Under the pieces are notes generated by a model, which did no database searches, was not told the DNA's origin, and worked only from the letters and a program-made list of their open reading frames with translations. A program made the translations under genes and the position numbers. This document shows positions 1 through 39,107 of a stretch of DNA of 39,107 bases, one piece after another (positions within the stretch are counted from its first letter, which is position 1; every line of letters begins with the position of its first letter). The DNA is from a virus, in the IMG/VR virus record IMGVR_UViG_3300042507_006522, positions 1 through 39,107 of that record. One strand, given 5' to 3'.

Positions 1-1
1 G

Positions 2-385
2 ATTTCTCTTAGCCCTAAATTCAGCAATTCAATTCCTAAAATTGATGTTAATACTCCTATGGGAAAATTGGTTGACCAAAAAATGATTGATCAACACAAT
101 AAGTTTCGTTTAAATTACGATGCGATGAAAATGATGATGGAATATCATACTGATTATCATTTTAAACCTGTATGGGATGGAACAGAAGAAAACTTAGCTG
201 AAATAGAATCATTTAGAGTTGAAATGAATATTCCTAAAGAAAAAACATGGTTGATGCCGGCTGGTGATACTCGTGAAACATTGGTTGAAATGTATCCTAT
301 TTCAATTGAAAAAGCATTAGAAGTAGGTTATAACTGGACAGGTAGAGATCATATCATAAGTTATGATCAAAAACGTGCAGTTTAA
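2..385 (+). CDS. queE: QueE-like radical SAM protein, 3' part only
   Basis: The frame is open from the left edge, so this is the C-terminal part of a gene that starts outside the window; the first in-frame ATG at 59 is internal. Visible motifs (LSPKFSNS near the edge, then WLMPAGDTRE and NWTGRDHI near the end) resemble the C-terminus of phage 7-carboxy-7-deazaguanine synthase, the radical SAM enzyme that converts 6-carboxytetrahydropterin to CDG on the way to preQ0. The iron-sulfur CxxxCxxC motif would lie upstream and cannot be checked. A GTP cyclohydrolase I gene, which supplies the pathway's first step, lies 1.8 kb downstream. A strong terminator follows the stop codon. The family call rests on recognition of these short motifs. 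Confidence 0.75.
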   Translation: MSLSPKFSNSIPKIDVNTPMGKLVDQKMIDQHNKFRLNYDAMKMMMEYHTDYHFKPVWDGTEENLAEIESFRVEMNIPKEKTWLMPAGDTRETLVEMYPISIEKALEVGYNWTGRDHIISYDQKRAV

Positions 386-395
386 TATTTAAAGT

Positions 396-424
396 AAGGC
401 TTGGAAATCCAAGCCTTCTTTTTT
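396..424 (+). terminator. Rho-independent terminator after the queE-like gene
   Basis: A perfect 9-bp stem (AAGGCTTGG / CCAAGCCTT) with a 4-nt loop is followed by C and six T. The T-tract runs straight into the -10 box of the next promoter, and the TTGGAA in the stem and loop is positioned as its -35. Confidence 0.85.
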
Positions 425-431
425 ATATTAT
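401..431 (+). promoter_or_regulatory. Sigma70-like promoter overlapping a terminator
   Basis: TTGGAA at 401-406, a 17-nt spacer, and TATATT at 424-429 inside TTATATTAT. The -35 sits in the terminator hairpin. The expected start is near 436, 10 nt before the ATG at 446, so this would drive the zinc-ribbon, small-protein and thyA genes. Confidence 0.65.
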
Positions 432-445
432 TTAAAATAAAAGTT

Positions 446-625
446 ATGACTAATAAAAATCCACGCTTTGGCATTTGCCACAATTGTCTAGAAAAAACTA
501 GTTACAAAAAACTTGTTGACTTACATGTTGAAAGTAAGTTTGGACCAAACCACATTGTTTTAATTTGTAGTCCTTGTAATGATAAAAAACAACCTAAAAA
601 ACAAAAAACAAAAACAAAACTATGA
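446..625 (+). CDS. Small CxxC/CxxC zinc-ribbon-like protein
   Basis: A 59-aa protein with two cysteine pairs, CHNC near residue 10 and CSPC near residue 42, about 30 residues apart, followed by a Lys/Gln-rich tail. This spacing suits a structural zinc site. The ATG at 446 is preferred over an upstream TTG at 401, because that TTG lies inside the terminator hairpin and ahead of the promoter. The stop overlaps the next start (ATGA), so the two are probably translationally coupled. Nucleic-acid binding is possible from the zinc ribbon and basic tail, but no specific function can be assigned. Confidence 0.7.
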   Translation: MTNKNPRFGICHNCLEKTSYKKLVDLHVESKFGPNHIVLICSPCNDKKQPKKQKTKTKL

Positions 626-855
626 GTAAACCAATTTTTATCGTTAGATTTCCTTTTACAGAAGCTAACAGAGACAAGTATCTTGAAACGTTTAAGCAAT
701 TAGGGGAACAGTTATCAGATTATCATGTACTATGTCCTATGGATACTAGTGTTAATAGGGTAGAGTTTGAATGTTATAACGCAATCAATGCTACAGATAA
801 GGACATTGAGGAAATTAAACAAATGGTTTTAAAAACAATAGAAAGTTATGAATAA
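622..855 (+). CDS. Small phage protein of unknown function
   Basis: A 77-aa soluble protein with an alternating beta/alpha look: a hydrophobic strand near the start, a helix rich in Lys/Glu, then a strand containing VEFECYN and an acidic C-terminal helix. It overlaps its upstream neighbour by 4 nt and thyA by 8 nt, so it belongs to the thyA operon. Nothing in the sequence identifies a catalytic site. Coupling to nucleotide genes suggests early expression only. Confidence 0.7.
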   Translation: MSKPIFIVRFPFTEANRDKYLETFKQLGEQLSDYHVLCPMDTSVNRVEFECYNAINATDKDIEEIKQMVLKTIESYE

Positions 856-1936
856 ATTAGATAAACAATACCTACAACTAGTTCAAGATATTCTTGACTA
901 TGGAGTTGAAAAGCAAGATAGGACAGGAACTGGAACCAAATCTATTTTTGGTTATACAATCCGTCATAAAATGAGTGATGGGTTTCCTTTACTAACAACC
1001 AAGAAAATGGCTTGGAAATCAATAGTAACTGAGTTACTTTGGTTTTTAAGAGGTGATACAAACATCAAATACCTTGTTGATAATGATTGTCATATTTGGG
1101 ATGGAGATTGTTTCGCTAACTTCATAAAACATAACCCAAATGCAGATGAACAAATGATTAACGATGCTGGTCAGATGGTAAATATAAAAGAGTGGTTCAT
1201 CAACAAAATCAAAACCGATGATGAATTTGCTAAGAAGTGGGGTGAATTAGGTCCAATTTATGGTAAGCAATGGAGAAGTTGGAAGCAATTCATACCTTAT
1301 GATGTGACAGAAGAAAATTGTAAGGTAGCAGTTCAAGTAACAGACCAAATCGCAAACCTAATCAACGACCTTAAAACAAATCCTGACTCAAGACGATTAA
1401 TGGTTTCAGCTTGGAATGTAGGTGAATTAGACCAAATGGTGCTTCCTCCTTGTCACCACTCATGGCAAGTTTATACAAGAGAGTTGAGTGAAAGGGAACG
1501 AATGAAATTAGCAGGTTATGAAGACGTTGGAGGTATAGGTCAAAATATAATTAGAGAAACTGTTGATATGGATAATTCAATACCTCGTAGAGCAATCTCT
1601 TTAATGTGGAATCAACGTTCAGTAGATGTAGGTTTAGGTCTTCCATTCAATATAGCATCTTACGGACTATTGCTTGAAATTATTGCCAAAATTACAAATA
1701 TGGTTCCTGATGAATTGATTGGAAACTTGGGTGATACACACCTGTATTCAAACCATATTGAACCAATTAAGGAACAATTAACAAGAGAACCATATTCACT
1801 ACCAACATTAGTATTTAATAACCAAATTCACTTTAGTGATAATATTGATGAATTTTTAAATAGTTGTCTAATAACAGATTTTGCTATCGAAAATTATCAA
1901 TCACACCCAGCAATTAAATTACCTTTATCAAATTAA
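848..1936 (+). CDS. thyA: Thymidylate synthase (ThyA type)
   Basis: Methylates dUMP to dTMP using methylenetetrahydrofolate. The 362-aa protein carries the ThyA landmarks in order: RTGTGT with the phosphate-binding Arg25, the WFLRGDTN block near 65-72, GPIYGKQWR near 135-143, SRR at 181-183, the nucleophile Cys202 in LPPCHH, NQRSVDVGLGLPFN with Asn268, and the LGDTHLYSNH block. The Asn in LPFN is the residue that selects dUMP; dCMP hydroxymethylases have Asp there, so thymidylate synthase is favoured. It is about 100 residues longer than the E. coli enzyme because of insertions near 84-130 and 209-250, a layout also seen in some bacterial and phage ThyA. A terminator follows immediately. Confidence 0.95.
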   Translation: MNKLDKQYLQLVQDILDYGVEKQDRTGTGTKSIFGYTIRHKMSDGFPLLTTKKMAWKSIVTELLWFLRGDTNIKYLVDNDCHIWDGDCFANFIKHNPNADEQMINDAGQMVNIKEWFINKIKTDDEFAKKWGELGPIYGKQWRSWKQFIPYDVTEENCKVAVQVTDQIANLINDLKTNPDSRRLMVSAWNVGELDQMVLPPCHHSWQVYTRELSERERMKLAGYEDVGGIGQNIIRETVDMDNSIPRRAISLMWNQRSVDVGLGLPFNIASYGLLLEIIAKITNMVPDELIGNLGDTHLYSNHIEPIKEQLTREPYSLPTLVFNNQIHFSDNIDEFLNSCLITDFAIENYQSHPAIKLPLSN

Positions 1937-1961
1937 GCTTGGTTATCCAAGCTTTTTTTAT
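1935..1961 (+). terminator. Rho-independent terminator after thyA
   Basis: An 8-bp stem (AAGCTTGG / CCAAGCTT) with loop TTAT is followed by a T-rich tract; it begins inside the thyA stop codon. The stem shares GCTTGG/CCAAGC with the terminators at 396 and 8275. Confidence 0.8.
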
Positions 1962-1969
1962 TATATTAA
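1939..1969 (+). promoter_or_regulatory. Sigma70-like promoter inside the thyA terminator
   Basis: TTGGTT at 1939-1944 in the terminator stem, a 17-nt spacer, and TATATT at 1962-1967. The expected +1 is 1974, which is exactly the A of the next ATG, predicting a leaderless mRNA for the small membrane protein and folE operon. Confidence 0.65.
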
Positions 1970-1973
1970 ATAC

Positions 1974-2165
1974 ATGAATACACTTATGGTTTATAACATA
2001 GTTTTGATTATTTTAACAGGACTTATATGTTATCTTCATTATACTGTTTTTAAGTTAAAACAAGAAGTCAAAGCTATTTGGCTTCAAATAGCAGTAGTTG
2101 CTACTGCAACAGCAAGAGAATTTACAAGATTAGAAGAAAAAAATAAAGATCATGATACAAAATAA
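1974..2165 (+). CDS. Small single-pass membrane protein
   Basis: A 63-aa protein with one hydrophobic segment at about residues 5-25, then a charged, probably helical tail ending in Glu/Lys/Asp. The frame is open upstream to an ATG at 1881, but that would start inside thyA and before the terminator and promoter, so 1974 is chosen. Its end overlaps folE by 14 nt. Function is unknown; its position as the first gene of the folE operon may only reflect coupling. Confidence 0.6.
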   Translation: MNTLMVYNIVLIILTGLICYLHYTVFKLKQEVKAIWLQIAVVATATAREFTRLEEKNKDHDTK

Positions 2166-2883
2166 AAGAAGAAAATTTGTTAGTGTTGAGAAACTAGAAA
2201 CAGCACAACCCGGTTTTGCAAATGGAATTTCACTTCAATTAGATGCTATTCTTAAGTCTGAAGAACATCGTTCATTAAATGAAAAAGAAAAGTATGAAAT
2301 TATCGATAAAGCAGAAAAAGCTTATGGTGAGTTTTTAGATGCGTTAGGAGTTGATTGGAAAAATGATCCTAATTCAATGGAAACTCCTCGTCGTGTAGCG
2401 AAAGCATTTGTATTAGACTTGTGGAAGGGCAGATATGAATTACCTACTGAAATTACTGCATTTCCTTCAGATGGTTATAATGGAATTATCTTAGAAAGAG
2501 ACATTCCTGTTGTAAGTATGTGCTCACACCATCACCAAGCTATTTTAGGAAAAGTACACGTTGCTTATGTTCCTGGAGAAAATGGTAAAGTAATTGGTTT
2601 AAGTAAATTGAATAGGATTGTTGAACACTATGCTCGTAGAGGTGCTATTCAAGAACAACTTACAGTTGCTATCCACAATGCAATCAATGAAATTTGTGAA
2701 GACAATGTAGGTGTAATGGTTGTTGTTCACTCATTTCACAATTGTGTTAGTTGTAGGGGTGTTAAACATTTTGGAGCATCAATGGTTACAAGTGAAGTAA
2801 GTGGAGTATTTGCTGACCACGCTAAAACAGCAAAACAAGAAGTTATGGATATGTTGAAATTTAATATGGAGGGCTACAGATGA
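2152..2883 (+). CDS. folE: GTP cyclohydrolase I
   Basis: Converts GTP to 7,8-dihydroneopterin triphosphate, the entry step of both folate and 7-deazaguanine (preQ0) synthesis. The 243-aa protein shows the zinc site: Cys124 and His127 in MCSHHH, and Cys198 in HNCVSCRG with His196 beside it. PGENGKVIGLSKLNRIV (about 141-157) is the highly conserved core of the family, and QEQLT lies just after it. It overlaps the upstream small membrane protein and the downstream dUTPase-like gene (ATGA). With the QueE-like gene upstream, a role in making a deazaguanine DNA base is attractive, but supplying folate for ThyA is an equally simple explanation. Confidence 0.93.
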   Translation: MIQNKRRKFVSVEKLETAQPGFANGISLQLDAILKSEEHRSLNEKEKYEIIDKAEKAYGEFLDALGVDWKNDPNSMETPRRVAKAFVLDLWKGRYELPTEITAFPSDGYNGIILERDIPVVSMCSHHHQAILGKVHVAYVPGENGKVIGLSKLNRIVEHYARRGAIQEQLTVAIHNAINEICEDNVGVMVVVHSFHNCVSCRGVKHFGASMVTSEVSGVFADHAKTAKQEVMDMLKFNMEGYR

Positions 2884-3380
2884 TCTTAAATGCCGAACAA
2901 ATAATAGAGCAAGGTCTAATTAAATTAGACAACGCTAAAGGAAAACCAGCACAAGTTGGATATGACTTATCAATCAAACAAATCAACAAAGTAGGAGGTA
3001 CAATTGGTAGGGTATTGAAAGATCAAACTATCTTAAATACTCATACTCCTGTTGAAAAAACTAGTTTAGAAGGTTCAAAAGGTTGGATACTTTATTCAGG
3101 AGTTTATGATGTAATCATGAATGAAGGCTGTAAAATTCCTGCTGATAAGGTAGGACTAGTTCGCCAACGTTCATCTCTAATGAGAAACGGAGCTATCATT
3201 ACTTCAAGTATTTTTGATCCTGGATTTGAAACTGATAACTTAGGAACTTACATGGTTGTTCTTGAAACAATATTTATTGAAGAAGATGCTCGAGTTGCAC
3301 AAATGTATTTTCACGAGTGCGAACCAGTAGCCAAAGACAAACTATACAACGGTCAGTGGCAAAACGATAAACAACGCTAA
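2880..3380 (+). CDS. dUTPase / dCTP deaminase family protein
   Basis: A 166-aa protein of the trimeric dUTPase/Dcd fold. Visible motifs are QVGYDLSI at about 25-32, the core RSSLMRNG at 97-104, and IFDPGFE at 111-117 following it. Family members hydrolyse dUTP to dUMP or deaminate dCTP; either supplies dUMP to the ThyA encoded upstream. The motif set does not separate the two activities by eye, so no gene symbol is given. It overlaps folE by 4 nt and the next small gene by 1 nt, in one operon. Confidence 0.8.
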   Translation: MILNAEQIIEQGLIKLDNAKGKPAQVGYDLSIKQINKVGGTIGRVLKDQTILNTHTPVEKTSLEGSKGWILYSGVYDVIMNEGCKIPADKVGLVRQRSSLMRNGAIITSSIFDPGFETDNLGTYMVVLETIFIEEDARVAQMYFHECEPVAKDKLYNGQWQNDKQR

Positions 3381-3556
3381 TGGAAAGATTTAAACCAGGT
3401 CAAAAATTAGAAGGTCTAGGCGATGTAGTAGCTATGATTACTTACTACACTAAACTAGACCTTCTAGTTAACTGGTTTTTTACTAAAATCTTAGGAAAGG
3501 ACTGTGGTTGCACACGTCGAAAGAAAAACTTAAATAAACGATTTAAATTTAAATGA
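3380..3556 (+). CDS. 58-aa phage protein with a CGC-x-RR motif
   Basis: A short gene overlapping the previous stop (TAATG) and the next start (ATGA). The 58-aa product has a hydrophobic/aromatic middle (LVNWFFTKILG), then CGCTRRKKNLN and a basic tail. The tight double overlap and clean frame argue that it is real. Small phage proteins with a C-G-C-x-R-R-K-x-x-L-N ending are familiar from other tailed phages, but their function is not known to me. Confidence 0.7.
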   Translation: MERFKPGQKLEGLGDVVAMITYYTKLDLLVNWFFTKILGKDCGCTRRKKNLNKRFKFK

Positions 3557-4599
3557 AACTAAATAAATTTTTCAAATTAAAAAATAAACTTGAAATTCAA
3601 CCTTTTCAAAACAGTTTTAATACTTTAAAAGAAGTACTGTATTATTTTAGCTTTTTAGGGAACATATTCCTTATTTTATTTGGATTTTTCTTTATAAAAA
3701 ACGTAACAGACTCAATTCCTAATTTGTTTCCAAATCAAGTATTTTACTTTGGAGTATTTGTTGCTTTATTTTTAACAGGGTACGAGTTATTTAAGCGATA
3801 TGCCTTAGAACAATTAGTCATAGCTATTTTAAAAAGTAAAAGACCAACTGTAAATACTACTATAGGTAGTATAGTGTGTATTGGTTTAATAGCAGGAAGT
3901 TTTTATTTAAGTTTAAATGGAGCTCATCGACTAATAGATAATACAGAAGTAATTAGTACTAAAGTAGAAGTAAAACAACAAGCTGCTTTAGATTCTATAG
4001 CTGAACCCTTCAACAAGAAAATTGTTCTTTATCAAAATCAATTAAATAAAGTAGTACAAAAATCAGACACTAATGGAACATACAACTACTATCAACGAGC
4101 TTTAATCAACAAATACGAAAAACAAATAGCTCAATTAGAAAAAGAACGAGACTTAAAAGTAAATAAAACTGACAGTTTACTACAAATAAAACTAGGAAAA
4201 ACCAAAGAAACAGACTTAACTAAAAATAAAGAAAATGACATGGCTTTTGTGTTTATGACATTTTTCTTAGAATTTATTATTTTAATTGGTGTAGGTTTTC
4301 ATGGATACTTTACTATTGGCAGCTATGTTGAAATGAAAAAACTTTTATTAAGTAAATCTCAAATAGAAACTAGATACAAATTATTGAATATAATTTATGC
4401 TAACAGAAAACAGGGTAGCGATATTCCTACACTAGGAGAAATAAATACTATGTTAGCTCTCAATAAATTAACCATTAAACCTGAAGAAGTAGAAGAATTT
4501 TACAAATTTATTGAGGCAACAAATATAGTAAAATCTAATAAAATCAATTTAAAATACAACCAAGCTGTAAAAGAAATAGAAAAATTACTGATTGTTTAA
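3553..4599 (+). CDS. Multi-pass membrane protein with a coiled-coil loop
   Basis: A 348-aa protein with hydrophobic segments at about residues 30-50, 62-80, 100-120 and 228-250. A charged, helical stretch of roughly 100 residues rich in Lys/Glu/Gln (about 135-220) lies between the third and fourth. The C-terminal ~75 residues look soluble and resemble a winged-helix-like alpha/beta arrangement, though this is only an impression. It overlaps the 58-aa gene upstream. No known family is recognised; a host-membrane role in early infection is possible from its operon. Confidence 0.7.
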   Translation: MKLNKFFKLKNKLEIQPFQNSFNTLKEVLYYFSFLGNIFLILFGFFFIKNVTDSIPNLFPNQVFYFGVFVALFLTGYELFKRYALEQLVIAILKSKRPTVNTTIGSIVCIGLIAGSFYLSLNGAHRLIDNTEVISTKVEVKQQAALDSIAEPFNKKIVLYQNQLNKVVQKSDTNGTYNYYQRALINKYEKQIAQLEKERDLKVNKTDSLLQIKLGKTKETDLTKNKENDMAFVFMTFFLEFIILIGVGFHGYFTIGSYVEMKKLLLSKSQIETRYKLLNIIYANRKQGSDIPTLGEINTMLALNKLTIKPEEVEEFYKFIEATNIVKSNKINLKYNQAVKEIEKLLIV

Positions 4600-4607
4600 A
4601 TTTTGCA

Positions 4608-4615
4608 TATTTATT
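4608..4615 (+). promoter_or_regulatory. T4-like late promoter box
   Basis: TATTTATT, 6 nt before the ATG of the HAEG-repeat fibre gene and after the stop of the membrane protein. No -35-like TTG lies at the 17-nt spacing. Confidence 0.6.
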
Positions 4616-4621
4616 TATGTA

Positions 4622-6475
4622 ATGGCAGTTATTTTCCCAATTACCGCAAGTCTACTTTTTAGACAAACAACAGGTCCATGGTATAATGGTTCAAACGCTC
4701 CGGGAAGTGGTTCCCTAGGGGAACTCAGTTATGATAACATGGATTATAACTGGTATAATCTTAATTCAGCCAGTTATCAAATAATAGAAACTATTAAAGG
4801 AGCAGCATATACAGGCTCTTCTAATACATTTACTCAACCAAATACATTTACAAGCAACGTAGGAATTTCTGGAAGTTTAACTGGAAGTACAGCTAGATTT
4901 TCAGGTCAGGTATTTTCAAGTTATCCTGGAGTAGGTTTTGTAGGAACAGCTAGTTGGGCTTTAAATGTAGTAGGCGGTGGAGGTGGAGGTACTCAAAACT
5001 TACAAAGTGTAACTACAATCGGAAACCAAACATCTGCTAGTGTTATTTTATTAGGAGGAGTAACTGGCAGTAGTTTTACTGGAAGTTTTACTGGAAGTTT
5101 TTTAGGTAACTTATCGGGTAACTTATTTGGAACTAGTAGTCAGGCTATTTCTAGTAGTTATAGTATAACAAGTAGTTATACTAATCAAGCTTTAAGTAGT
5201 TCATATGCTATAACAGCTAGTTATGTGAAAATAACAGGTAGTAATGGTATATTTATAAATTATGGTCCGAACGGAATTGAATTAACTCAATCTTATGTTT
5301 ATCCTAATTTACAAGATGTAACTACTTTAGGAAATCAAACATCTGAAAGTATTTATATAACAGGTAGTTTATCTAATGGTGATGATGCTATTGCTTATGG
5401 ATTGTTTACACATGCTGAAGGAATTCAAACTTTAGCTTATAATGATTATTCACATGCTGAAGGATCAAATACATCAACTTTAGCTGATGCATCACATACT
5501 GAAGGATACTATACAACAACAGCAGGAAATCTTTCTCATGCTGAAGGATGGTACACAACAACACTAAGCATAGCTTCACACACTGAAGGATACTATACAA
5601 CAACATTAGGTCCATTATCTCATGCTGAAGGTTCACAAACTGTAACTATAGGTTTATCTTCACATGCTGAAGGCACAGGTTCTATAACTGTAGGTCTTTA
5701 TTCTCATGCTGAAGGTTCACAAACTATAACTATAGGAAGTGGTTCTCATGCTGAAGGTTTTGAAACAACAACTATAGGAAATTATTCTCATGCTGAAGGT
5801 TCATATACAATAACATCAGGTTCATTTTCTCATGCCGAGGGAGTAAGTACAATAACATCAGGTTCATTTTCTCATGCTGAAGGTGCACAAACTATATCAG
5901 TAGGAGATTATTCTCATGCCGAAGGATATCTTACTACAGCAATAGGTCAAGGATCTCATGCTGAAGGAGAAATGACAACCGCTTTATTATTGTCATCCCA
6001 TGCTGAAGGACAATATACTACAGCTGGAGGTTTTGCATCACATACTGAAGGAAATCAAACAAAAACAGATAGTAGTTATCAACACGCTGAAGGTATAGGT
6101 ACAATAGCTACCACAAAATTAGGACAACATGTAGAAGGTACATATAACGCATTAGACTCAAACGCTATTTGGATAGTAGGTAATGGTGGTGACAACACTA
6201 ATAGAAGTAATTTAATAGCAGCTTATTCAGGTTCAAATAAATTAACAGTAACAGGAAGTTTACAAGTAACAGGAAGTACTAAATTTACAGGTCCTGTAAT
6301 TGTAACAGGAAGTGAAAATTACTTAACTTTACCCGTAATGGGCACAAATCCTAATTTTACTCCTCCTTATAATACATCAGCTATTCCTATAGGATCTATG
6401 GTAGTTTATATAAATGGAAGTACTACTTCTATTTTTGTAAAAAATACAACAACTGGTTGGGCATCAATAACATAA
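4622..6475 (+). CDS. Tail fibre/adhesin with 18 HAEG beta-roll repeats
   Basis: A 617-aa virion protein. An N-terminal ~100 residues (probable attachment part) is followed by Gly/Ser/Thr-rich strands with repeated TGS and SSSYS-type motifs. Eighteen tandem 14-residue units built around S-H-A-E-G follow at about residues 263-507, then a C-terminal domain. The 14-residue H-A-E-G/S-x-A-x-G periodicity is typical of YadA-like trimeric adhesin head repeats, which form a left-handed parallel beta-roll; such repeats also occur in phage fibres. An upstream in-frame ATG at 4592 lies before the late promoter and is rejected. Two similar but shorter fibre genes and a glycosyltransferase follow. Receptor binding is inferred. 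Confidence 0.8.
   Translation: MAVIFPITASLLFRQTTGPWYNGSNAPGSGSLGELSYDNMDYNWYNLNSASYQIIETIKGAAYTGSSNTFTQPNTFTSNVGISGSLTGSTARFSGQVFSSYPGVGFVGTASWALNVVGGGGGGTQNLQSVTTIGNQTSASVILLGGVTGSSFTGSFTGSFLGNLSGNLFGTSSQAISSSYSITSSYTNQALSSSYAITASYVKITGSNGIFINYGPNGIELTQSYVYPNLQDVTTLGNQTSESIYITGSLSNGDDAIAYGLFTHAEGIQTLAYNDYSHAEGSNTSTLADASHTEGYYTTTAGNLSHAEGWYTTTLSIASHTEGYYTTTLGPLSHAEGSQTVTIGLSSHAEGTGSITVGLYSHAEGSQTITIGSGSHAEGFETTTIGNYSHAEGSYTITSGSFSHAEGVSTITSGSFSHAEGAQTISVGDYSHAEGYLTTAIGQGSHAEGEMTTALLLSSHAEGQYTTAGGFASHTEGNQTKTDSSYQHAEGIGTIATTKLGQHVEGTYNALDSNAIWIVGNGGDNTNRSNLIAAYSGSNKLTVTGSLQVTGSTKFTGPVIVTGSENYLTLPVMGTNPNFTPPYNTSAIPIGSMVVYINGSTTSIFVKNTTTGWASIT
5408..6143 (+). repeat. 42-bp coding repeat, 18 units (HAEG)
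   Basis: Eighteen copies of a 14-residue unit with core H-[ATV]-E-G; one unit has 15 residues. DNA copies are similar but not identical (cat-gct-gaa-gg core), giving potential for slippage or recombination. The repeat stays in frame and is not a CRISPR array. Confidence 0.9.
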
Positions 6476-6488
6476 CAAATAAATAAAA

Positions 6489-7388
6489 ATGGGAATATTA
6501 ACAGGTTCATATTTAGATTACATAGATGGAACTCCAGGAGGGTTTTTAGTAGTAGACAACTTAAATCTTTATGTATCACAATCAACATATATAACAGAAG
6601 ATTTATATGTCAGTGGAACAATATATGGAACTACTACTACTGCTAGTTATGTAAATCCATTATCACAAAGTGTTTTAATTTCAGGAAGTTTAATAGTAAA
6701 TGGACCTATTTCCGCTAGTATATTAAATGTATCTATAATTACGTCAAGTATAAGTTCATACTCAGGAAGTACTGTATTTGGCAGTTCTTCTTTAGATACT
6801 CATAGGTTTACTGGTAGTATTTTAACTACGGGTTCTGTATATGTAACTGGAAGTATTTACACAAATGGAAATTTATTTGGAACTAGTAGTTATGCTTTAA
6901 ATGCTTTATCTTCTAGTTATAGTTTAAGTAGTTCATATGCTACTACTGCTAGTTATGCTTTAAATGCTATTGGAGCTAACACAACAGGAAGCTTTACAGG
7001 TAGCTTTACAGGCAGTATATTGTCTCCTAATATCCAATTATCAAATGGTTTACATATATCTCAAAACTTTGTAACTCAAAGTATTGTACTTAATGGAGCT
7101 ACAGGTATAATTTTATCAAATCCAATTAATTATCATACTTCTTTTATTAACTATGTTGCTTTTGATGTTAATTATGGAGGAACTTTTTGGCAAGCTGGTT
7201 CATTAATACTAACTAATGATGGATTTACAACAGGACTTTACTCAGCTTCAGCAAAACCAATTTCATCTCCACCCGGACCAATTTTAACTTTTTCAGGAAG
7301 TTTAGGTGGAACTATGTTATTACATGCAACTGTTGCAGGAATGAATACAGCTTGTGACTTTATTTTAGATGTAAAAGCTCTTCTTTAA
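6489..7388 (+). CDS. Fibre-type structural protein 2
   Basis: A 299-aa Ser/Thr/Gly-rich protein with many short beta-strand repeats (TGS, SSSYS, TASYA). The stretch around residues 130-165 closely resembles a segment of the preceding fibre (GTSS-x-A...SSSYS), including at the DNA level, so the two share modules. The C-terminal ~120 residues are less repetitive and may form a distinct tip or trimerisation domain. The ATG follows an A-rich stretch 13 nt after the previous stop, and there is no separate late box, so it is probably co-transcribed with the first fibre. Confidence 0.75.
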   Translation: MGILTGSYLDYIDGTPGGFLVVDNLNLYVSQSTYITEDLYVSGTIYGTTTTASYVNPLSQSVLISGSLIVNGPISASILNVSIITSSISSYSGSTVFGSSSLDTHRFTGSILTTGSVYVTGSIYTNGNLFGTSSYALNALSSSYSLSSSYATTASYALNAIGANTTGSFTGSFTGSILSPNIQLSNGLHISQNFVTQSIVLNGATGIILSNPINYHTSFINYVAFDVNYGGTFWQAGSLILTNDGFTTGLYSASAKPISSPPGPILTFSGSLGGTMLLHATVAGMNTACDFILDVKALL

Positions 7389-7407
7389 TGTTTTTAAAAA
7401 AATTACA

Positions 7408-7415
7408 TATTTATT
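7408..7415 (+). promoter_or_regulatory. T4-like late promoter box
   Basis: TATTTATT, 20 nt before the ATG at 7436 of the third fibre gene, in the gap after the second. Confidence 0.6.
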
Positions 7416-7435
7416 ATTGATAAAAATTTAATAAA

Positions 7436-8251
7436 ATGCCAACATTTCCATCTAATCCCTCGATTACCTCAAGGCTTTCAACAGGCTCCGCGTTGACTTT
7501 CCAACAAATGGACGCTAACTTTGGAAACTTGACAGCTTCTAACGATGCTATTATAAGTACAATTAAAACAGCATCTTATGTAGACTCAAATAATGTATTC
7601 TATGCGAATACAAGTCAGTCTTTCTGGTCAGCTAGTATTTCTAGTTCTACTATCGGAACAGCTAATATAAACGTTATAACAGCTAGTGTTATGAACGTAT
7701 TAGGAACTGCTGTTTTTAATAGTGGAATTATAACTGGTGGTGGATTGTCTGGTACTGCTTCAAATGCTGTAAGCAGTAGTTATAGTGTAACTAGTTCATT
7801 TGCTGTAAGCAGTTCATTTACTACAACTGCTTCTTATTCAGTAAGTAGTTCTTACTCTGTAAGTAGCAGTTATAGTGTAACTAGCTCATTTGCAACATCT
7901 GCATCGTTTTCAACAACTGCTTCTCATGCTGTAAGTGCCTCATATGCTCCTGGTACTACTTTTCCTTATACCGGTTCAGCGGCAGTTACAGGATCATTAT
8001 CGGTAACCGGATCAGTTGGAATTTCGGGTGGAATAATAATGACTGGTTCAATAACAGCAAAGGACTGTACATTAACCTTAAATAATCCCTCAGGTTTAGC
8101 AGTATACGGTCCAGCACTTATAGGTGGAGTATTATCTTTAGGATCTAATGACCCATTACCTTCACCATCATCAGGACAAATAGCATTTTCTAGTAGTGGT
8201 GATTTTTATTTTGCAAGTGCCAGTGCTTGGTATAAGTTAACTTTACCGTAA
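7436..8251 (+). CDS. Fibre-type structural protein 3
   Basis: A 271-aa protein starting with a segment containing LTFQQMDANF, a motif common near the N-terminus of phage tail-fibre and collar proteins. The middle holds a dense run of Ser-rich units (SSSYSV, SSSFTT, TSSFA) at about residues 110-175. The C-terminal part ends with a short Gly/Ser/Phe-rich strand region. It is followed by a strong terminator. Together with the two preceding genes it forms a fibre family built from shared repeat modules; the function in adsorption is inferred. Confidence 0.75.
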   Translation: MPTFPSNPSITSRLSTGSALTFQQMDANFGNLTASNDAIISTIKTASYVDSNNVFYANTSQSFWSASISSSTIGTANINVITASVMNVLGTAVFNSGIITGGGLSGTASNAVSSSYSVTSSFAVSSSFTTTASYSVSSSYSVSSSYSVTSSFATSASFSTTASHAVSASYAPGTTFPYTGSAAVTGSLSVTGSVGISGGIIMTGSITAKDCTLTLNNPSGLAVYGPALIGGVLSLGSNDPLPSPSSGQIAFSSSGDFYFASASAWYKLTLP

Positions 8252-8274
8252 CAACAAATTTTTATAATTAAAAG

Positions 8275-8301
8275 GGCTTGGTTTTTTACCAAGCCTTTTT
8301 T
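8275..8301 (+). terminator. Rho-independent terminator after the fibre genes
   Basis: An 8-bp stem (GGCTTGGT / ACCAAGCC) with a T5 loop is followed by six T. The stem carries the same GCTTGG/CCAAGC core as the terminators at 396 and 1935, and it runs into the next promoter. Confidence 0.85.
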
Positions 8302-8311
8302 ATTATATTAT
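8278..8311 (+). promoter_or_regulatory. Sigma70-like promoter fused to a terminator
   Basis: TTGGTT at 8278 in the stem, then TATTAT at 8301 with a 17-nt spacer. The overlapping TATATT at 8304 would instead place +1 exactly on the ATG at 8316. Which -10 is used cannot be decided by eye. Confidence 0.5.
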
Positions 8312-8315
8312 CATT

Positions 8316-9335
8316 ATGCCTATAAAAGTAAATTTTGTAACTCATACTCCTTTACAAACAGGATCTCCTTTTATACAAAATATTTCTAATAGTCCTATTA
8401 CAATTTATTTATCAGATAATGATAAAAAAATAAAAGACACAATAAAAGTTGATTTAGAACCAAATCAATATTTTGTAAGTCCATACCAATACTATGTTAA
8501 TTGGAGAATTGAATCATTTAAAAATAATAATTTACTATGGGAATATGATTTAGATTTAGAAAATCAACCAGTATTTATTAAAATGGATGCTTATGCTTTA
8601 GGAGACAATTTAGCTTGGTTACCTTATGTAGAACAATTTAGACAAAAACATAATTGTAGAGTTATTTGTAGTACATTTCACAATCATTTGTTTGTAGATG
8701 TTTATCCTAACATAATGTTTGTTAAACCAAACACAAGAATAGATAACATATTTGCACAGTATTATATTGGCACTCATGATCATACTCCTCCTTGTTATAG
8801 TCCGACAACTTATTTAACAGAGCCTTTACAAAAAATAGCATCAGACATTTTAGGATTAGAATATGAAGACTTAAAATGTGAAGTAGCCCACATTTCAAAA
8901 CCAAAAAATCCTAAAAAGATTTGTTTAAGTCAACATGCTAGTATAGATATGAAATCTTGGCATGGTGATTGGCAAAAATTAGTAGATATACTTATAGAAC
9001 AAGACTATGAAGTTCATGTAATTTCGCGCGAACCTACTACATTAAAAAATGTAATCAATAAAACTGGCGACATTCCTTTAGAATACCGAGTAGCCGAGTT
9101 AACTGACGCTTCTTATTTTATTGGAGTGTCAAGTGGATTGAGTTGGTTAGCACATAGTTTAGATTGTCATGTATTTTTAATTAGTGATTTTACTCCTCCT
9201 AACCATGAATTTAGTGAAAATGTAACTCGAATTTATGGTAACGAAGTAAGACACAAAATAAAATATGAACCTATAGAAAATGAAGTTTCAACAGATGAAG
9301 TAATCGATAAAATTCGCTGTAAACTTCAATTTTAA
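8316..9335 (+). CDS. Autotransporter-heptosyltransferase-like glycosyltransferase
   Basis: A 339-aa protein resembling the autotransporter strand-loop-strand O-heptosyltransferases (BAHT/Aah/TibC), which are GT9-like enzymes that transfer heptose from an ADP-heptose donor to Ser residues of adhesins. Matching landmarks are a beta-rich N-terminus, ALGDNLAWLPYVEQF near residues 96-110, ICSTFHNHLF, and the donor-side SSGLSWLAHSL with the following strand and FTPP. The family's C-terminal cysteine cluster that binds iron is missing: the protein ends about 60 residues after SSGLSW, with a single cysteine there. It lies directly behind three Ser-rich fibre genes, suggesting they are its substrates. 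Alternatively it modifies host surface glycans. Confidence 0.7.
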   Translation: MPIKVNFVTHTPLQTGSPFIQNISNSPITIYLSDNDKKIKDTIKVDLEPNQYFVSPYQYYVNWRIESFKNNNLLWEYDLDLENQPVFIKMDAYALGDNLAWLPYVEQFRQKHNCRVICSTFHNHLFVDVYPNIMFVKPNTRIDNIFAQYYIGTHDHTPPCYSPTTYLTEPLQKIASDILGLEYEDLKCEVAHISKPKNPKKICLSQHASIDMKSWHGDWQKLVDILIEQDYEVHVISREPTTLKNVINKTGDIPLEYRVAELTDASYFIGVSSGLSWLAHSLDCHVFLISDFTPPNHEFSENVTRIYGNEVRHKIKYEPIENEVSTDEVIDKIRCKLQF

Positions 9336-9366
9336 TTGGAAAACATTTTAAATTTTATTATAATAT
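9336..9366 (+). promoter_or_regulatory. Sigma70-like promoter before the GIY-YIG gene
   Basis: TTGGAA at 9336, a 17-nt spacer, and TATAAT at 9359, starting right after the glycosyltransferase stop. The expected start is 9371. It probably once fed the FAD-dehydrogenase operon directly, before the endonuclease inserted. Confidence 0.6.
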
Positions 9367-9396
9367 ATAAGATATTGGTCTGATGGAATTTTATTA

Positions 9397-9404
9397 TATT
9401 TATA
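9397..9404 (+). promoter_or_regulatory. T4-like late promoter box for the GIY-YIG gene
   Basis: TATTTATA, 8 nt before the ATG at 9413. It decides the start: the in-frame ATG at 9383 lies upstream of this box. Confidence 0.55.
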
Positions 9405-9412
9405 ATAAACAA

Positions 9413-10048
9413 ATGTATAATATATATATTTTAGAAAAAAACAATATTCCTTTTTATATAGGAAAAACTAAAAATCCTATTAGGAGAAAAAATTCTCATA
9501 AGAGAAAACATGGTTTGGATATTCAATTTTCTATAATAGATAAAGTTGAAGATTGGAAGTTTTGGGAAACTTATTGGATAGAACAATTCAAATGTTGGGG
9601 TTTTAAACTAGAAAATAAAAATAATGGTGGAGGTGGTCCTTCAAATTATACTGAAAAACAAAAACAAAAAATGAAAAAACCTCGTATAAAAGGAATAGGA
9701 GATAAAATAAGTAAAACTTTAAAAGAAAAAAATCATTCACAATACTATACAGAAGAAGTTAGATTAAAAATTAGCAAAAACAATAAAGGAACTTCTAAAC
9801 CATTTTCTGAATCACATAAGATAGCAATGGGAATAGCAAAACGCAAACAAGCTAAAATTGTTATACAATATGATTTAAAAGATAATTTTATTAAGGAGTG
9901 GGAAAGTAAAGGACAAGCAGCTAATTGGATAAAAGAAAAAACAGGTAAAACAAGTAATTTGGTTTCTCAAATAAAAGATTGTATTTTAGGAAGACAAAAA
10001 ACAGCTTTTGGATATAAATGGAAATATAAACAATATGAATCAATATAA
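9413..10048 (+). CDS. GIY-YIG homing endonuclease with NUMOD domains
   Basis: A 211-aa free-standing endonuclease. The N-terminus has the GIY-YIG signature as YILEKNNIPFYIGKT, then a basic RR..SHKRK stretch and the catalytic-type Glu in WETYWIEQF. A GGGGP turn and two NUMOD3-like basic helices follow. A C-terminal NUMOD1-like DNA-binding domain starts around residue 153 (YDLKDNFIKEW) and ends GYKWKYK. It is clearly paralogous to the endonuclease at 28957. Its last 14 nt overlap the start of the FAD-dehydrogenase gene. The ATG at 9413 is chosen over 9383 because of the late promoter between them. Confidence 0.85.
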   Translation: MYNIYILEKNNIPFYIGKTKNPIRRKNSHKRKHGLDIQFSIIDKVEDWKFWETYWIEQFKCWGFKLENKNNGGGGPSNYTEKQKQKMKKPRIKGIGDKISKTLKEKNHSQYYTEEVRLKISKNNKGTSKPFSESHKIAMGIAKRKQAKIVIQYDLKDNFIKEWESKGQAANWIKEKTGKTSNLVSQIKDCILGRQKTAFGYKWKYKQYESI

Positions 10049-11402
10049 TAAAAAAATTGTAGTAATTGGGGGTGGTGTAGCAGGTGCTCATGCCGTAACA
10101 AAGTTAGTAGATAATGGTTATCCTGGAGAACTTATTACGGTAATTGATATGGGAAAAGATCCATACCATAGAAAACCAGAAGAAGTTATGTCAGGATGGT
10201 TAGGAAGTGGAGGATTTTCAGATGGAAAATTAACATATCACCACATGATTGGAGGTCAACTATCCAAATATTGTGGTGAAGAAAAAGCATACCAGTTAAT
10301 GGATGAAGTTATAGAAACATGGAAGCGCTTCCACCCAGACCCATCTAAAATTATGTACTCAAACCCAACAGAAGAACCAGACTTTATCAAACCATACTTT
10401 GGTCTGCGTTTATTTGGGGTCTATCATATAGGCACAGATTATCTTCATGAAATTGGTAAAAATTGGTATGATTATTTAGTATCTAAAGGTGTTAACTTTA
10501 TTTGGAATGAAAGAGTATTTAAAGTTGACTTTGAATCTGATTTAGTATATTTAACAGTTAATGGTAAAGAAGGCCAATTTGCTATTGAATATGATAAATT
10601 GATTTTTGGTGTAGGTAAATCAGGCATTGATTTTGCTCAACAAATACAAGATGAATATCATTTAGAAACAGAACCAAAATCAGTACAAATTGGAGTTCGA
10701 TTTGAAGCTCCACAGAAACATTTTCAGAAACTTATTGACATTAGTTATGATTTTAAACTTTATAGGAAATTTGAAGATAAAGGCGTTTCGCTTCGCTCAT
10801 TTTGTACAAACAATAATGCAGCATATGTTGCTGTAGAAGAAACTTATGGTGACTTGTCTTACAATGGTCATGCTAAAAAAGATCCTAAATTTAGAAACGA
10901 TATGACTAATTTTGGCATTTTGATGGAAATCAACGGCATTCAAAATCCATTTGAATGGTCACGTAATGTAGTAAATAAATTACAATTTGGAGGAAGAGGT
11001 TTGTATTATTCACCATCTCGTGTGCCTTCCAAAACATCAGAAGGTGAAGAAGTTACAGCTTTCCAAATAGAATTTTTAGATGGTGTAAAAGAAATTATGG
11101 GTGAATATTGGAATTATATTGAAGACTTTATTGAGGATATGAAAAAAATATTTCCAACATTAGAAGATGATTGGGGTATTTATATTCCTGAAGTAAAATA
11201 TCTTTCACCTGAACCTTTAGTTTATTACAAAGATTTAGCTTTAGCAGAATACCCAGATGTTCATTTTGTAGGTGATGCTTTATCAGCTAGAGGAATTACA
11301 GTTTCAGGAGCACAAGGAATATATGCAGTAGAATCATTACTTAAATATTATCTTCATGATGAAAATTATCCTGAATTTCACGATTTAACAAATTTCAAAT
11401 AA
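10035..11402 (+). CDS. FAD-dependent dehydrogenase (COG2509-like)
   Basis: A 455-aa flavoprotein. The N-terminus has the dinucleotide-binding Rossmann motif VVIGGGVAGAHAV (GxGxxG). Further on are GGFSDGKLTYH near residues 57-67, a middle block CTNNNAAYVAVEE followed by SYNGH, and the C-terminal FAD-contacting FVGDALSARGITVSGAQG. This order resembles the poorly characterised FAD/NAD-utilising dehydrogenases of COG2509. The substrate is unknown and such genes are unusual in phages. The start at 10035 puts the GxGxxG at the expected position; an ATG at 10008 would lie deeper in the endonuclease gene. Confidence 0.75.
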   Translation: MNQYNKKIVVIGGGVAGAHAVTKLVDNGYPGELITVIDMGKDPYHRKPEEVMSGWLGSGGFSDGKLTYHHMIGGQLSKYCGEEKAYQLMDEVIETWKRFHPDPSKIMYSNPTEEPDFIKPYFGLRLFGVYHIGTDYLHEIGKNWYDYLVSKGVNFIWNERVFKVDFESDLVYLTVNGKEGQFAIEYDKLIFGVGKSGIDFAQQIQDEYHLETEPKSVQIGVRFEAPQKHFQKLIDISYDFKLYRKFEDKGVSLRSFCTNNNAAYVAVEETYGDLSYNGHAKKDPKFRNDMTNFGILMEINGIQNPFEWSRNVVNKLQFGGRGLYYSPSRVPSKTSEGEEVTAFQIEFLDGVKEIMGEYWNYIEDFIEDMKKIFPTLEDDWGIYIPEVKYLSPEPLVYYKDLALAEYPDVHFVGDALSARGITVSGAQGIYAVESLLKYYLHDENYPEFHDLTNFK

Positions 11403-11409
11403 AATAGTT

Positions 11410-11652
11410 ATGCAAACATTAAAATTAAAAACACCAGATGGTAGGGTTATTTATTATTTTAATAATCCTGAAAAAAGAGTATTACACAATTGGGAAGGAC
11501 CTGCTTTTATTTATCCTAAAGATCAAAAACAAAAACCAGAATACTATTTGTTTGGTCAACAAATGACAAAAGAAGAATGGGAAGAAGCTAAAAGAGACTT
11601 TAATGGTATTCCGCCTAGTAAAGATCCTCGTTTTGAACAATCAATGAGATAA
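11410..11652 (+). CDS. Small phage protein (80 aa)
   Basis: An 80-aa soluble, charged protein. It has a beta-rich start (TLKLKTPDGRVIYYF), a central WEGPAFIYP, and YYLFGQQMTKEEWEEAKRD near residues 45-63. A tyrosine-rich strand followed by an x-T-K-E-E-W helix recurs in small phage proteins of unknown role. It sits 7 nt after the FAD gene and 1 nt before the kinase gene, so it is in the same operon. Confidence 0.7.
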   Translation: MQTLKLKTPDGRVIYYFNNPEKRVLHNWEGPAFIYPKDQKQKPEYYLFGQQMTKEEWEEAKRDFNGIPPSKDPRFEQSMR

Positions 11653-11653
11653 T

Positions 11654-12184
11654 ATGAAAATTGGATTAACTGGTACTGTTTCTGTTGGTAAAACAACATT
11701 GGTTAATGCTCTAAGAGCACAAGACTACTTTAAAAACTATGAAACTGCTACTGAGAGGAGTAAATACCTAATGAACTTAGGTATTCCTCTCAATACAGAT
11801 TCAACTTTAAAAGGTCAAATTATATTTTTAGCTGAAAGAGCAACAGAACTAATGGTTCCTGATATTATTACAGATAGAACTATTTGGGATGTTTGTGCTT
11901 TTACTTGTTTAGCTAAGTCAATTCCTGAACATCAAAAATATGACTTTGAGCAAACTGCAATGAATTTAAGTCAAGAATATGACTTGGTTATCTATGTTAG
12001 TCCCGAAGGAGTAGAAATAGAAAATAATGGTGTAAGAGAAACAAATAGTGAATATAGAGACCAAATTGATTATCAAATTAATAATTTATTAGAAAGATTT
12101 CCGCCTAAGAATTTATTGTGTGTAAAAGGAACAACTGAAGAACGTATAAAAGCAATATTTGATCATATTTATACTAAAATGTAA
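11654..12184 (+). CDS. P-loop nucleotide kinase-like ATPase (AAA_28/NadR type)
   Basis: A 176-aa single-domain P-loop protein. Walker A is GTVSVGKTTL at residues 7-16, and a DRTIWDVCAF motif near 78-87 resembles the substrate/lid region of deoxynucleoside and thymidylate-type kinases. A hydrophobic strand DLVIYVSP follows in a Walker-B-like position. The fold is that of small nucleoside or NadR-like kinases. The substrate cannot be read from sequence; deoxynucleotide phosphorylation fits the phage's other nucleotide genes. Confidence 0.7.
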   Translation: MKIGLTGTVSVGKTTLVNALRAQDYFKNYETATERSKYLMNLGIPLNTDSTLKGQIIFLAERATELMVPDIITDRTIWDVCAFTCLAKSIPEHQKYDFEQTAMNLSQEYDLVIYVSPEGVEIENNGVRETNSEYRDQIDYQINNLLERFPPKNLLCVKGTTEERIKAIFDHIYTKM

Positions 12185-12186
12185 AT

Positions 12187-12591
12187 ATGGACAATATTAA
12201 TTTTTCCAATGACCATTTCAGAAAAATGGTAAAACAACTTCAAGCTACTCCACAGTCTTTAATGGAATCTAAATATGAAAAACCAATTAAAGAAGCTGTT
12301 CCTTTTGAGAAAAATGCACTTGAGGAAATTGATCCTTCAACTTTAGAGACAGGTAAAGAATACACTTACTCAGGAACTATACCTGGGAAAGATCAAGGTA
12401 AAATGAAATTAAAATATAAAGGAGAAATTACAGACGACGATGGTAAAAAATACTATTATTTTTCTGATGAATCAGGCACATCAGGACATTTTGGAGAATT
12501 TGGTGTAGAAACTTATTTTACAAATGAGGAAGTAGAAAATGAAGGTGAAAGTTATGATGAATTTCTAGAAAGATTTAGAAAGGGTATATGA
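12187..12591 (+). CDS. Hypothetical protein, beta-rich C-terminal domain
   Basis: A 134-aa protein. The first ~45 residues look helical and flexible; the rest alternates Gly/Lys/Tyr-rich strands (YTYSGTIPG, KLKYKGEITDDDGKKYYYF) and ends in an acidic helix. It may form a small SH3-like barrel, but that is only an impression. Overlaps the next gene by 4 nt (ATGA). No function assigned. Confidence 0.65.
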   Translation: MDNINFSNDHFRKMVKQLQATPQSLMESKYEKPIKEAVPFEKNALEEIDPSTLETGKEYTYSGTIPGKDQGKMKLKYKGEITDDDGKKYYYFSDESGTSGHFGEFGVETYFTNEEVENEGESYDEFLERFRKGI

Positions 12592-13172
12592 ATTTAAAAG
12601 TATTCCAATATATTGGTTTAATTATTTTAATTATTTTAGCTTTTTCTAAAATAAAAAATTGTAGTACGGGTCTTAAATCTAAAACAGACACAATTATAAC
12701 TGTAAAATATGATACTGCTTGGAAAACTAAAATAGAGAAAACACCTGTGTATACTCCTGGTCCTACACAAATTATACCTGGAGATACACAGTATTTACCT
12801 GTTGATACTGCTGCTATACTAAAAAATTTCTACAGTAAAGTTTACTATAATGATACTTTATTAATAGATAGTTTTGGATATGTTGCATATCATGACATGG
12901 TAACAGAAAATAAAATAGCAAAACGTCAAAAAGAATCAAATTATAAAATTCCTGTTGTAACAAAAACAGTAGAAAAAGAAATTCACCATTATTATGAACA
13001 ACCTAGACAACTTAATGCAGGATTTTTAGTAGATCCTCTTAGATTAAGACTGTCAGGACTAGTTAGTTATGAAGACAAAAAAGACCATATCTTTCATTTA
13101 GGTGTAACAACTAGTCAACAAGGATCATCTATTATAGGAGGTATGTCATGGAAAATCAAAATGATCAAATAA
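12588..13172 (+). CDS. Membrane-anchored protein of unknown function
   Basis: A 194-aa protein with an N-terminal hydrophobic segment at about residues 5-22 and a large Thr/Tyr-rich, probably extracytoplasmic portion. A Pro-rich stretch (TPVYTPGPTQIIPGDTQ) is followed by helical and beta-rich parts. This architecture is common in phages of Bacteroidota, where the role is unknown. It overlaps the terminase start by 25 nt, so the terminase has no room for its own promoter here and probably depends on read-through from upstream. Confidence 0.65.
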   Translation: MNLKVFQYIGLIILIILAFSKIKNCSTGLKSKTDTIITVKYDTAWKTKIEKTPVYTPGPTQIIPGDTQYLPVDTAAILKNFYSKVYYNDTLLIDSFGYVAYHDMVTENKIAKRQKESNYKIPVVTKTVEKEIHHYYEQPRQLNAGFLVDPLRLRLSGLVSYEDKKDHIFHLGVTTSQQGSSIIGGMSWKIKMIK

Positions 13173-14788
13173 AAGATAACCCACAGTTATCTATTAAAGA
13201 AGCAATTCAACAAGAACTTATTAAATGTAAACAAGATCCTGTTTATTTTTGTAAAAAATACTACATGATCCAACATCCTACTAGGGGTAGGGTTAGATTT
13301 ACATTATATCCTTTCCAAGAAAGTGTTTTACGTTTATTATTAAAAAATAAATTTACTATAGTAAATAAGTCTCGTCAGTTAGGAATTAGTACATTAAGCT
13401 CAGCATATGCTTTATGGCTTATGCTTTTTAATAGTGATAAAAACGTATTATGTATAGCAACTAAAACAGATACTGCTAAAAACATGGTAACTAAGGTAAA
13501 ATTTGGATATGATAATTTACCTAGTTGGATGAAAATAAAATCAGTTGAAAATAATAAATTAAGTATTCGACTAGCTAATGGTAGTCAAATGAAAGCAGTA
13601 TCAGCAGCTGGTGATAGTGCACGTTCAGAAGCAGTGTCTTTATTGCTCATAGATGAAGCAGCGTTTATTGATAACATTGAAGAAGTATTCGTATCAGCTC
13701 AACAAACATTAGCAACTGGTGGTGGATGTATTGCAATGTCTACTCCTTATGGCACAGGAAACTGGTTCCACAGGACTTGGGTAAAAGCAGAAGAAGGACA
13801 AAATAATTTTATTCCTATTCGTTTACCTTGGACGGTTCATCCTGAACGAGATCAATCATGGAGAGACCAACAAGACATTGATTTAGGTCCTAGAATGGCG
13901 GCACAAGAATGTGATTGTGATTTTACAACTTCTGGAGACACTGCAATTGATCCTACTATTTTAAATTGGTATTTGTCCCAAGCACAAGAACCTGTAGAAC
14001 GAAGAGGATTAGACCATAATTTATGGATATTTGAACGACCAGACTATTCAAAACAATATGCTGTAGTTGCTGACGTAGCTAGAGGAGACGGAAAAGACTA
14101 CAGTGCTTTCCACATTTTTGACATAGAATCAAATACTCAAGTAGCTGAATATAAAGGTCAAATAGGAACTCGTGACTATGGTCACTTTTTAGTTGGAATA
14201 GCAACTGAATACAATAATGCTCTATTAGTAATAGAAAATGCAAATATAGGATGGGACGTTGTACAAACAGCTGTTGAAAGACAATACCCTAATCTTTATT
14301 ACAGTCCTAGACAAGATGCAGCTCTAACTAATGTAGAGTTGTACTTAAACAAATACGATTCAGGTCAAGGAATGGTACCTGGTTTTAGTACTACTCAAAA
14401 AACAAGACCTTTAGTTATTAGTAAAATGATAAGTTATGTTCATGAAAAATCAGTTAATATTCCTTCTAAACGTACTTTAGAAGAACTAAGAACTTTTATT
14501 TGGAAAAATGGTAGAGCTGAAGCTCAAGGTGGTTATAATGACGATTTAGTTATGGCTTTAAGTATTTGTTTATTTTTAAGAGACACAAGTTTAAAATACA
14601 AACAAACAGGTGATGCCTTAACAATAGCAAGTTTAGAACATATGGGAAAAACAACAACATCTATAGGTGCTGGAACTTTTGGAGGTGCATATAAAGGAAT
14701 TGGAGGAGGAACAGGAAATCCAGCAGCTAACCAATGGAATATGGACATGGGTAACGGGCAAATGATGGATTTAACTTGGCTTATTTAA
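13148..14788 (+). CDS. Terminase large subunit (gp17-like)
   Basis: A 546-aa DNA-packaging motor. The ATPase half has Walker A KSRQLGIST at about residues 74-82 and Walker B LLIDEAAF near 165-172, followed by STPYGTGNWFH, the coupling-type motif. The nuclease half has ADVARGDGKDYS at about 307-318 (RNase H-like acidic residues) and NDDLVMA near 465-471. In Walker A the Lys seen in T4 (SRQLGKTT) is Ile, as in many phage terminases where an upstream basic residue takes over. It precedes the portal gene with a late box between. No small terminase subunit was recognised. Confidence 0.93.
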   Translation: MENQNDQIKDNPQLSIKEAIQQELIKCKQDPVYFCKKYYMIQHPTRGRVRFTLYPFQESVLRLLLKNKFTIVNKSRQLGISTLSSAYALWLMLFNSDKNVLCIATKTDTAKNMVTKVKFGYDNLPSWMKIKSVENNKLSIRLANGSQMKAVSAAGDSARSEAVSLLLIDEAAFIDNIEEVFVSAQQTLATGGGCIAMSTPYGTGNWFHRTWVKAEEGQNNFIPIRLPWTVHPERDQSWRDQQDIDLGPRMAAQECDCDFTTSGDTAIDPTILNWYLSQAQEPVERRGLDHNLWIFERPDYSKQYAVVADVARGDGKDYSAFHIFDIESNTQVAEYKGQIGTRDYGHFLVGIATEYNNALLVIENANIGWDVVQTAVERQYPNLYYSPRQDAALTNVELYLNKYDSGQGMVPGFSTTQKTRPLVISKMISYVHEKSVNIPSKRTLEELRTFIWKNGRAEAQGGYNDDLVMALSICLFLRDTSLKYKQTGDALTIASLEHMGKTTTSIGAGTFGGAYKGIGGGTGNPAANQWNMDMGNGQMMDLTWLI

Positions 14789-14791
14789 TAA

Positions 14792-14799
14792 TATTTATT
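14792..14799 (+). promoter_or_regulatory. T4-like late promoter box
   Basis: TATTTATT in the terminase-portal gap, 13 nt before the portal ATG. Confidence 0.6.
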
Positions 14800-14812
14800 A
14801 ACATACAATAGA

Positions 14813-16747
14813 ATGGCTATATTTGATAATCTTAAAAAATTATTTTCATCCGATGTTATTATTCGTAACGTAGGAGGAAATGAATTAAAAGTAATGGATA
14901 CTAATAATATCCAAACAGCAGGTGTTTTACAAACAAATTCTGTTGTAGATAGATTTAGTAGAATTTACACAACATCTGGTGTAGCAGCTTATGCCGGCCA
15001 GATGGCAATTAACTATCCATCATTAAGACCTCAACTTTACAGTGACTATGAAGCAATGGACACAGATGCTATTGTTTCTAGTGCGTTAGATATTATAGCT
15101 GATGAGTGTACTTTAAGAAACGAATCAGGAGAAATGCTTCATATTCGTTCTAGTGACGAAAATATTCAGAAAATACTTTATAACTTGTTTTATGATGTGT
15201 TAAATATTGAGTTTAACTTATGGTCATGGACAAGAAATATGTGTAAATATGGTGATTTTTTCTTGAAATTAGAAATTGCAGAAAAATTTGGTGTTTACAG
15301 TGTGATACCTTTCTCAGCATTTAATATACTAAGAGAAGAAGGAATGGATCCTAAAAATCCTTCATATGTAAGATTTAAATATGACCCAGCAGCTGCAGCA
15401 GGTTATGGAACAACAGCAGGTGGTTGGGCTTCTTACGGTGGAGGTCAAAAAGACGAAACAGCTTTTTACTTTGAAAATTATGAAATGGCTCACTTTAGAT
15501 TATTAAGTGATTTAAATTATCTTCCTTATGGTAGAAGTTATTTAGAGCCTGCTCGTAAATTATTTAAACAATATATCTTGATGGAAGATGCGATGATGAT
15601 TCATCGTATTACCAGAGCCCCTGACAGACGTTTATTTTATATTAATATTGGTTCAATTCCACCTAATGAAGTAGAAAACTACATGCAGAAGATGGTACAG
15701 AAACTCAAAAAGACTCCATTTATGGATGAAAAAACAGGTCAATATAACTTAAAATACAACGTTATGAATATGTTGGAAGATTATTATATTCCTGTAAGAG
15801 GCAATGATCAATCAACTAAAATTGACAGTGTTAAAGGCTTAGAATGGACTGGAATTGAGGATGTAGATTATCTTCGTAGTAAATTATTTGCTGCCCTTAA
15901 AGTTCCTAAAGCATTTATGGGTTATGAAAAAGACTTAACTGGTAAAGCAACATTAGCAGCAGAAGATATTCGATTTGCTCGTACAATTGAGCGAATTCAG
16001 AGAATTCTTATTAGTGAATTAACTAAAATAGCATTAGTTCATTTGTATACTCAAGGATATGATGGAGAAGCAATGACTAATTTTGAACTTAGTTTAACTA
16101 CTCCTTCTATTATTTATGATCAAGAAAGAATCTTATTATTAAAAGAAAAAGTAGATCTAGCTAAGCAAATTATGGAAAGTAATTTAATGCCTAGTGATTG
16201 GGTTTATGATAATGTATTCCATTTCAGTGAAGATGAAATTGATGAATACAGAGACTTAGTAATGGAAGATAAAAAACGTGCTTTCAGAATACAACAAATA
16301 ACAGAAGAAGGCAATGATCCAGCTGAAACAGGACAAGCTTATGGAACTCCTCATCAATTAGCTACATTATATGGTTCGGGTAGATACACAAATACACCTA
16401 ATGCTCCACAAGATGTTCCTGCAGGATACGATGAAAAACAAAAAGACATAGTAAGATTACCTGGTAGACCTGAAGAAAAAGTATCTGTAAAAGACACTCA
16501 AGAAAGTCCATTTGGTAAAGACAGATTAGGCAGAAAAGAATACAATTCATCAACTGAAGGAGAAGAAAAATATGGTAAAACTAACCATAAAGGAGGAAGT
16601 CCTCTAGCTTTAGAAAGTAAAGCACAATTCTATAAAAATAAATCAATGTTTGATTTAATGCCTAAACCTGAAGTCAGAAAAATTAATCTTTTTGAAAACA
16701 AGGAAGACAGTAACTTGTTAAGTGAAGATAATATCATTGATTTATAA
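14813..16747 (+). CDS. Portal protein (gp20-like)
   Basis: A 644-aa protein that should form the dodecameric DNA channel at one capsid vertex. It carries T4-type portal features: ALDIIADECT near residue 90, the stem/clip region with FLKLEI, RAPDRRLFYINIG near 265-278, and KVPKAFMGYEKDL near 362-374. The C-terminal ~120 residues are polar and low-complexity and include ESPFGKDRLG. T4 gp20 is about 520 residues, so this tail is extra. It lies between terminase and the head-assembly genes, matching the T4 gene neighbourhood. Confidence 0.9.
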   Translation: MAIFDNLKKLFSSDVIIRNVGGNELKVMDTNNIQTAGVLQTNSVVDRFSRIYTTSGVAAYAGQMAINYPSLRPQLYSDYEAMDTDAIVSSALDIIADECTLRNESGEMLHIRSSDENIQKILYNLFYDVLNIEFNLWSWTRNMCKYGDFFLKLEIAEKFGVYSVIPFSAFNILREEGMDPKNPSYVRFKYDPAAAAGYGTTAGGWASYGGGQKDETAFYFENYEMAHFRLLSDLNYLPYGRSYLEPARKLFKQYILMEDAMMIHRITRAPDRRLFYINIGSIPPNEVENYMQKMVQKLKKTPFMDEKTGQYNLKYNVMNMLEDYYIPVRGNDQSTKIDSVKGLEWTGIEDVDYLRSKLFAALKVPKAFMGYEKDLTGKATLAAEDIRFARTIERIQRILISELTKIALVHLYTQGYDGEAMTNFELSLTTPSIIYDQERILLLKEKVDLAKQIMESNLMPSDWVYDNVFHFSEDEIDEYRDLVMEDKKRAFRIQQITEEGNDPAETGQAYGTPHQLATLYGSGRYTNTPNAPQDVPAGYDEKQKDIVRLPGRPEEKVSVKDTQESPFGKDRLGRKEYNSSTEGEEKYGKTNHKGGSPLALESKAQFYKNKSMFDLMPKPEVRKINLFENKEDSNLLSEDNIIDL

Positions 16748-16756
16748 TTTATTATA

Positions 16757-16764
16757 TATTTATT
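16757..16764 (+). promoter_or_regulatory. T4-like late promoter box
   Basis: TATTTATT, 12 nt before the ATG at 16777, in the gap after the portal gene. Confidence 0.6.
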
Positions 16765-16776
16765 ACTAGAACTTCC

Positions 16777-17628
16777 ATGAATCAAATTAAACATTCGAAG
16801 TACAAGAATACTGGAATTATTTTCGAACTTTTAGTTAGACAAGTAACTAATGATGTTTTGGCAACCGGGGATTCACCCGCAGTAAAAATCTTGAAAAAAT
16901 ATTTTTCTAACAGTGAATTGGCTAAAGAACAAAGACTTTACAATTTAGTTAATACACAAGAAAAACTTACAGAAAGCAAAGCAGAAGCTATCTTACAAAC
17001 AATAGCTGAAACAGCATTAAAGTTTGACTTGCCTAAGTTACAAAAAGAAAAATATAACTTAATCAAAGAAATTAAAAAACACTACGATTTAGAAAATTTC
17101 TTTAAAAATAAAATAAATAATTATAAGACATCTGCAGCCGTTTATACGTTGCTAGAATCTTATAGATCTGCTGAATACACAGATCCTAAACAAGTAGTAA
17201 ATAATAAAATTACTCTTTTAGAGCACTTAACTCAAAAAGAAATTATCAACAGTGAAAACGAAGACATTAAGTTGTTTTTACAAGAATCAAAAGACATCCG
17301 TATTTTAACTTACAGAATGTTAATTGAAAAATTCAATGATAGGTATTCTACATTTAGTCCTCAACAAAAAGTTATATTGAAAGAATACATTAACAACATC
17401 AATGATGCTGTTAAATTAAAAAAAGTAGTAAATGATCATTTTAACTACTTAAAACTTACTTTAAATAGTTTCGCAGAAAACATTCAAGAACCAGTAACTA
17501 AAATTAAAATTACTGAAAGTATTAAATTAATTAAACCTATTCAGAAAAACGAAAGTCCTAAAGAAGAACATTTAATTAACTTACTACAGTATTATGAATT
17601 GTTAAGTGAAATTAAAAAAGTAATTTAA
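16777..17628 (+). CDS. Head-cluster protein of unknown function, helical
   Basis: A 283-aa, Lys/Glu/Leu/Asn-rich protein with almost continuous predicted helix. It begins with KYKNTGIIFELLVRQV, a motif I associate with uncharacterised proteins next to the portal gene in marine T4-like phages. No membrane segment or catalytic motif is seen. It has its own late promoter and overlaps the next gene by 1 nt. A role in prohead assembly is inferred from position only. Confidence 0.7.
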   Translation: MNQIKHSKYKNTGIIFELLVRQVTNDVLATGDSPAVKILKKYFSNSELAKEQRLYNLVNTQEKLTESKAEAILQTIAETALKFDLPKLQKEKYNLIKEIKKHYDLENFFKNKINNYKTSAAVYTLLESYRSAEYTDPKQVVNNKITLLEHLTQKEIINSENEDIKLFLQESKDIRILTYRMLIEKFNDRYSTFSPQQKVILKEYINNINDAVKLKKVVNDHFNYLKLTLNSFAENIQEPVTKIKITESIKLIKPIQKNESPKEEHLINLLQYYELLSEIKKVI

Positions 17629-18416
17629 TGAATAAAAATAAGCTTCAAGAACGCATTAAAAAATTTGTAGGCAATAAAATCAAAGAAATGTCTACAGGTG
17701 GAGGAGCTACTAGTGGTTTTACTACTGGTACTGGTTACCAACATCAAGGTAAAAAACCTAAAAGTGAAGCTAAAACTCCTAAAAGATTTCAAAACCCACC
17801 TAAAAGTGGAAAAGGTGTTCCAACAGTATTTACAAAAGGAACAGCTGACTTGTCAGCATATAAAAATATAGGATACAGAGAAGTAAAACCTAGTGAAATG
17901 ATTGATGCTAAGTATTTATGGGCTGGTCCTGGTGGATTAAAAGAAGCTAAAAACCCTACTGACACAATTAAAACAGACGTGCCCTTATTTGTGCGTTTGT
18001 TAGAATATGCTCGTGAAGATGCTAAAACAGATATGGATCTTCACAATGTAACTGAAAATGCTCTTAAGTTGAGCACAACAGGAAACACACTTACTATGAA
18101 AGACTATGATAAAATAGTAAGTAAACAAAAATTAAACGAATCACGTTATAGTCAGTTTAAAAAACAAACTGAAATAGTTAAACCATCTTCCCAGATGCAC
18201 GTTGCGATTAAAGAATTAAAAAAACGTTTAAACGAATTAAACAAAATCGCTGGTTACACTAAACAACTCAGAAATGAGTTAAGTGAAAGTAATGATGTTG
18301 CGTACAACAAACGCACAGAAGCCTACTTAGAACAGCTGATGAAAGAAACAGCAACGTTGTATCACAATTTAAAACAAATAAAGGAAAATGGCAAAGGCAA
18401 AAATCTCCGCAGTTAA
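17628..18416 (+). CDS. Head-cluster protein sharing the capsid's post-cleavage motif
   Basis: A 262-aa basic protein. Near its N-terminus it has IKE at residues 18-20, matching the T4 prohead-protease consensus [L/I]-x-E, followed at residues 26-38 by GATSGFTTGTGYQ. The major capsid protein has IVE at 57-59 and GATSGFTTGNGYQ at 65-77, at exactly the same distance. The rest is Lys/Pro-rich, then helical with a coiled-coil-like C-terminal third (about 180-255). Its position before the protease and scaffold genes corresponds to that of the T4 core proteins gp67 and gp68, but no direct similarity to those is claimed. Confidence 0.75.
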   Translation: MNKNKLQERIKKFVGNKIKEMSTGGGATSGFTTGTGYQHQGKKPKSEAKTPKRFQNPPKSGKGVPTVFTKGTADLSAYKNIGYREVKPSEMIDAKYLWAGPGGLKEAKNPTDTIKTDVPLFVRLLEYAREDAKTDMDLHNVTENALKLSTTGNTLTMKDYDKIVSKQKLNESRYSQFKKQTEIVKPSSQMHVAIKELKKRLNELNKIAGYTKQLRNELSESNDVAYNKRTEAYLEQLMKETATLYHNLKQIKENGKGKNLRS

Positions 18417-18528
18417 GCTTTTTAAAGCTAAACCAAAACGTAAGCGCCCAGGCGTTCATGCAAAAACAAAAGCAAGTAAATTAAAAGGTTCAAAAAATTA
18501 CTTAAAAAAATATGTAGGTCAAGGGTAA
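18388..18528 (+). CDS. 46-aa highly basic protein
   Basis: A short gene in another frame overlapping the end of the preceding gene by 29 nt, with an AAAGGAAA stretch just before its ATG. The product is strongly Lys/Arg-rich with KRKRPGVHAKTKASKLK in the middle and ends KKYVGQG. Small proteins with an R-P-G-x-H-x-K core and a Y-x-G-Q-G end are familiar in large tailed phages, in or near head genes. It may bind DNA or sit inside the capsid; this is inference from charge and location. Confidence 0.7.
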   Translation: MAKAKISAVKLFKAKPKRKRPGVHAKTKASKLKGSKNYLKKYVGQG

Positions 18529-18532
18529 TACA

Positions 18533-18540
18533 TATTTATT
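18533..18540 (+). promoter_or_regulatory. T4-like late promoter box, 3 nt from the ATG
   Basis: TATTTATT ending 3 nt before the ATG at 18544; the expected +1 falls at or within 1 nt of the start codon. Confidence 0.6.
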
Positions 18541-18543
18541 ATC

Positions 18544-19473
18544 ATGAATAACCCAAATCAATCTTACTTTGATAAGTATTTTGATCCCGTTGTCAGGGAC
18601 ATTGATAGAGTTAACATTTACGAATTTGAAAACGGAATGGACTATGAATTAACTCAATCTGGAAAAGAAATCAATCTTGATTCTATCAAAGAAGCACAAG
18701 CAAAAGTTTTGAAAAACCTAAAAAAAGATCCTGCTTATTACACTAATATGTTAGCTGCTGAGTCAGTTAAAATGTTTGGTGAATACGGTTCAGGTAAAGG
18801 CAAAGTAGCTAAAAGTACTACAGCTAAAGAAGCTGAAGCTATAAAAAAAGACGGCAAGTCTCCTAAAATAAACAAACAAGACAGTCCTTTTGGTGTTAAA
18901 GACGAATTAAAAGGTAAATATAAGTCTTCTGGAATGGAACCAACTAAAAAATCTTTAAACGAAGCTTATAGTAGCATAGATGATCTTCCCACACCCGCTA
19001 TGTTGATTAATATGGAAAAAGACAGACTTAAAGCTGCCATAAATCAAATGGATGAAAAAGATAAAAATGCTTTTAAAATGAAATTTAAAAATACGTCTTC
19101 TAAAATCAAAGATGAACTTAATAAAAAATTAAAAGATCTCAAGATTGATTTTAATTTGGGTGAAACTATGGATTATAAAATTAGTAATCAATCTACTTCA
19201 ACTGAACCAGGAAATTACTCTCAGGGTACTATGAAATATTTTGATGAAAATGTTAATGTAGGTGACTCAAGAAAAATCAGATTAACTCCTACTACTAAAA
19301 ATCAAATTTTGACTTTAGTACATGAAACAGTAAAATCTTTAAAAGAAGCTGGTTTAAATGACCAGGATGCAGTAACAGCAGCTACTACAGGAGATGTTGT
19401 AAATATTAGTAAAGCTGATACAACTGCTATACAAAAGGCTAAAAATTTAAAATTACCTTTTTCAACATATTAA
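18544..19473 (+). CDS. Head-cluster protein of unknown function
   Basis: A 309-aa Lys-rich, polar protein. It has a low-complexity Gly/Lys stretch at about 80-130 containing QDSPFG, then two helical regions (about 150-200 and 255-300) with a beta-rich link between them. SPFG or APFG motifs also occur in the portal tail and in the scaffold. The gene lies immediately before the prohead protease (2-nt gap) and has its own late box, so a prohead core or internal protein is plausible. No homologue was recognised. Confidence 0.65.
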   Translation: MNNPNQSYFDKYFDPVVRDIDRVNIYEFENGMDYELTQSGKEINLDSIKEAQAKVLKNLKKDPAYYTNMLAAESVKMFGEYGSGKGKVAKSTTAKEAEAIKKDGKSPKINKQDSPFGVKDELKGKYKSSGMEPTKKSLNEAYSSIDDLPTPAMLINMEKDRLKAAINQMDEKDKNAFKMKFKNTSSKIKDELNKKLKDLKIDFNLGETMDYKISNQSTSTEPGNYSQGTMKYFDENVNVGDSRKIRLTPTTKNQILTLVHETVKSLKEAGLNDQDAVTAATTGDVVNISKADTTAIQKAKNLKLPFSTY

Positions 19474-19475
19474 TA

Positions 19476-20105
19476 ATGTCAAAACAAGTTTTAATAGAGT
19501 ATTTGCCCTTTAGGCCATTACCTCAGTCCCTACATGAGGCAAAGCTGAATCCTGGTAAAAACCTTATTGTAGAAGGTATAGTTCAAAGAGCAGATGCTAA
19601 AAATGAAAATGGTCGCGTTTATCCTAAAACAATTCTCCACAGAGAAGTAGAAAAATACATTGCAGGTCCAATAGCACAGAATAGAGCTTTGGGTGAATTA
19701 GATCACCCAGAGTCTTCTGTAATTAGTTTAAAAAATGTTTGTCACAACATTAAACAATTGTGGTGGGAAGGCGACGATTTATTTGGTCGAATTGAAGTGT
19801 TAAATACACCTTCAGGAAACATATTAAGAGACTTACTATTAAACAACATTACTGTTGGAATTAGTTCAAGAGGAATGGGATCAGTAAAACAATTAGGTGA
19901 AAATACAGTAGAAGTACAAGACGATTTCGACTTAGTTTGTTGGGATTTCGTTAGTACTCCGTCAACACATGGTGCTTACATGAAGCCCGTTAGTTTAGCT
20001 GAAAGTAAACAATATAATACCACAAATCCTGGCAAATACGATAGAATTCATTCACTAGTGACTGATATTATTTGCACTCAAACAGGCGTTTGTTGCATAA
20101 AGTAA
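19476..20105 (+). CDS. Prohead protease (gp21-like)
   Basis: A 209-aa serine protease that matures the prohead by cutting scaffold and capsid proteins. Family features are GRVYP near residue 46, GELDHP with the catalytic His77, and VGISSRGMGS with the catalytic Ser at 130 or 131; WDFVSTPSTHGAYM follows near 156-169. T4 gp21 is similar in size and cuts after [L/I]-x-E. It sits directly before the scaffold and capsid genes as in T4. The C-terminal Cys-rich end (CTQTGVCC) is unusual and has no obvious role. Confidence 0.9.
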   Translation: MSKQVLIEYLPFRPLPQSLHEAKLNPGKNLIVEGIVQRADAKNENGRVYPKTILHREVEKYIAGPIAQNRALGELDHPESSVISLKNVCHNIKQLWWEGDDLFGRIEVLNTPSGNILRDLLLNNITVGISSRGMGSVKQLGENTVEVQDDFDLVCWDFVSTPSTHGAYMKPVSLAESKQYNTTNPGKYDRIHSLVTDIICTQTGVCCIK

Positions 20106-20133
20106 AGAGCTTTTCATAGCTCTGCATGTTTTT
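20106..20133 (+). terminator. Possible weak terminator after the protease gene
   Basis: A 6-bp stem AGAGCT/AGCTCT with loop TTTCAT lies just after the stop codon. A T5 run follows only after five other bases, so termination would be weak. Confidence 0.35.
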
Positions 20134-20146
20134 GGAGAGCCCTATA

Positions 20147-20154
20147 TATTTATG
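20147..20154 (+). promoter_or_regulatory. Late promoter box for the scaffold-capsid genes
   Basis: TATTTATG, about 100 nt before the scaffold ATG. This is the only late box here with a long leader, and it precedes the genes expected to be expressed most. Confidence 0.5.
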
Positions 20155-20163
20155 GGCATCCAT

Positions 20164-20227
20164 ACAGAATCTCTAATATTCTGTCGCACAATAAAAAAAT
20201 CCCTATATTGTCTCTTTAATAGACAGT
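20164..20227 (+). other. Two tandem hairpins in the scaffold-capsid leader
   Basis: Hairpin 1 is ACAGAAT-CTCTAAT-ATTCTGT (20164-20184, 7-bp stem). Hairpin 2 is TGTCT-CTTTAAT-AGACA (20209-20225), extendable by a U-G and an A-U pair. The 7-nt loops differ at one base, and each hairpin is followed by CGCAC/TGCGAAAC and an A-rich run. They probably stabilise or regulate the late mRNA. Confidence 0.5.
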
Positions 20228-20254
20228 GCGAAACAAAAAATTTTTTAAAACAAA

Positions 20255-21550
20255 ATGTCAAAAAACACAAAATTATTCCAAGACGCCATTGCCGACGCTA
20301 AGGCACTCCGTGAAGTTGCCGTCGCCAATGCAAAAGCTGCTCTCGAGGAATCGTTTATGCCCAAAATCCAAAGTATGTTTGAAAAACGTATTATGGATGC
20401 TGAGGACATAGAGGAAGCCAAAGAGAAAAGCGAGAAAGAAGAGGTAGATGAAATGTACGATGCTGATGAAAACATGGATTTATTAACCATGGAAGAAGAA
20501 GTAGATGAAAACATAGACCTCGAAGAACTTTTCAATTCATTGTCTGAAGATGAAACTATCGACGTATCAGATGATGTTGACTTAGAAGAAACCTATGATC
20601 TCGAAGAAATTCTTCGTGAACTAGAAGAAGAAGACAGCATGACCTATGAAGGTGAAGACGAGTTAGAAGAAGACTTGTATGAAAACTTCATAGACGAAAA
20701 AGCTTCTGGTGAAGAAACCATCGAAGAAGTAACCGTAGACGAACTTCGCGACATGATTCAAGACGCTATTAGACAAGTCATGGGCGGTGAAGAAGGCAGT
20801 GCTGGTGAAGAAGAAATGACTATGGGTGCTGAAGAAGGTGGTGATAGTGGAGATGAATTAGATTTCACTATGGACGCTGAAGAAGAAACAGGTGCTGAAG
20901 AAGAAAAGCCTAAGAAAAAGAAGTCTAAAGAAGAAGAATTAGATGAACTTTATGCTCTCTACGAATTGAAGAAAAAGAAAAAAGAAGAACTCGAAGAAAA
21001 ACGTCTTAAGTACAAAGGTAAAATTGAAAAAGAATTAGACGAAGCTAAAAACGTAAACGCTCCTTTCGGTTTAGGCAAAGGCAAACAAAAGCCTGGTGCT
21101 CCTTATGGCGCTGCCGGAACTAAAAAGAGTGGTAAAAACGGTGCTTACTCTGAAACTCTTAAAATGACTCTTCACGAAAAAGCTGAAGAATTAGAAGAAG
21201 CCCTTAACGTAATCAAAACTCTTCGTAGCCAATTGAATGAAGTTAACTTGTTAAACGCTAAATTGATCTATGTAAATAGGTTGTTTAAAGAAAACACGTT
21301 GACTGAAAGTCAAAAAGTAAATGTAGTAAACAGCTTCGATAAAGCAACCACTTTAAACGAAACTAAAAACATTTACGAAGTGTTGAAAAACACAGTAAAA
21401 ACAACTAAAGCAACTACTAAAACTGCTTTAAGAGAACACAAATCATTTGCATCATCAGTAATTGGAGGAAGTACAGCTAAGCCCGAAATTATCGACGCAA
21501 ACGATCAAATCACAAGAATGCAAAAGTTAGCTGGTATTATTAAAAACTAA
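20255..21550 (+). CDS. Prohead core scaffold protein (gp22-like)
   Basis: A 431-aa protein with an Ala/Lys-rich helical start, a very acidic Asp/Glu stretch at about residues 50-235, a Lys-rich helix, then NAPFGLGKG. The C-terminal domain (LHEKAEELEEAL..., then LNAKLIYVNRLFKEN near 338-352) resembles the conserved end of T4 gp22. It should form the inner core on which the capsid assembles and then be degraded by the protease. It lies between protease and capsid genes as in T4. Codon use is richer in C and G than in neighbouring genes, as in the capsid gene, fitting high expression. A-rich bases precede the ATG. Confidence 0.85.
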   Translation: MSKNTKLFQDAIADAKALREVAVANAKAALEESFMPKIQSMFEKRIMDAEDIEEAKEKSEKEEVDEMYDADENMDLLTMEEEVDENIDLEELFNSLSEDETIDVSDDVDLEETYDLEEILRELEEEDSMTYEGEDELEEDLYENFIDEKASGEETIEEVTVDELRDMIQDAIRQVMGGEEGSAGEEEMTMGAEEGGDSGDELDFTMDAEEETGAEEEKPKKKKSKEEELDELYALYELKKKKKEELEEKRLKYKGKIEKELDEAKNVNAPFGLGKGKQKPGAPYGAAGTKKSGKNGAYSETLKMTLHEKAEELEEALNVIKTLRSQLNEVNLLNAKLIYVNRLFKENTLTESQKVNVVNSFDKATTLNETKNIYEVLKNTVKTTKATTKTALREHKSFASSVIGGSTAKPEIIDANDQITRMQKLAGIIKN

Positions 21551-21569
21551 ACAAACAAACAAATAAAAA

Positions 21570-23291
21570 ATGTCAACTATTAATCAACTTCTCGAATCTG
21601 CTAACCCATGGCAGTCTTTGCAGAGCGACGCTGGTCGTTTAGCAAGTAAATGGGCTAAATCTGGTTTGTTGGAAGGTTTGAGCGGATACGACAAAACTAA
21701 CATGTCGATGTTGCTTGAAAACCAAGCCAAGGAACTTATTGTAGAAACTAACACCACTGCTGGTGCTACCTCCGGTTTTACAACTGGTAACGGTTATCAG
21801 TGGGCTGGTATTGCTTTACCGATGGTTCGTAAGATCTTCGGTCAGGTTGTAGCTAAAGAATTCGTTTCTGTACAGCCTATGCAAATGCCTACCGGTCTTA
21901 TTTTCTATTTAGACTTCCAATACGGTACTACCAAAGCTCCTTTCACTAGCGGTGATTCACTTTATGGTGATCGTGCTCCTGGATTCGGCAATAGCAACTT
22001 TGACAACTTAGCTCAAGGTGGTTATTATGGTGCTGGTCGTTTCGGTTATTCTCGTAACGAATTTTCAGCTTCTCTTTCTGGTAGCCAATTTACAGCTACT
22101 GCTGTACCTATGAGCCAATTTTACAAAATTAACTTTGATTCTCGCTACTCAGCTTCTGTAGTTGCTGGTCAAATTTGGGAAGTAGCTGTACCTAACGTTG
22201 CTGTAAATGCTAAAGCTTTAGCTACTGATATTGCTAGTGGTTATACTACTGCTTCTGTAGATACTTTTGGTGTACAAGCTTTCTACTTAACTTCTACTAC
22301 TGCTTCTCTTGTTTCTAATGACGTATTAGCTGATTACACTACTATTACTAACACTACTACTACTTTCTATGTAACTGCTTCTGGTACTGAAGCTGCTGCT
22401 TTAACTGGTTCAGCTAGTATTGCTAATTTGTTCTTCTTGAAACAAGGTTCAATGAATCCTTTCAACGTAGGTGATTATGAAGAAGGTAACGGTTTAGCTA
22501 GTCCTAACATTTTATCTCCTAACAGCATTGAATTCCCTGAACTCAACATTAAGTTGGTTTCTGACTCAATTACAGCTGAAACTCGTAAATTGAAAGCTCA
22601 GTGGACACCTGAATTCGCTCAAGACTTAAACGCATACCAAAACTTGGATGCTGAAGCTGAATTGACTTCTATGTTGAGCGAACAAATTTCAATGGAAATT
22701 GACCTCGAAATCTTAGGCATGTTGATCACTGGTGCTAACGCCGACAACACTGAGTTCTGGAGCGCTAAAGTAGGTAACCAGTTCCAACCTGGTACTCAAA
22801 CTTTCGTTTCTAATACTGCTGGTGTTTACTACAACCAAATGTCTTGGTTCCAAACTTTGGGTATCAAGTTACAGAAAGTTTCTAACTTTATCCACCAGAA
22901 AACTTTACGCGGTGGTGCTAACTTCATGGTAATCAGCCCTTCAGTTGCTACTATCCTCGAATCTATTCCTGGATTTGCTGCTGACAACACTGATGCTGAA
23001 ACAATGAAGTATGCCTTCGGTGTTCAGAAAATTGGTGCTATCAACGGTCGTTACAAAGTATATAAAAACCCTTACATGAAGTGGAACACTATCTTGTTGG
23101 GTTACAAAGGTACTCAGTTCCTCGAAACTGGTGCTGTATACGCTCCTTACGTTCCTTTGATCATGACTCCTCTTATCTACGATCCTAATACCTTCACTCC
23201 TCGTAAAGGTGTTATGACTCGTTACGCTAAGAAAATGCTTCGTCCTGACTACTACGGTAAGATCGAAGTTGCTGACTTAGACGTAGTTTAA
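21570..23291 (+). CDS. Major capsid protein (gp23-like)
   Basis: A 573-aa protein forming the head shell. After a helical N-terminal propeptide it has IVE at residues 57-59, matching the [L/I]-x-E prohead-protease site. AGATSGFTTG, then LPMVRKIFG and VSVQPMQMPTG near 84-115, align with the mature start of T4 gp23. The C-terminal block TPLIYDPNTFTPRKGVMTRYAKK is typical of the family. A Thr/Ser/Ala-rich stretch at about 205-295 looks like a surface insertion. The start is preceded by an A/C-only stretch (aacaaacaaataaaa) with no Shine-Dalgarno. It ends at a strong terminator. Confidence 0.95.
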   Translation: MSTINQLLESANPWQSLQSDAGRLASKWAKSGLLEGLSGYDKTNMSMLLENQAKELIVETNTTAGATSGFTTGNGYQWAGIALPMVRKIFGQVVAKEFVSVQPMQMPTGLIFYLDFQYGTTKAPFTSGDSLYGDRAPGFGNSNFDNLAQGGYYGAGRFGYSRNEFSASLSGSQFTATAVPMSQFYKINFDSRYSASVVAGQIWEVAVPNVAVNAKALATDIASGYTTASVDTFGVQAFYLTSTTASLVSNDVLADYTTITNTTTTFYVTASGTEAAALTGSASIANLFFLKQGSMNPFNVGDYEEGNGLASPNILSPNSIEFPELNIKLVSDSITAETRKLKAQWTPEFAQDLNAYQNLDAEAELTSMLSEQISMEIDLEILGMLITGANADNTEFWSAKVGNQFQPGTQTFVSNTAGVYYNQMSWFQTLGIKLQKVSNFIHQKTLRGGANFMVISPSVATILESIPGFAADNTDAETMKYAFGVQKIGAINGRYKVYKNPYMKWNTILLGYKGTQFLETGAVYAPYVPLIMTPLIYDPNTFTPRKGVMTRYAKKMLRPDYYGKIEVADLDVV

Positions 23292-23315
23292 TCGTAGTCT
23301 GATTTAACCTAATTA

Positions 23316-23344
23316 AGACCCGCCACTTGGCGGGTCTTTTTTTA
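23316..23344 (+). terminator. Rho-independent terminator after the capsid gene
   Basis: A 9-bp GC-rich stem (AGACCCGCC / GGCGGGTCT) with a 4-nt loop ACTT and a T-tract. The T-tract merges with the next late promoter box. Confidence 0.92.
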
Positions 23345-23352
23345 TATTTATA
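23345..23352 (+). promoter_or_regulatory. T4-like late promoter box
   Basis: TATTTATA directly downstream of the capsid terminator's T-tract, 14 nt before the phoH ATG. Confidence 0.6.
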
Positions 23353-23366
23353 TTCAAATACCTGTT

Positions 23367-24083
23367 ATGGAAAACAACATAGACAAAGTCGTTAATGCGG
23401 TAATTAACCACAACGACAAATTTAAAGAAAAACGTAAACCAAAAAATCCAATTAAATTTAATGTTTCTTTAGACTCAGATCAAAAACAAGCTAAAAGTCT
23501 TATTTTTAACAATACCATAACAGTACTTACTGGTGCTGCTGGTAGTGGAAAAACTTTAGTAGCATGTCAAGCTGGTTTAGATTTATTGTTCAATAAAGAA
23601 ATAGAAAAAATTATTGTAGCTAGACCTGTAGTTACAGCTAGAGAAGAAATCGGCTTTTTACCTGGTGGATTGAAAGACAAGTTAGATCCTTTTATTGCTC
23701 CTATATATGATAACATGTATAGACTATACAATAAAGAAAAAATCGATAAAGAATTTCAAGAAGGCAGAATAGAAATTATACCTTTTGCATTTATGAGAGG
23801 CAGAAACTTTTCAAATTGTTTTGTTATTTTAGACGAAGCTCAAAACATTACAGATAATCAAATGGAACTTGCTATTACTCGTTTGTGTGAAGGAAGTAAA
23901 ATGTGTATTGTAGGAGACGTAAGTCAAATAGACTTAAAACAAAAGAAAGACTCAGGTTTGTTTTTTGTAAGTAAAGCAGTAGCTCAAGCCGTAGAAGGAG
24001 TAGGTCATTTTCATTTAAAAACAAATCACAGACATCCTATAGTTGAACCTATTCTAGACATATACAAAACATTAAGAGAGTAA
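23367..24083 (+). CDS. phoH: PhoH-like ATPase
   Basis: A 238-aa ATPase of the PhoH family, related to the helicase/RecA-like core. Walker A TGAAGSGKT is at about residues 54-62, ARPVVTAREEIGFLPG near 87-102 is diagnostic of the family, and Walker B is VILDEAQN near 153-160. GDVSQIDL near 190 and KTNHRH follow. PhoH genes are common in marine and T4-like phages and their role is unsettled (RNA metabolism has been suggested). Here it has a late box and lies between capsid and neck genes, which suggests late expression. Confidence 0.9.
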   Translation: MENNIDKVVNAVINHNDKFKEKRKPKNPIKFNVSLDSDQKQAKSLIFNNTITVLTGAAGSGKTLVACQAGLDLLFNKEIEKIIVARPVVTAREEIGFLPGGLKDKLDPFIAPIYDNMYRLYNKEKIDKEFQEGRIEIIPFAFMRGRNFSNCFVILDEAQNITDNQMELAITRLCEGSKMCIVGDVSQIDLKQKKDSGLFFVSKAVAQAVEGVGHFHLKTNHRHPIVEPILDIYKTLRE

Positions 24084-24091
24084 TATTTATA
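24084..24091 (+). promoter_or_regulatory. T4-like late promoter box
   Basis: TATTTATA starting at the phoH stop codon, 13 nt before the ATG at 24105. Confidence 0.6.
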
Positions 24092-24104
24092 ATAGACTAA
24101 GACT

Positions 24105-25694
24105 ATGCAAGACTACAATTACGCTTTATCAACTAATGACTTATTACCTGTTGCTGGTAATACGCCTTGGGGATATTATGACAATGATCCTTCATTTCAA
24201 ACAGATGCTCAAAAATCTTGTTTTTATGTAACAAGACGATTAGGATTTGGTGTAGTTGACGTAGAATTAGTAGACTTTCAAATTTACGCTGCTTACGAAG
24301 AAGCTGTTACTACTTATGGCAATGAAGTTTATCTTTATAAAGTAAGAGAAAACTACTTGTCTATGGAAGGAAGTGAAACAGACAGTTTCTTATGTGATTA
24401 CAACGTAAGTTATTTTAATGCTTCTATGTCATTTAGTCCTATTAGACAAGCTACAGCAGCTGATTTTAACAATGCTCCTGAAATGCAGTGGGCTATAAAT
24501 AGTGGAAGTACATTATTTATTGTTTCTGCTAGTGTAATTCCATCTATGTCTAGAGCTGACTTTAGTTTAGTACAGTCTTTTGGAATACAAAATCAATGTG
24601 GAAACTTTTTACCACAGTACACTTACATGAAAGGAGGAGACGTTTATTTTGTTATTCAAGATCCAACTCCTTTTATTAATCCTTTAGATGATCCATATGT
24701 TGATGTAAATTACATGAATGATAATTATGTAGTTACAGGTGATCCTCAGTATCCGACTGACCATGTAATTCAATATATTGCTTATAAGTCTGATTATAAT
24801 ATGAATACAAGGCTTATAGATAGAACTTTAGGAGGTACTATAAGAATTGCAAATAATTACGCTGACCAGGCATTTATTAGAAATATTCCTGTTTATAGCG
24901 CTAGTATTGATTTAGTAGACGGTCAACAAACATATGATTTGAAAAAATTATTTGTTGATGATGGTCTTATTAGCTTAAAAGACAACCCAGTAATTGTACA
25001 AGTATTTTATCAGCCTCCTCCTGCTCAAGCTTGGATGGCAAACCCATGGCCTGGTTTAGGTGGTGTTGGTCCTGTTGCTGATTCATGGGGTTTTTATGGT
25101 GGTTATGGTTATAATAGTTATATCCAATGGCCTGTTTATTTTGACATTCAACGAATCCAAGAATGGAACATGCAAATGGATGTAAGGTATAATGGATATA
25201 GCTTTAGTGTAAATAACAATATTTTAACTATATTCCCTATCCCTCCAGGAAATGGTCATAAATTGTGGTTACAATTTTCTAAAGAAAGTGATGTTCTACA
25301 ACAAAACAAAAACTTAAATAGTAATGTTCCTCCTTATGATAAACCTATCATAACAGACGTTTCAAATGTTCCTTATGCTAATCCAACTTATTCTAGAATT
25401 AATTCAATAGGTAAAACTTGGATTATGAGGTATACATTAGCTATTTGTAAAGAAATTTTAGGATTTTCAAGAGGAAAATATCCTGGAGCTGATGTGCCTA
25501 AAATAGGAGCTATGTCTAGTAGTGATTTAATGAGTCAGTCTCAAGCTGAAAAACAAGCATTATTAGAAGAACTTAGAGCATTGTTAGATGAAACTTCAAA
25601 GCAAAAACAATTAGAAAGACAAGCAGCGGAAGATGAAGCAAACAATAAAATAATGCTTAATATTCCATTACCTTCACCAATTTATATTTTATAA
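24105..25694 (+). CDS. Structural protein, possible neck protein (gp13 position)
   Basis: A 529-aa protein with an N-terminal helical part (CFYVTRRLGFGVVDVEL, residues ~35-55) and a large Tyr/Asn/Pro/Gly-rich beta region. The C-terminal helix from about 455 to 515 is rich in Gln/Glu/Lys. It is followed without gap by genes resembling T4 gp14 and gp15, so it occupies the gp13 position, but it is much longer than T4 gp13 (309 aa) and direct similarity was not clear. A large insertion or a fused virion domain is possible. Confidence 0.55.
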   Translation: MQDYNYALSTNDLLPVAGNTPWGYYDNDPSFQTDAQKSCFYVTRRLGFGVVDVELVDFQIYAAYEEAVTTYGNEVYLYKVRENYLSMEGSETDSFLCDYNVSYFNASMSFSPIRQATAADFNNAPEMQWAINSGSTLFIVSASVIPSMSRADFSLVQSFGIQNQCGNFLPQYTYMKGGDVYFVIQDPTPFINPLDDPYVDVNYMNDNYVVTGDPQYPTDHVIQYIAYKSDYNMNTRLIDRTLGGTIRIANNYADQAFIRNIPVYSASIDLVDGQQTYDLKKLFVDDGLISLKDNPVIVQVFYQPPPAQAWMANPWPGLGGVGPVADSWGFYGGYGYNSYIQWPVYFDIQRIQEWNMQMDVRYNGYSFSVNNNILTIFPIPPGNGHKLWLQFSKESDVLQQNKNLNSNVPPYDKPIITDVSNVPYANPTYSRINSIGKTWIMRYTLAICKEILGFSRGKYPGADVPKIGAMSSSDLMSQSQAEKQALLEELRALLDETSKQKQLERQAAEDEANNKIMLNIPLPSPIYIL

Positions 25695-25695
25695 T

Positions 25696-26310
25696 ATGGC
25701 AAATAGACCAGGAGCATTTTTTAGACCTCCAGGACAAAAAGTTACAACTCCTGGTGATTATGAAGCTTTACCATCAAATCCTGATGGTTTAGCTAGACCT
25801 ATGCCTTTTGCCCCAGGTAATGATATTGATTTTCAAGTAACAAGTATTACTGAAGGTTACAAGAGACTTATGTCTATGCAGGTACCTTACTATAAGGTAT
25901 CAGGAGAAAATTCTTCTATGAACATTTATGGAGAATCACTATCAAGATGGTACTATCAACCTGTTTTAATAAAATGTTACATTGATAGAGGTGATGAACA
26001 ACAAGTAATAGAAGAATATGGCAGTTCAAATACTCAAAAGATACAATTCTGGTTTGTTCATGAAATGATGAAACAAGTAGGAGTTTTACCTGAAGTAGGA
26101 GATATTATTCTAGACAGAGAAAGATACTATGAAGTTTACAATGTAAATGAAAATCATATTGATTTTGGAAATGATGATCAATATATTTATGGGTACCCAA
26201 ACTTTGAGTCTTCTTCATTAAATAAAAGAGGTCAAAGTTTAGTATTTGAAGTAGACGCTGTAATGACTAGGCCTATTAAACTTAATATTTTACCTTATAA
26301 AATACAATAA
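25696..26310 (+). CDS. Probable neck protein (gp14-like)
   Basis: A 204-aa protein. After a Pro-rich start it has a MNIYGES element near residue 75, then the central IKCYIDRGDEQQVIEEYG, QFWFVHEMMKQVG, LPEVGDIIL, and RYYEVYNVNENHIDFG. This order resembles T4-type gp14 neck proteins, which close the head after packaging. It is one base from the preceding stop and overlaps the next start by 1 nt. Confidence is moderate because identification is by motif order, without an alignment. Confidence 0.55.
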   Translation: MANRPGAFFRPPGQKVTTPGDYEALPSNPDGLARPMPFAPGNDIDFQVTSITEGYKRLMSMQVPYYKVSGENSSMNIYGESLSRWYYQPVLIKCYIDRGDEQQVIEEYGSSNTQKIQFWFVHEMMKQVGVLPEVGDIILDRERYYEVYNVNENHIDFGNDDQYIYGYPNFESSSLNKRGQSLVFEVDAVMTRPIKLNILPYKIQ

Positions 26311-27170
26311 TGCAAGTTAGAAAACCCATACCAAAAAGCCCAGCAGAAGCAGTACAGGAAAAAATTGTGCCTTATGAAGAAGCAGGTTATGGGAAAAGTC
26401 CTATGGTCGATAGACAAAATAGGGCTTTAAAAGTATCACAAAAAGACTCAAGAGAAAAAAACTTTAGTGTAAAATTAATAGATATAGACACTGCTGTTTT
26501 AGAACACATAAAATTAAACATAAAACCAACTGTTTATTCTAACACAGAATTAATAGATGTTCCTGTTATGTATGCTTACCCTGAAAGATGGATAGCTATT
26601 CAAAAACAAGGGTTTTTAAGGGATGTAAGTGGAAAAATCATTACACCTCTTATTGTTGTAAATAGAACAGATGTAACTAAAAATAGAAATGTAGGAAGAA
26701 ATCTTGACAGTAATTATGCTCAAAACGTTCACGTTTTTGAAAAACAATACTCACCAAAAAATGCTTACACTAATTTTGGTGTATTAAACAACCAAATTCC
26801 TGTAAAAGAAATGATGGTTGTTGCTCATCCTGACTATGTTACTGTTACTTACGATTTAATTGTTTATGCTGATTTTGTAGAACAGTTAAACAGAATTCAA
26901 GAAGCAATTCAATATGCTGAGAATAGCTATTGGGGCGATAAAAGAAGATACTACTTTAGAGTAAACATAGACAGCTTTCCAACTACTGTTCAATATAGTA
27001 ATGAAGATGAACGAACTGTGTCTTCTAAAATGTCTATGAAATTACATGGATACTTAATTCCAGACACAATAAATGCTTACTTGTCTCATGAAATGCAATA
27101 TAATACTAAAGGACAAGTAATTATAAATGAAAATGTAGTAACAGCTAGTGACTTATTGAAACTAGAATAA
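26310..27170 (+). CDS. Probable tail completion / sheath stabiliser (gp15-like)
   Basis: A 286-aa protein. A basic N-terminus leads to VPVMYAYPERW near residue 88, IITPLIVVNRTDVTKN near 110-125, a YDLIVYADFVEQLNRIQEAI block near 185-204, and a C-terminal SKMSMKLHGYLIP strand pair. This pattern is like T4-type gp15, which caps and stabilises the contracted-type tail. With gp14-like and gp13-position genes upstream it completes a neck cluster. A contractile tail is therefore inferred, although sheath and tube genes are not in this window. Confidence 0.55.
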   Translation: MQVRKPIPKSPAEAVQEKIVPYEEAGYGKSPMVDRQNRALKVSQKDSREKNFSVKLIDIDTAVLEHIKLNIKPTVYSNTELIDVPVMYAYPERWIAIQKQGFLRDVSGKIITPLIVVNRTDVTKNRNVGRNLDSNYAQNVHVFEKQYSPKNAYTNFGVLNNQIPVKEMMVVAHPDYVTVTYDLIVYADFVEQLNRIQEAIQYAENSYWGDKRRYYFRVNIDSFPTTVQYSNEDERTVSSKMSMKLHGYLIPDTINAYLSHEMQYNTKGQVIINENVVTASDLLKLE

Positions 27171-27172
27171 TA

Positions 27173-27203
27173 TTGTTTTACATTAAGCTTTTACTTATAT
27201 TAT
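27173..27203 (+). promoter_or_regulatory. Sigma70-like promoter for DNA polymerase
   Basis: TTGTTT at 27173, a 17-nt spacer, and TATATT at 27196. The expected start is 27208, giving a 6-nt leader before the ATG at 27214. Confidence 0.65.
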
Positions 27204-27211
27204 AGTAAAAG
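27188..27211 (+). promoter_or_regulatory. Perfect palindrome centred on the polymerase -10 box
   Basis: Perfect 8-bp arms CTTTTACT (27188-27195) and AGTAAAAG (27204-27211) flank TATATTAT, so the -10 is enclosed. It may be an operator. Because the predicted RNA starts at 27208, most of it would not be in the mRNA. Confidence 0.45.
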
Positions 27212-27213
27212 AT

Positions 27214-28914
27214 ATGTATCAAGCAATTAGTTATAATTATTACACAAAAACCGCAGTTATTAGAGATGATGAACAAGGATGGATAAGTGTTCCATATACT
27301 CCTACTTATTTCAAACTAGATAAAGAAGGTGAATTTTTTACTTTGGAAGGCAAACGAGTAAGTCCTGTAAAAGAATTTGACAAAAATCGTCCTGACTTGT
27401 TTTTTGAAATAGATGTTCCTATAGCTACAAATGCTTTAGTAGACATTTATAAAAACAATGATGAACCACCTAAATTTCATAATACAATATTTTTAGACAT
27501 TGAGTGTGAAATTGGAGGAGCTCTAACACCAGAATACATAAAAAGAGCACCTATGAAAATTACATCAGTTGCTCTTTATGATTATACTCTTAAAAAATAT
27601 TACTGTCTAATTTTAGATGAAACTAACAAACTCAATAAAGTAGAAGAAGAAAACAAAGAAATTATTCCATACTCTACAGAAAAAGATCTACTAAGAGGAT
27701 TTTTAAGTAAATGGGAAGAATGTGACCCTACTATAATTTCAGGTTGGAACAGTGAATTTTTCGATATTCCTTATTTGTATTATAGAATTTGTAAAGTATT
27801 AGGAGATGAATGGGCAAATAAATTATCTCCTTTAAATAAAGTAAAAATACTTGATTATCAAGGTGAAAGTTCAATAAAAATTGAAGGTGTAAATCACCTT
27901 GACTATATGTTGCTTCACAAGAAATTTATTACAAAACAAGAGCCAAGTTACAAATTAAGTGACATAGGAAAAAAATACGTTAAACTAGACAAAATAGAAT
28001 ACAACGGTTCTTTAGACGATTTATTTAAAAAAGACATTCATACTTTTATTGAATACAACTTGCGAGACGTAGAAATTTTAGTTGCACTAGATAACAAACT
28101 TCAATTTATTGACCTAACAGTAAATATATGTCATCTTTGTCACACAACGTACGAGAATATTTACTATAGTACTGCTCTCAATGAAGGTGCCATATTAACC
28201 TATTTGCGGCGCAAAGACATCGTGTCTCCCAACAAACCTACTACTATGAATCCTGCATTAAAAGCAGGAAATGAAGAATATGCTGGTGGTTATTTAAAAG
28301 ATCCTGTACCTGGTTTATATGAATGGGTAAGTGACTTAGACTTTACTTCACTGTATCCATCAATTATTAGAAACCTAAACATGGGAATTGAAACTTTGGT
28401 TTGTAAAATTGAAAGTCAAGACAAGTACTTTAATCATTATGGTTTAGAAGACTTAAAACAATTAAGTCCTACAAAAACTATTTTAGTTGAAAGAGTAGGT
28501 CAAGACAGAAAAGTTCAACAAATAGAAATGCAAGTAGGAGACTTTATAGAATTTGTTGAAAGTAAAAAATTGATTATTAGTGCTAATGGCACTGTATTTA
28601 GAACAGACAGAAAAAGTGTTATATCAGAAATTTTAGATGATTGGTTTGCTAAAAGAAAAGAATACAAAAATAAAATGAAGGAAGCGTTTAAAGTTTTAAA
28701 CGATCCTGAATTAGGAGAATTCTATAACAAACGACAACATGCATTTAAAATTAAACTAAATGATGTTTATGGTTGTTTTGCTAAAAATGCTTGGAGATAC
28801 AGCGATGGTAATTTGTTTATTAGTAAAGCTATTACTTTGACTGGTCAAAGATTAATTACTGAGTCAATGAAATTTGTTAATGAAGAAATAAATAAAGAAT
28901 TAGGTATTATTTAA
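27214..28914 (+). CDS. Family B DNA polymerase, N-terminal part (gp43A-like)
   Basis: The 566-aa first part of a split replicative polymerase. It contains the proofreading exonuclease motifs: FLDIE at about residues 93-97, SGWNSEFFD near 176-184, and YNLRD near 282-286. It also has polymerase motif A DLDFTSLYPSI at about 374-384 and motif B KLNDVYG near 514-520. It ends ...NKELGII followed by a stop, just before the position where motif C should come. Motif C is encoded separately at 29594, after a GIY-YIG endonuclease gene. The two products must assemble for activity. Split gene 43 is known in some T4-related phages. Confidence 0.93.
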   Translation: MYQAISYNYYTKTAVIRDDEQGWISVPYTPTYFKLDKEGEFFTLEGKRVSPVKEFDKNRPDLFFEIDVPIATNALVDIYKNNDEPPKFHNTIFLDIECEIGGALTPEYIKRAPMKITSVALYDYTLKKYYCLILDETNKLNKVEEENKEIIPYSTEKDLLRGFLSKWEECDPTIISGWNSEFFDIPYLYYRICKVLGDEWANKLSPLNKVKILDYQGESSIKIEGVNHLDYMLLHKKFITKQEPSYKLSDIGKKYVKLDKIEYNGSLDDLFKKDIHTFIEYNLRDVEILVALDNKLQFIDLTVNICHLCHTTYENIYYSTALNEGAILTYLRRKDIVSPNKPTTMNPALKAGNEEYAGGYLKDPVPGLYEWVSDLDFTSLYPSIIRNLNMGIETLVCKIESQDKYFNHYGLEDLKQLSPTKTILVERVGQDRKVQQIEMQVGDFIEFVESKKLIISANGTVFRTDRKSVISEILDDWFAKRKEYKNKMKEAFKVLNDPELGEFYNKRQHAFKIKLNDVYGCFAKNAWRYSDGNLFISKAITLTGQRLITESMKFVNEEINKELGII

Positions 28915-28938
28915 TGTTGTCTTGCTAATGTAATTGCA

Positions 28939-28946
28939 TATTTATA
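28939..28946 (+). promoter_or_regulatory. T4-like late promoter box for the GIY-YIG gene
   Basis: TATTTATA, 10 nt before the ATG at 28957, within the inserted element and not in the polymerase sequence. Confidence 0.6.
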
Positions 28947-28956
28947 ACAAAATACT

Positions 28957-29592
28957 ATGATTGAAATATACATTTTATATAAAAATAATGTTCCTTTCTA
29001 TATTGGATATAGTAAAAACACAAATAAAAGAATAATATCACATAGGAGAAAATATGGTTATGATATTGATTTTGATATTATTGATACTTGTTTAAATACT
29101 AATAAAAAATATATTGAAACTTTTTGGATATGTTTATTTAAAAGTTGGGGATTTAAGTTAGAAAATAAAAATGAAGGAGGTGGCGGTCCTTTATTTCAAA
29201 CTGAAAAAACAAAACAAATTAAAAGAGAAAAAGCTATGGGAAATCAATATGCTAAAGGTAAAAAACAAAACCCACTAGCTGGTTCTAGAAAAAGTAAAGC
29301 TTTAAAAGGCAAACCTAAACCAGAAGGATTTGGAGATATGATGAGACAAGTTAGATTAGGTAAATCAAAACCTAAATATATGGGCGAAAAGGTGAGTAAA
29401 GCTTTAAAAGGCAAACCTAAAGAAAAATTATATAAATCTATATTGCAATTTGATTTAAATAATAATTTAATAAAAGAATGGCCTAGTATAAAACATGCTG
29501 CTCAAGGAACAAATAGTAATGCTTCTACTATATCAAAAGTATGTAGAGGTATTTTTAAAAAAACTAATGGGTATATTTACAAATATAAATAA
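28957..29592 (+). CDS. GIY-YIG homing endonuclease inserted in the polymerase gene
   Basis: A 211-aa free-standing endonuclease with the GIY-YIG pattern YILYKNNVPFYIGYS near the N-terminus, a basic ISHRRK, the catalytic-type Glu in YIETFW, and the same LENKN-GGGGP segment as its paralogue at 9413. Repeated SKALKGKPK motifs (NUMOD3-like) and a C-terminal FDLNNNLIKEWPS domain (NUMOD1-like) follow. It occupies nearly the whole 679-nt insertion between the polymerase halves, leaving no room for an intron core. It ends 1 nt before the second polymerase part and has its own late promoter. Confidence 0.88.
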   Translation: MIEIYILYKNNVPFYIGYSKNTNKRIISHRRKYGYDIDFDIIDTCLNTNKKYIETFWICLFKSWGFKLENKNEGGGGPLFQTEKTKQIKREKAMGNQYAKGKKQNPLAGSRKSKALKGKPKPEGFGDMMRQVRLGKSKPKYMGEKVSKALKGKPKEKLYKSILQFDLNNNLIKEWPSIKHAAQGTNSNASTISKVCRGIFKKTNGYIYKYK

Positions 29593-29593
29593 T

Positions 29594-30472
29594 ATGAAAG
29601 ATTTTATAGTAACAGGGGACACAGACAGCTTGTTTTTTGAAATGAAAGCATTGATTAAAAAACGCAAACCTGATGTTGACATTAAATCTAGAGAACAAGT
29701 AATTCCAGTTGCTTTAGAAATTACTAAAGAATATCAAGATAAAACAAAACCCTTTTTACAAAATTTGTGTAAAACCCAATTTAATTGTGACAACGTGTAT
29801 TTTGAATTAAAGCAAGAAGTTGTACTTGAAAGGGGATATTTTGCAGGTAAAAGAAGATATGCTCAGTTTATTGTAAATAAAGAAGGTGTGCCTGTAGAAG
29901 AATTAGATATCAAAGGCATGGACATTATGAAATCTAACATGACACCAATGTATGCTAAATTTGGTGAAGAATTGTTGATGAATATAATGTATGGTAAGTC
30001 TAAAAAAGAAATTGATAAAAAAATACAAGATTTTAGAAAACACTTAAAAACACTTAGTTATAAAGACGTTGCTAAGCCAACTGGAGTAAAACAAATAAAA
30101 AACTATATTGCTAGTCCACCTCCATCAGGACAAATATTTAGTAAACTAGGAAACAAATGTCCCATCAATACAAAAAGTGCTATTTGGTACAATGACTTAC
30201 TTAGATTTAAAAAATTAGACAAAGAATATTCATGTATTACTGAAGGAGACAAAATTAAGTTTATTCCACTTAAGAAAAACCCATACAGTATAGAGGTTTT
30301 AGCATTTACAAATGAAAGTCCTCAATTTATTTATGATTTTCTAGACAAATATGCAGATACAGACAGTGGTTTCAACAATGTTTTACTAAATAAATTGCAA
30401 GGTATTTATGAAGACTTAAAATGGGACTTTCCTTCTTTAAATCCAAATGTTGAGCGTTTCTTTACGTTTTAA
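29594..30472 (+). CDS. Family B DNA polymerase, C-terminal part (gp43B-like)
   Basis: A 292-aa protein that opens with polymerase motif C, VTGDTDSLFFE at residues 6-16 (two catalytic Asp), followed by the KQEVVLERGYFAGKRRYA block, where palm meets thumb. The thumb contains LKTLSYKDVAKPTG. It ends NVERFFTF, similar to the clamp-binding C-terminus of T4-type polymerases. The ATG at 29594 is the only sensible start because the sequence before it belongs to the endonuclease. Together with the first part (566 + 292 = 858 aa) it approaches the length of T4 gp43 (898 aa). No residues seem lost at the break. Confidence 0.92.
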   Translation: MKDFIVTGDTDSLFFEMKALIKKRKPDVDIKSREQVIPVALEITKEYQDKTKPFLQNLCKTQFNCDNVYFELKQEVVLERGYFAGKRRYAQFIVNKEGVPVEELDIKGMDIMKSNMTPMYAKFGEELLMNIMYGKSKKEIDKKIQDFRKHLKTLSYKDVAKPTGVKQIKNYIASPPPSGQIFSKLGNKCPINTKSAIWYNDLLRFKKLDKEYSCITEGDKIKFIPLKKNPYSIEVLAFTNESPQFIYDFLDKYADTDSGFNNVLLNKLQGIYEDLKWDFPSLNPNVERFFTF

Positions 30473-30475
30473 CAA

Positions 30476-30483
30476 TATTTATT
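30476..30483 (+). promoter_or_regulatory. Late promoter box 12 nt before an ATG
   Basis: TATTTATT; counted as a -10 hexamer (TATTTA at 30476-30481), +1 falls exactly on the A of the ATG at 30488. Confidence 0.6.
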
Positions 30484-30487
30484 ATAT

Positions 30488-31897
30488 ATGGTTAAGTTAT
30501 TAGACATCTTAGCAGAAGCAATATCAGCTGATAAAGAACAAGCATTACGCAATAAATTCGTACAAGTAATAGATAAAGAAACTCCTAGGGGAATGGTTTC
30601 TATAGATCCTACTAAAGTTACTGAACCAGAATTTAAAAAATTGTTAGCTATAGATGAAACTCCTAATGGAACTTATTTAAACTGGATTATTCCTCGTTAT
30701 GTTAAATTAGATCGCACTGAAAGACAAAGATTTTTTAATGATGAACACAACGAAGTTGTAAAAGAATTATTAGGTTTCTTTGATAAAAACAAACAACGCT
30801 TAAAAAAAGTAGTAGATAATTTTCAAGCAGACATCAATTTATATAAAACTTTAGCTGACTTTGAAAATATTATTGGAGCCGCTAAAGCAAAAATATCTGG
30901 AGAAGGCTCAGAACAAGAACAATTAGGTCCTGAAAAATTTGGAGCTGCCTTTATAAAACCAATAGAAATTTTAGGAAAAACAGCTGGTGATTTTGTTGTT
31001 TATAAAATTCCACAAAGTTGTGCAAATGATGACAATTGTTATAAAAAATACCAAAATTTAACAGGATGTGGTGATTTAAGTCAGGAATTTAATCCTAGTA
31101 GAGAAAATGAACCTGCTCCTAAATCAGGATACAGAGTTACTTGGTGTACAAGAAATTTAGGTTCATTTAATAATTACCTAAAAGATGGTCCTTATTTCTT
31201 ATTCAAAAACTGGGACACTAGAAGACAGTATCAGTTACACTATGAATCAGGCCAATTAAAAGATGAAGCTAACCGAGACATTAGTGGTTATAAAGGTGAC
31301 TTACAAAAAGAATTCTTACAATTTTTATTAGATAAAGAAGGAAGAATTCCTACTAAATCAATGTCTTTCAACTTAGACTTAAGTAAATTTAAAGTAGGTG
31401 AAGAAAATGGATTTCCTATTTATAAAGTAGGTCCTCTCTATTATATAGATGCTAAAACAGGAGCAGATCAAATGAACAAATTGGTTTATTATGATGCTGA
31501 AACTGGTTTATTAAAAAATGTAGATGGAAGTAAAGCAGGTGCTAAAGCTGCTTTAAAAGAACCTTACATTTATTTAATAAAATGGCTAGCAGACAACAGT
31601 ATAATCAACAAAAACAACGTTCCTCAAGAAGCATTCAGTAACTGGATGATGATTAGAATTTTAGGAAACATAAACATTCCAGAAACAGCTAAACCTACAA
31701 TTAATGGAAGTGTAAACATTTCAGGAACTGCTGTTACAGCTTTACCTGCTAATTTAACTGTAGCTGGTGACTTAAATATTTCTAATACTCCAATTAAATC
31801 ATTACCTCCTGGATTGAAAGTAGGAGGAGTTTTAGATGTTAGAGGCACAGGAATAAAAGTACCTAGTGGTGTAGCTGGTAAAGTAATTCAAGACTAA
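30488..31897 (+). CDS. Late protein with a WCT core and LRR-like C-terminus
   Basis: A 469-aa protein. Residues ~1-150 are helical and charged. A middle domain has a cysteine-containing stretch (about 178-195), then VTWCTRNLGSFNNYLKDGP near 217-235 and YQLHYESGQLKDE. The last ~75 residues form leucine-rich-repeat-like units (ALPANLTVAGDLNI, SLPPGLKVGGVLDV). This W-C-T / Q-L-H-x-E-S-x-Q combination plus LRR tail is a recurrent architecture in large phages with unknown function. A late box immediately upstream supports a virion or late role. Confidence 0.65.
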   Translation: MVKLLDILAEAISADKEQALRNKFVQVIDKETPRGMVSIDPTKVTEPEFKKLLAIDETPNGTYLNWIIPRYVKLDRTERQRFFNDEHNEVVKELLGFFDKNKQRLKKVVDNFQADINLYKTLADFENIIGAAKAKISGEGSEQEQLGPEKFGAAFIKPIEILGKTAGDFVVYKIPQSCANDDNCYKKYQNLTGCGDLSQEFNPSRENEPAPKSGYRVTWCTRNLGSFNNYLKDGPYFLFKNWDTRRQYQLHYESGQLKDEANRDISGYKGDLQKEFLQFLLDKEGRIPTKSMSFNLDLSKFKVGEENGFPIYKVGPLYYIDAKTGADQMNKLVYYDAETGLLKNVDGSKAGAKAALKEPYIYLIKWLADNSIINKNNVPQEAFSNWMMIRILGNINIPETAKPTINGSVNISGTAVTALPANLTVAGDLNISNTPIKSLPPGLKVGGVLDVRGTGIKVPSGVAGKVIQD

Positions 31898-31899
31898 TA

Positions 31900-31930
31900 T
31901 TGTTTTTTAATAAAGGTTTTATTATATTAT
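31900..31930 (+). promoter_or_regulatory. Sigma70-like promoter for the sliding clamp
   Basis: TTGTTT at 31900, a 17-nt spacer, and TATATT at 31923. The expected +1 is 31935, the A of the clamp ATG. The -35 region (ATATTGTTTT) is identical to that of the polymerase promoter. Confidence 0.68.
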
Positions 31931-31934
31931 CTGT

Positions 31935-32666
31935 ATGGAGAAGAAATACCTTACTCAAGTTATAGACAAATATCATCTTAATGGCTTAGTAGAATCAGTT
32001 ACTTGGAATTCAACTAAATCAAATGGCTTAACAGTTAAATTTGTTACTACAACTAAAGACTGTGCAGGCAGTGTTCATACTACAAAAGATCTAGAATTAG
32101 GAGAAAATGACATTTCTATTTATTCAACTTCTCAATTGAATAGAATTCTTAGTGTAATTGACAATTATCTTACTGTAGATGTAGTTAAAGGAAATCAAAA
32201 TATTCCTTATCAATTGAGCATTAAAGACAATAATTTTGACTTAACTTATCACTTGTCAAGTGAAGACTTAATTCCAACTGTTCCTAATATCAATGAACCT
32301 GAACAATTTGATTGTACTTTTTCAATTGATGAAGATTTTGTTAAGAATTTTACTAGAGCACATAATGCATTAGATAAACCAAATAGGTTTACAATTGAAT
32401 GTAAAGTAGAAGATGATGAGCAATACGTTGAATTTTGTGTAGGTGATTCTGCTTCTTATGCAAATAAAATTAGACTAAGACAACCAGCTAGTTTTTTGCT
32501 AGGATTTCAAGCAATTCCCTTTAGTGCAAACATATTTAAAGAAATCATTTCTGTAAACAAATCAGCTACAAGTACAATTAACATTTTAGAACAAGGTTTA
32601 ATTAAAATGACTTTTACAGAAGATGACACAACTAGTACTTATTTTATGGTAAAGTTGTCTGAGTAA
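31935..32666 (+). CDS. DNA polymerase sliding clamp (gp45-like)
   Basis: A 243-aa protein, close to T4 gp45 (228 aa). Two repeated beta-alpha-beta domains are suggested by internal symmetry: ENDISIYSTSQLNRIL near 55-70 and the later FIDEDFVKNF-type helix near 136. The C-terminus ends TSTYFMVKLSE like other T4-type clamps. It should ring DNA and tether the split polymerase, whose C-terminus looks clamp-binding. In T4 the clamp also activates late transcription, which may apply to the TATTTATT boxes here. Confidence 0.8.
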   Translation: MEKKYLTQVIDKYHLNGLVESVTWNSTKSNGLTVKFVTTTKDCAGSVHTTKDLELGENDISIYSTSQLNRILSVIDNYLTVDVVKGNQNIPYQLSIKDNNFDLTYHLSSEDLIPTVPNINEPEQFDCTFSIDEDFVKNFTRAHNALDKPNRFTIECKVEDDEQYVEFCVGDSASYANKIRLRQPASFLLGFQAIPFSANIFKEIISVNKSATSTINILEQGLIKMTFTEDDTTSTYFMVKLSE

Positions 32667-32668
32667 CA

Positions 32669-32676
32669 TATTTATT
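32669..32676 (+). promoter_or_regulatory. Late promoter box 12 nt before an ATG
   Basis: TATTTATT right after the clamp stop; +1 predicted on the A of the ATG at 32681. Confidence 0.6.
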
Positions 32677-32680
32677 ACAT

Positions 32681-33037
32681 ATGGCACGTACGCTATTTAG
32701 TATAAAAGGAGTTATATTTACAAGTACTTCCAATACCGAGAAGACTCAAGGAGAAATCTATGATGACATTCGTTCTATAGAAGGAGTAGTTACTTTAAAT
32801 ACTCGTACTTTAGAAAAAGACAAAATAGCAGTAGTAGTAAAAGTAGATCCTTATCCTTTTGGAAGTAAATTTACTCAAGAAGTACATGACACTATTGTAA
32901 AAGATATTGAAGAAGTAAAAGGAGTTAGAAAATTTAAAGTTAAAGAGTCTCCTTTTGTTAAACCAGAACCTAAACAACAATTCAATCCAGTTCCGCAAGC
33001 ACCAACAAGTTATGACAATCCTCCACAAACTAGTTAA
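32681..33037 (+). CDS. Hypothetical protein with a ferredoxin-like alpha/beta look
   Basis: A 118-aa protein. Residues 1-88 alternate strand-helix-strand-strand-helix-strand (FSIKGVIFT, GEIYDDIRSI, IAVVVKVDPY, then a helix and RKFKV), compatible with a ferredoxin-like fold. The last 30 residues are Pro/Gln-rich and probably disordered. It has a late box at leaderless distance and overlaps the next gene by 26 nt. No function recognised. Confidence 0.65.
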   Translation: MARTLFSIKGVIFTSTSNTEKTQGEIYDDIRSIEGVVTLNTRTLEKDKIAVVVKVDPYPFGSKFTQEVHDTIVKDIEEVKGVRKFKVKESPFVKPEPKQQFNPVPQAPTSYDNPPQTS

Positions 33038-33227
33038 AAACAACGACAAATATTATTTAGTAATTAGAACTATCTCAGAAACATCTGATATAGATCCTAA
33101 GTGGCTTAAATATAAAATGGGAGTAGACCATGTTTTCAAAGCACAAGGAAAATATTGGTTTGTAAACGAAATTACAGAAGCACAAGTTGTGCCTGATTTA
33201 CAGTATCATTTGGAATTCGAAAATTAA
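33012..33227 (+). CDS. Hypothetical protein (71 aa)
   Basis: A 71-aa protein with KYYLVIRTIS, KYKMGVDHVFKAQGKYWFV and a C-terminal acidic end. The frame is open to an ATG at 32955, deep inside the preceding gene; the ATG at 33012 gives the smaller overlap and is preferred. No function recognised. Confidence 0.5.
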   Translation: MTILHKLVKNNDKYYLVIRTISETSDIDPKWLKYKMGVDHVFKAQGKYWFVNEITEAQVVPDLQYHLEFEN

Positions 33228-33240
33228 TTAATTATAATAC
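33210..33240 (+). promoter_or_regulatory. Sigma70-like promoter for the GroES/GroEL operon
   Basis: TTGGAA at 33210, a 17-nt spacer, and a consensus TATAAT at 33233. The expected +1 is 33245, the A of the first ATG of the operon. Confidence 0.7.
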
Positions 33241-33244
33241 AGTT

Positions 33245-33526
33245 ATGGTAAAATTTAAAAAACGTTCTAGAGACGAATCTCAAACAAAAATTGAAGACGA
33301 AACAATTGCACCTTATGTAGTTTATTTTGATGGAATGAGCTACACAGTAGTAAAACCTAAAGACAAAGGTCAAGATGAAAACATTTCGTATCACACTCAA
33401 TTAGACGGTGCTTTGAAAAGTATCGCTAAATTACTAGTAAATGATCAAAAAACAACTACAATTGCTGATTTTGTTAAAAAATACGAAGAAGTAATGAATT
33501 CATTATCAGAAAAATTTAAAATATGA
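33245..33526 (+). CDS. Hypothetical protein in the chaperonin operon
   Basis: A 93-aa protein starting with a basic stretch (KFKKRSRDE), then strands YVVYFDG and YTVVKPKDK, and helices LDGALKSIAKLL and FVKKYEEVMNSL. It overlaps groES by 4 nt (ATGA) and has the operon's promoter right before it. The function is unknown; coupling suggests co-expression with the chaperonins. Confidence 0.7.
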   Translation: MVKFKKRSRDESQTKIEDETIAPYVVYFDGMSYTVVKPKDKGQDENISYHTQLDGALKSIAKLLVNDQKTTTIADFVKKYEEVMNSLSEKFKI

Positions 33527-33819
33527 AATTAAGAACAATTAAACCAGTTAACGGACACATTGTACTAAAACAAGTACAAGAATCAGAACAAATGGTAGGC
33601 AATATTTTCTTGCCTGACCTAGGAAAAGAAAAAAGTCTCATTGCAGAAGTACTAGATGTAAGTGGAACTTTTAATTACAATACAGACACTTACAAACCAG
33701 CTGAGGTAAAAGCAGGTGATTTAGTATTAGTACCTAGGATGGGAAGTCAAATTGTATCAGTAGACAATGAAGACTACATTGTGTGTAAAGAAACAGATAT
33801 TATAGGAATTATAGATTAA
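33523..33819 (+). CDS. groES: GroES-like co-chaperonin
   Basis: A 98-aa co-chaperonin. It has the start KPVNGHIVLKQV, a mobile-loop region with the hydrophobic GNIFLP (residues ~26-31) that would dock on GroEL, then KAGDLVLVPR near 64-73 and a final strand DIIGII. The size matches bacterial GroES; T4's analogue gp31 is similar in size but divergent. It is followed one base later by a GroEL gene, so the pair can work as a unit in folding phage proteins, most likely the capsid protein. Confidence 0.85.
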   Translation: MKLRTIKPVNGHIVLKQVQESEQMVGNIFLPDLGKEKSLIAEVLDVSGTFNYNTDTYKPAEVKAGDLVLVPRMGSQIVSVDNEDYIVCKETDIIGIID

Positions 33820-33820
33820 T

Positions 33821-35428
33821 ATGAGTACAAAAACATTATTTGGAGACGATTTAAAGAAAAAATTGTTAGATGGCATTTTAAAGTTAAATGCTAGTGTTAG
33901 TTCAACTTTAGGACCAGGTGGTAGAAATGTATTGATTCAAAAAGAAGATGGAACTATTGCAGCTACTAAAGACGGAGTTTCAGTTGCAAAATCGTTTCAT
34001 AAACTAGATGACGACATTGAAAACATTGGAGCCCAACTTGTAAAACAAGTAAGTGTAAAATCAGCAAACGAAGCTGGAGACGGTACTACAACTAGTACTT
34101 TGTTAGCAACTACAATGATTGAAGAAGGCATTAAATTGATTGACAAAGGAGTAAACGTAGTAGAAGTTAAAAAACAAATGGAACAAGCTGTTTCAGAAGT
34201 AATTGCTGAATTGAAATCAATGGCTAAACCTGTTACTTCAAATGAACAAATCAAGTATGTAGCTACTATCTCAGGCAACAACGATGAAGAAATTGGCAAC
34301 TTGATTAGTGAAGCTATCAGTGAAGTAGGTTATGATGGTATCGTAACTATTGAATCAAGTAAAACAGGCGAAACTGTTCTTGACATTGTAGAAGGAATGC
34401 AGTTTGATAGGGGCTACAAGTCGCCTTACTTTGTTACTGACAACAATTCAATGAAAGCTGTTTTAGAAAATCCTTTGATTTTACTTTATGATGGAGTAGT
34501 GGGAACAGCTGCTGATTTGGTTCCTGTTTTACAAAAAGCAAGTGGTGAAAATCAACCAGTAGTAATTATTGCTGAAGAATTCAGTGAAGAAGCATTAGCA
34601 GTTATGTTGGTAAACAAAGCAAGGGGCACAATTAAAGTATGTGCTATTAAAGCTCCTGACTATGGTGATCGCAGAACATTGCTTTTAGAAGACATGGCTA
34701 CATTAACTGGTGGAACTGTTATTAGTCCTAAAAAGGGTCACAAACTAGAAAAAATTGTAGGTGAAACCTTAAATAAAGCTTTAGGAAATGCTCGAATGAT
34801 AACAGTAACTAAAGACACTACTACCATTGTAGATGGCAAGGGTAGCGCAGAAGAGTTGGCTCTTCGTGCGGAAGAATTGAAAACACAAATAGATGCCGCT
34901 ACATCAATGTTTGAGCGCGAGAAATTGCAAGAACGTTTAGGTCGCTTGTCTGGTGGAGTTGCTATTGTAAGTGTAGGAGGCAACAGTGATCTAGAAATCA
35001 AAGAAAAAAGAGACCGAGTTGAAGATGCTCTTTATGCTACTAAAGCAGCTATTGCAGAAGGAGTAATTCCAGGTAGTGGTTGGCCTCTATACAACATTGC
35101 TTTAGGCATGTCTAGTAAGACTTTGGGTGAAACTATTGTTAAGTCAGCTATTAGTTCTCCTTTCAATAGGATTTTAACTAATGCTGGTCTTGAACTAGTT
35201 CAAGAAACTTTAAACAAATTAATTGTATCTACAGAACTTGCATTTGACGTTAAACAACAAAAAGTAGTCAATGCTTACGAGTCTGGTTTACTAGATCCTG
35301 TTAAAGTTACTAGGATAGCGTTAGAAAATGCTTTGTCAGTAGCAAGTACAATTCTAACATCAGAATCAGTAGTCTTTGAAGAAAGAAAAGACGAAAGTCC
35401 AGATCCAGGAATGGGAATGGGATTCTAA
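33821..35428 (+). CDS. groEL: GroEL-like chaperonin
   Basis: A full-length 535-aa chaperonin. Nucleotide-site motifs are TLGPGGRNV (29-37), Asp51 in TKDG, GDGTTT (86-91), and Asp402 in EDALYATKAA, the position of the catalytic Asp398 of E. coli. The apical domain is complete, and the C-terminus is a short GMGMGF tail. One departure is that the usual AGGGVAL nucleotide-binding loop reads PGSGWPL (417-423). T4-like phages usually bring only a GroES substitute; here both partners are encoded. A strong terminator ends the operon. Confidence 0.93.
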   Translation: MSTKTLFGDDLKKKLLDGILKLNASVSSTLGPGGRNVLIQKEDGTIAATKDGVSVAKSFHKLDDDIENIGAQLVKQVSVKSANEAGDGTTTSTLLATTMIEEGIKLIDKGVNVVEVKKQMEQAVSEVIAELKSMAKPVTSNEQIKYVATISGNNDEEIGNLISEAISEVGYDGIVTIESSKTGETVLDIVEGMQFDRGYKSPYFVTDNNSMKAVLENPLILLYDGVVGTAADLVPVLQKASGENQPVVIIAEEFSEEALAVMLVNKARGTIKVCAIKAPDYGDRRTLLLEDMATLTGGTVISPKKGHKLEKIVGETLNKALGNARMITVTKDTTTIVDGKGSAEELALRAEELKTQIDAATSMFEREKLQERLGRLSGGVAIVSVGGNSDLEIKEKRDRVEDALYATKAAIAEGVIPGSGWPLYNIALGMSSKTLGETIVKSAISSPFNRILTNAGLELVQETLNKLIVSTELAFDVKQQKVVNAYESGLLDPVKVTRIALENALSVASTILTSESVVFEERKDESPDPGMGMGF

Positions 35429-35431
35429 AAG

Positions 35432-35456
35432 AAGGGCGCTTTTGCGCCCTTTTTTT
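35432..35456 (+). terminator. Rho-independent terminator after groEL
   Basis: An 8-bp stem (AAGGGCGC / GCGCCCTT) with loop TTTT, then a T-tract that runs into the late box at 35458. Confidence 0.92.
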
Positions 35457-35457
35457 A

Positions 35458-35465
35458 TATTTATT
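35458..35465 (+). promoter_or_regulatory. T4-like late promoter box
   Basis: TATTTATT immediately after the groEL terminator, 17 nt before the ATG at 35483. Confidence 0.6.
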
Positions 35466-35482
35466 AGCAAACATTTCACATC

Positions 35483-35638
35483 ATGGTAGACAAAGACACC
35501 GTTGTTACAAACACAATTACTTTAGGAGCTACAGGGTTAGCCGTAATGAACCCAATTGAAACCTTAACTATTATTTCGTTGTGTGTTGCTATTTTAGGAA
35601 ACTTAGTTGTAATGTATAAGAATCTCAAAAAGAAATAA
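35483..35638 (+). CDS. 51-aa membrane protein, holin candidate
   Basis: A short protein with a hydrophobic stretch from about residue 11 to 45 (two segments, TITLGATGLAVM and TIISLCVAILGNLVVMY, linked by NPIET) and a C-terminal KNLKKK. A small membrane protein with a basic tail, placed after a late promoter at the head of a run of small membrane genes leading to an endolysin, fits a holin. No sequence family was recognised, so the role is inferred from context. Confidence 0.55.
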   Translation: MVDKDTVVTNTITLGATGLAVMNPIETLTIISLCVAILGNLVVMYKNLKKK

Positions 35639-35646
35639 TATTTATT
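35639..35646 (+). promoter_or_regulatory. T4-like late promoter box
   Basis: TATTTATT beginning right after the previous stop codon, 18 nt before an ATG at 35665 and 63 nt before the preferred start at 35710. Confidence 0.55.
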
Positions 35647-35709
35647 AGAGAACGGTTGTAGTCAATGGTTTTATTAATGGGTTGTAAAAACAACTTAAAT
35701 AAAAAAACT

Positions 35710-35973
35710 ATGAAACTACCAATTACCTTTGAACAATTTTCAAAAGACCCCTGGAAGGCGGTCCAATTCCTTTTACTTGTAGTTGTTGGATATCTTTGGC
35801 TTGATAATAAAATGAATTATCAAGGTCAAATTGAAAAACACACCCAAAAAGTAGAACAATTAGAAATTAAAGTTGATAAATGTCTTATTCAACTTAAAAA
35901 ATCAGACAGTGCTTTGGCTGCTGCCACCACTAAACTTGAGGTTTTATCAACATTAGGAAAAATTCCCAAATAA
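35710..35973 (+). CDS. Membrane-anchored coiled-coil protein, spanin-like layout
   Basis: An 87-aa protein with one hydrophobic segment (AVQFLLLVVVGYLWL, about residues 14-28) and a long charged coiled coil (EKHTQKVEQLEIKVDKCLIQLKK). This is the layout of an inner-membrane spanin (Rz type), but identity is not shown. An ATG at 35665 would add 15 residues beginning MVLLMGC; this resembles a lipobox but lacks a basic leader. The A-rich stretch before 35710 looks like the starts of neighbouring genes, so 35710 is preferred; the choice is uncertain. Confidence 0.5.
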   Translation: MKLPITFEQFSKDPWKAVQFLLLVVVGYLWLDNKMNYQGQIEKHTQKVEQLEIKVDKCLIQLKKSDSALAAATTKLEVLSTLGKIPK

Positions 35974-35974
35974 A

Positions 35975-36385
35975 ATGAAACACTTAAATAAAATAATAAT
36001 TACTGTTCTCCTACTTGTTGCATTTGACATGATAGGACCTTTAAATGCTACTAAATCACCTAATATAGATGAAATAGATGCTTTAATTGCTAAAAGTTCA
36101 AAAAATATGGCTATGGCTAGTACAGTAGTACAAGCTGCAGCTAAAGCTCAAGAAAAATCTCTTTCTCAAGTTGTGAATAATATTAATAAAATGAAAGAGG
36201 AAAGTATTGAATCAAAAGCTAAATTAAATATCTTTACCGAACGTATGATGGTGTTTGGTGTAGATACTATTGCTTCTCCTGAAGATCCTACCTATTTAAA
36301 AGCTTATAAAGACTACAAAGACAATGGAGGAGAACAAGAATATCAAGAATGGAAAAAATGGATGTTAAACCAAATAAATAAATAA
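35975..36385 (+). CDS. Exported or membrane-tethered helical protein
   Basis: A 136-aa protein with a signal-type start: basic MKHLNK, a hydrophobic stretch IIITVLLLVAF and then PLNATKS. The remainder is an Ala/Lys/Glu-rich helix, then EDPTYLKAYKDYKDNGG and a C-terminal amphipathic helix. It is located in the probable lysis module, 1 nt after the coiled-coil gene. No family recognised; it may be periplasmic. Confidence 0.6.
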   Translation: MKHLNKIIITVLLLVAFDMIGPLNATKSPNIDEIDALIAKSSKNMAMASTVVQAAAKAQEKSLSQVVNNINKMKEESIESKAKLNIFTERMMVFGVDTIASPEDPTYLKAYKDYKDNGGEQEYQEWKKWMLNQINK

Positions 36386-36386
36386 T

Positions 36387-36665
36387 ATGTTTAAATTTTT
36401 TAGAGAATTATTCGATGACGCCAACACTATTAATGAAAAAGCAGTAGTTGGTTTTATAGCATTTTTTATGCTTTGTGTGTCTTTAATTGTTGACCTTGTC
36501 ACAGGTTATTTTGGAAAACCTTTAGTAATCAATGAGTTCATTTTTGATGGATTTATGGTTATTGTTTTAGGTTCATTTGGAATAGCTTCAATAGACAAAT
36601 GGATGAATAAAAAAGACGAAAAAGAAACAAACAATCAAGACAATAATCAAAATTTAGAAGGATAA
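36387..36665 (+). CDS. Two-TM membrane protein, holin candidate
   Basis: A 92-aa protein with two hydrophobic segments at about residues 20-40 (VVGFIAFFMLCVSLIVDLV) and 52-68 (FDGFMVIVLGSFGIASI), a short loop between them, and a highly charged C-terminal tail (KKDEKETNNQ...). Two-TM proteins with a charged tail just before an endolysin are typical holins. It overlaps the next small gene by 1 nt. Confidence 0.6.
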   Translation: MFKFFRELFDDANTINEKAVVGFIAFFMLCVSLIVDLVTGYFGKPLVINEFIFDGFMVIVLGSFGIASIDKWMNKKDEKETNNQDNNQNLEG

Positions 36666-36826
36666 TGGAAGAAATAAAATTAGCACTTAAAGGTCTTTGG
36701 AAAGCAATTGTAAAACACTTGTTAAGTAAGACTACTTTAGACGAAAAAATTGCAGCCAAAGCAAACGAAATTGATGCTTTAGACGAGCCCGAAGTTAAAA
36801 CAACAAAGAAAACAACTAAAAAATAA
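36665..36826 (+). CDS. 53-aa charged protein before the endolysin
   Basis: A short gene overlapping the previous stop by 1 nt and ending 7 nt before the endolysin ATG. The product starts with an amphipathic helix (LALKGLWKAIVKHLL), then an acidic stretch, and ends with a Thr/Lys repeat tail (KTTKKTTKK). No function recognised; position in the lysis module is the only clue. Confidence 0.6.
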   Translation: MEEIKLALKGLWKAIVKHLLSKTTLDEKIAAKANEIDALDEPEVKTTKKTTKK

Positions 36827-36833
36827 AAATAAT

Positions 36834-37649
36834 ATGCTATTAAAAATTGGTTCAACAGGTGAAGATGTTAAAAAACTTCAAGAAAAATTAGGTGTAGATG
36901 CTGGAACAGCTGCTGGCACCTTTGGTCCTAAAACAGAAGCTGCTGTAAAAGCATGGCAAAAAGCAAACGGATTACTAGATGATGGAATTGTAGGTCCTGC
37001 AACTTGGGATAAATTATTTCCTCCTGCTCCTTTAGTAATTCCTACCTCTAATTTTAAATTAGATAAATTAAGAGGAGCAATTCCCGATAAGGTAATTATA
37101 CAAATTCCAGAAACAGCTGCTAAATTTAATATTACTAATGTTTTAAGATTAGCTCATTTCTTAGCCCAATGTGCTCATGAATCAGGAAACTGGACAGCTG
37201 TAAGTGAAAATTTAGGATATGCGGCTGCCCAATTACCTAAAATGTGGCCTTCATTATTTAATGCTGCTAATTCAGCTCAATATGCTTTTAAACCTGAAAT
37301 GATTGCAAATCGTGCTTACGGAGGTAGAATGGGTAATGGAAATGAAGCTTCAGGTGAAGGATGGAAATTTAGAGGAAGAGGCTATATTCAATTGACAGGA
37401 AAATCTAATTACGTTCAATTCGATAAATTTGTTGATGAAGATATTTTAACAAATCCTGATTTAGTGGCTACAAAATATCCTTTGATGTCTGCTTCTTTCT
37501 TCTTTAACGTAAATAATCTTTGGACTATTTGTGACAAAGGAGCTGGAGATGATGTAGTTACTTCTGTTACTAAAAGAGTAAATGGTGGTACACATGGTTT
37601 AGCAGATCGTTTAGATAAATTTAAAAAATACTATAGTTTACTAGCTTAA
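36834..37649 (+). CDS. Endolysin: PG-binding domain plus GH19 hydrolase
   Basis: A 271-aa cell-wall hydrolase. Residues 1-62 form a peptidoglycan-binding domain (KIGSTGEDVKKLQEKLG, FGPKTEAAVKAWQ, DGIVGPATWDKL). Residues ~75-271 are a GH19 chitinase/lysozyme-type domain with AHFLAQCAHESGNW (probable catalytic Glu116), RAYGGRMGNG, and the strongly conserved FRGRGYIQLTGKSNY. There is no signal peptide, so release needs a holin; two candidates precede it. A terminator follows. It is expected to cut host peptidoglycan at lysis. Confidence 0.92.
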   Translation: MLLKIGSTGEDVKKLQEKLGVDAGTAAGTFGPKTEAAVKAWQKANGLLDDGIVGPATWDKLFPPAPLVIPTSNFKLDKLRGAIPDKVIIQIPETAAKFNITNVLRLAHFLAQCAHESGNWTAVSENLGYAAAQLPKMWPSLFNAANSAQYAFKPEMIANRAYGGRMGNGNEASGEGWKFRGRGYIQLTGKSNYVQFDKFVDEDILTNPDLVATKYPLMSASFFFNVNNLWTICDKGAGDDVVTSVTKRVNGGTHGLADRLDKFKKYYSLLA

Positions 37650-37673
37650 TCAGAAAAAATAAATTTTTTTAAA

Positions 37674-37702
37674 AGAGAGCCTAGATTATTAGGCTCTTTT
37701 TT
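37674..37702 (+). terminator. Rho-independent terminator after the endolysin
   Basis: An 8-bp stem (AGAGCCTA / TAGGCTCT) with loop GATTAT, extended by A-T pairs, then T's. It is followed within 15 nt by a -10 box. Confidence 0.85.
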
Positions 37703-37718
37703 GTATCGTTATTATAAT
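37689..37718 (+). promoter_or_regulatory. Sigma70-like promoter after the endolysin terminator
   Basis: A consensus TATAAT at 37713-37718 puts +1 exactly on the ATG at 37725. The -35 is weak: TTAGGC at 37689, spacer 18 nt, within the terminator's 3' arm. Confidence 0.5.
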
Positions 37719-37724
37719 CCGAGT

Positions 37725-38150
37725 ATGAATATATCGAAAGCTCTTAAATTGAAAAACAAATTGGTTTCAAAAATAAACCAAGAATACAACAAATTTTCAA
37801 CTTATAATTCTTATAATGTTGAAGAAACTCCAGCATATGATGCTTTAGAAGCATTTGAAAACTGGAAAAAATTGACTGATGAGTTGATTGAGTTGAAAAC
37901 TAAAATCCACAAAGCAAATGCTCCTGTTTATGATAAAATATTTAGGATGGCTGAGTTGAAAAGTATGGTTAGTAGTTTTAGACGACTCAACTGTAGTGTA
38001 GGTAAAACAACTAGTTATCATGGTATAACTACTGAGTTTACTTGTAAAATCAATGTTCCCCAAAGAGATCAATTAGTAGCTCAATGGGAAGAAGAAATTG
38101 AAAAACTTCAAGAAGAACTAGAGCAACACAATGCTCTAACAAAGATCTAA
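37725..38150 (+). CDS. Coiled-coil protein (possible DIP1984 family)
   Basis: A 141-aa helical protein: MNISKALKLKNKLVSKI at the N-terminus, then a helix with LTDELIELKTKIHKAN near residues 55-70, a MAELKSMVSSFRRL helix, a short beta part, and a C-terminal coiled coil (WEEEIEKLQEELEQ). The order (short N-terminal coil, LKxxIxxAN, final coil) is reminiscent of DIP1984-like proteins, but this is tentative. The ATG at 37725 is chosen over a TTG at 37701 because the -10 box lies between them. Confidence 0.6.
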   Translation: MNISKALKLKNKLVSKINQEYNKFSTYNSYNVEETPAYDALEAFENWKKLTDELIELKTKIHKANAPVYDKIFRMAELKSMVSSFRRLNCSVGKTTSYHGITTEFTCKINVPQRDQLVAQWEEEIEKLQEELEQHNALTKI

Positions 38151-38402
38151 TCGTAAGAAGGTTGAAGAGTAAGAAGTAACATTGCTTGGCTGCAAACCAA
38201 AATTCAAAATTAAGGACACTAGATAATTGATAATTAAATAAAGAACTCAAAAGTCAATACTTAAGAACTCAAAATTGCCAAACAATTCAACATTCAAAAA
38301 TCTTTTAGTGAAACTTACAATTCACCTTCGAACGATTAAAATTTTTGGCTTTAATTAAACTTTTTATTATACTATATAAGTAAGAAAGTTAAAAAACGTA
38401 AT
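38151..38402 (+). other. 252-nt non-coding gap with A-rich repeats
   Basis: No credible ORF was seen. The stretch is rich in short A/C/T words, including two exact copies of AAGAACTCAAAA at 38242 and 38264. The right end holds the tRNA promoter. No convincing long hairpin was seen. Confidence 0.6.
38345..38375 (+). promoter_or_regulatory. Sigma70-like promoter for tRNA-Leu
   Basis: TTGGCT at 38345, a 17-nt spacer, and TATACT at 38368. The expected start is 38380, leaving a 23-nt 5' leader before the tRNA. Confidence 0.6.
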
Positions 38403-38486
38403 GGTCGGGTGTCGTAAAGGTAGCCGAGAATGACTTAAAATCATTTGGACTGAAAGTCCGTGTGGGTTCGAGTCCCACCCCGACTA
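38403..38486 (+). tRNA. tRNA-Leu (anticodon TAA)
   Basis: A complete class II tRNA. The acceptor GGTCGGG pairs with CCCGACT (one G-T), followed by T8. The D stem is TCG/CGA and the anticodon stem AATGA/TCATT, with loop CTTAAAA and anticodon TAA. A long variable arm GGACT-GAA-AGTCC and a T arm GTGGG-TTCGAGT-CCCAC follow; the discriminator base is A. No CCA is encoded. It reads UUA, a leucine codon used heavily in this AT-rich genome. Confidence 0.93.
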
Positions 38487-38507
38487 CAAAAAATGGCGTG
38501 TCTACCA

Positions 38508-38515
38508 TATTTATA
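38508..38515 (+). promoter_or_regulatory. Late promoter box 12 nt before the HNH ATG
   Basis: TATTTATA, with +1 predicted exactly on the A of the ATG at 38520. Confidence 0.6.
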
Positions 38516-38519
38516 ACTG

Positions 38520-39017
38520 ATGAAAACAAACAGTTGGAAAAAATCTGGTAAAAAACCAAAAGACACGCCTAAAGAAACGTTCATTGAAATAACAAATAAT
38601 TCTGAATCTATGGCACAAGCTTGTGCTGAGTTGGGTTGGCATTTTGGTACATTTAGAAAATATGCCAAAATGTATGGATGTTATGATCCTTCAAAAGGAA
38701 GAAAGTGGGTTAAAAACACATCTCCCTTTCAAAAAGGTTATAAATCTGAACGAACTATATCTTTAGAAGATATTATTTACAAGAATAAACATCCTCAATA
38801 TAACACAGGAAGAGTAAAAAGAAGATTGTTAGAAACTGGGTTAAAAGAACATAAATGTGAAAAATGTAATCTAACAGAATGGAATAATGTGCCTATACCT
38901 TTGGAATTAAATCATATAGATGGTAATAGACATAACCATCATATTTCTAATTTAGAAATAATTTGCCCTAATTGTCACGCTCAAACAGACAACTATAGAG
39001 GTAAGAATAAGATATAA
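38520..39017 (+). CDS. HNH homing endonuclease
   Basis: A 165-aa protein. The N-terminal half has a helix-turn-helix-like stretch (MAQACAELGWHFGTFRKYAK, about residues 31-50) for DNA binding. The C-terminal half has a zinc pair CEKC (113-116), the HNH core LELNHIDGNRHNHHISNL with the catalytic His, then CPNCHAQT, the second zinc pair. It sits alone between tRNA genes with its own late promoter, the usual setting for a free-standing homing endonuclease. Confidence 0.88.
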   Translation: MKTNSWKKSGKKPKDTPKETFIEITNNSESMAQACAELGWHFGTFRKYAKMYGCYDPSKGRKWVKNTSPFQKGYKSERTISLEDIIYKNKHPQYNTGRVKRRLLETGLKEHKCEKCNLTEWNNVPIPLELNHIDGNRHNHHISNLEIICPNCHAQTDNYRGKNKI

Positions 39018-39022
39018 ACAAC

Positions 39023-39072
39023 ACTCCCCGAGTTCAACCTGGAACGTATGCTGGGCCATTTTGTAGGGGAGT
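39023..39072 (+). other. Structured non-coding stretch between the HNH and tRNA genes
   Basis: A perfect 7-bp outer stem ACTCCCC (39023-39029) / GGGGAGT (39066-39072) encloses a 4-bp hairpin GTTC-AACCTG-GAAC (39032-39045). The outer stem has acceptor-stem length, but 50 nt is too short for a tRNA and no T arm exists. It is possibly a small structured RNA or tRNA remnant. Confidence 0.35.
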
Positions 39073-39076
39073 ACCA

Positions 39077-39107
39077 GCCCGAGTAGCTCAATAGGTAGAG
39101 CAGCTGA
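39077..39107 (+). tRNA. tRNA, 5' part cut by the window edge
   Basis: The first 31 nt of a tRNA: acceptor strand GCCCGAG, T8-A9, a D arm GCTC-AATAGGTA-GAGC, A26 and the anticodon-stem strand GCTGA. The anticodon lies beyond the window, so the amino acid is unknown. Confidence 0.8.

Follow-up and report, generated by a model that had tools for sequence, protein, structure and literature searches.

An N-fist-like arm shared by the capsid protein and a second head protein of a T4-like virus

Introduction

In phage T4, the mature capsid protein gp23 bears, directly after its prohead-protease cut, an arm known as the N-fist (residues 66-91; PMC7136217). Its contacts are with two subunits of its own capsomer and two of the neighbouring one; within the prohead it has no fixed order, and on expansion it goes to the outer surface, where together with the I-domain linkers it forms the binding site of Soc (PMC9958956). 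Around the T4 portal, five N-fists have no capsomer partner and are for that reason disordered (PMC7136217). The motif of the T4 protease is a short L/I-x-E ahead of the cut, and the T4 core proteins are cleaved into fragments. T4 gp67/gp68 and IPI-IPIII (capsid-targeting propeptides) are helical basic proteins with a short N-terminal propeptide ending in (I/L)-x-E, and the genes of gp67 and gp68 lie between those of the portal and the protease. To our knowledge, no T4 core protein carries the capsid arm.

Two further systems come close to the one described here, in which a second head protein, g262, shares the arm of the capsid protein. DarA/Hdf of phage P1 is, as predicted for g262, a protease-cut internal head protein; it is bound to the inner surface of the capsid and has a cut site spatially near that of the capsid protein (PMC12810830). 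It binds via a hexon-binding domain and helices, and the part of that account available to us does not mention a copy of the capsid arm (PMC12810830). In the pair of SaPI1 CpmB and the 80alpha scaffold, two different proteins present one short motif, the RIIK hook, to the same capsid site; in that pair, however, it is the scaffold that is mimicked, not the capsid protein, and the motif sits at the C-terminus (PMC5644958). None of the open-access papers found describes a capsid-arm mimic of the present kind.

Results

Head gene module of the window

The window, that is, the whole stretch of DNA analysed, is the 39-kb virus record IMGVR_UViG_3300042507_006522, whose + strand encodes a T4-like head module:

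start 13148, + strand: terminase
14813..16747, + strand: portal protein (Portal_T4, 3.9e-71)
16777..17628, + strand: g283, unknown but conserved protein that follows the portal and precedes g262; it served as synteny anchor
17628..18416, + strand: g262, second head protein, 262 aa, between the portal and protease genes, with an ortholog at the same position in related loci
18544..19473, + strand: g309, unknown protein between g262 and the protease
19476..20105, + strand: prohead protease of the T4 gp21 family, presumed cutter of g262 and the capsid protein (Peptidase_S77, 2.5e-34; PHROG 207, 3.8e-55)
20255..21550, + strand: acidic scaffold-like protein between the protease and the capsid protein, assigned by position
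21570..23291, + strand: major capsid protein (MCP), gp23 family, 573 aa (Pfam Gp23, 9.2e-77; PHROG 138, 2.6e-70; gp23 matches in PDB)
start 23367, + strand: PhoH

The 573-aa protein is a gp23-family MCP, scoring 259.4 bits with Pfam Gp23 (cut-off 24.4) and 99.6% with T4 gp23 in hhalign. The scaffold-like protein gave no match in Pfam or PHROG searches. For g262, the searches returned no Pfam family above cut-off, no PDB match, no convincing PHROG match and no convincing structural relative, solved or predicted (best Foldseek E 0.7). The gene order around g262 is T4-like: in the window and in related loci it lies between portal and prohead protease, as gp67 and gp68 do, and g262 resembles these proteins and IPI-IPIII in its helical basic character and in a predicted short N-terminal propeptide ending in (I/L)-x-E. 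The likeness does not extend to sequence: a homology of g262 with gp67 or with gp68 was rejected, at an hhalign probability of 0.1% with each.

The arm shared by the capsid protein and g262

The two N-termini are divided as follows:

21570..21746, + strand: predicted MCP propeptide, residues 1-59, ending in IVE(57-59); the matching place in T4 gp23 is the cut after residue 65
21747..21809, + strand: MCP N-fist region, residues 60-80, TNTTAGATSGFTTGNGYQWAG, with the shared core at 21765-21800; phmmer aligns it to T4 gp23*, beginning at mature residue 12, and hhalign to the same region
17628..17687, + strand: predicted g262 propeptide, residues 1-20, helical (AF2 helix 3-22) and basic (7 K/R, 2 D/E), ending in IKE(18-20), where cleavage is predicted
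17688..17750, + strand: N-fist-like arm of g262, residues 21-41, MSTGGGATSGFTTGTGYQHQG, with the shared core at 17706-17741; disordered in the AF2 model

In the MCP, IVE(57-59) is followed by the six residues TNTTAG (60-65) and then by ATSGFTTGNGYQ at 66-77, and in g262, IKE(18-20), the L/I-x-E of a T4-type processed head protein, is followed by the six residues MSTGGG and then by ATSGFTTGTGYQ at 27-38. The two cores are identical at 11/12 residues and 27/36 nucleotides, with Ser encoded by TCC in the MCP and by AGT in g262; the coordinates, residue numbers, spacing and Ser codons given in the initial annotation of this DNA proved exact on recheck. The MCP arm aligns by phmmer and hhalign to T4 gp23 just after the cut, that is, to the N-fist region, TNIAAGQTSGAVTQIGP aligning with TNTTAGATSGFTTGNGYQ. 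It thus resembles the T4 N-fist in following the prohead-protease cut directly in a gp23-family protein; the difference is that the arm is in no other ORF of the fetched T4 head gene cluster, whereas here it is also present in an unrelated second protein.

When the MCP arm was compared with all ORFs of the window, g262 scored 72, any other ORF at most 34 and shuffled arms at most 44. Among 12 shuffles of g262 the best 12-residue match to the MCP was 6/12, and in a search of the window with g262 as query the MCP arm was the only second match (E = 1e-4). A profile of 26 second proteins likewise matched one of 15 MCPs in hhalign (probability 92%, E = 5.6e-7), the match being limited to the cleavage site and the arm. 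Two flexible linkers rich in Gly, Ser and Thr might be alike by chance, and the arm is indeed of low complexity and, in the AF2 model, disordered; such a coincidence is nevertheless scarcely credible, given that shuffled arms never came near the observed score in the window or in most relatives, given the hhalign match, and given that the arm covaries between clades and that a capsid arm was predicted in advance, as described below.

I/L-x-E triplets are frequent anyway (9 in g262, 24 in the scaffold-like protein), and the protease rule alone is therefore weak evidence; a Glu directly before a conserved arm is stronger. Glu20 of g262 is at least 90% conserved among orthologs, and the I-x-E noted before the arm in the window recurs as (I/L/V/M)-x-E directly preceding it in most relatives. 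The P3 position of the cut site in 106 second proteins is L/I in 64, V/M in 8 and another residue in 34, and the second proteins of one clade (clade D) have L/I at P4 rather than at P3.

It had also been proposed that the shared stretch is a protease or docking signal. If the prohead protease or the core recognised the residues after the cut in both substrates, this would explain why their distance to the cut site is fixed in the window and why the hhalign match begins ahead of the cut. We consider this improbable, because the T4 protease motif is short and lies before the cut, because the other presumed substrates, the scaffold-like protein and g309, are without the motif, and because five relatives retain the Glu site in the second protein without it. 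In its general form the proposal is not supported: no copy of the capsid arm was found in any other ORF of the window and related loci, which rules out a motif common to all protease substrates.

Arm forms among relatives

The relatives are IMG/VR metagenomic loci with the same gene order. The length and the N-terminal segment of their g262 orthologs are highly variable; most of these orthologs have the C-terminal helical domain in common, and they carry a Glu followed by a Gly/Ser/Thr-rich arm. In most of the relatives examined, the g262 ortholog is the top match when the capsid arm is compared with the ORFs of its own genome, and the comparison across phages that the initial annotation had called for shows the likeness recurring in a lineage-matched manner. 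In clade A, to which the window belongs, the capsid arm reads TNTTAGATSGFTTGxGYQWAG and that of the second protein MSTGxGATSGFxTGxGYQHQG; the commonest forms in clade B are SSTGGxVTNGATFTPGNGEQWAG in the capsid protein and STTGGGVTNGATFTPGNGEQYA in the second protein, and the corresponding pair in a further genome (L025) is SGFQVGNGYQWAG and ASFSVGNGYQHNG. In lineages with a differing capsid arm (TGGxVTNGATFTPGNGEQ or TGTGASFTPGTGEQY), the second protein bears that other arm.

The second protein of a marine clade reads MSTTGTGASFTPGxGxQYATPKAF, and from it the capsid arm was predicted in advance, when the L127 capsid fragment had been fetched but not read and L211 and L223 had yet to be fetched. 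The prediction was matched in these three genomes (L127, ANTTGTGASFTPGTGEQYAA; L223, ANTTGTGASFTAGTGEQYAA; and, more loosely, L211, ASTTGTGGTWTDGTGGQYAA), and it was wrong at the end of the arm, where QWAG was expected and QYAA was found.

The second-protein arm of clade A scores 58 against its own MCP arm (an underestimate, since some clade A arms were shortened by the extraction pattern) versus 37, 31 and 29 against the second proteins of clades B, D and C, and that of clade B scores 86 against its own MCP arm versus 28-59 against other second proteins; clades C and D have one common arm form and are therefore not counted as separate switches. Own pairs of capsid and second protein average 59.1, versus 42.6 when re-paired (47 distinct genomes), and the best of 20,000 permutations reached 50.3, although kinship among the 47 genomes means that the P of this permutation cannot be read as an exact probability. 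On the tree of the capsid body, the mimic changes seven times, one change being due to an incomplete locus, and the capsid-arm type switches only 3-4 times, too few for a significant independent-pairs test. L069 and L152, which are one contig on which the second protein ends at the contig end, were scored as having no mimic in the permutation and tree analyses. The arm of g262 tracks the capsid arm from lineage to lineage, and a likeness that shifts in step with the shell protein suggests that g262 plugs into the contacts between shell subunits.

The same covariation would follow if one third component, such as a decoration/cement protein or a scaffold, bound both mature arms, since two arms with one partner would evolve together; g262 would then never enter the N-fist site. 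The contribution of the T4 N-fists and I-domain linkers to the Soc site (PMC9958956) is in keeping with this. On the other hand, no candidate partner was found, and the T4 arm is itself a capsid-capsid contact, which makes the shell the simplest partner; a third component appears rather unlikely to us.

Copying versus selection

A segment of the capsid arm might instead have been copied into g262 by recombination in the ancestor of each lineage, with little function of its own. Direct copying would account for the near-exact likeness, and the second-protein arm differs as a block between lineages. Among 346 identical arm residues in 21 genomes, however, the same codon is used at 149, versus 150.6 expected from codon usage. 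Recent gene copying or gene conversion of the arm is thereby ruled out, in line with the initial view of a protein-level conservation that is not a recent copy, and because synonymous codons are no more alike than by chance, any copies must be old. In clade A, 4 arm columns are variable in amino acid and 9 are synonymous-only, versus 13 and 2 in the next 20 codons; these counts are biased toward conservation, as the clade A arms were chosen by pattern, and they speak for selection. We therefore judge old copying without much function to be improbable as well.

Lineages without the mimic

In five relatives (L071, L077, L117, L193 and L207), the capsid arm has the F/W..G.G.Q pattern and the second protein has another arm, with the Glu cut site kept; the incomplete contig mentioned above was left out of this list. 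At the outset, related phages with the motif missing from either protein had been named as an outcome that would refute the proposal. Such relatives exist, and the likeness holds elsewhere, which makes the feature a lineage-specific one, gained or lost several times. Among 11 genomes with the other type of capsid arm, the mimic is present in none. L223, which was flagged in the same count, does have the mimic, with Ser in place of Phe. The Flavobacterium immuto phages and Microcystis phage Mel-JY01, which are the nearest isolates, lack the mimic in the gene that they carry close to this position, and in immuto-like phages the second protein is often of about 73 aa and has MSTTGAVGGYLTKNAFSKKG directly after the E of the predicted cut. 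The mimic was also sought in cultured phages, and none was found. Since at least five relatives and all 11 genomes of the other arm type are without it, docking cannot be essential to the role of the g262 family, and the mimic form of the arm, though common, is dispensable and not universal.

Layout of g262

Behind the arm, three further segments can be distinguished in g262:

17748..17852, + strand: basic Pro-rich linker, residues 41-75 (9 K/R, 2 D/E), mostly disordered in AF2
18132..18140, + strand: possible second protease site, LNE(169-171), before SRYSQF, with Glu171 conserved and cleavage predicted
18141..18413, + strand: helical hairpin at the C-terminus, residues 172-262, where conservation within the g262 family is highest (AF2 helices)

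The AF2 model of g262 (mean pLDDT 57) consists of the N-terminal helix, the disordered arm and a helical C-terminus with helices at 171-181, 186-221 and 228-255, in which the block over residues 181-250 has a pLDDT of 68-86. Glu171 is invariant in 26 orthologs and the P3 position there is L or I in 67/78 sequences, which suggests that the C-terminal domain may also be removed. As modelled, the order of basic helix, cut site, arm, basic linker and helical C-terminus fits a core or internal head protein. The MCP model has a mean pLDDT of 46, at which the placing of the MCP arm in three dimensions was dropped, and the monomer models of both proteins are too weak for a contact test.

Discussion

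The reading that we favour, at roughly even odds (about 0.5), takes g262 for a protein of the prohead core that docks on the shell by means of a cleaved, N-fist-mimicking N-terminus. It would be an internal head protein comparable to those whose genes lie between portal and protease in T4, with its N-terminal helix as the propeptide. The gp21-type protease would cut g262 after Glu20 and the capsid protein after Glu59, and both mature proteins, g262 being then present in the virion, would start with nearly the same flexible arm. The arm of the capsid protein is the counterpart of the T4 N-fist, which is disordered in the prohead, moves outward on expansion and clamps neighbouring capsomers; that of g262, once freed, would fit the N-fist site of the capsid and, when docked, would anchor the basic linker and the helical C-terminus to the shell. 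The likeliest places for docking would be sites where the capsid neighbour is missing, for example in the ring around the portal. The idea, put forward in the initial annotation, that the second protein occupies the same lattice contact as the capsid arm has gained on two counts, as the arm lies at the T4 N-fist, an inter-capsomer contact, and tracks the capsid arm among relatives; the contact itself is a prediction. More tentatively, and with a good deal of doubt, one may picture g262 as wearing the capsid's N-fist and threading this counterfeit arm into a lattice site, probably at the symmetry-mismatched portal vertex or at penton rims that lack a capsid neighbour, so as to tie the core, the DNA or the portal to the shell, with the two arms co-evolving.

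Current questions about T4-like proheads include the attachment of core proteins to the shell and the handling of the portal-vertex mismatch; a review of the T4 head calls the mechanisms that localise core proteins mysterious and the structure of the core unresolved (PMC9958956). A lineage-matched copy of the N-fist in a second protein offers a concrete and testable tether, and it names the capsid site to be bound. If true, this would clearly exemplify molecular mimicry within a single virus, maintained by co-evolution and not by recent gene copying.

Middle segment of the second head protein

Residues 114-164 of g262, the 262-aa second head protein with a capsid-like N-terminal arm, are, judging from sequence comparison, a mobile module.

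17967-18119 (+), g262 middle segment, residues 114-164: VPLFVRLLEYAREDAKTDMDLHNVTEN

Part of one protein in L090, a 735-kb uncultured phage, is 69% identical to this segment, which also matches locus L018, and the g262 orthologs of clade B (phages with a different capsid-arm form) and of the immuto-like phages (relatives of Flavobacterium immuto phages) lack it. The g262 orthologs of L011, L012, L013, L014, L015 and L016 carry an insertion of ~88 residues after GGLKE; its end reads GEPFGLKE or GEPFGLRE, and the insertion point adjoins the place where g262 of the window has an LKE triplet. An additional repeat of a TPxAF ... LGYKxV-like module is found in the small second protein of immuto-like phages.

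L176:1055-1429, L181:864-1232, L186, L187 and L197: TPxAF ... LGYKxV-like repeat

Other genes in the window

The DNA polymerase (27214-30472) appears to be split into two ORFs around a homing-endonuclease-like ORF, which suggests an intron or similar insertion.

27214-28914 and 29495-30472: DNA polymerase parts
28957-29592: homing-endonuclease-like ORF

A GroEL-like chaperonin (PHROG 5725, 1.3e-139) is encoded at 33821-35428, and its job is possibly the folding of the gp23-type capsid protein.

A second short motif in proteins of the head module

Another short motif is common to the portal C-terminus, g309 (encoded between g262 and the protease) and the acidic scaffold-like protein.

14813-16747 (+), portal (C-terminus, residue 565): SPFGKDRLGRKEYNSS
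18544-19473 (+), g309, residue 114: SPFGVKDELKGKYKSS
20255-21550 (+), scaffold, residues 269 and 282: APFGLGK and APYGAAG

The motif is also found in all three proteins of both L006 and L012, and is a candidate docking motif of the core.
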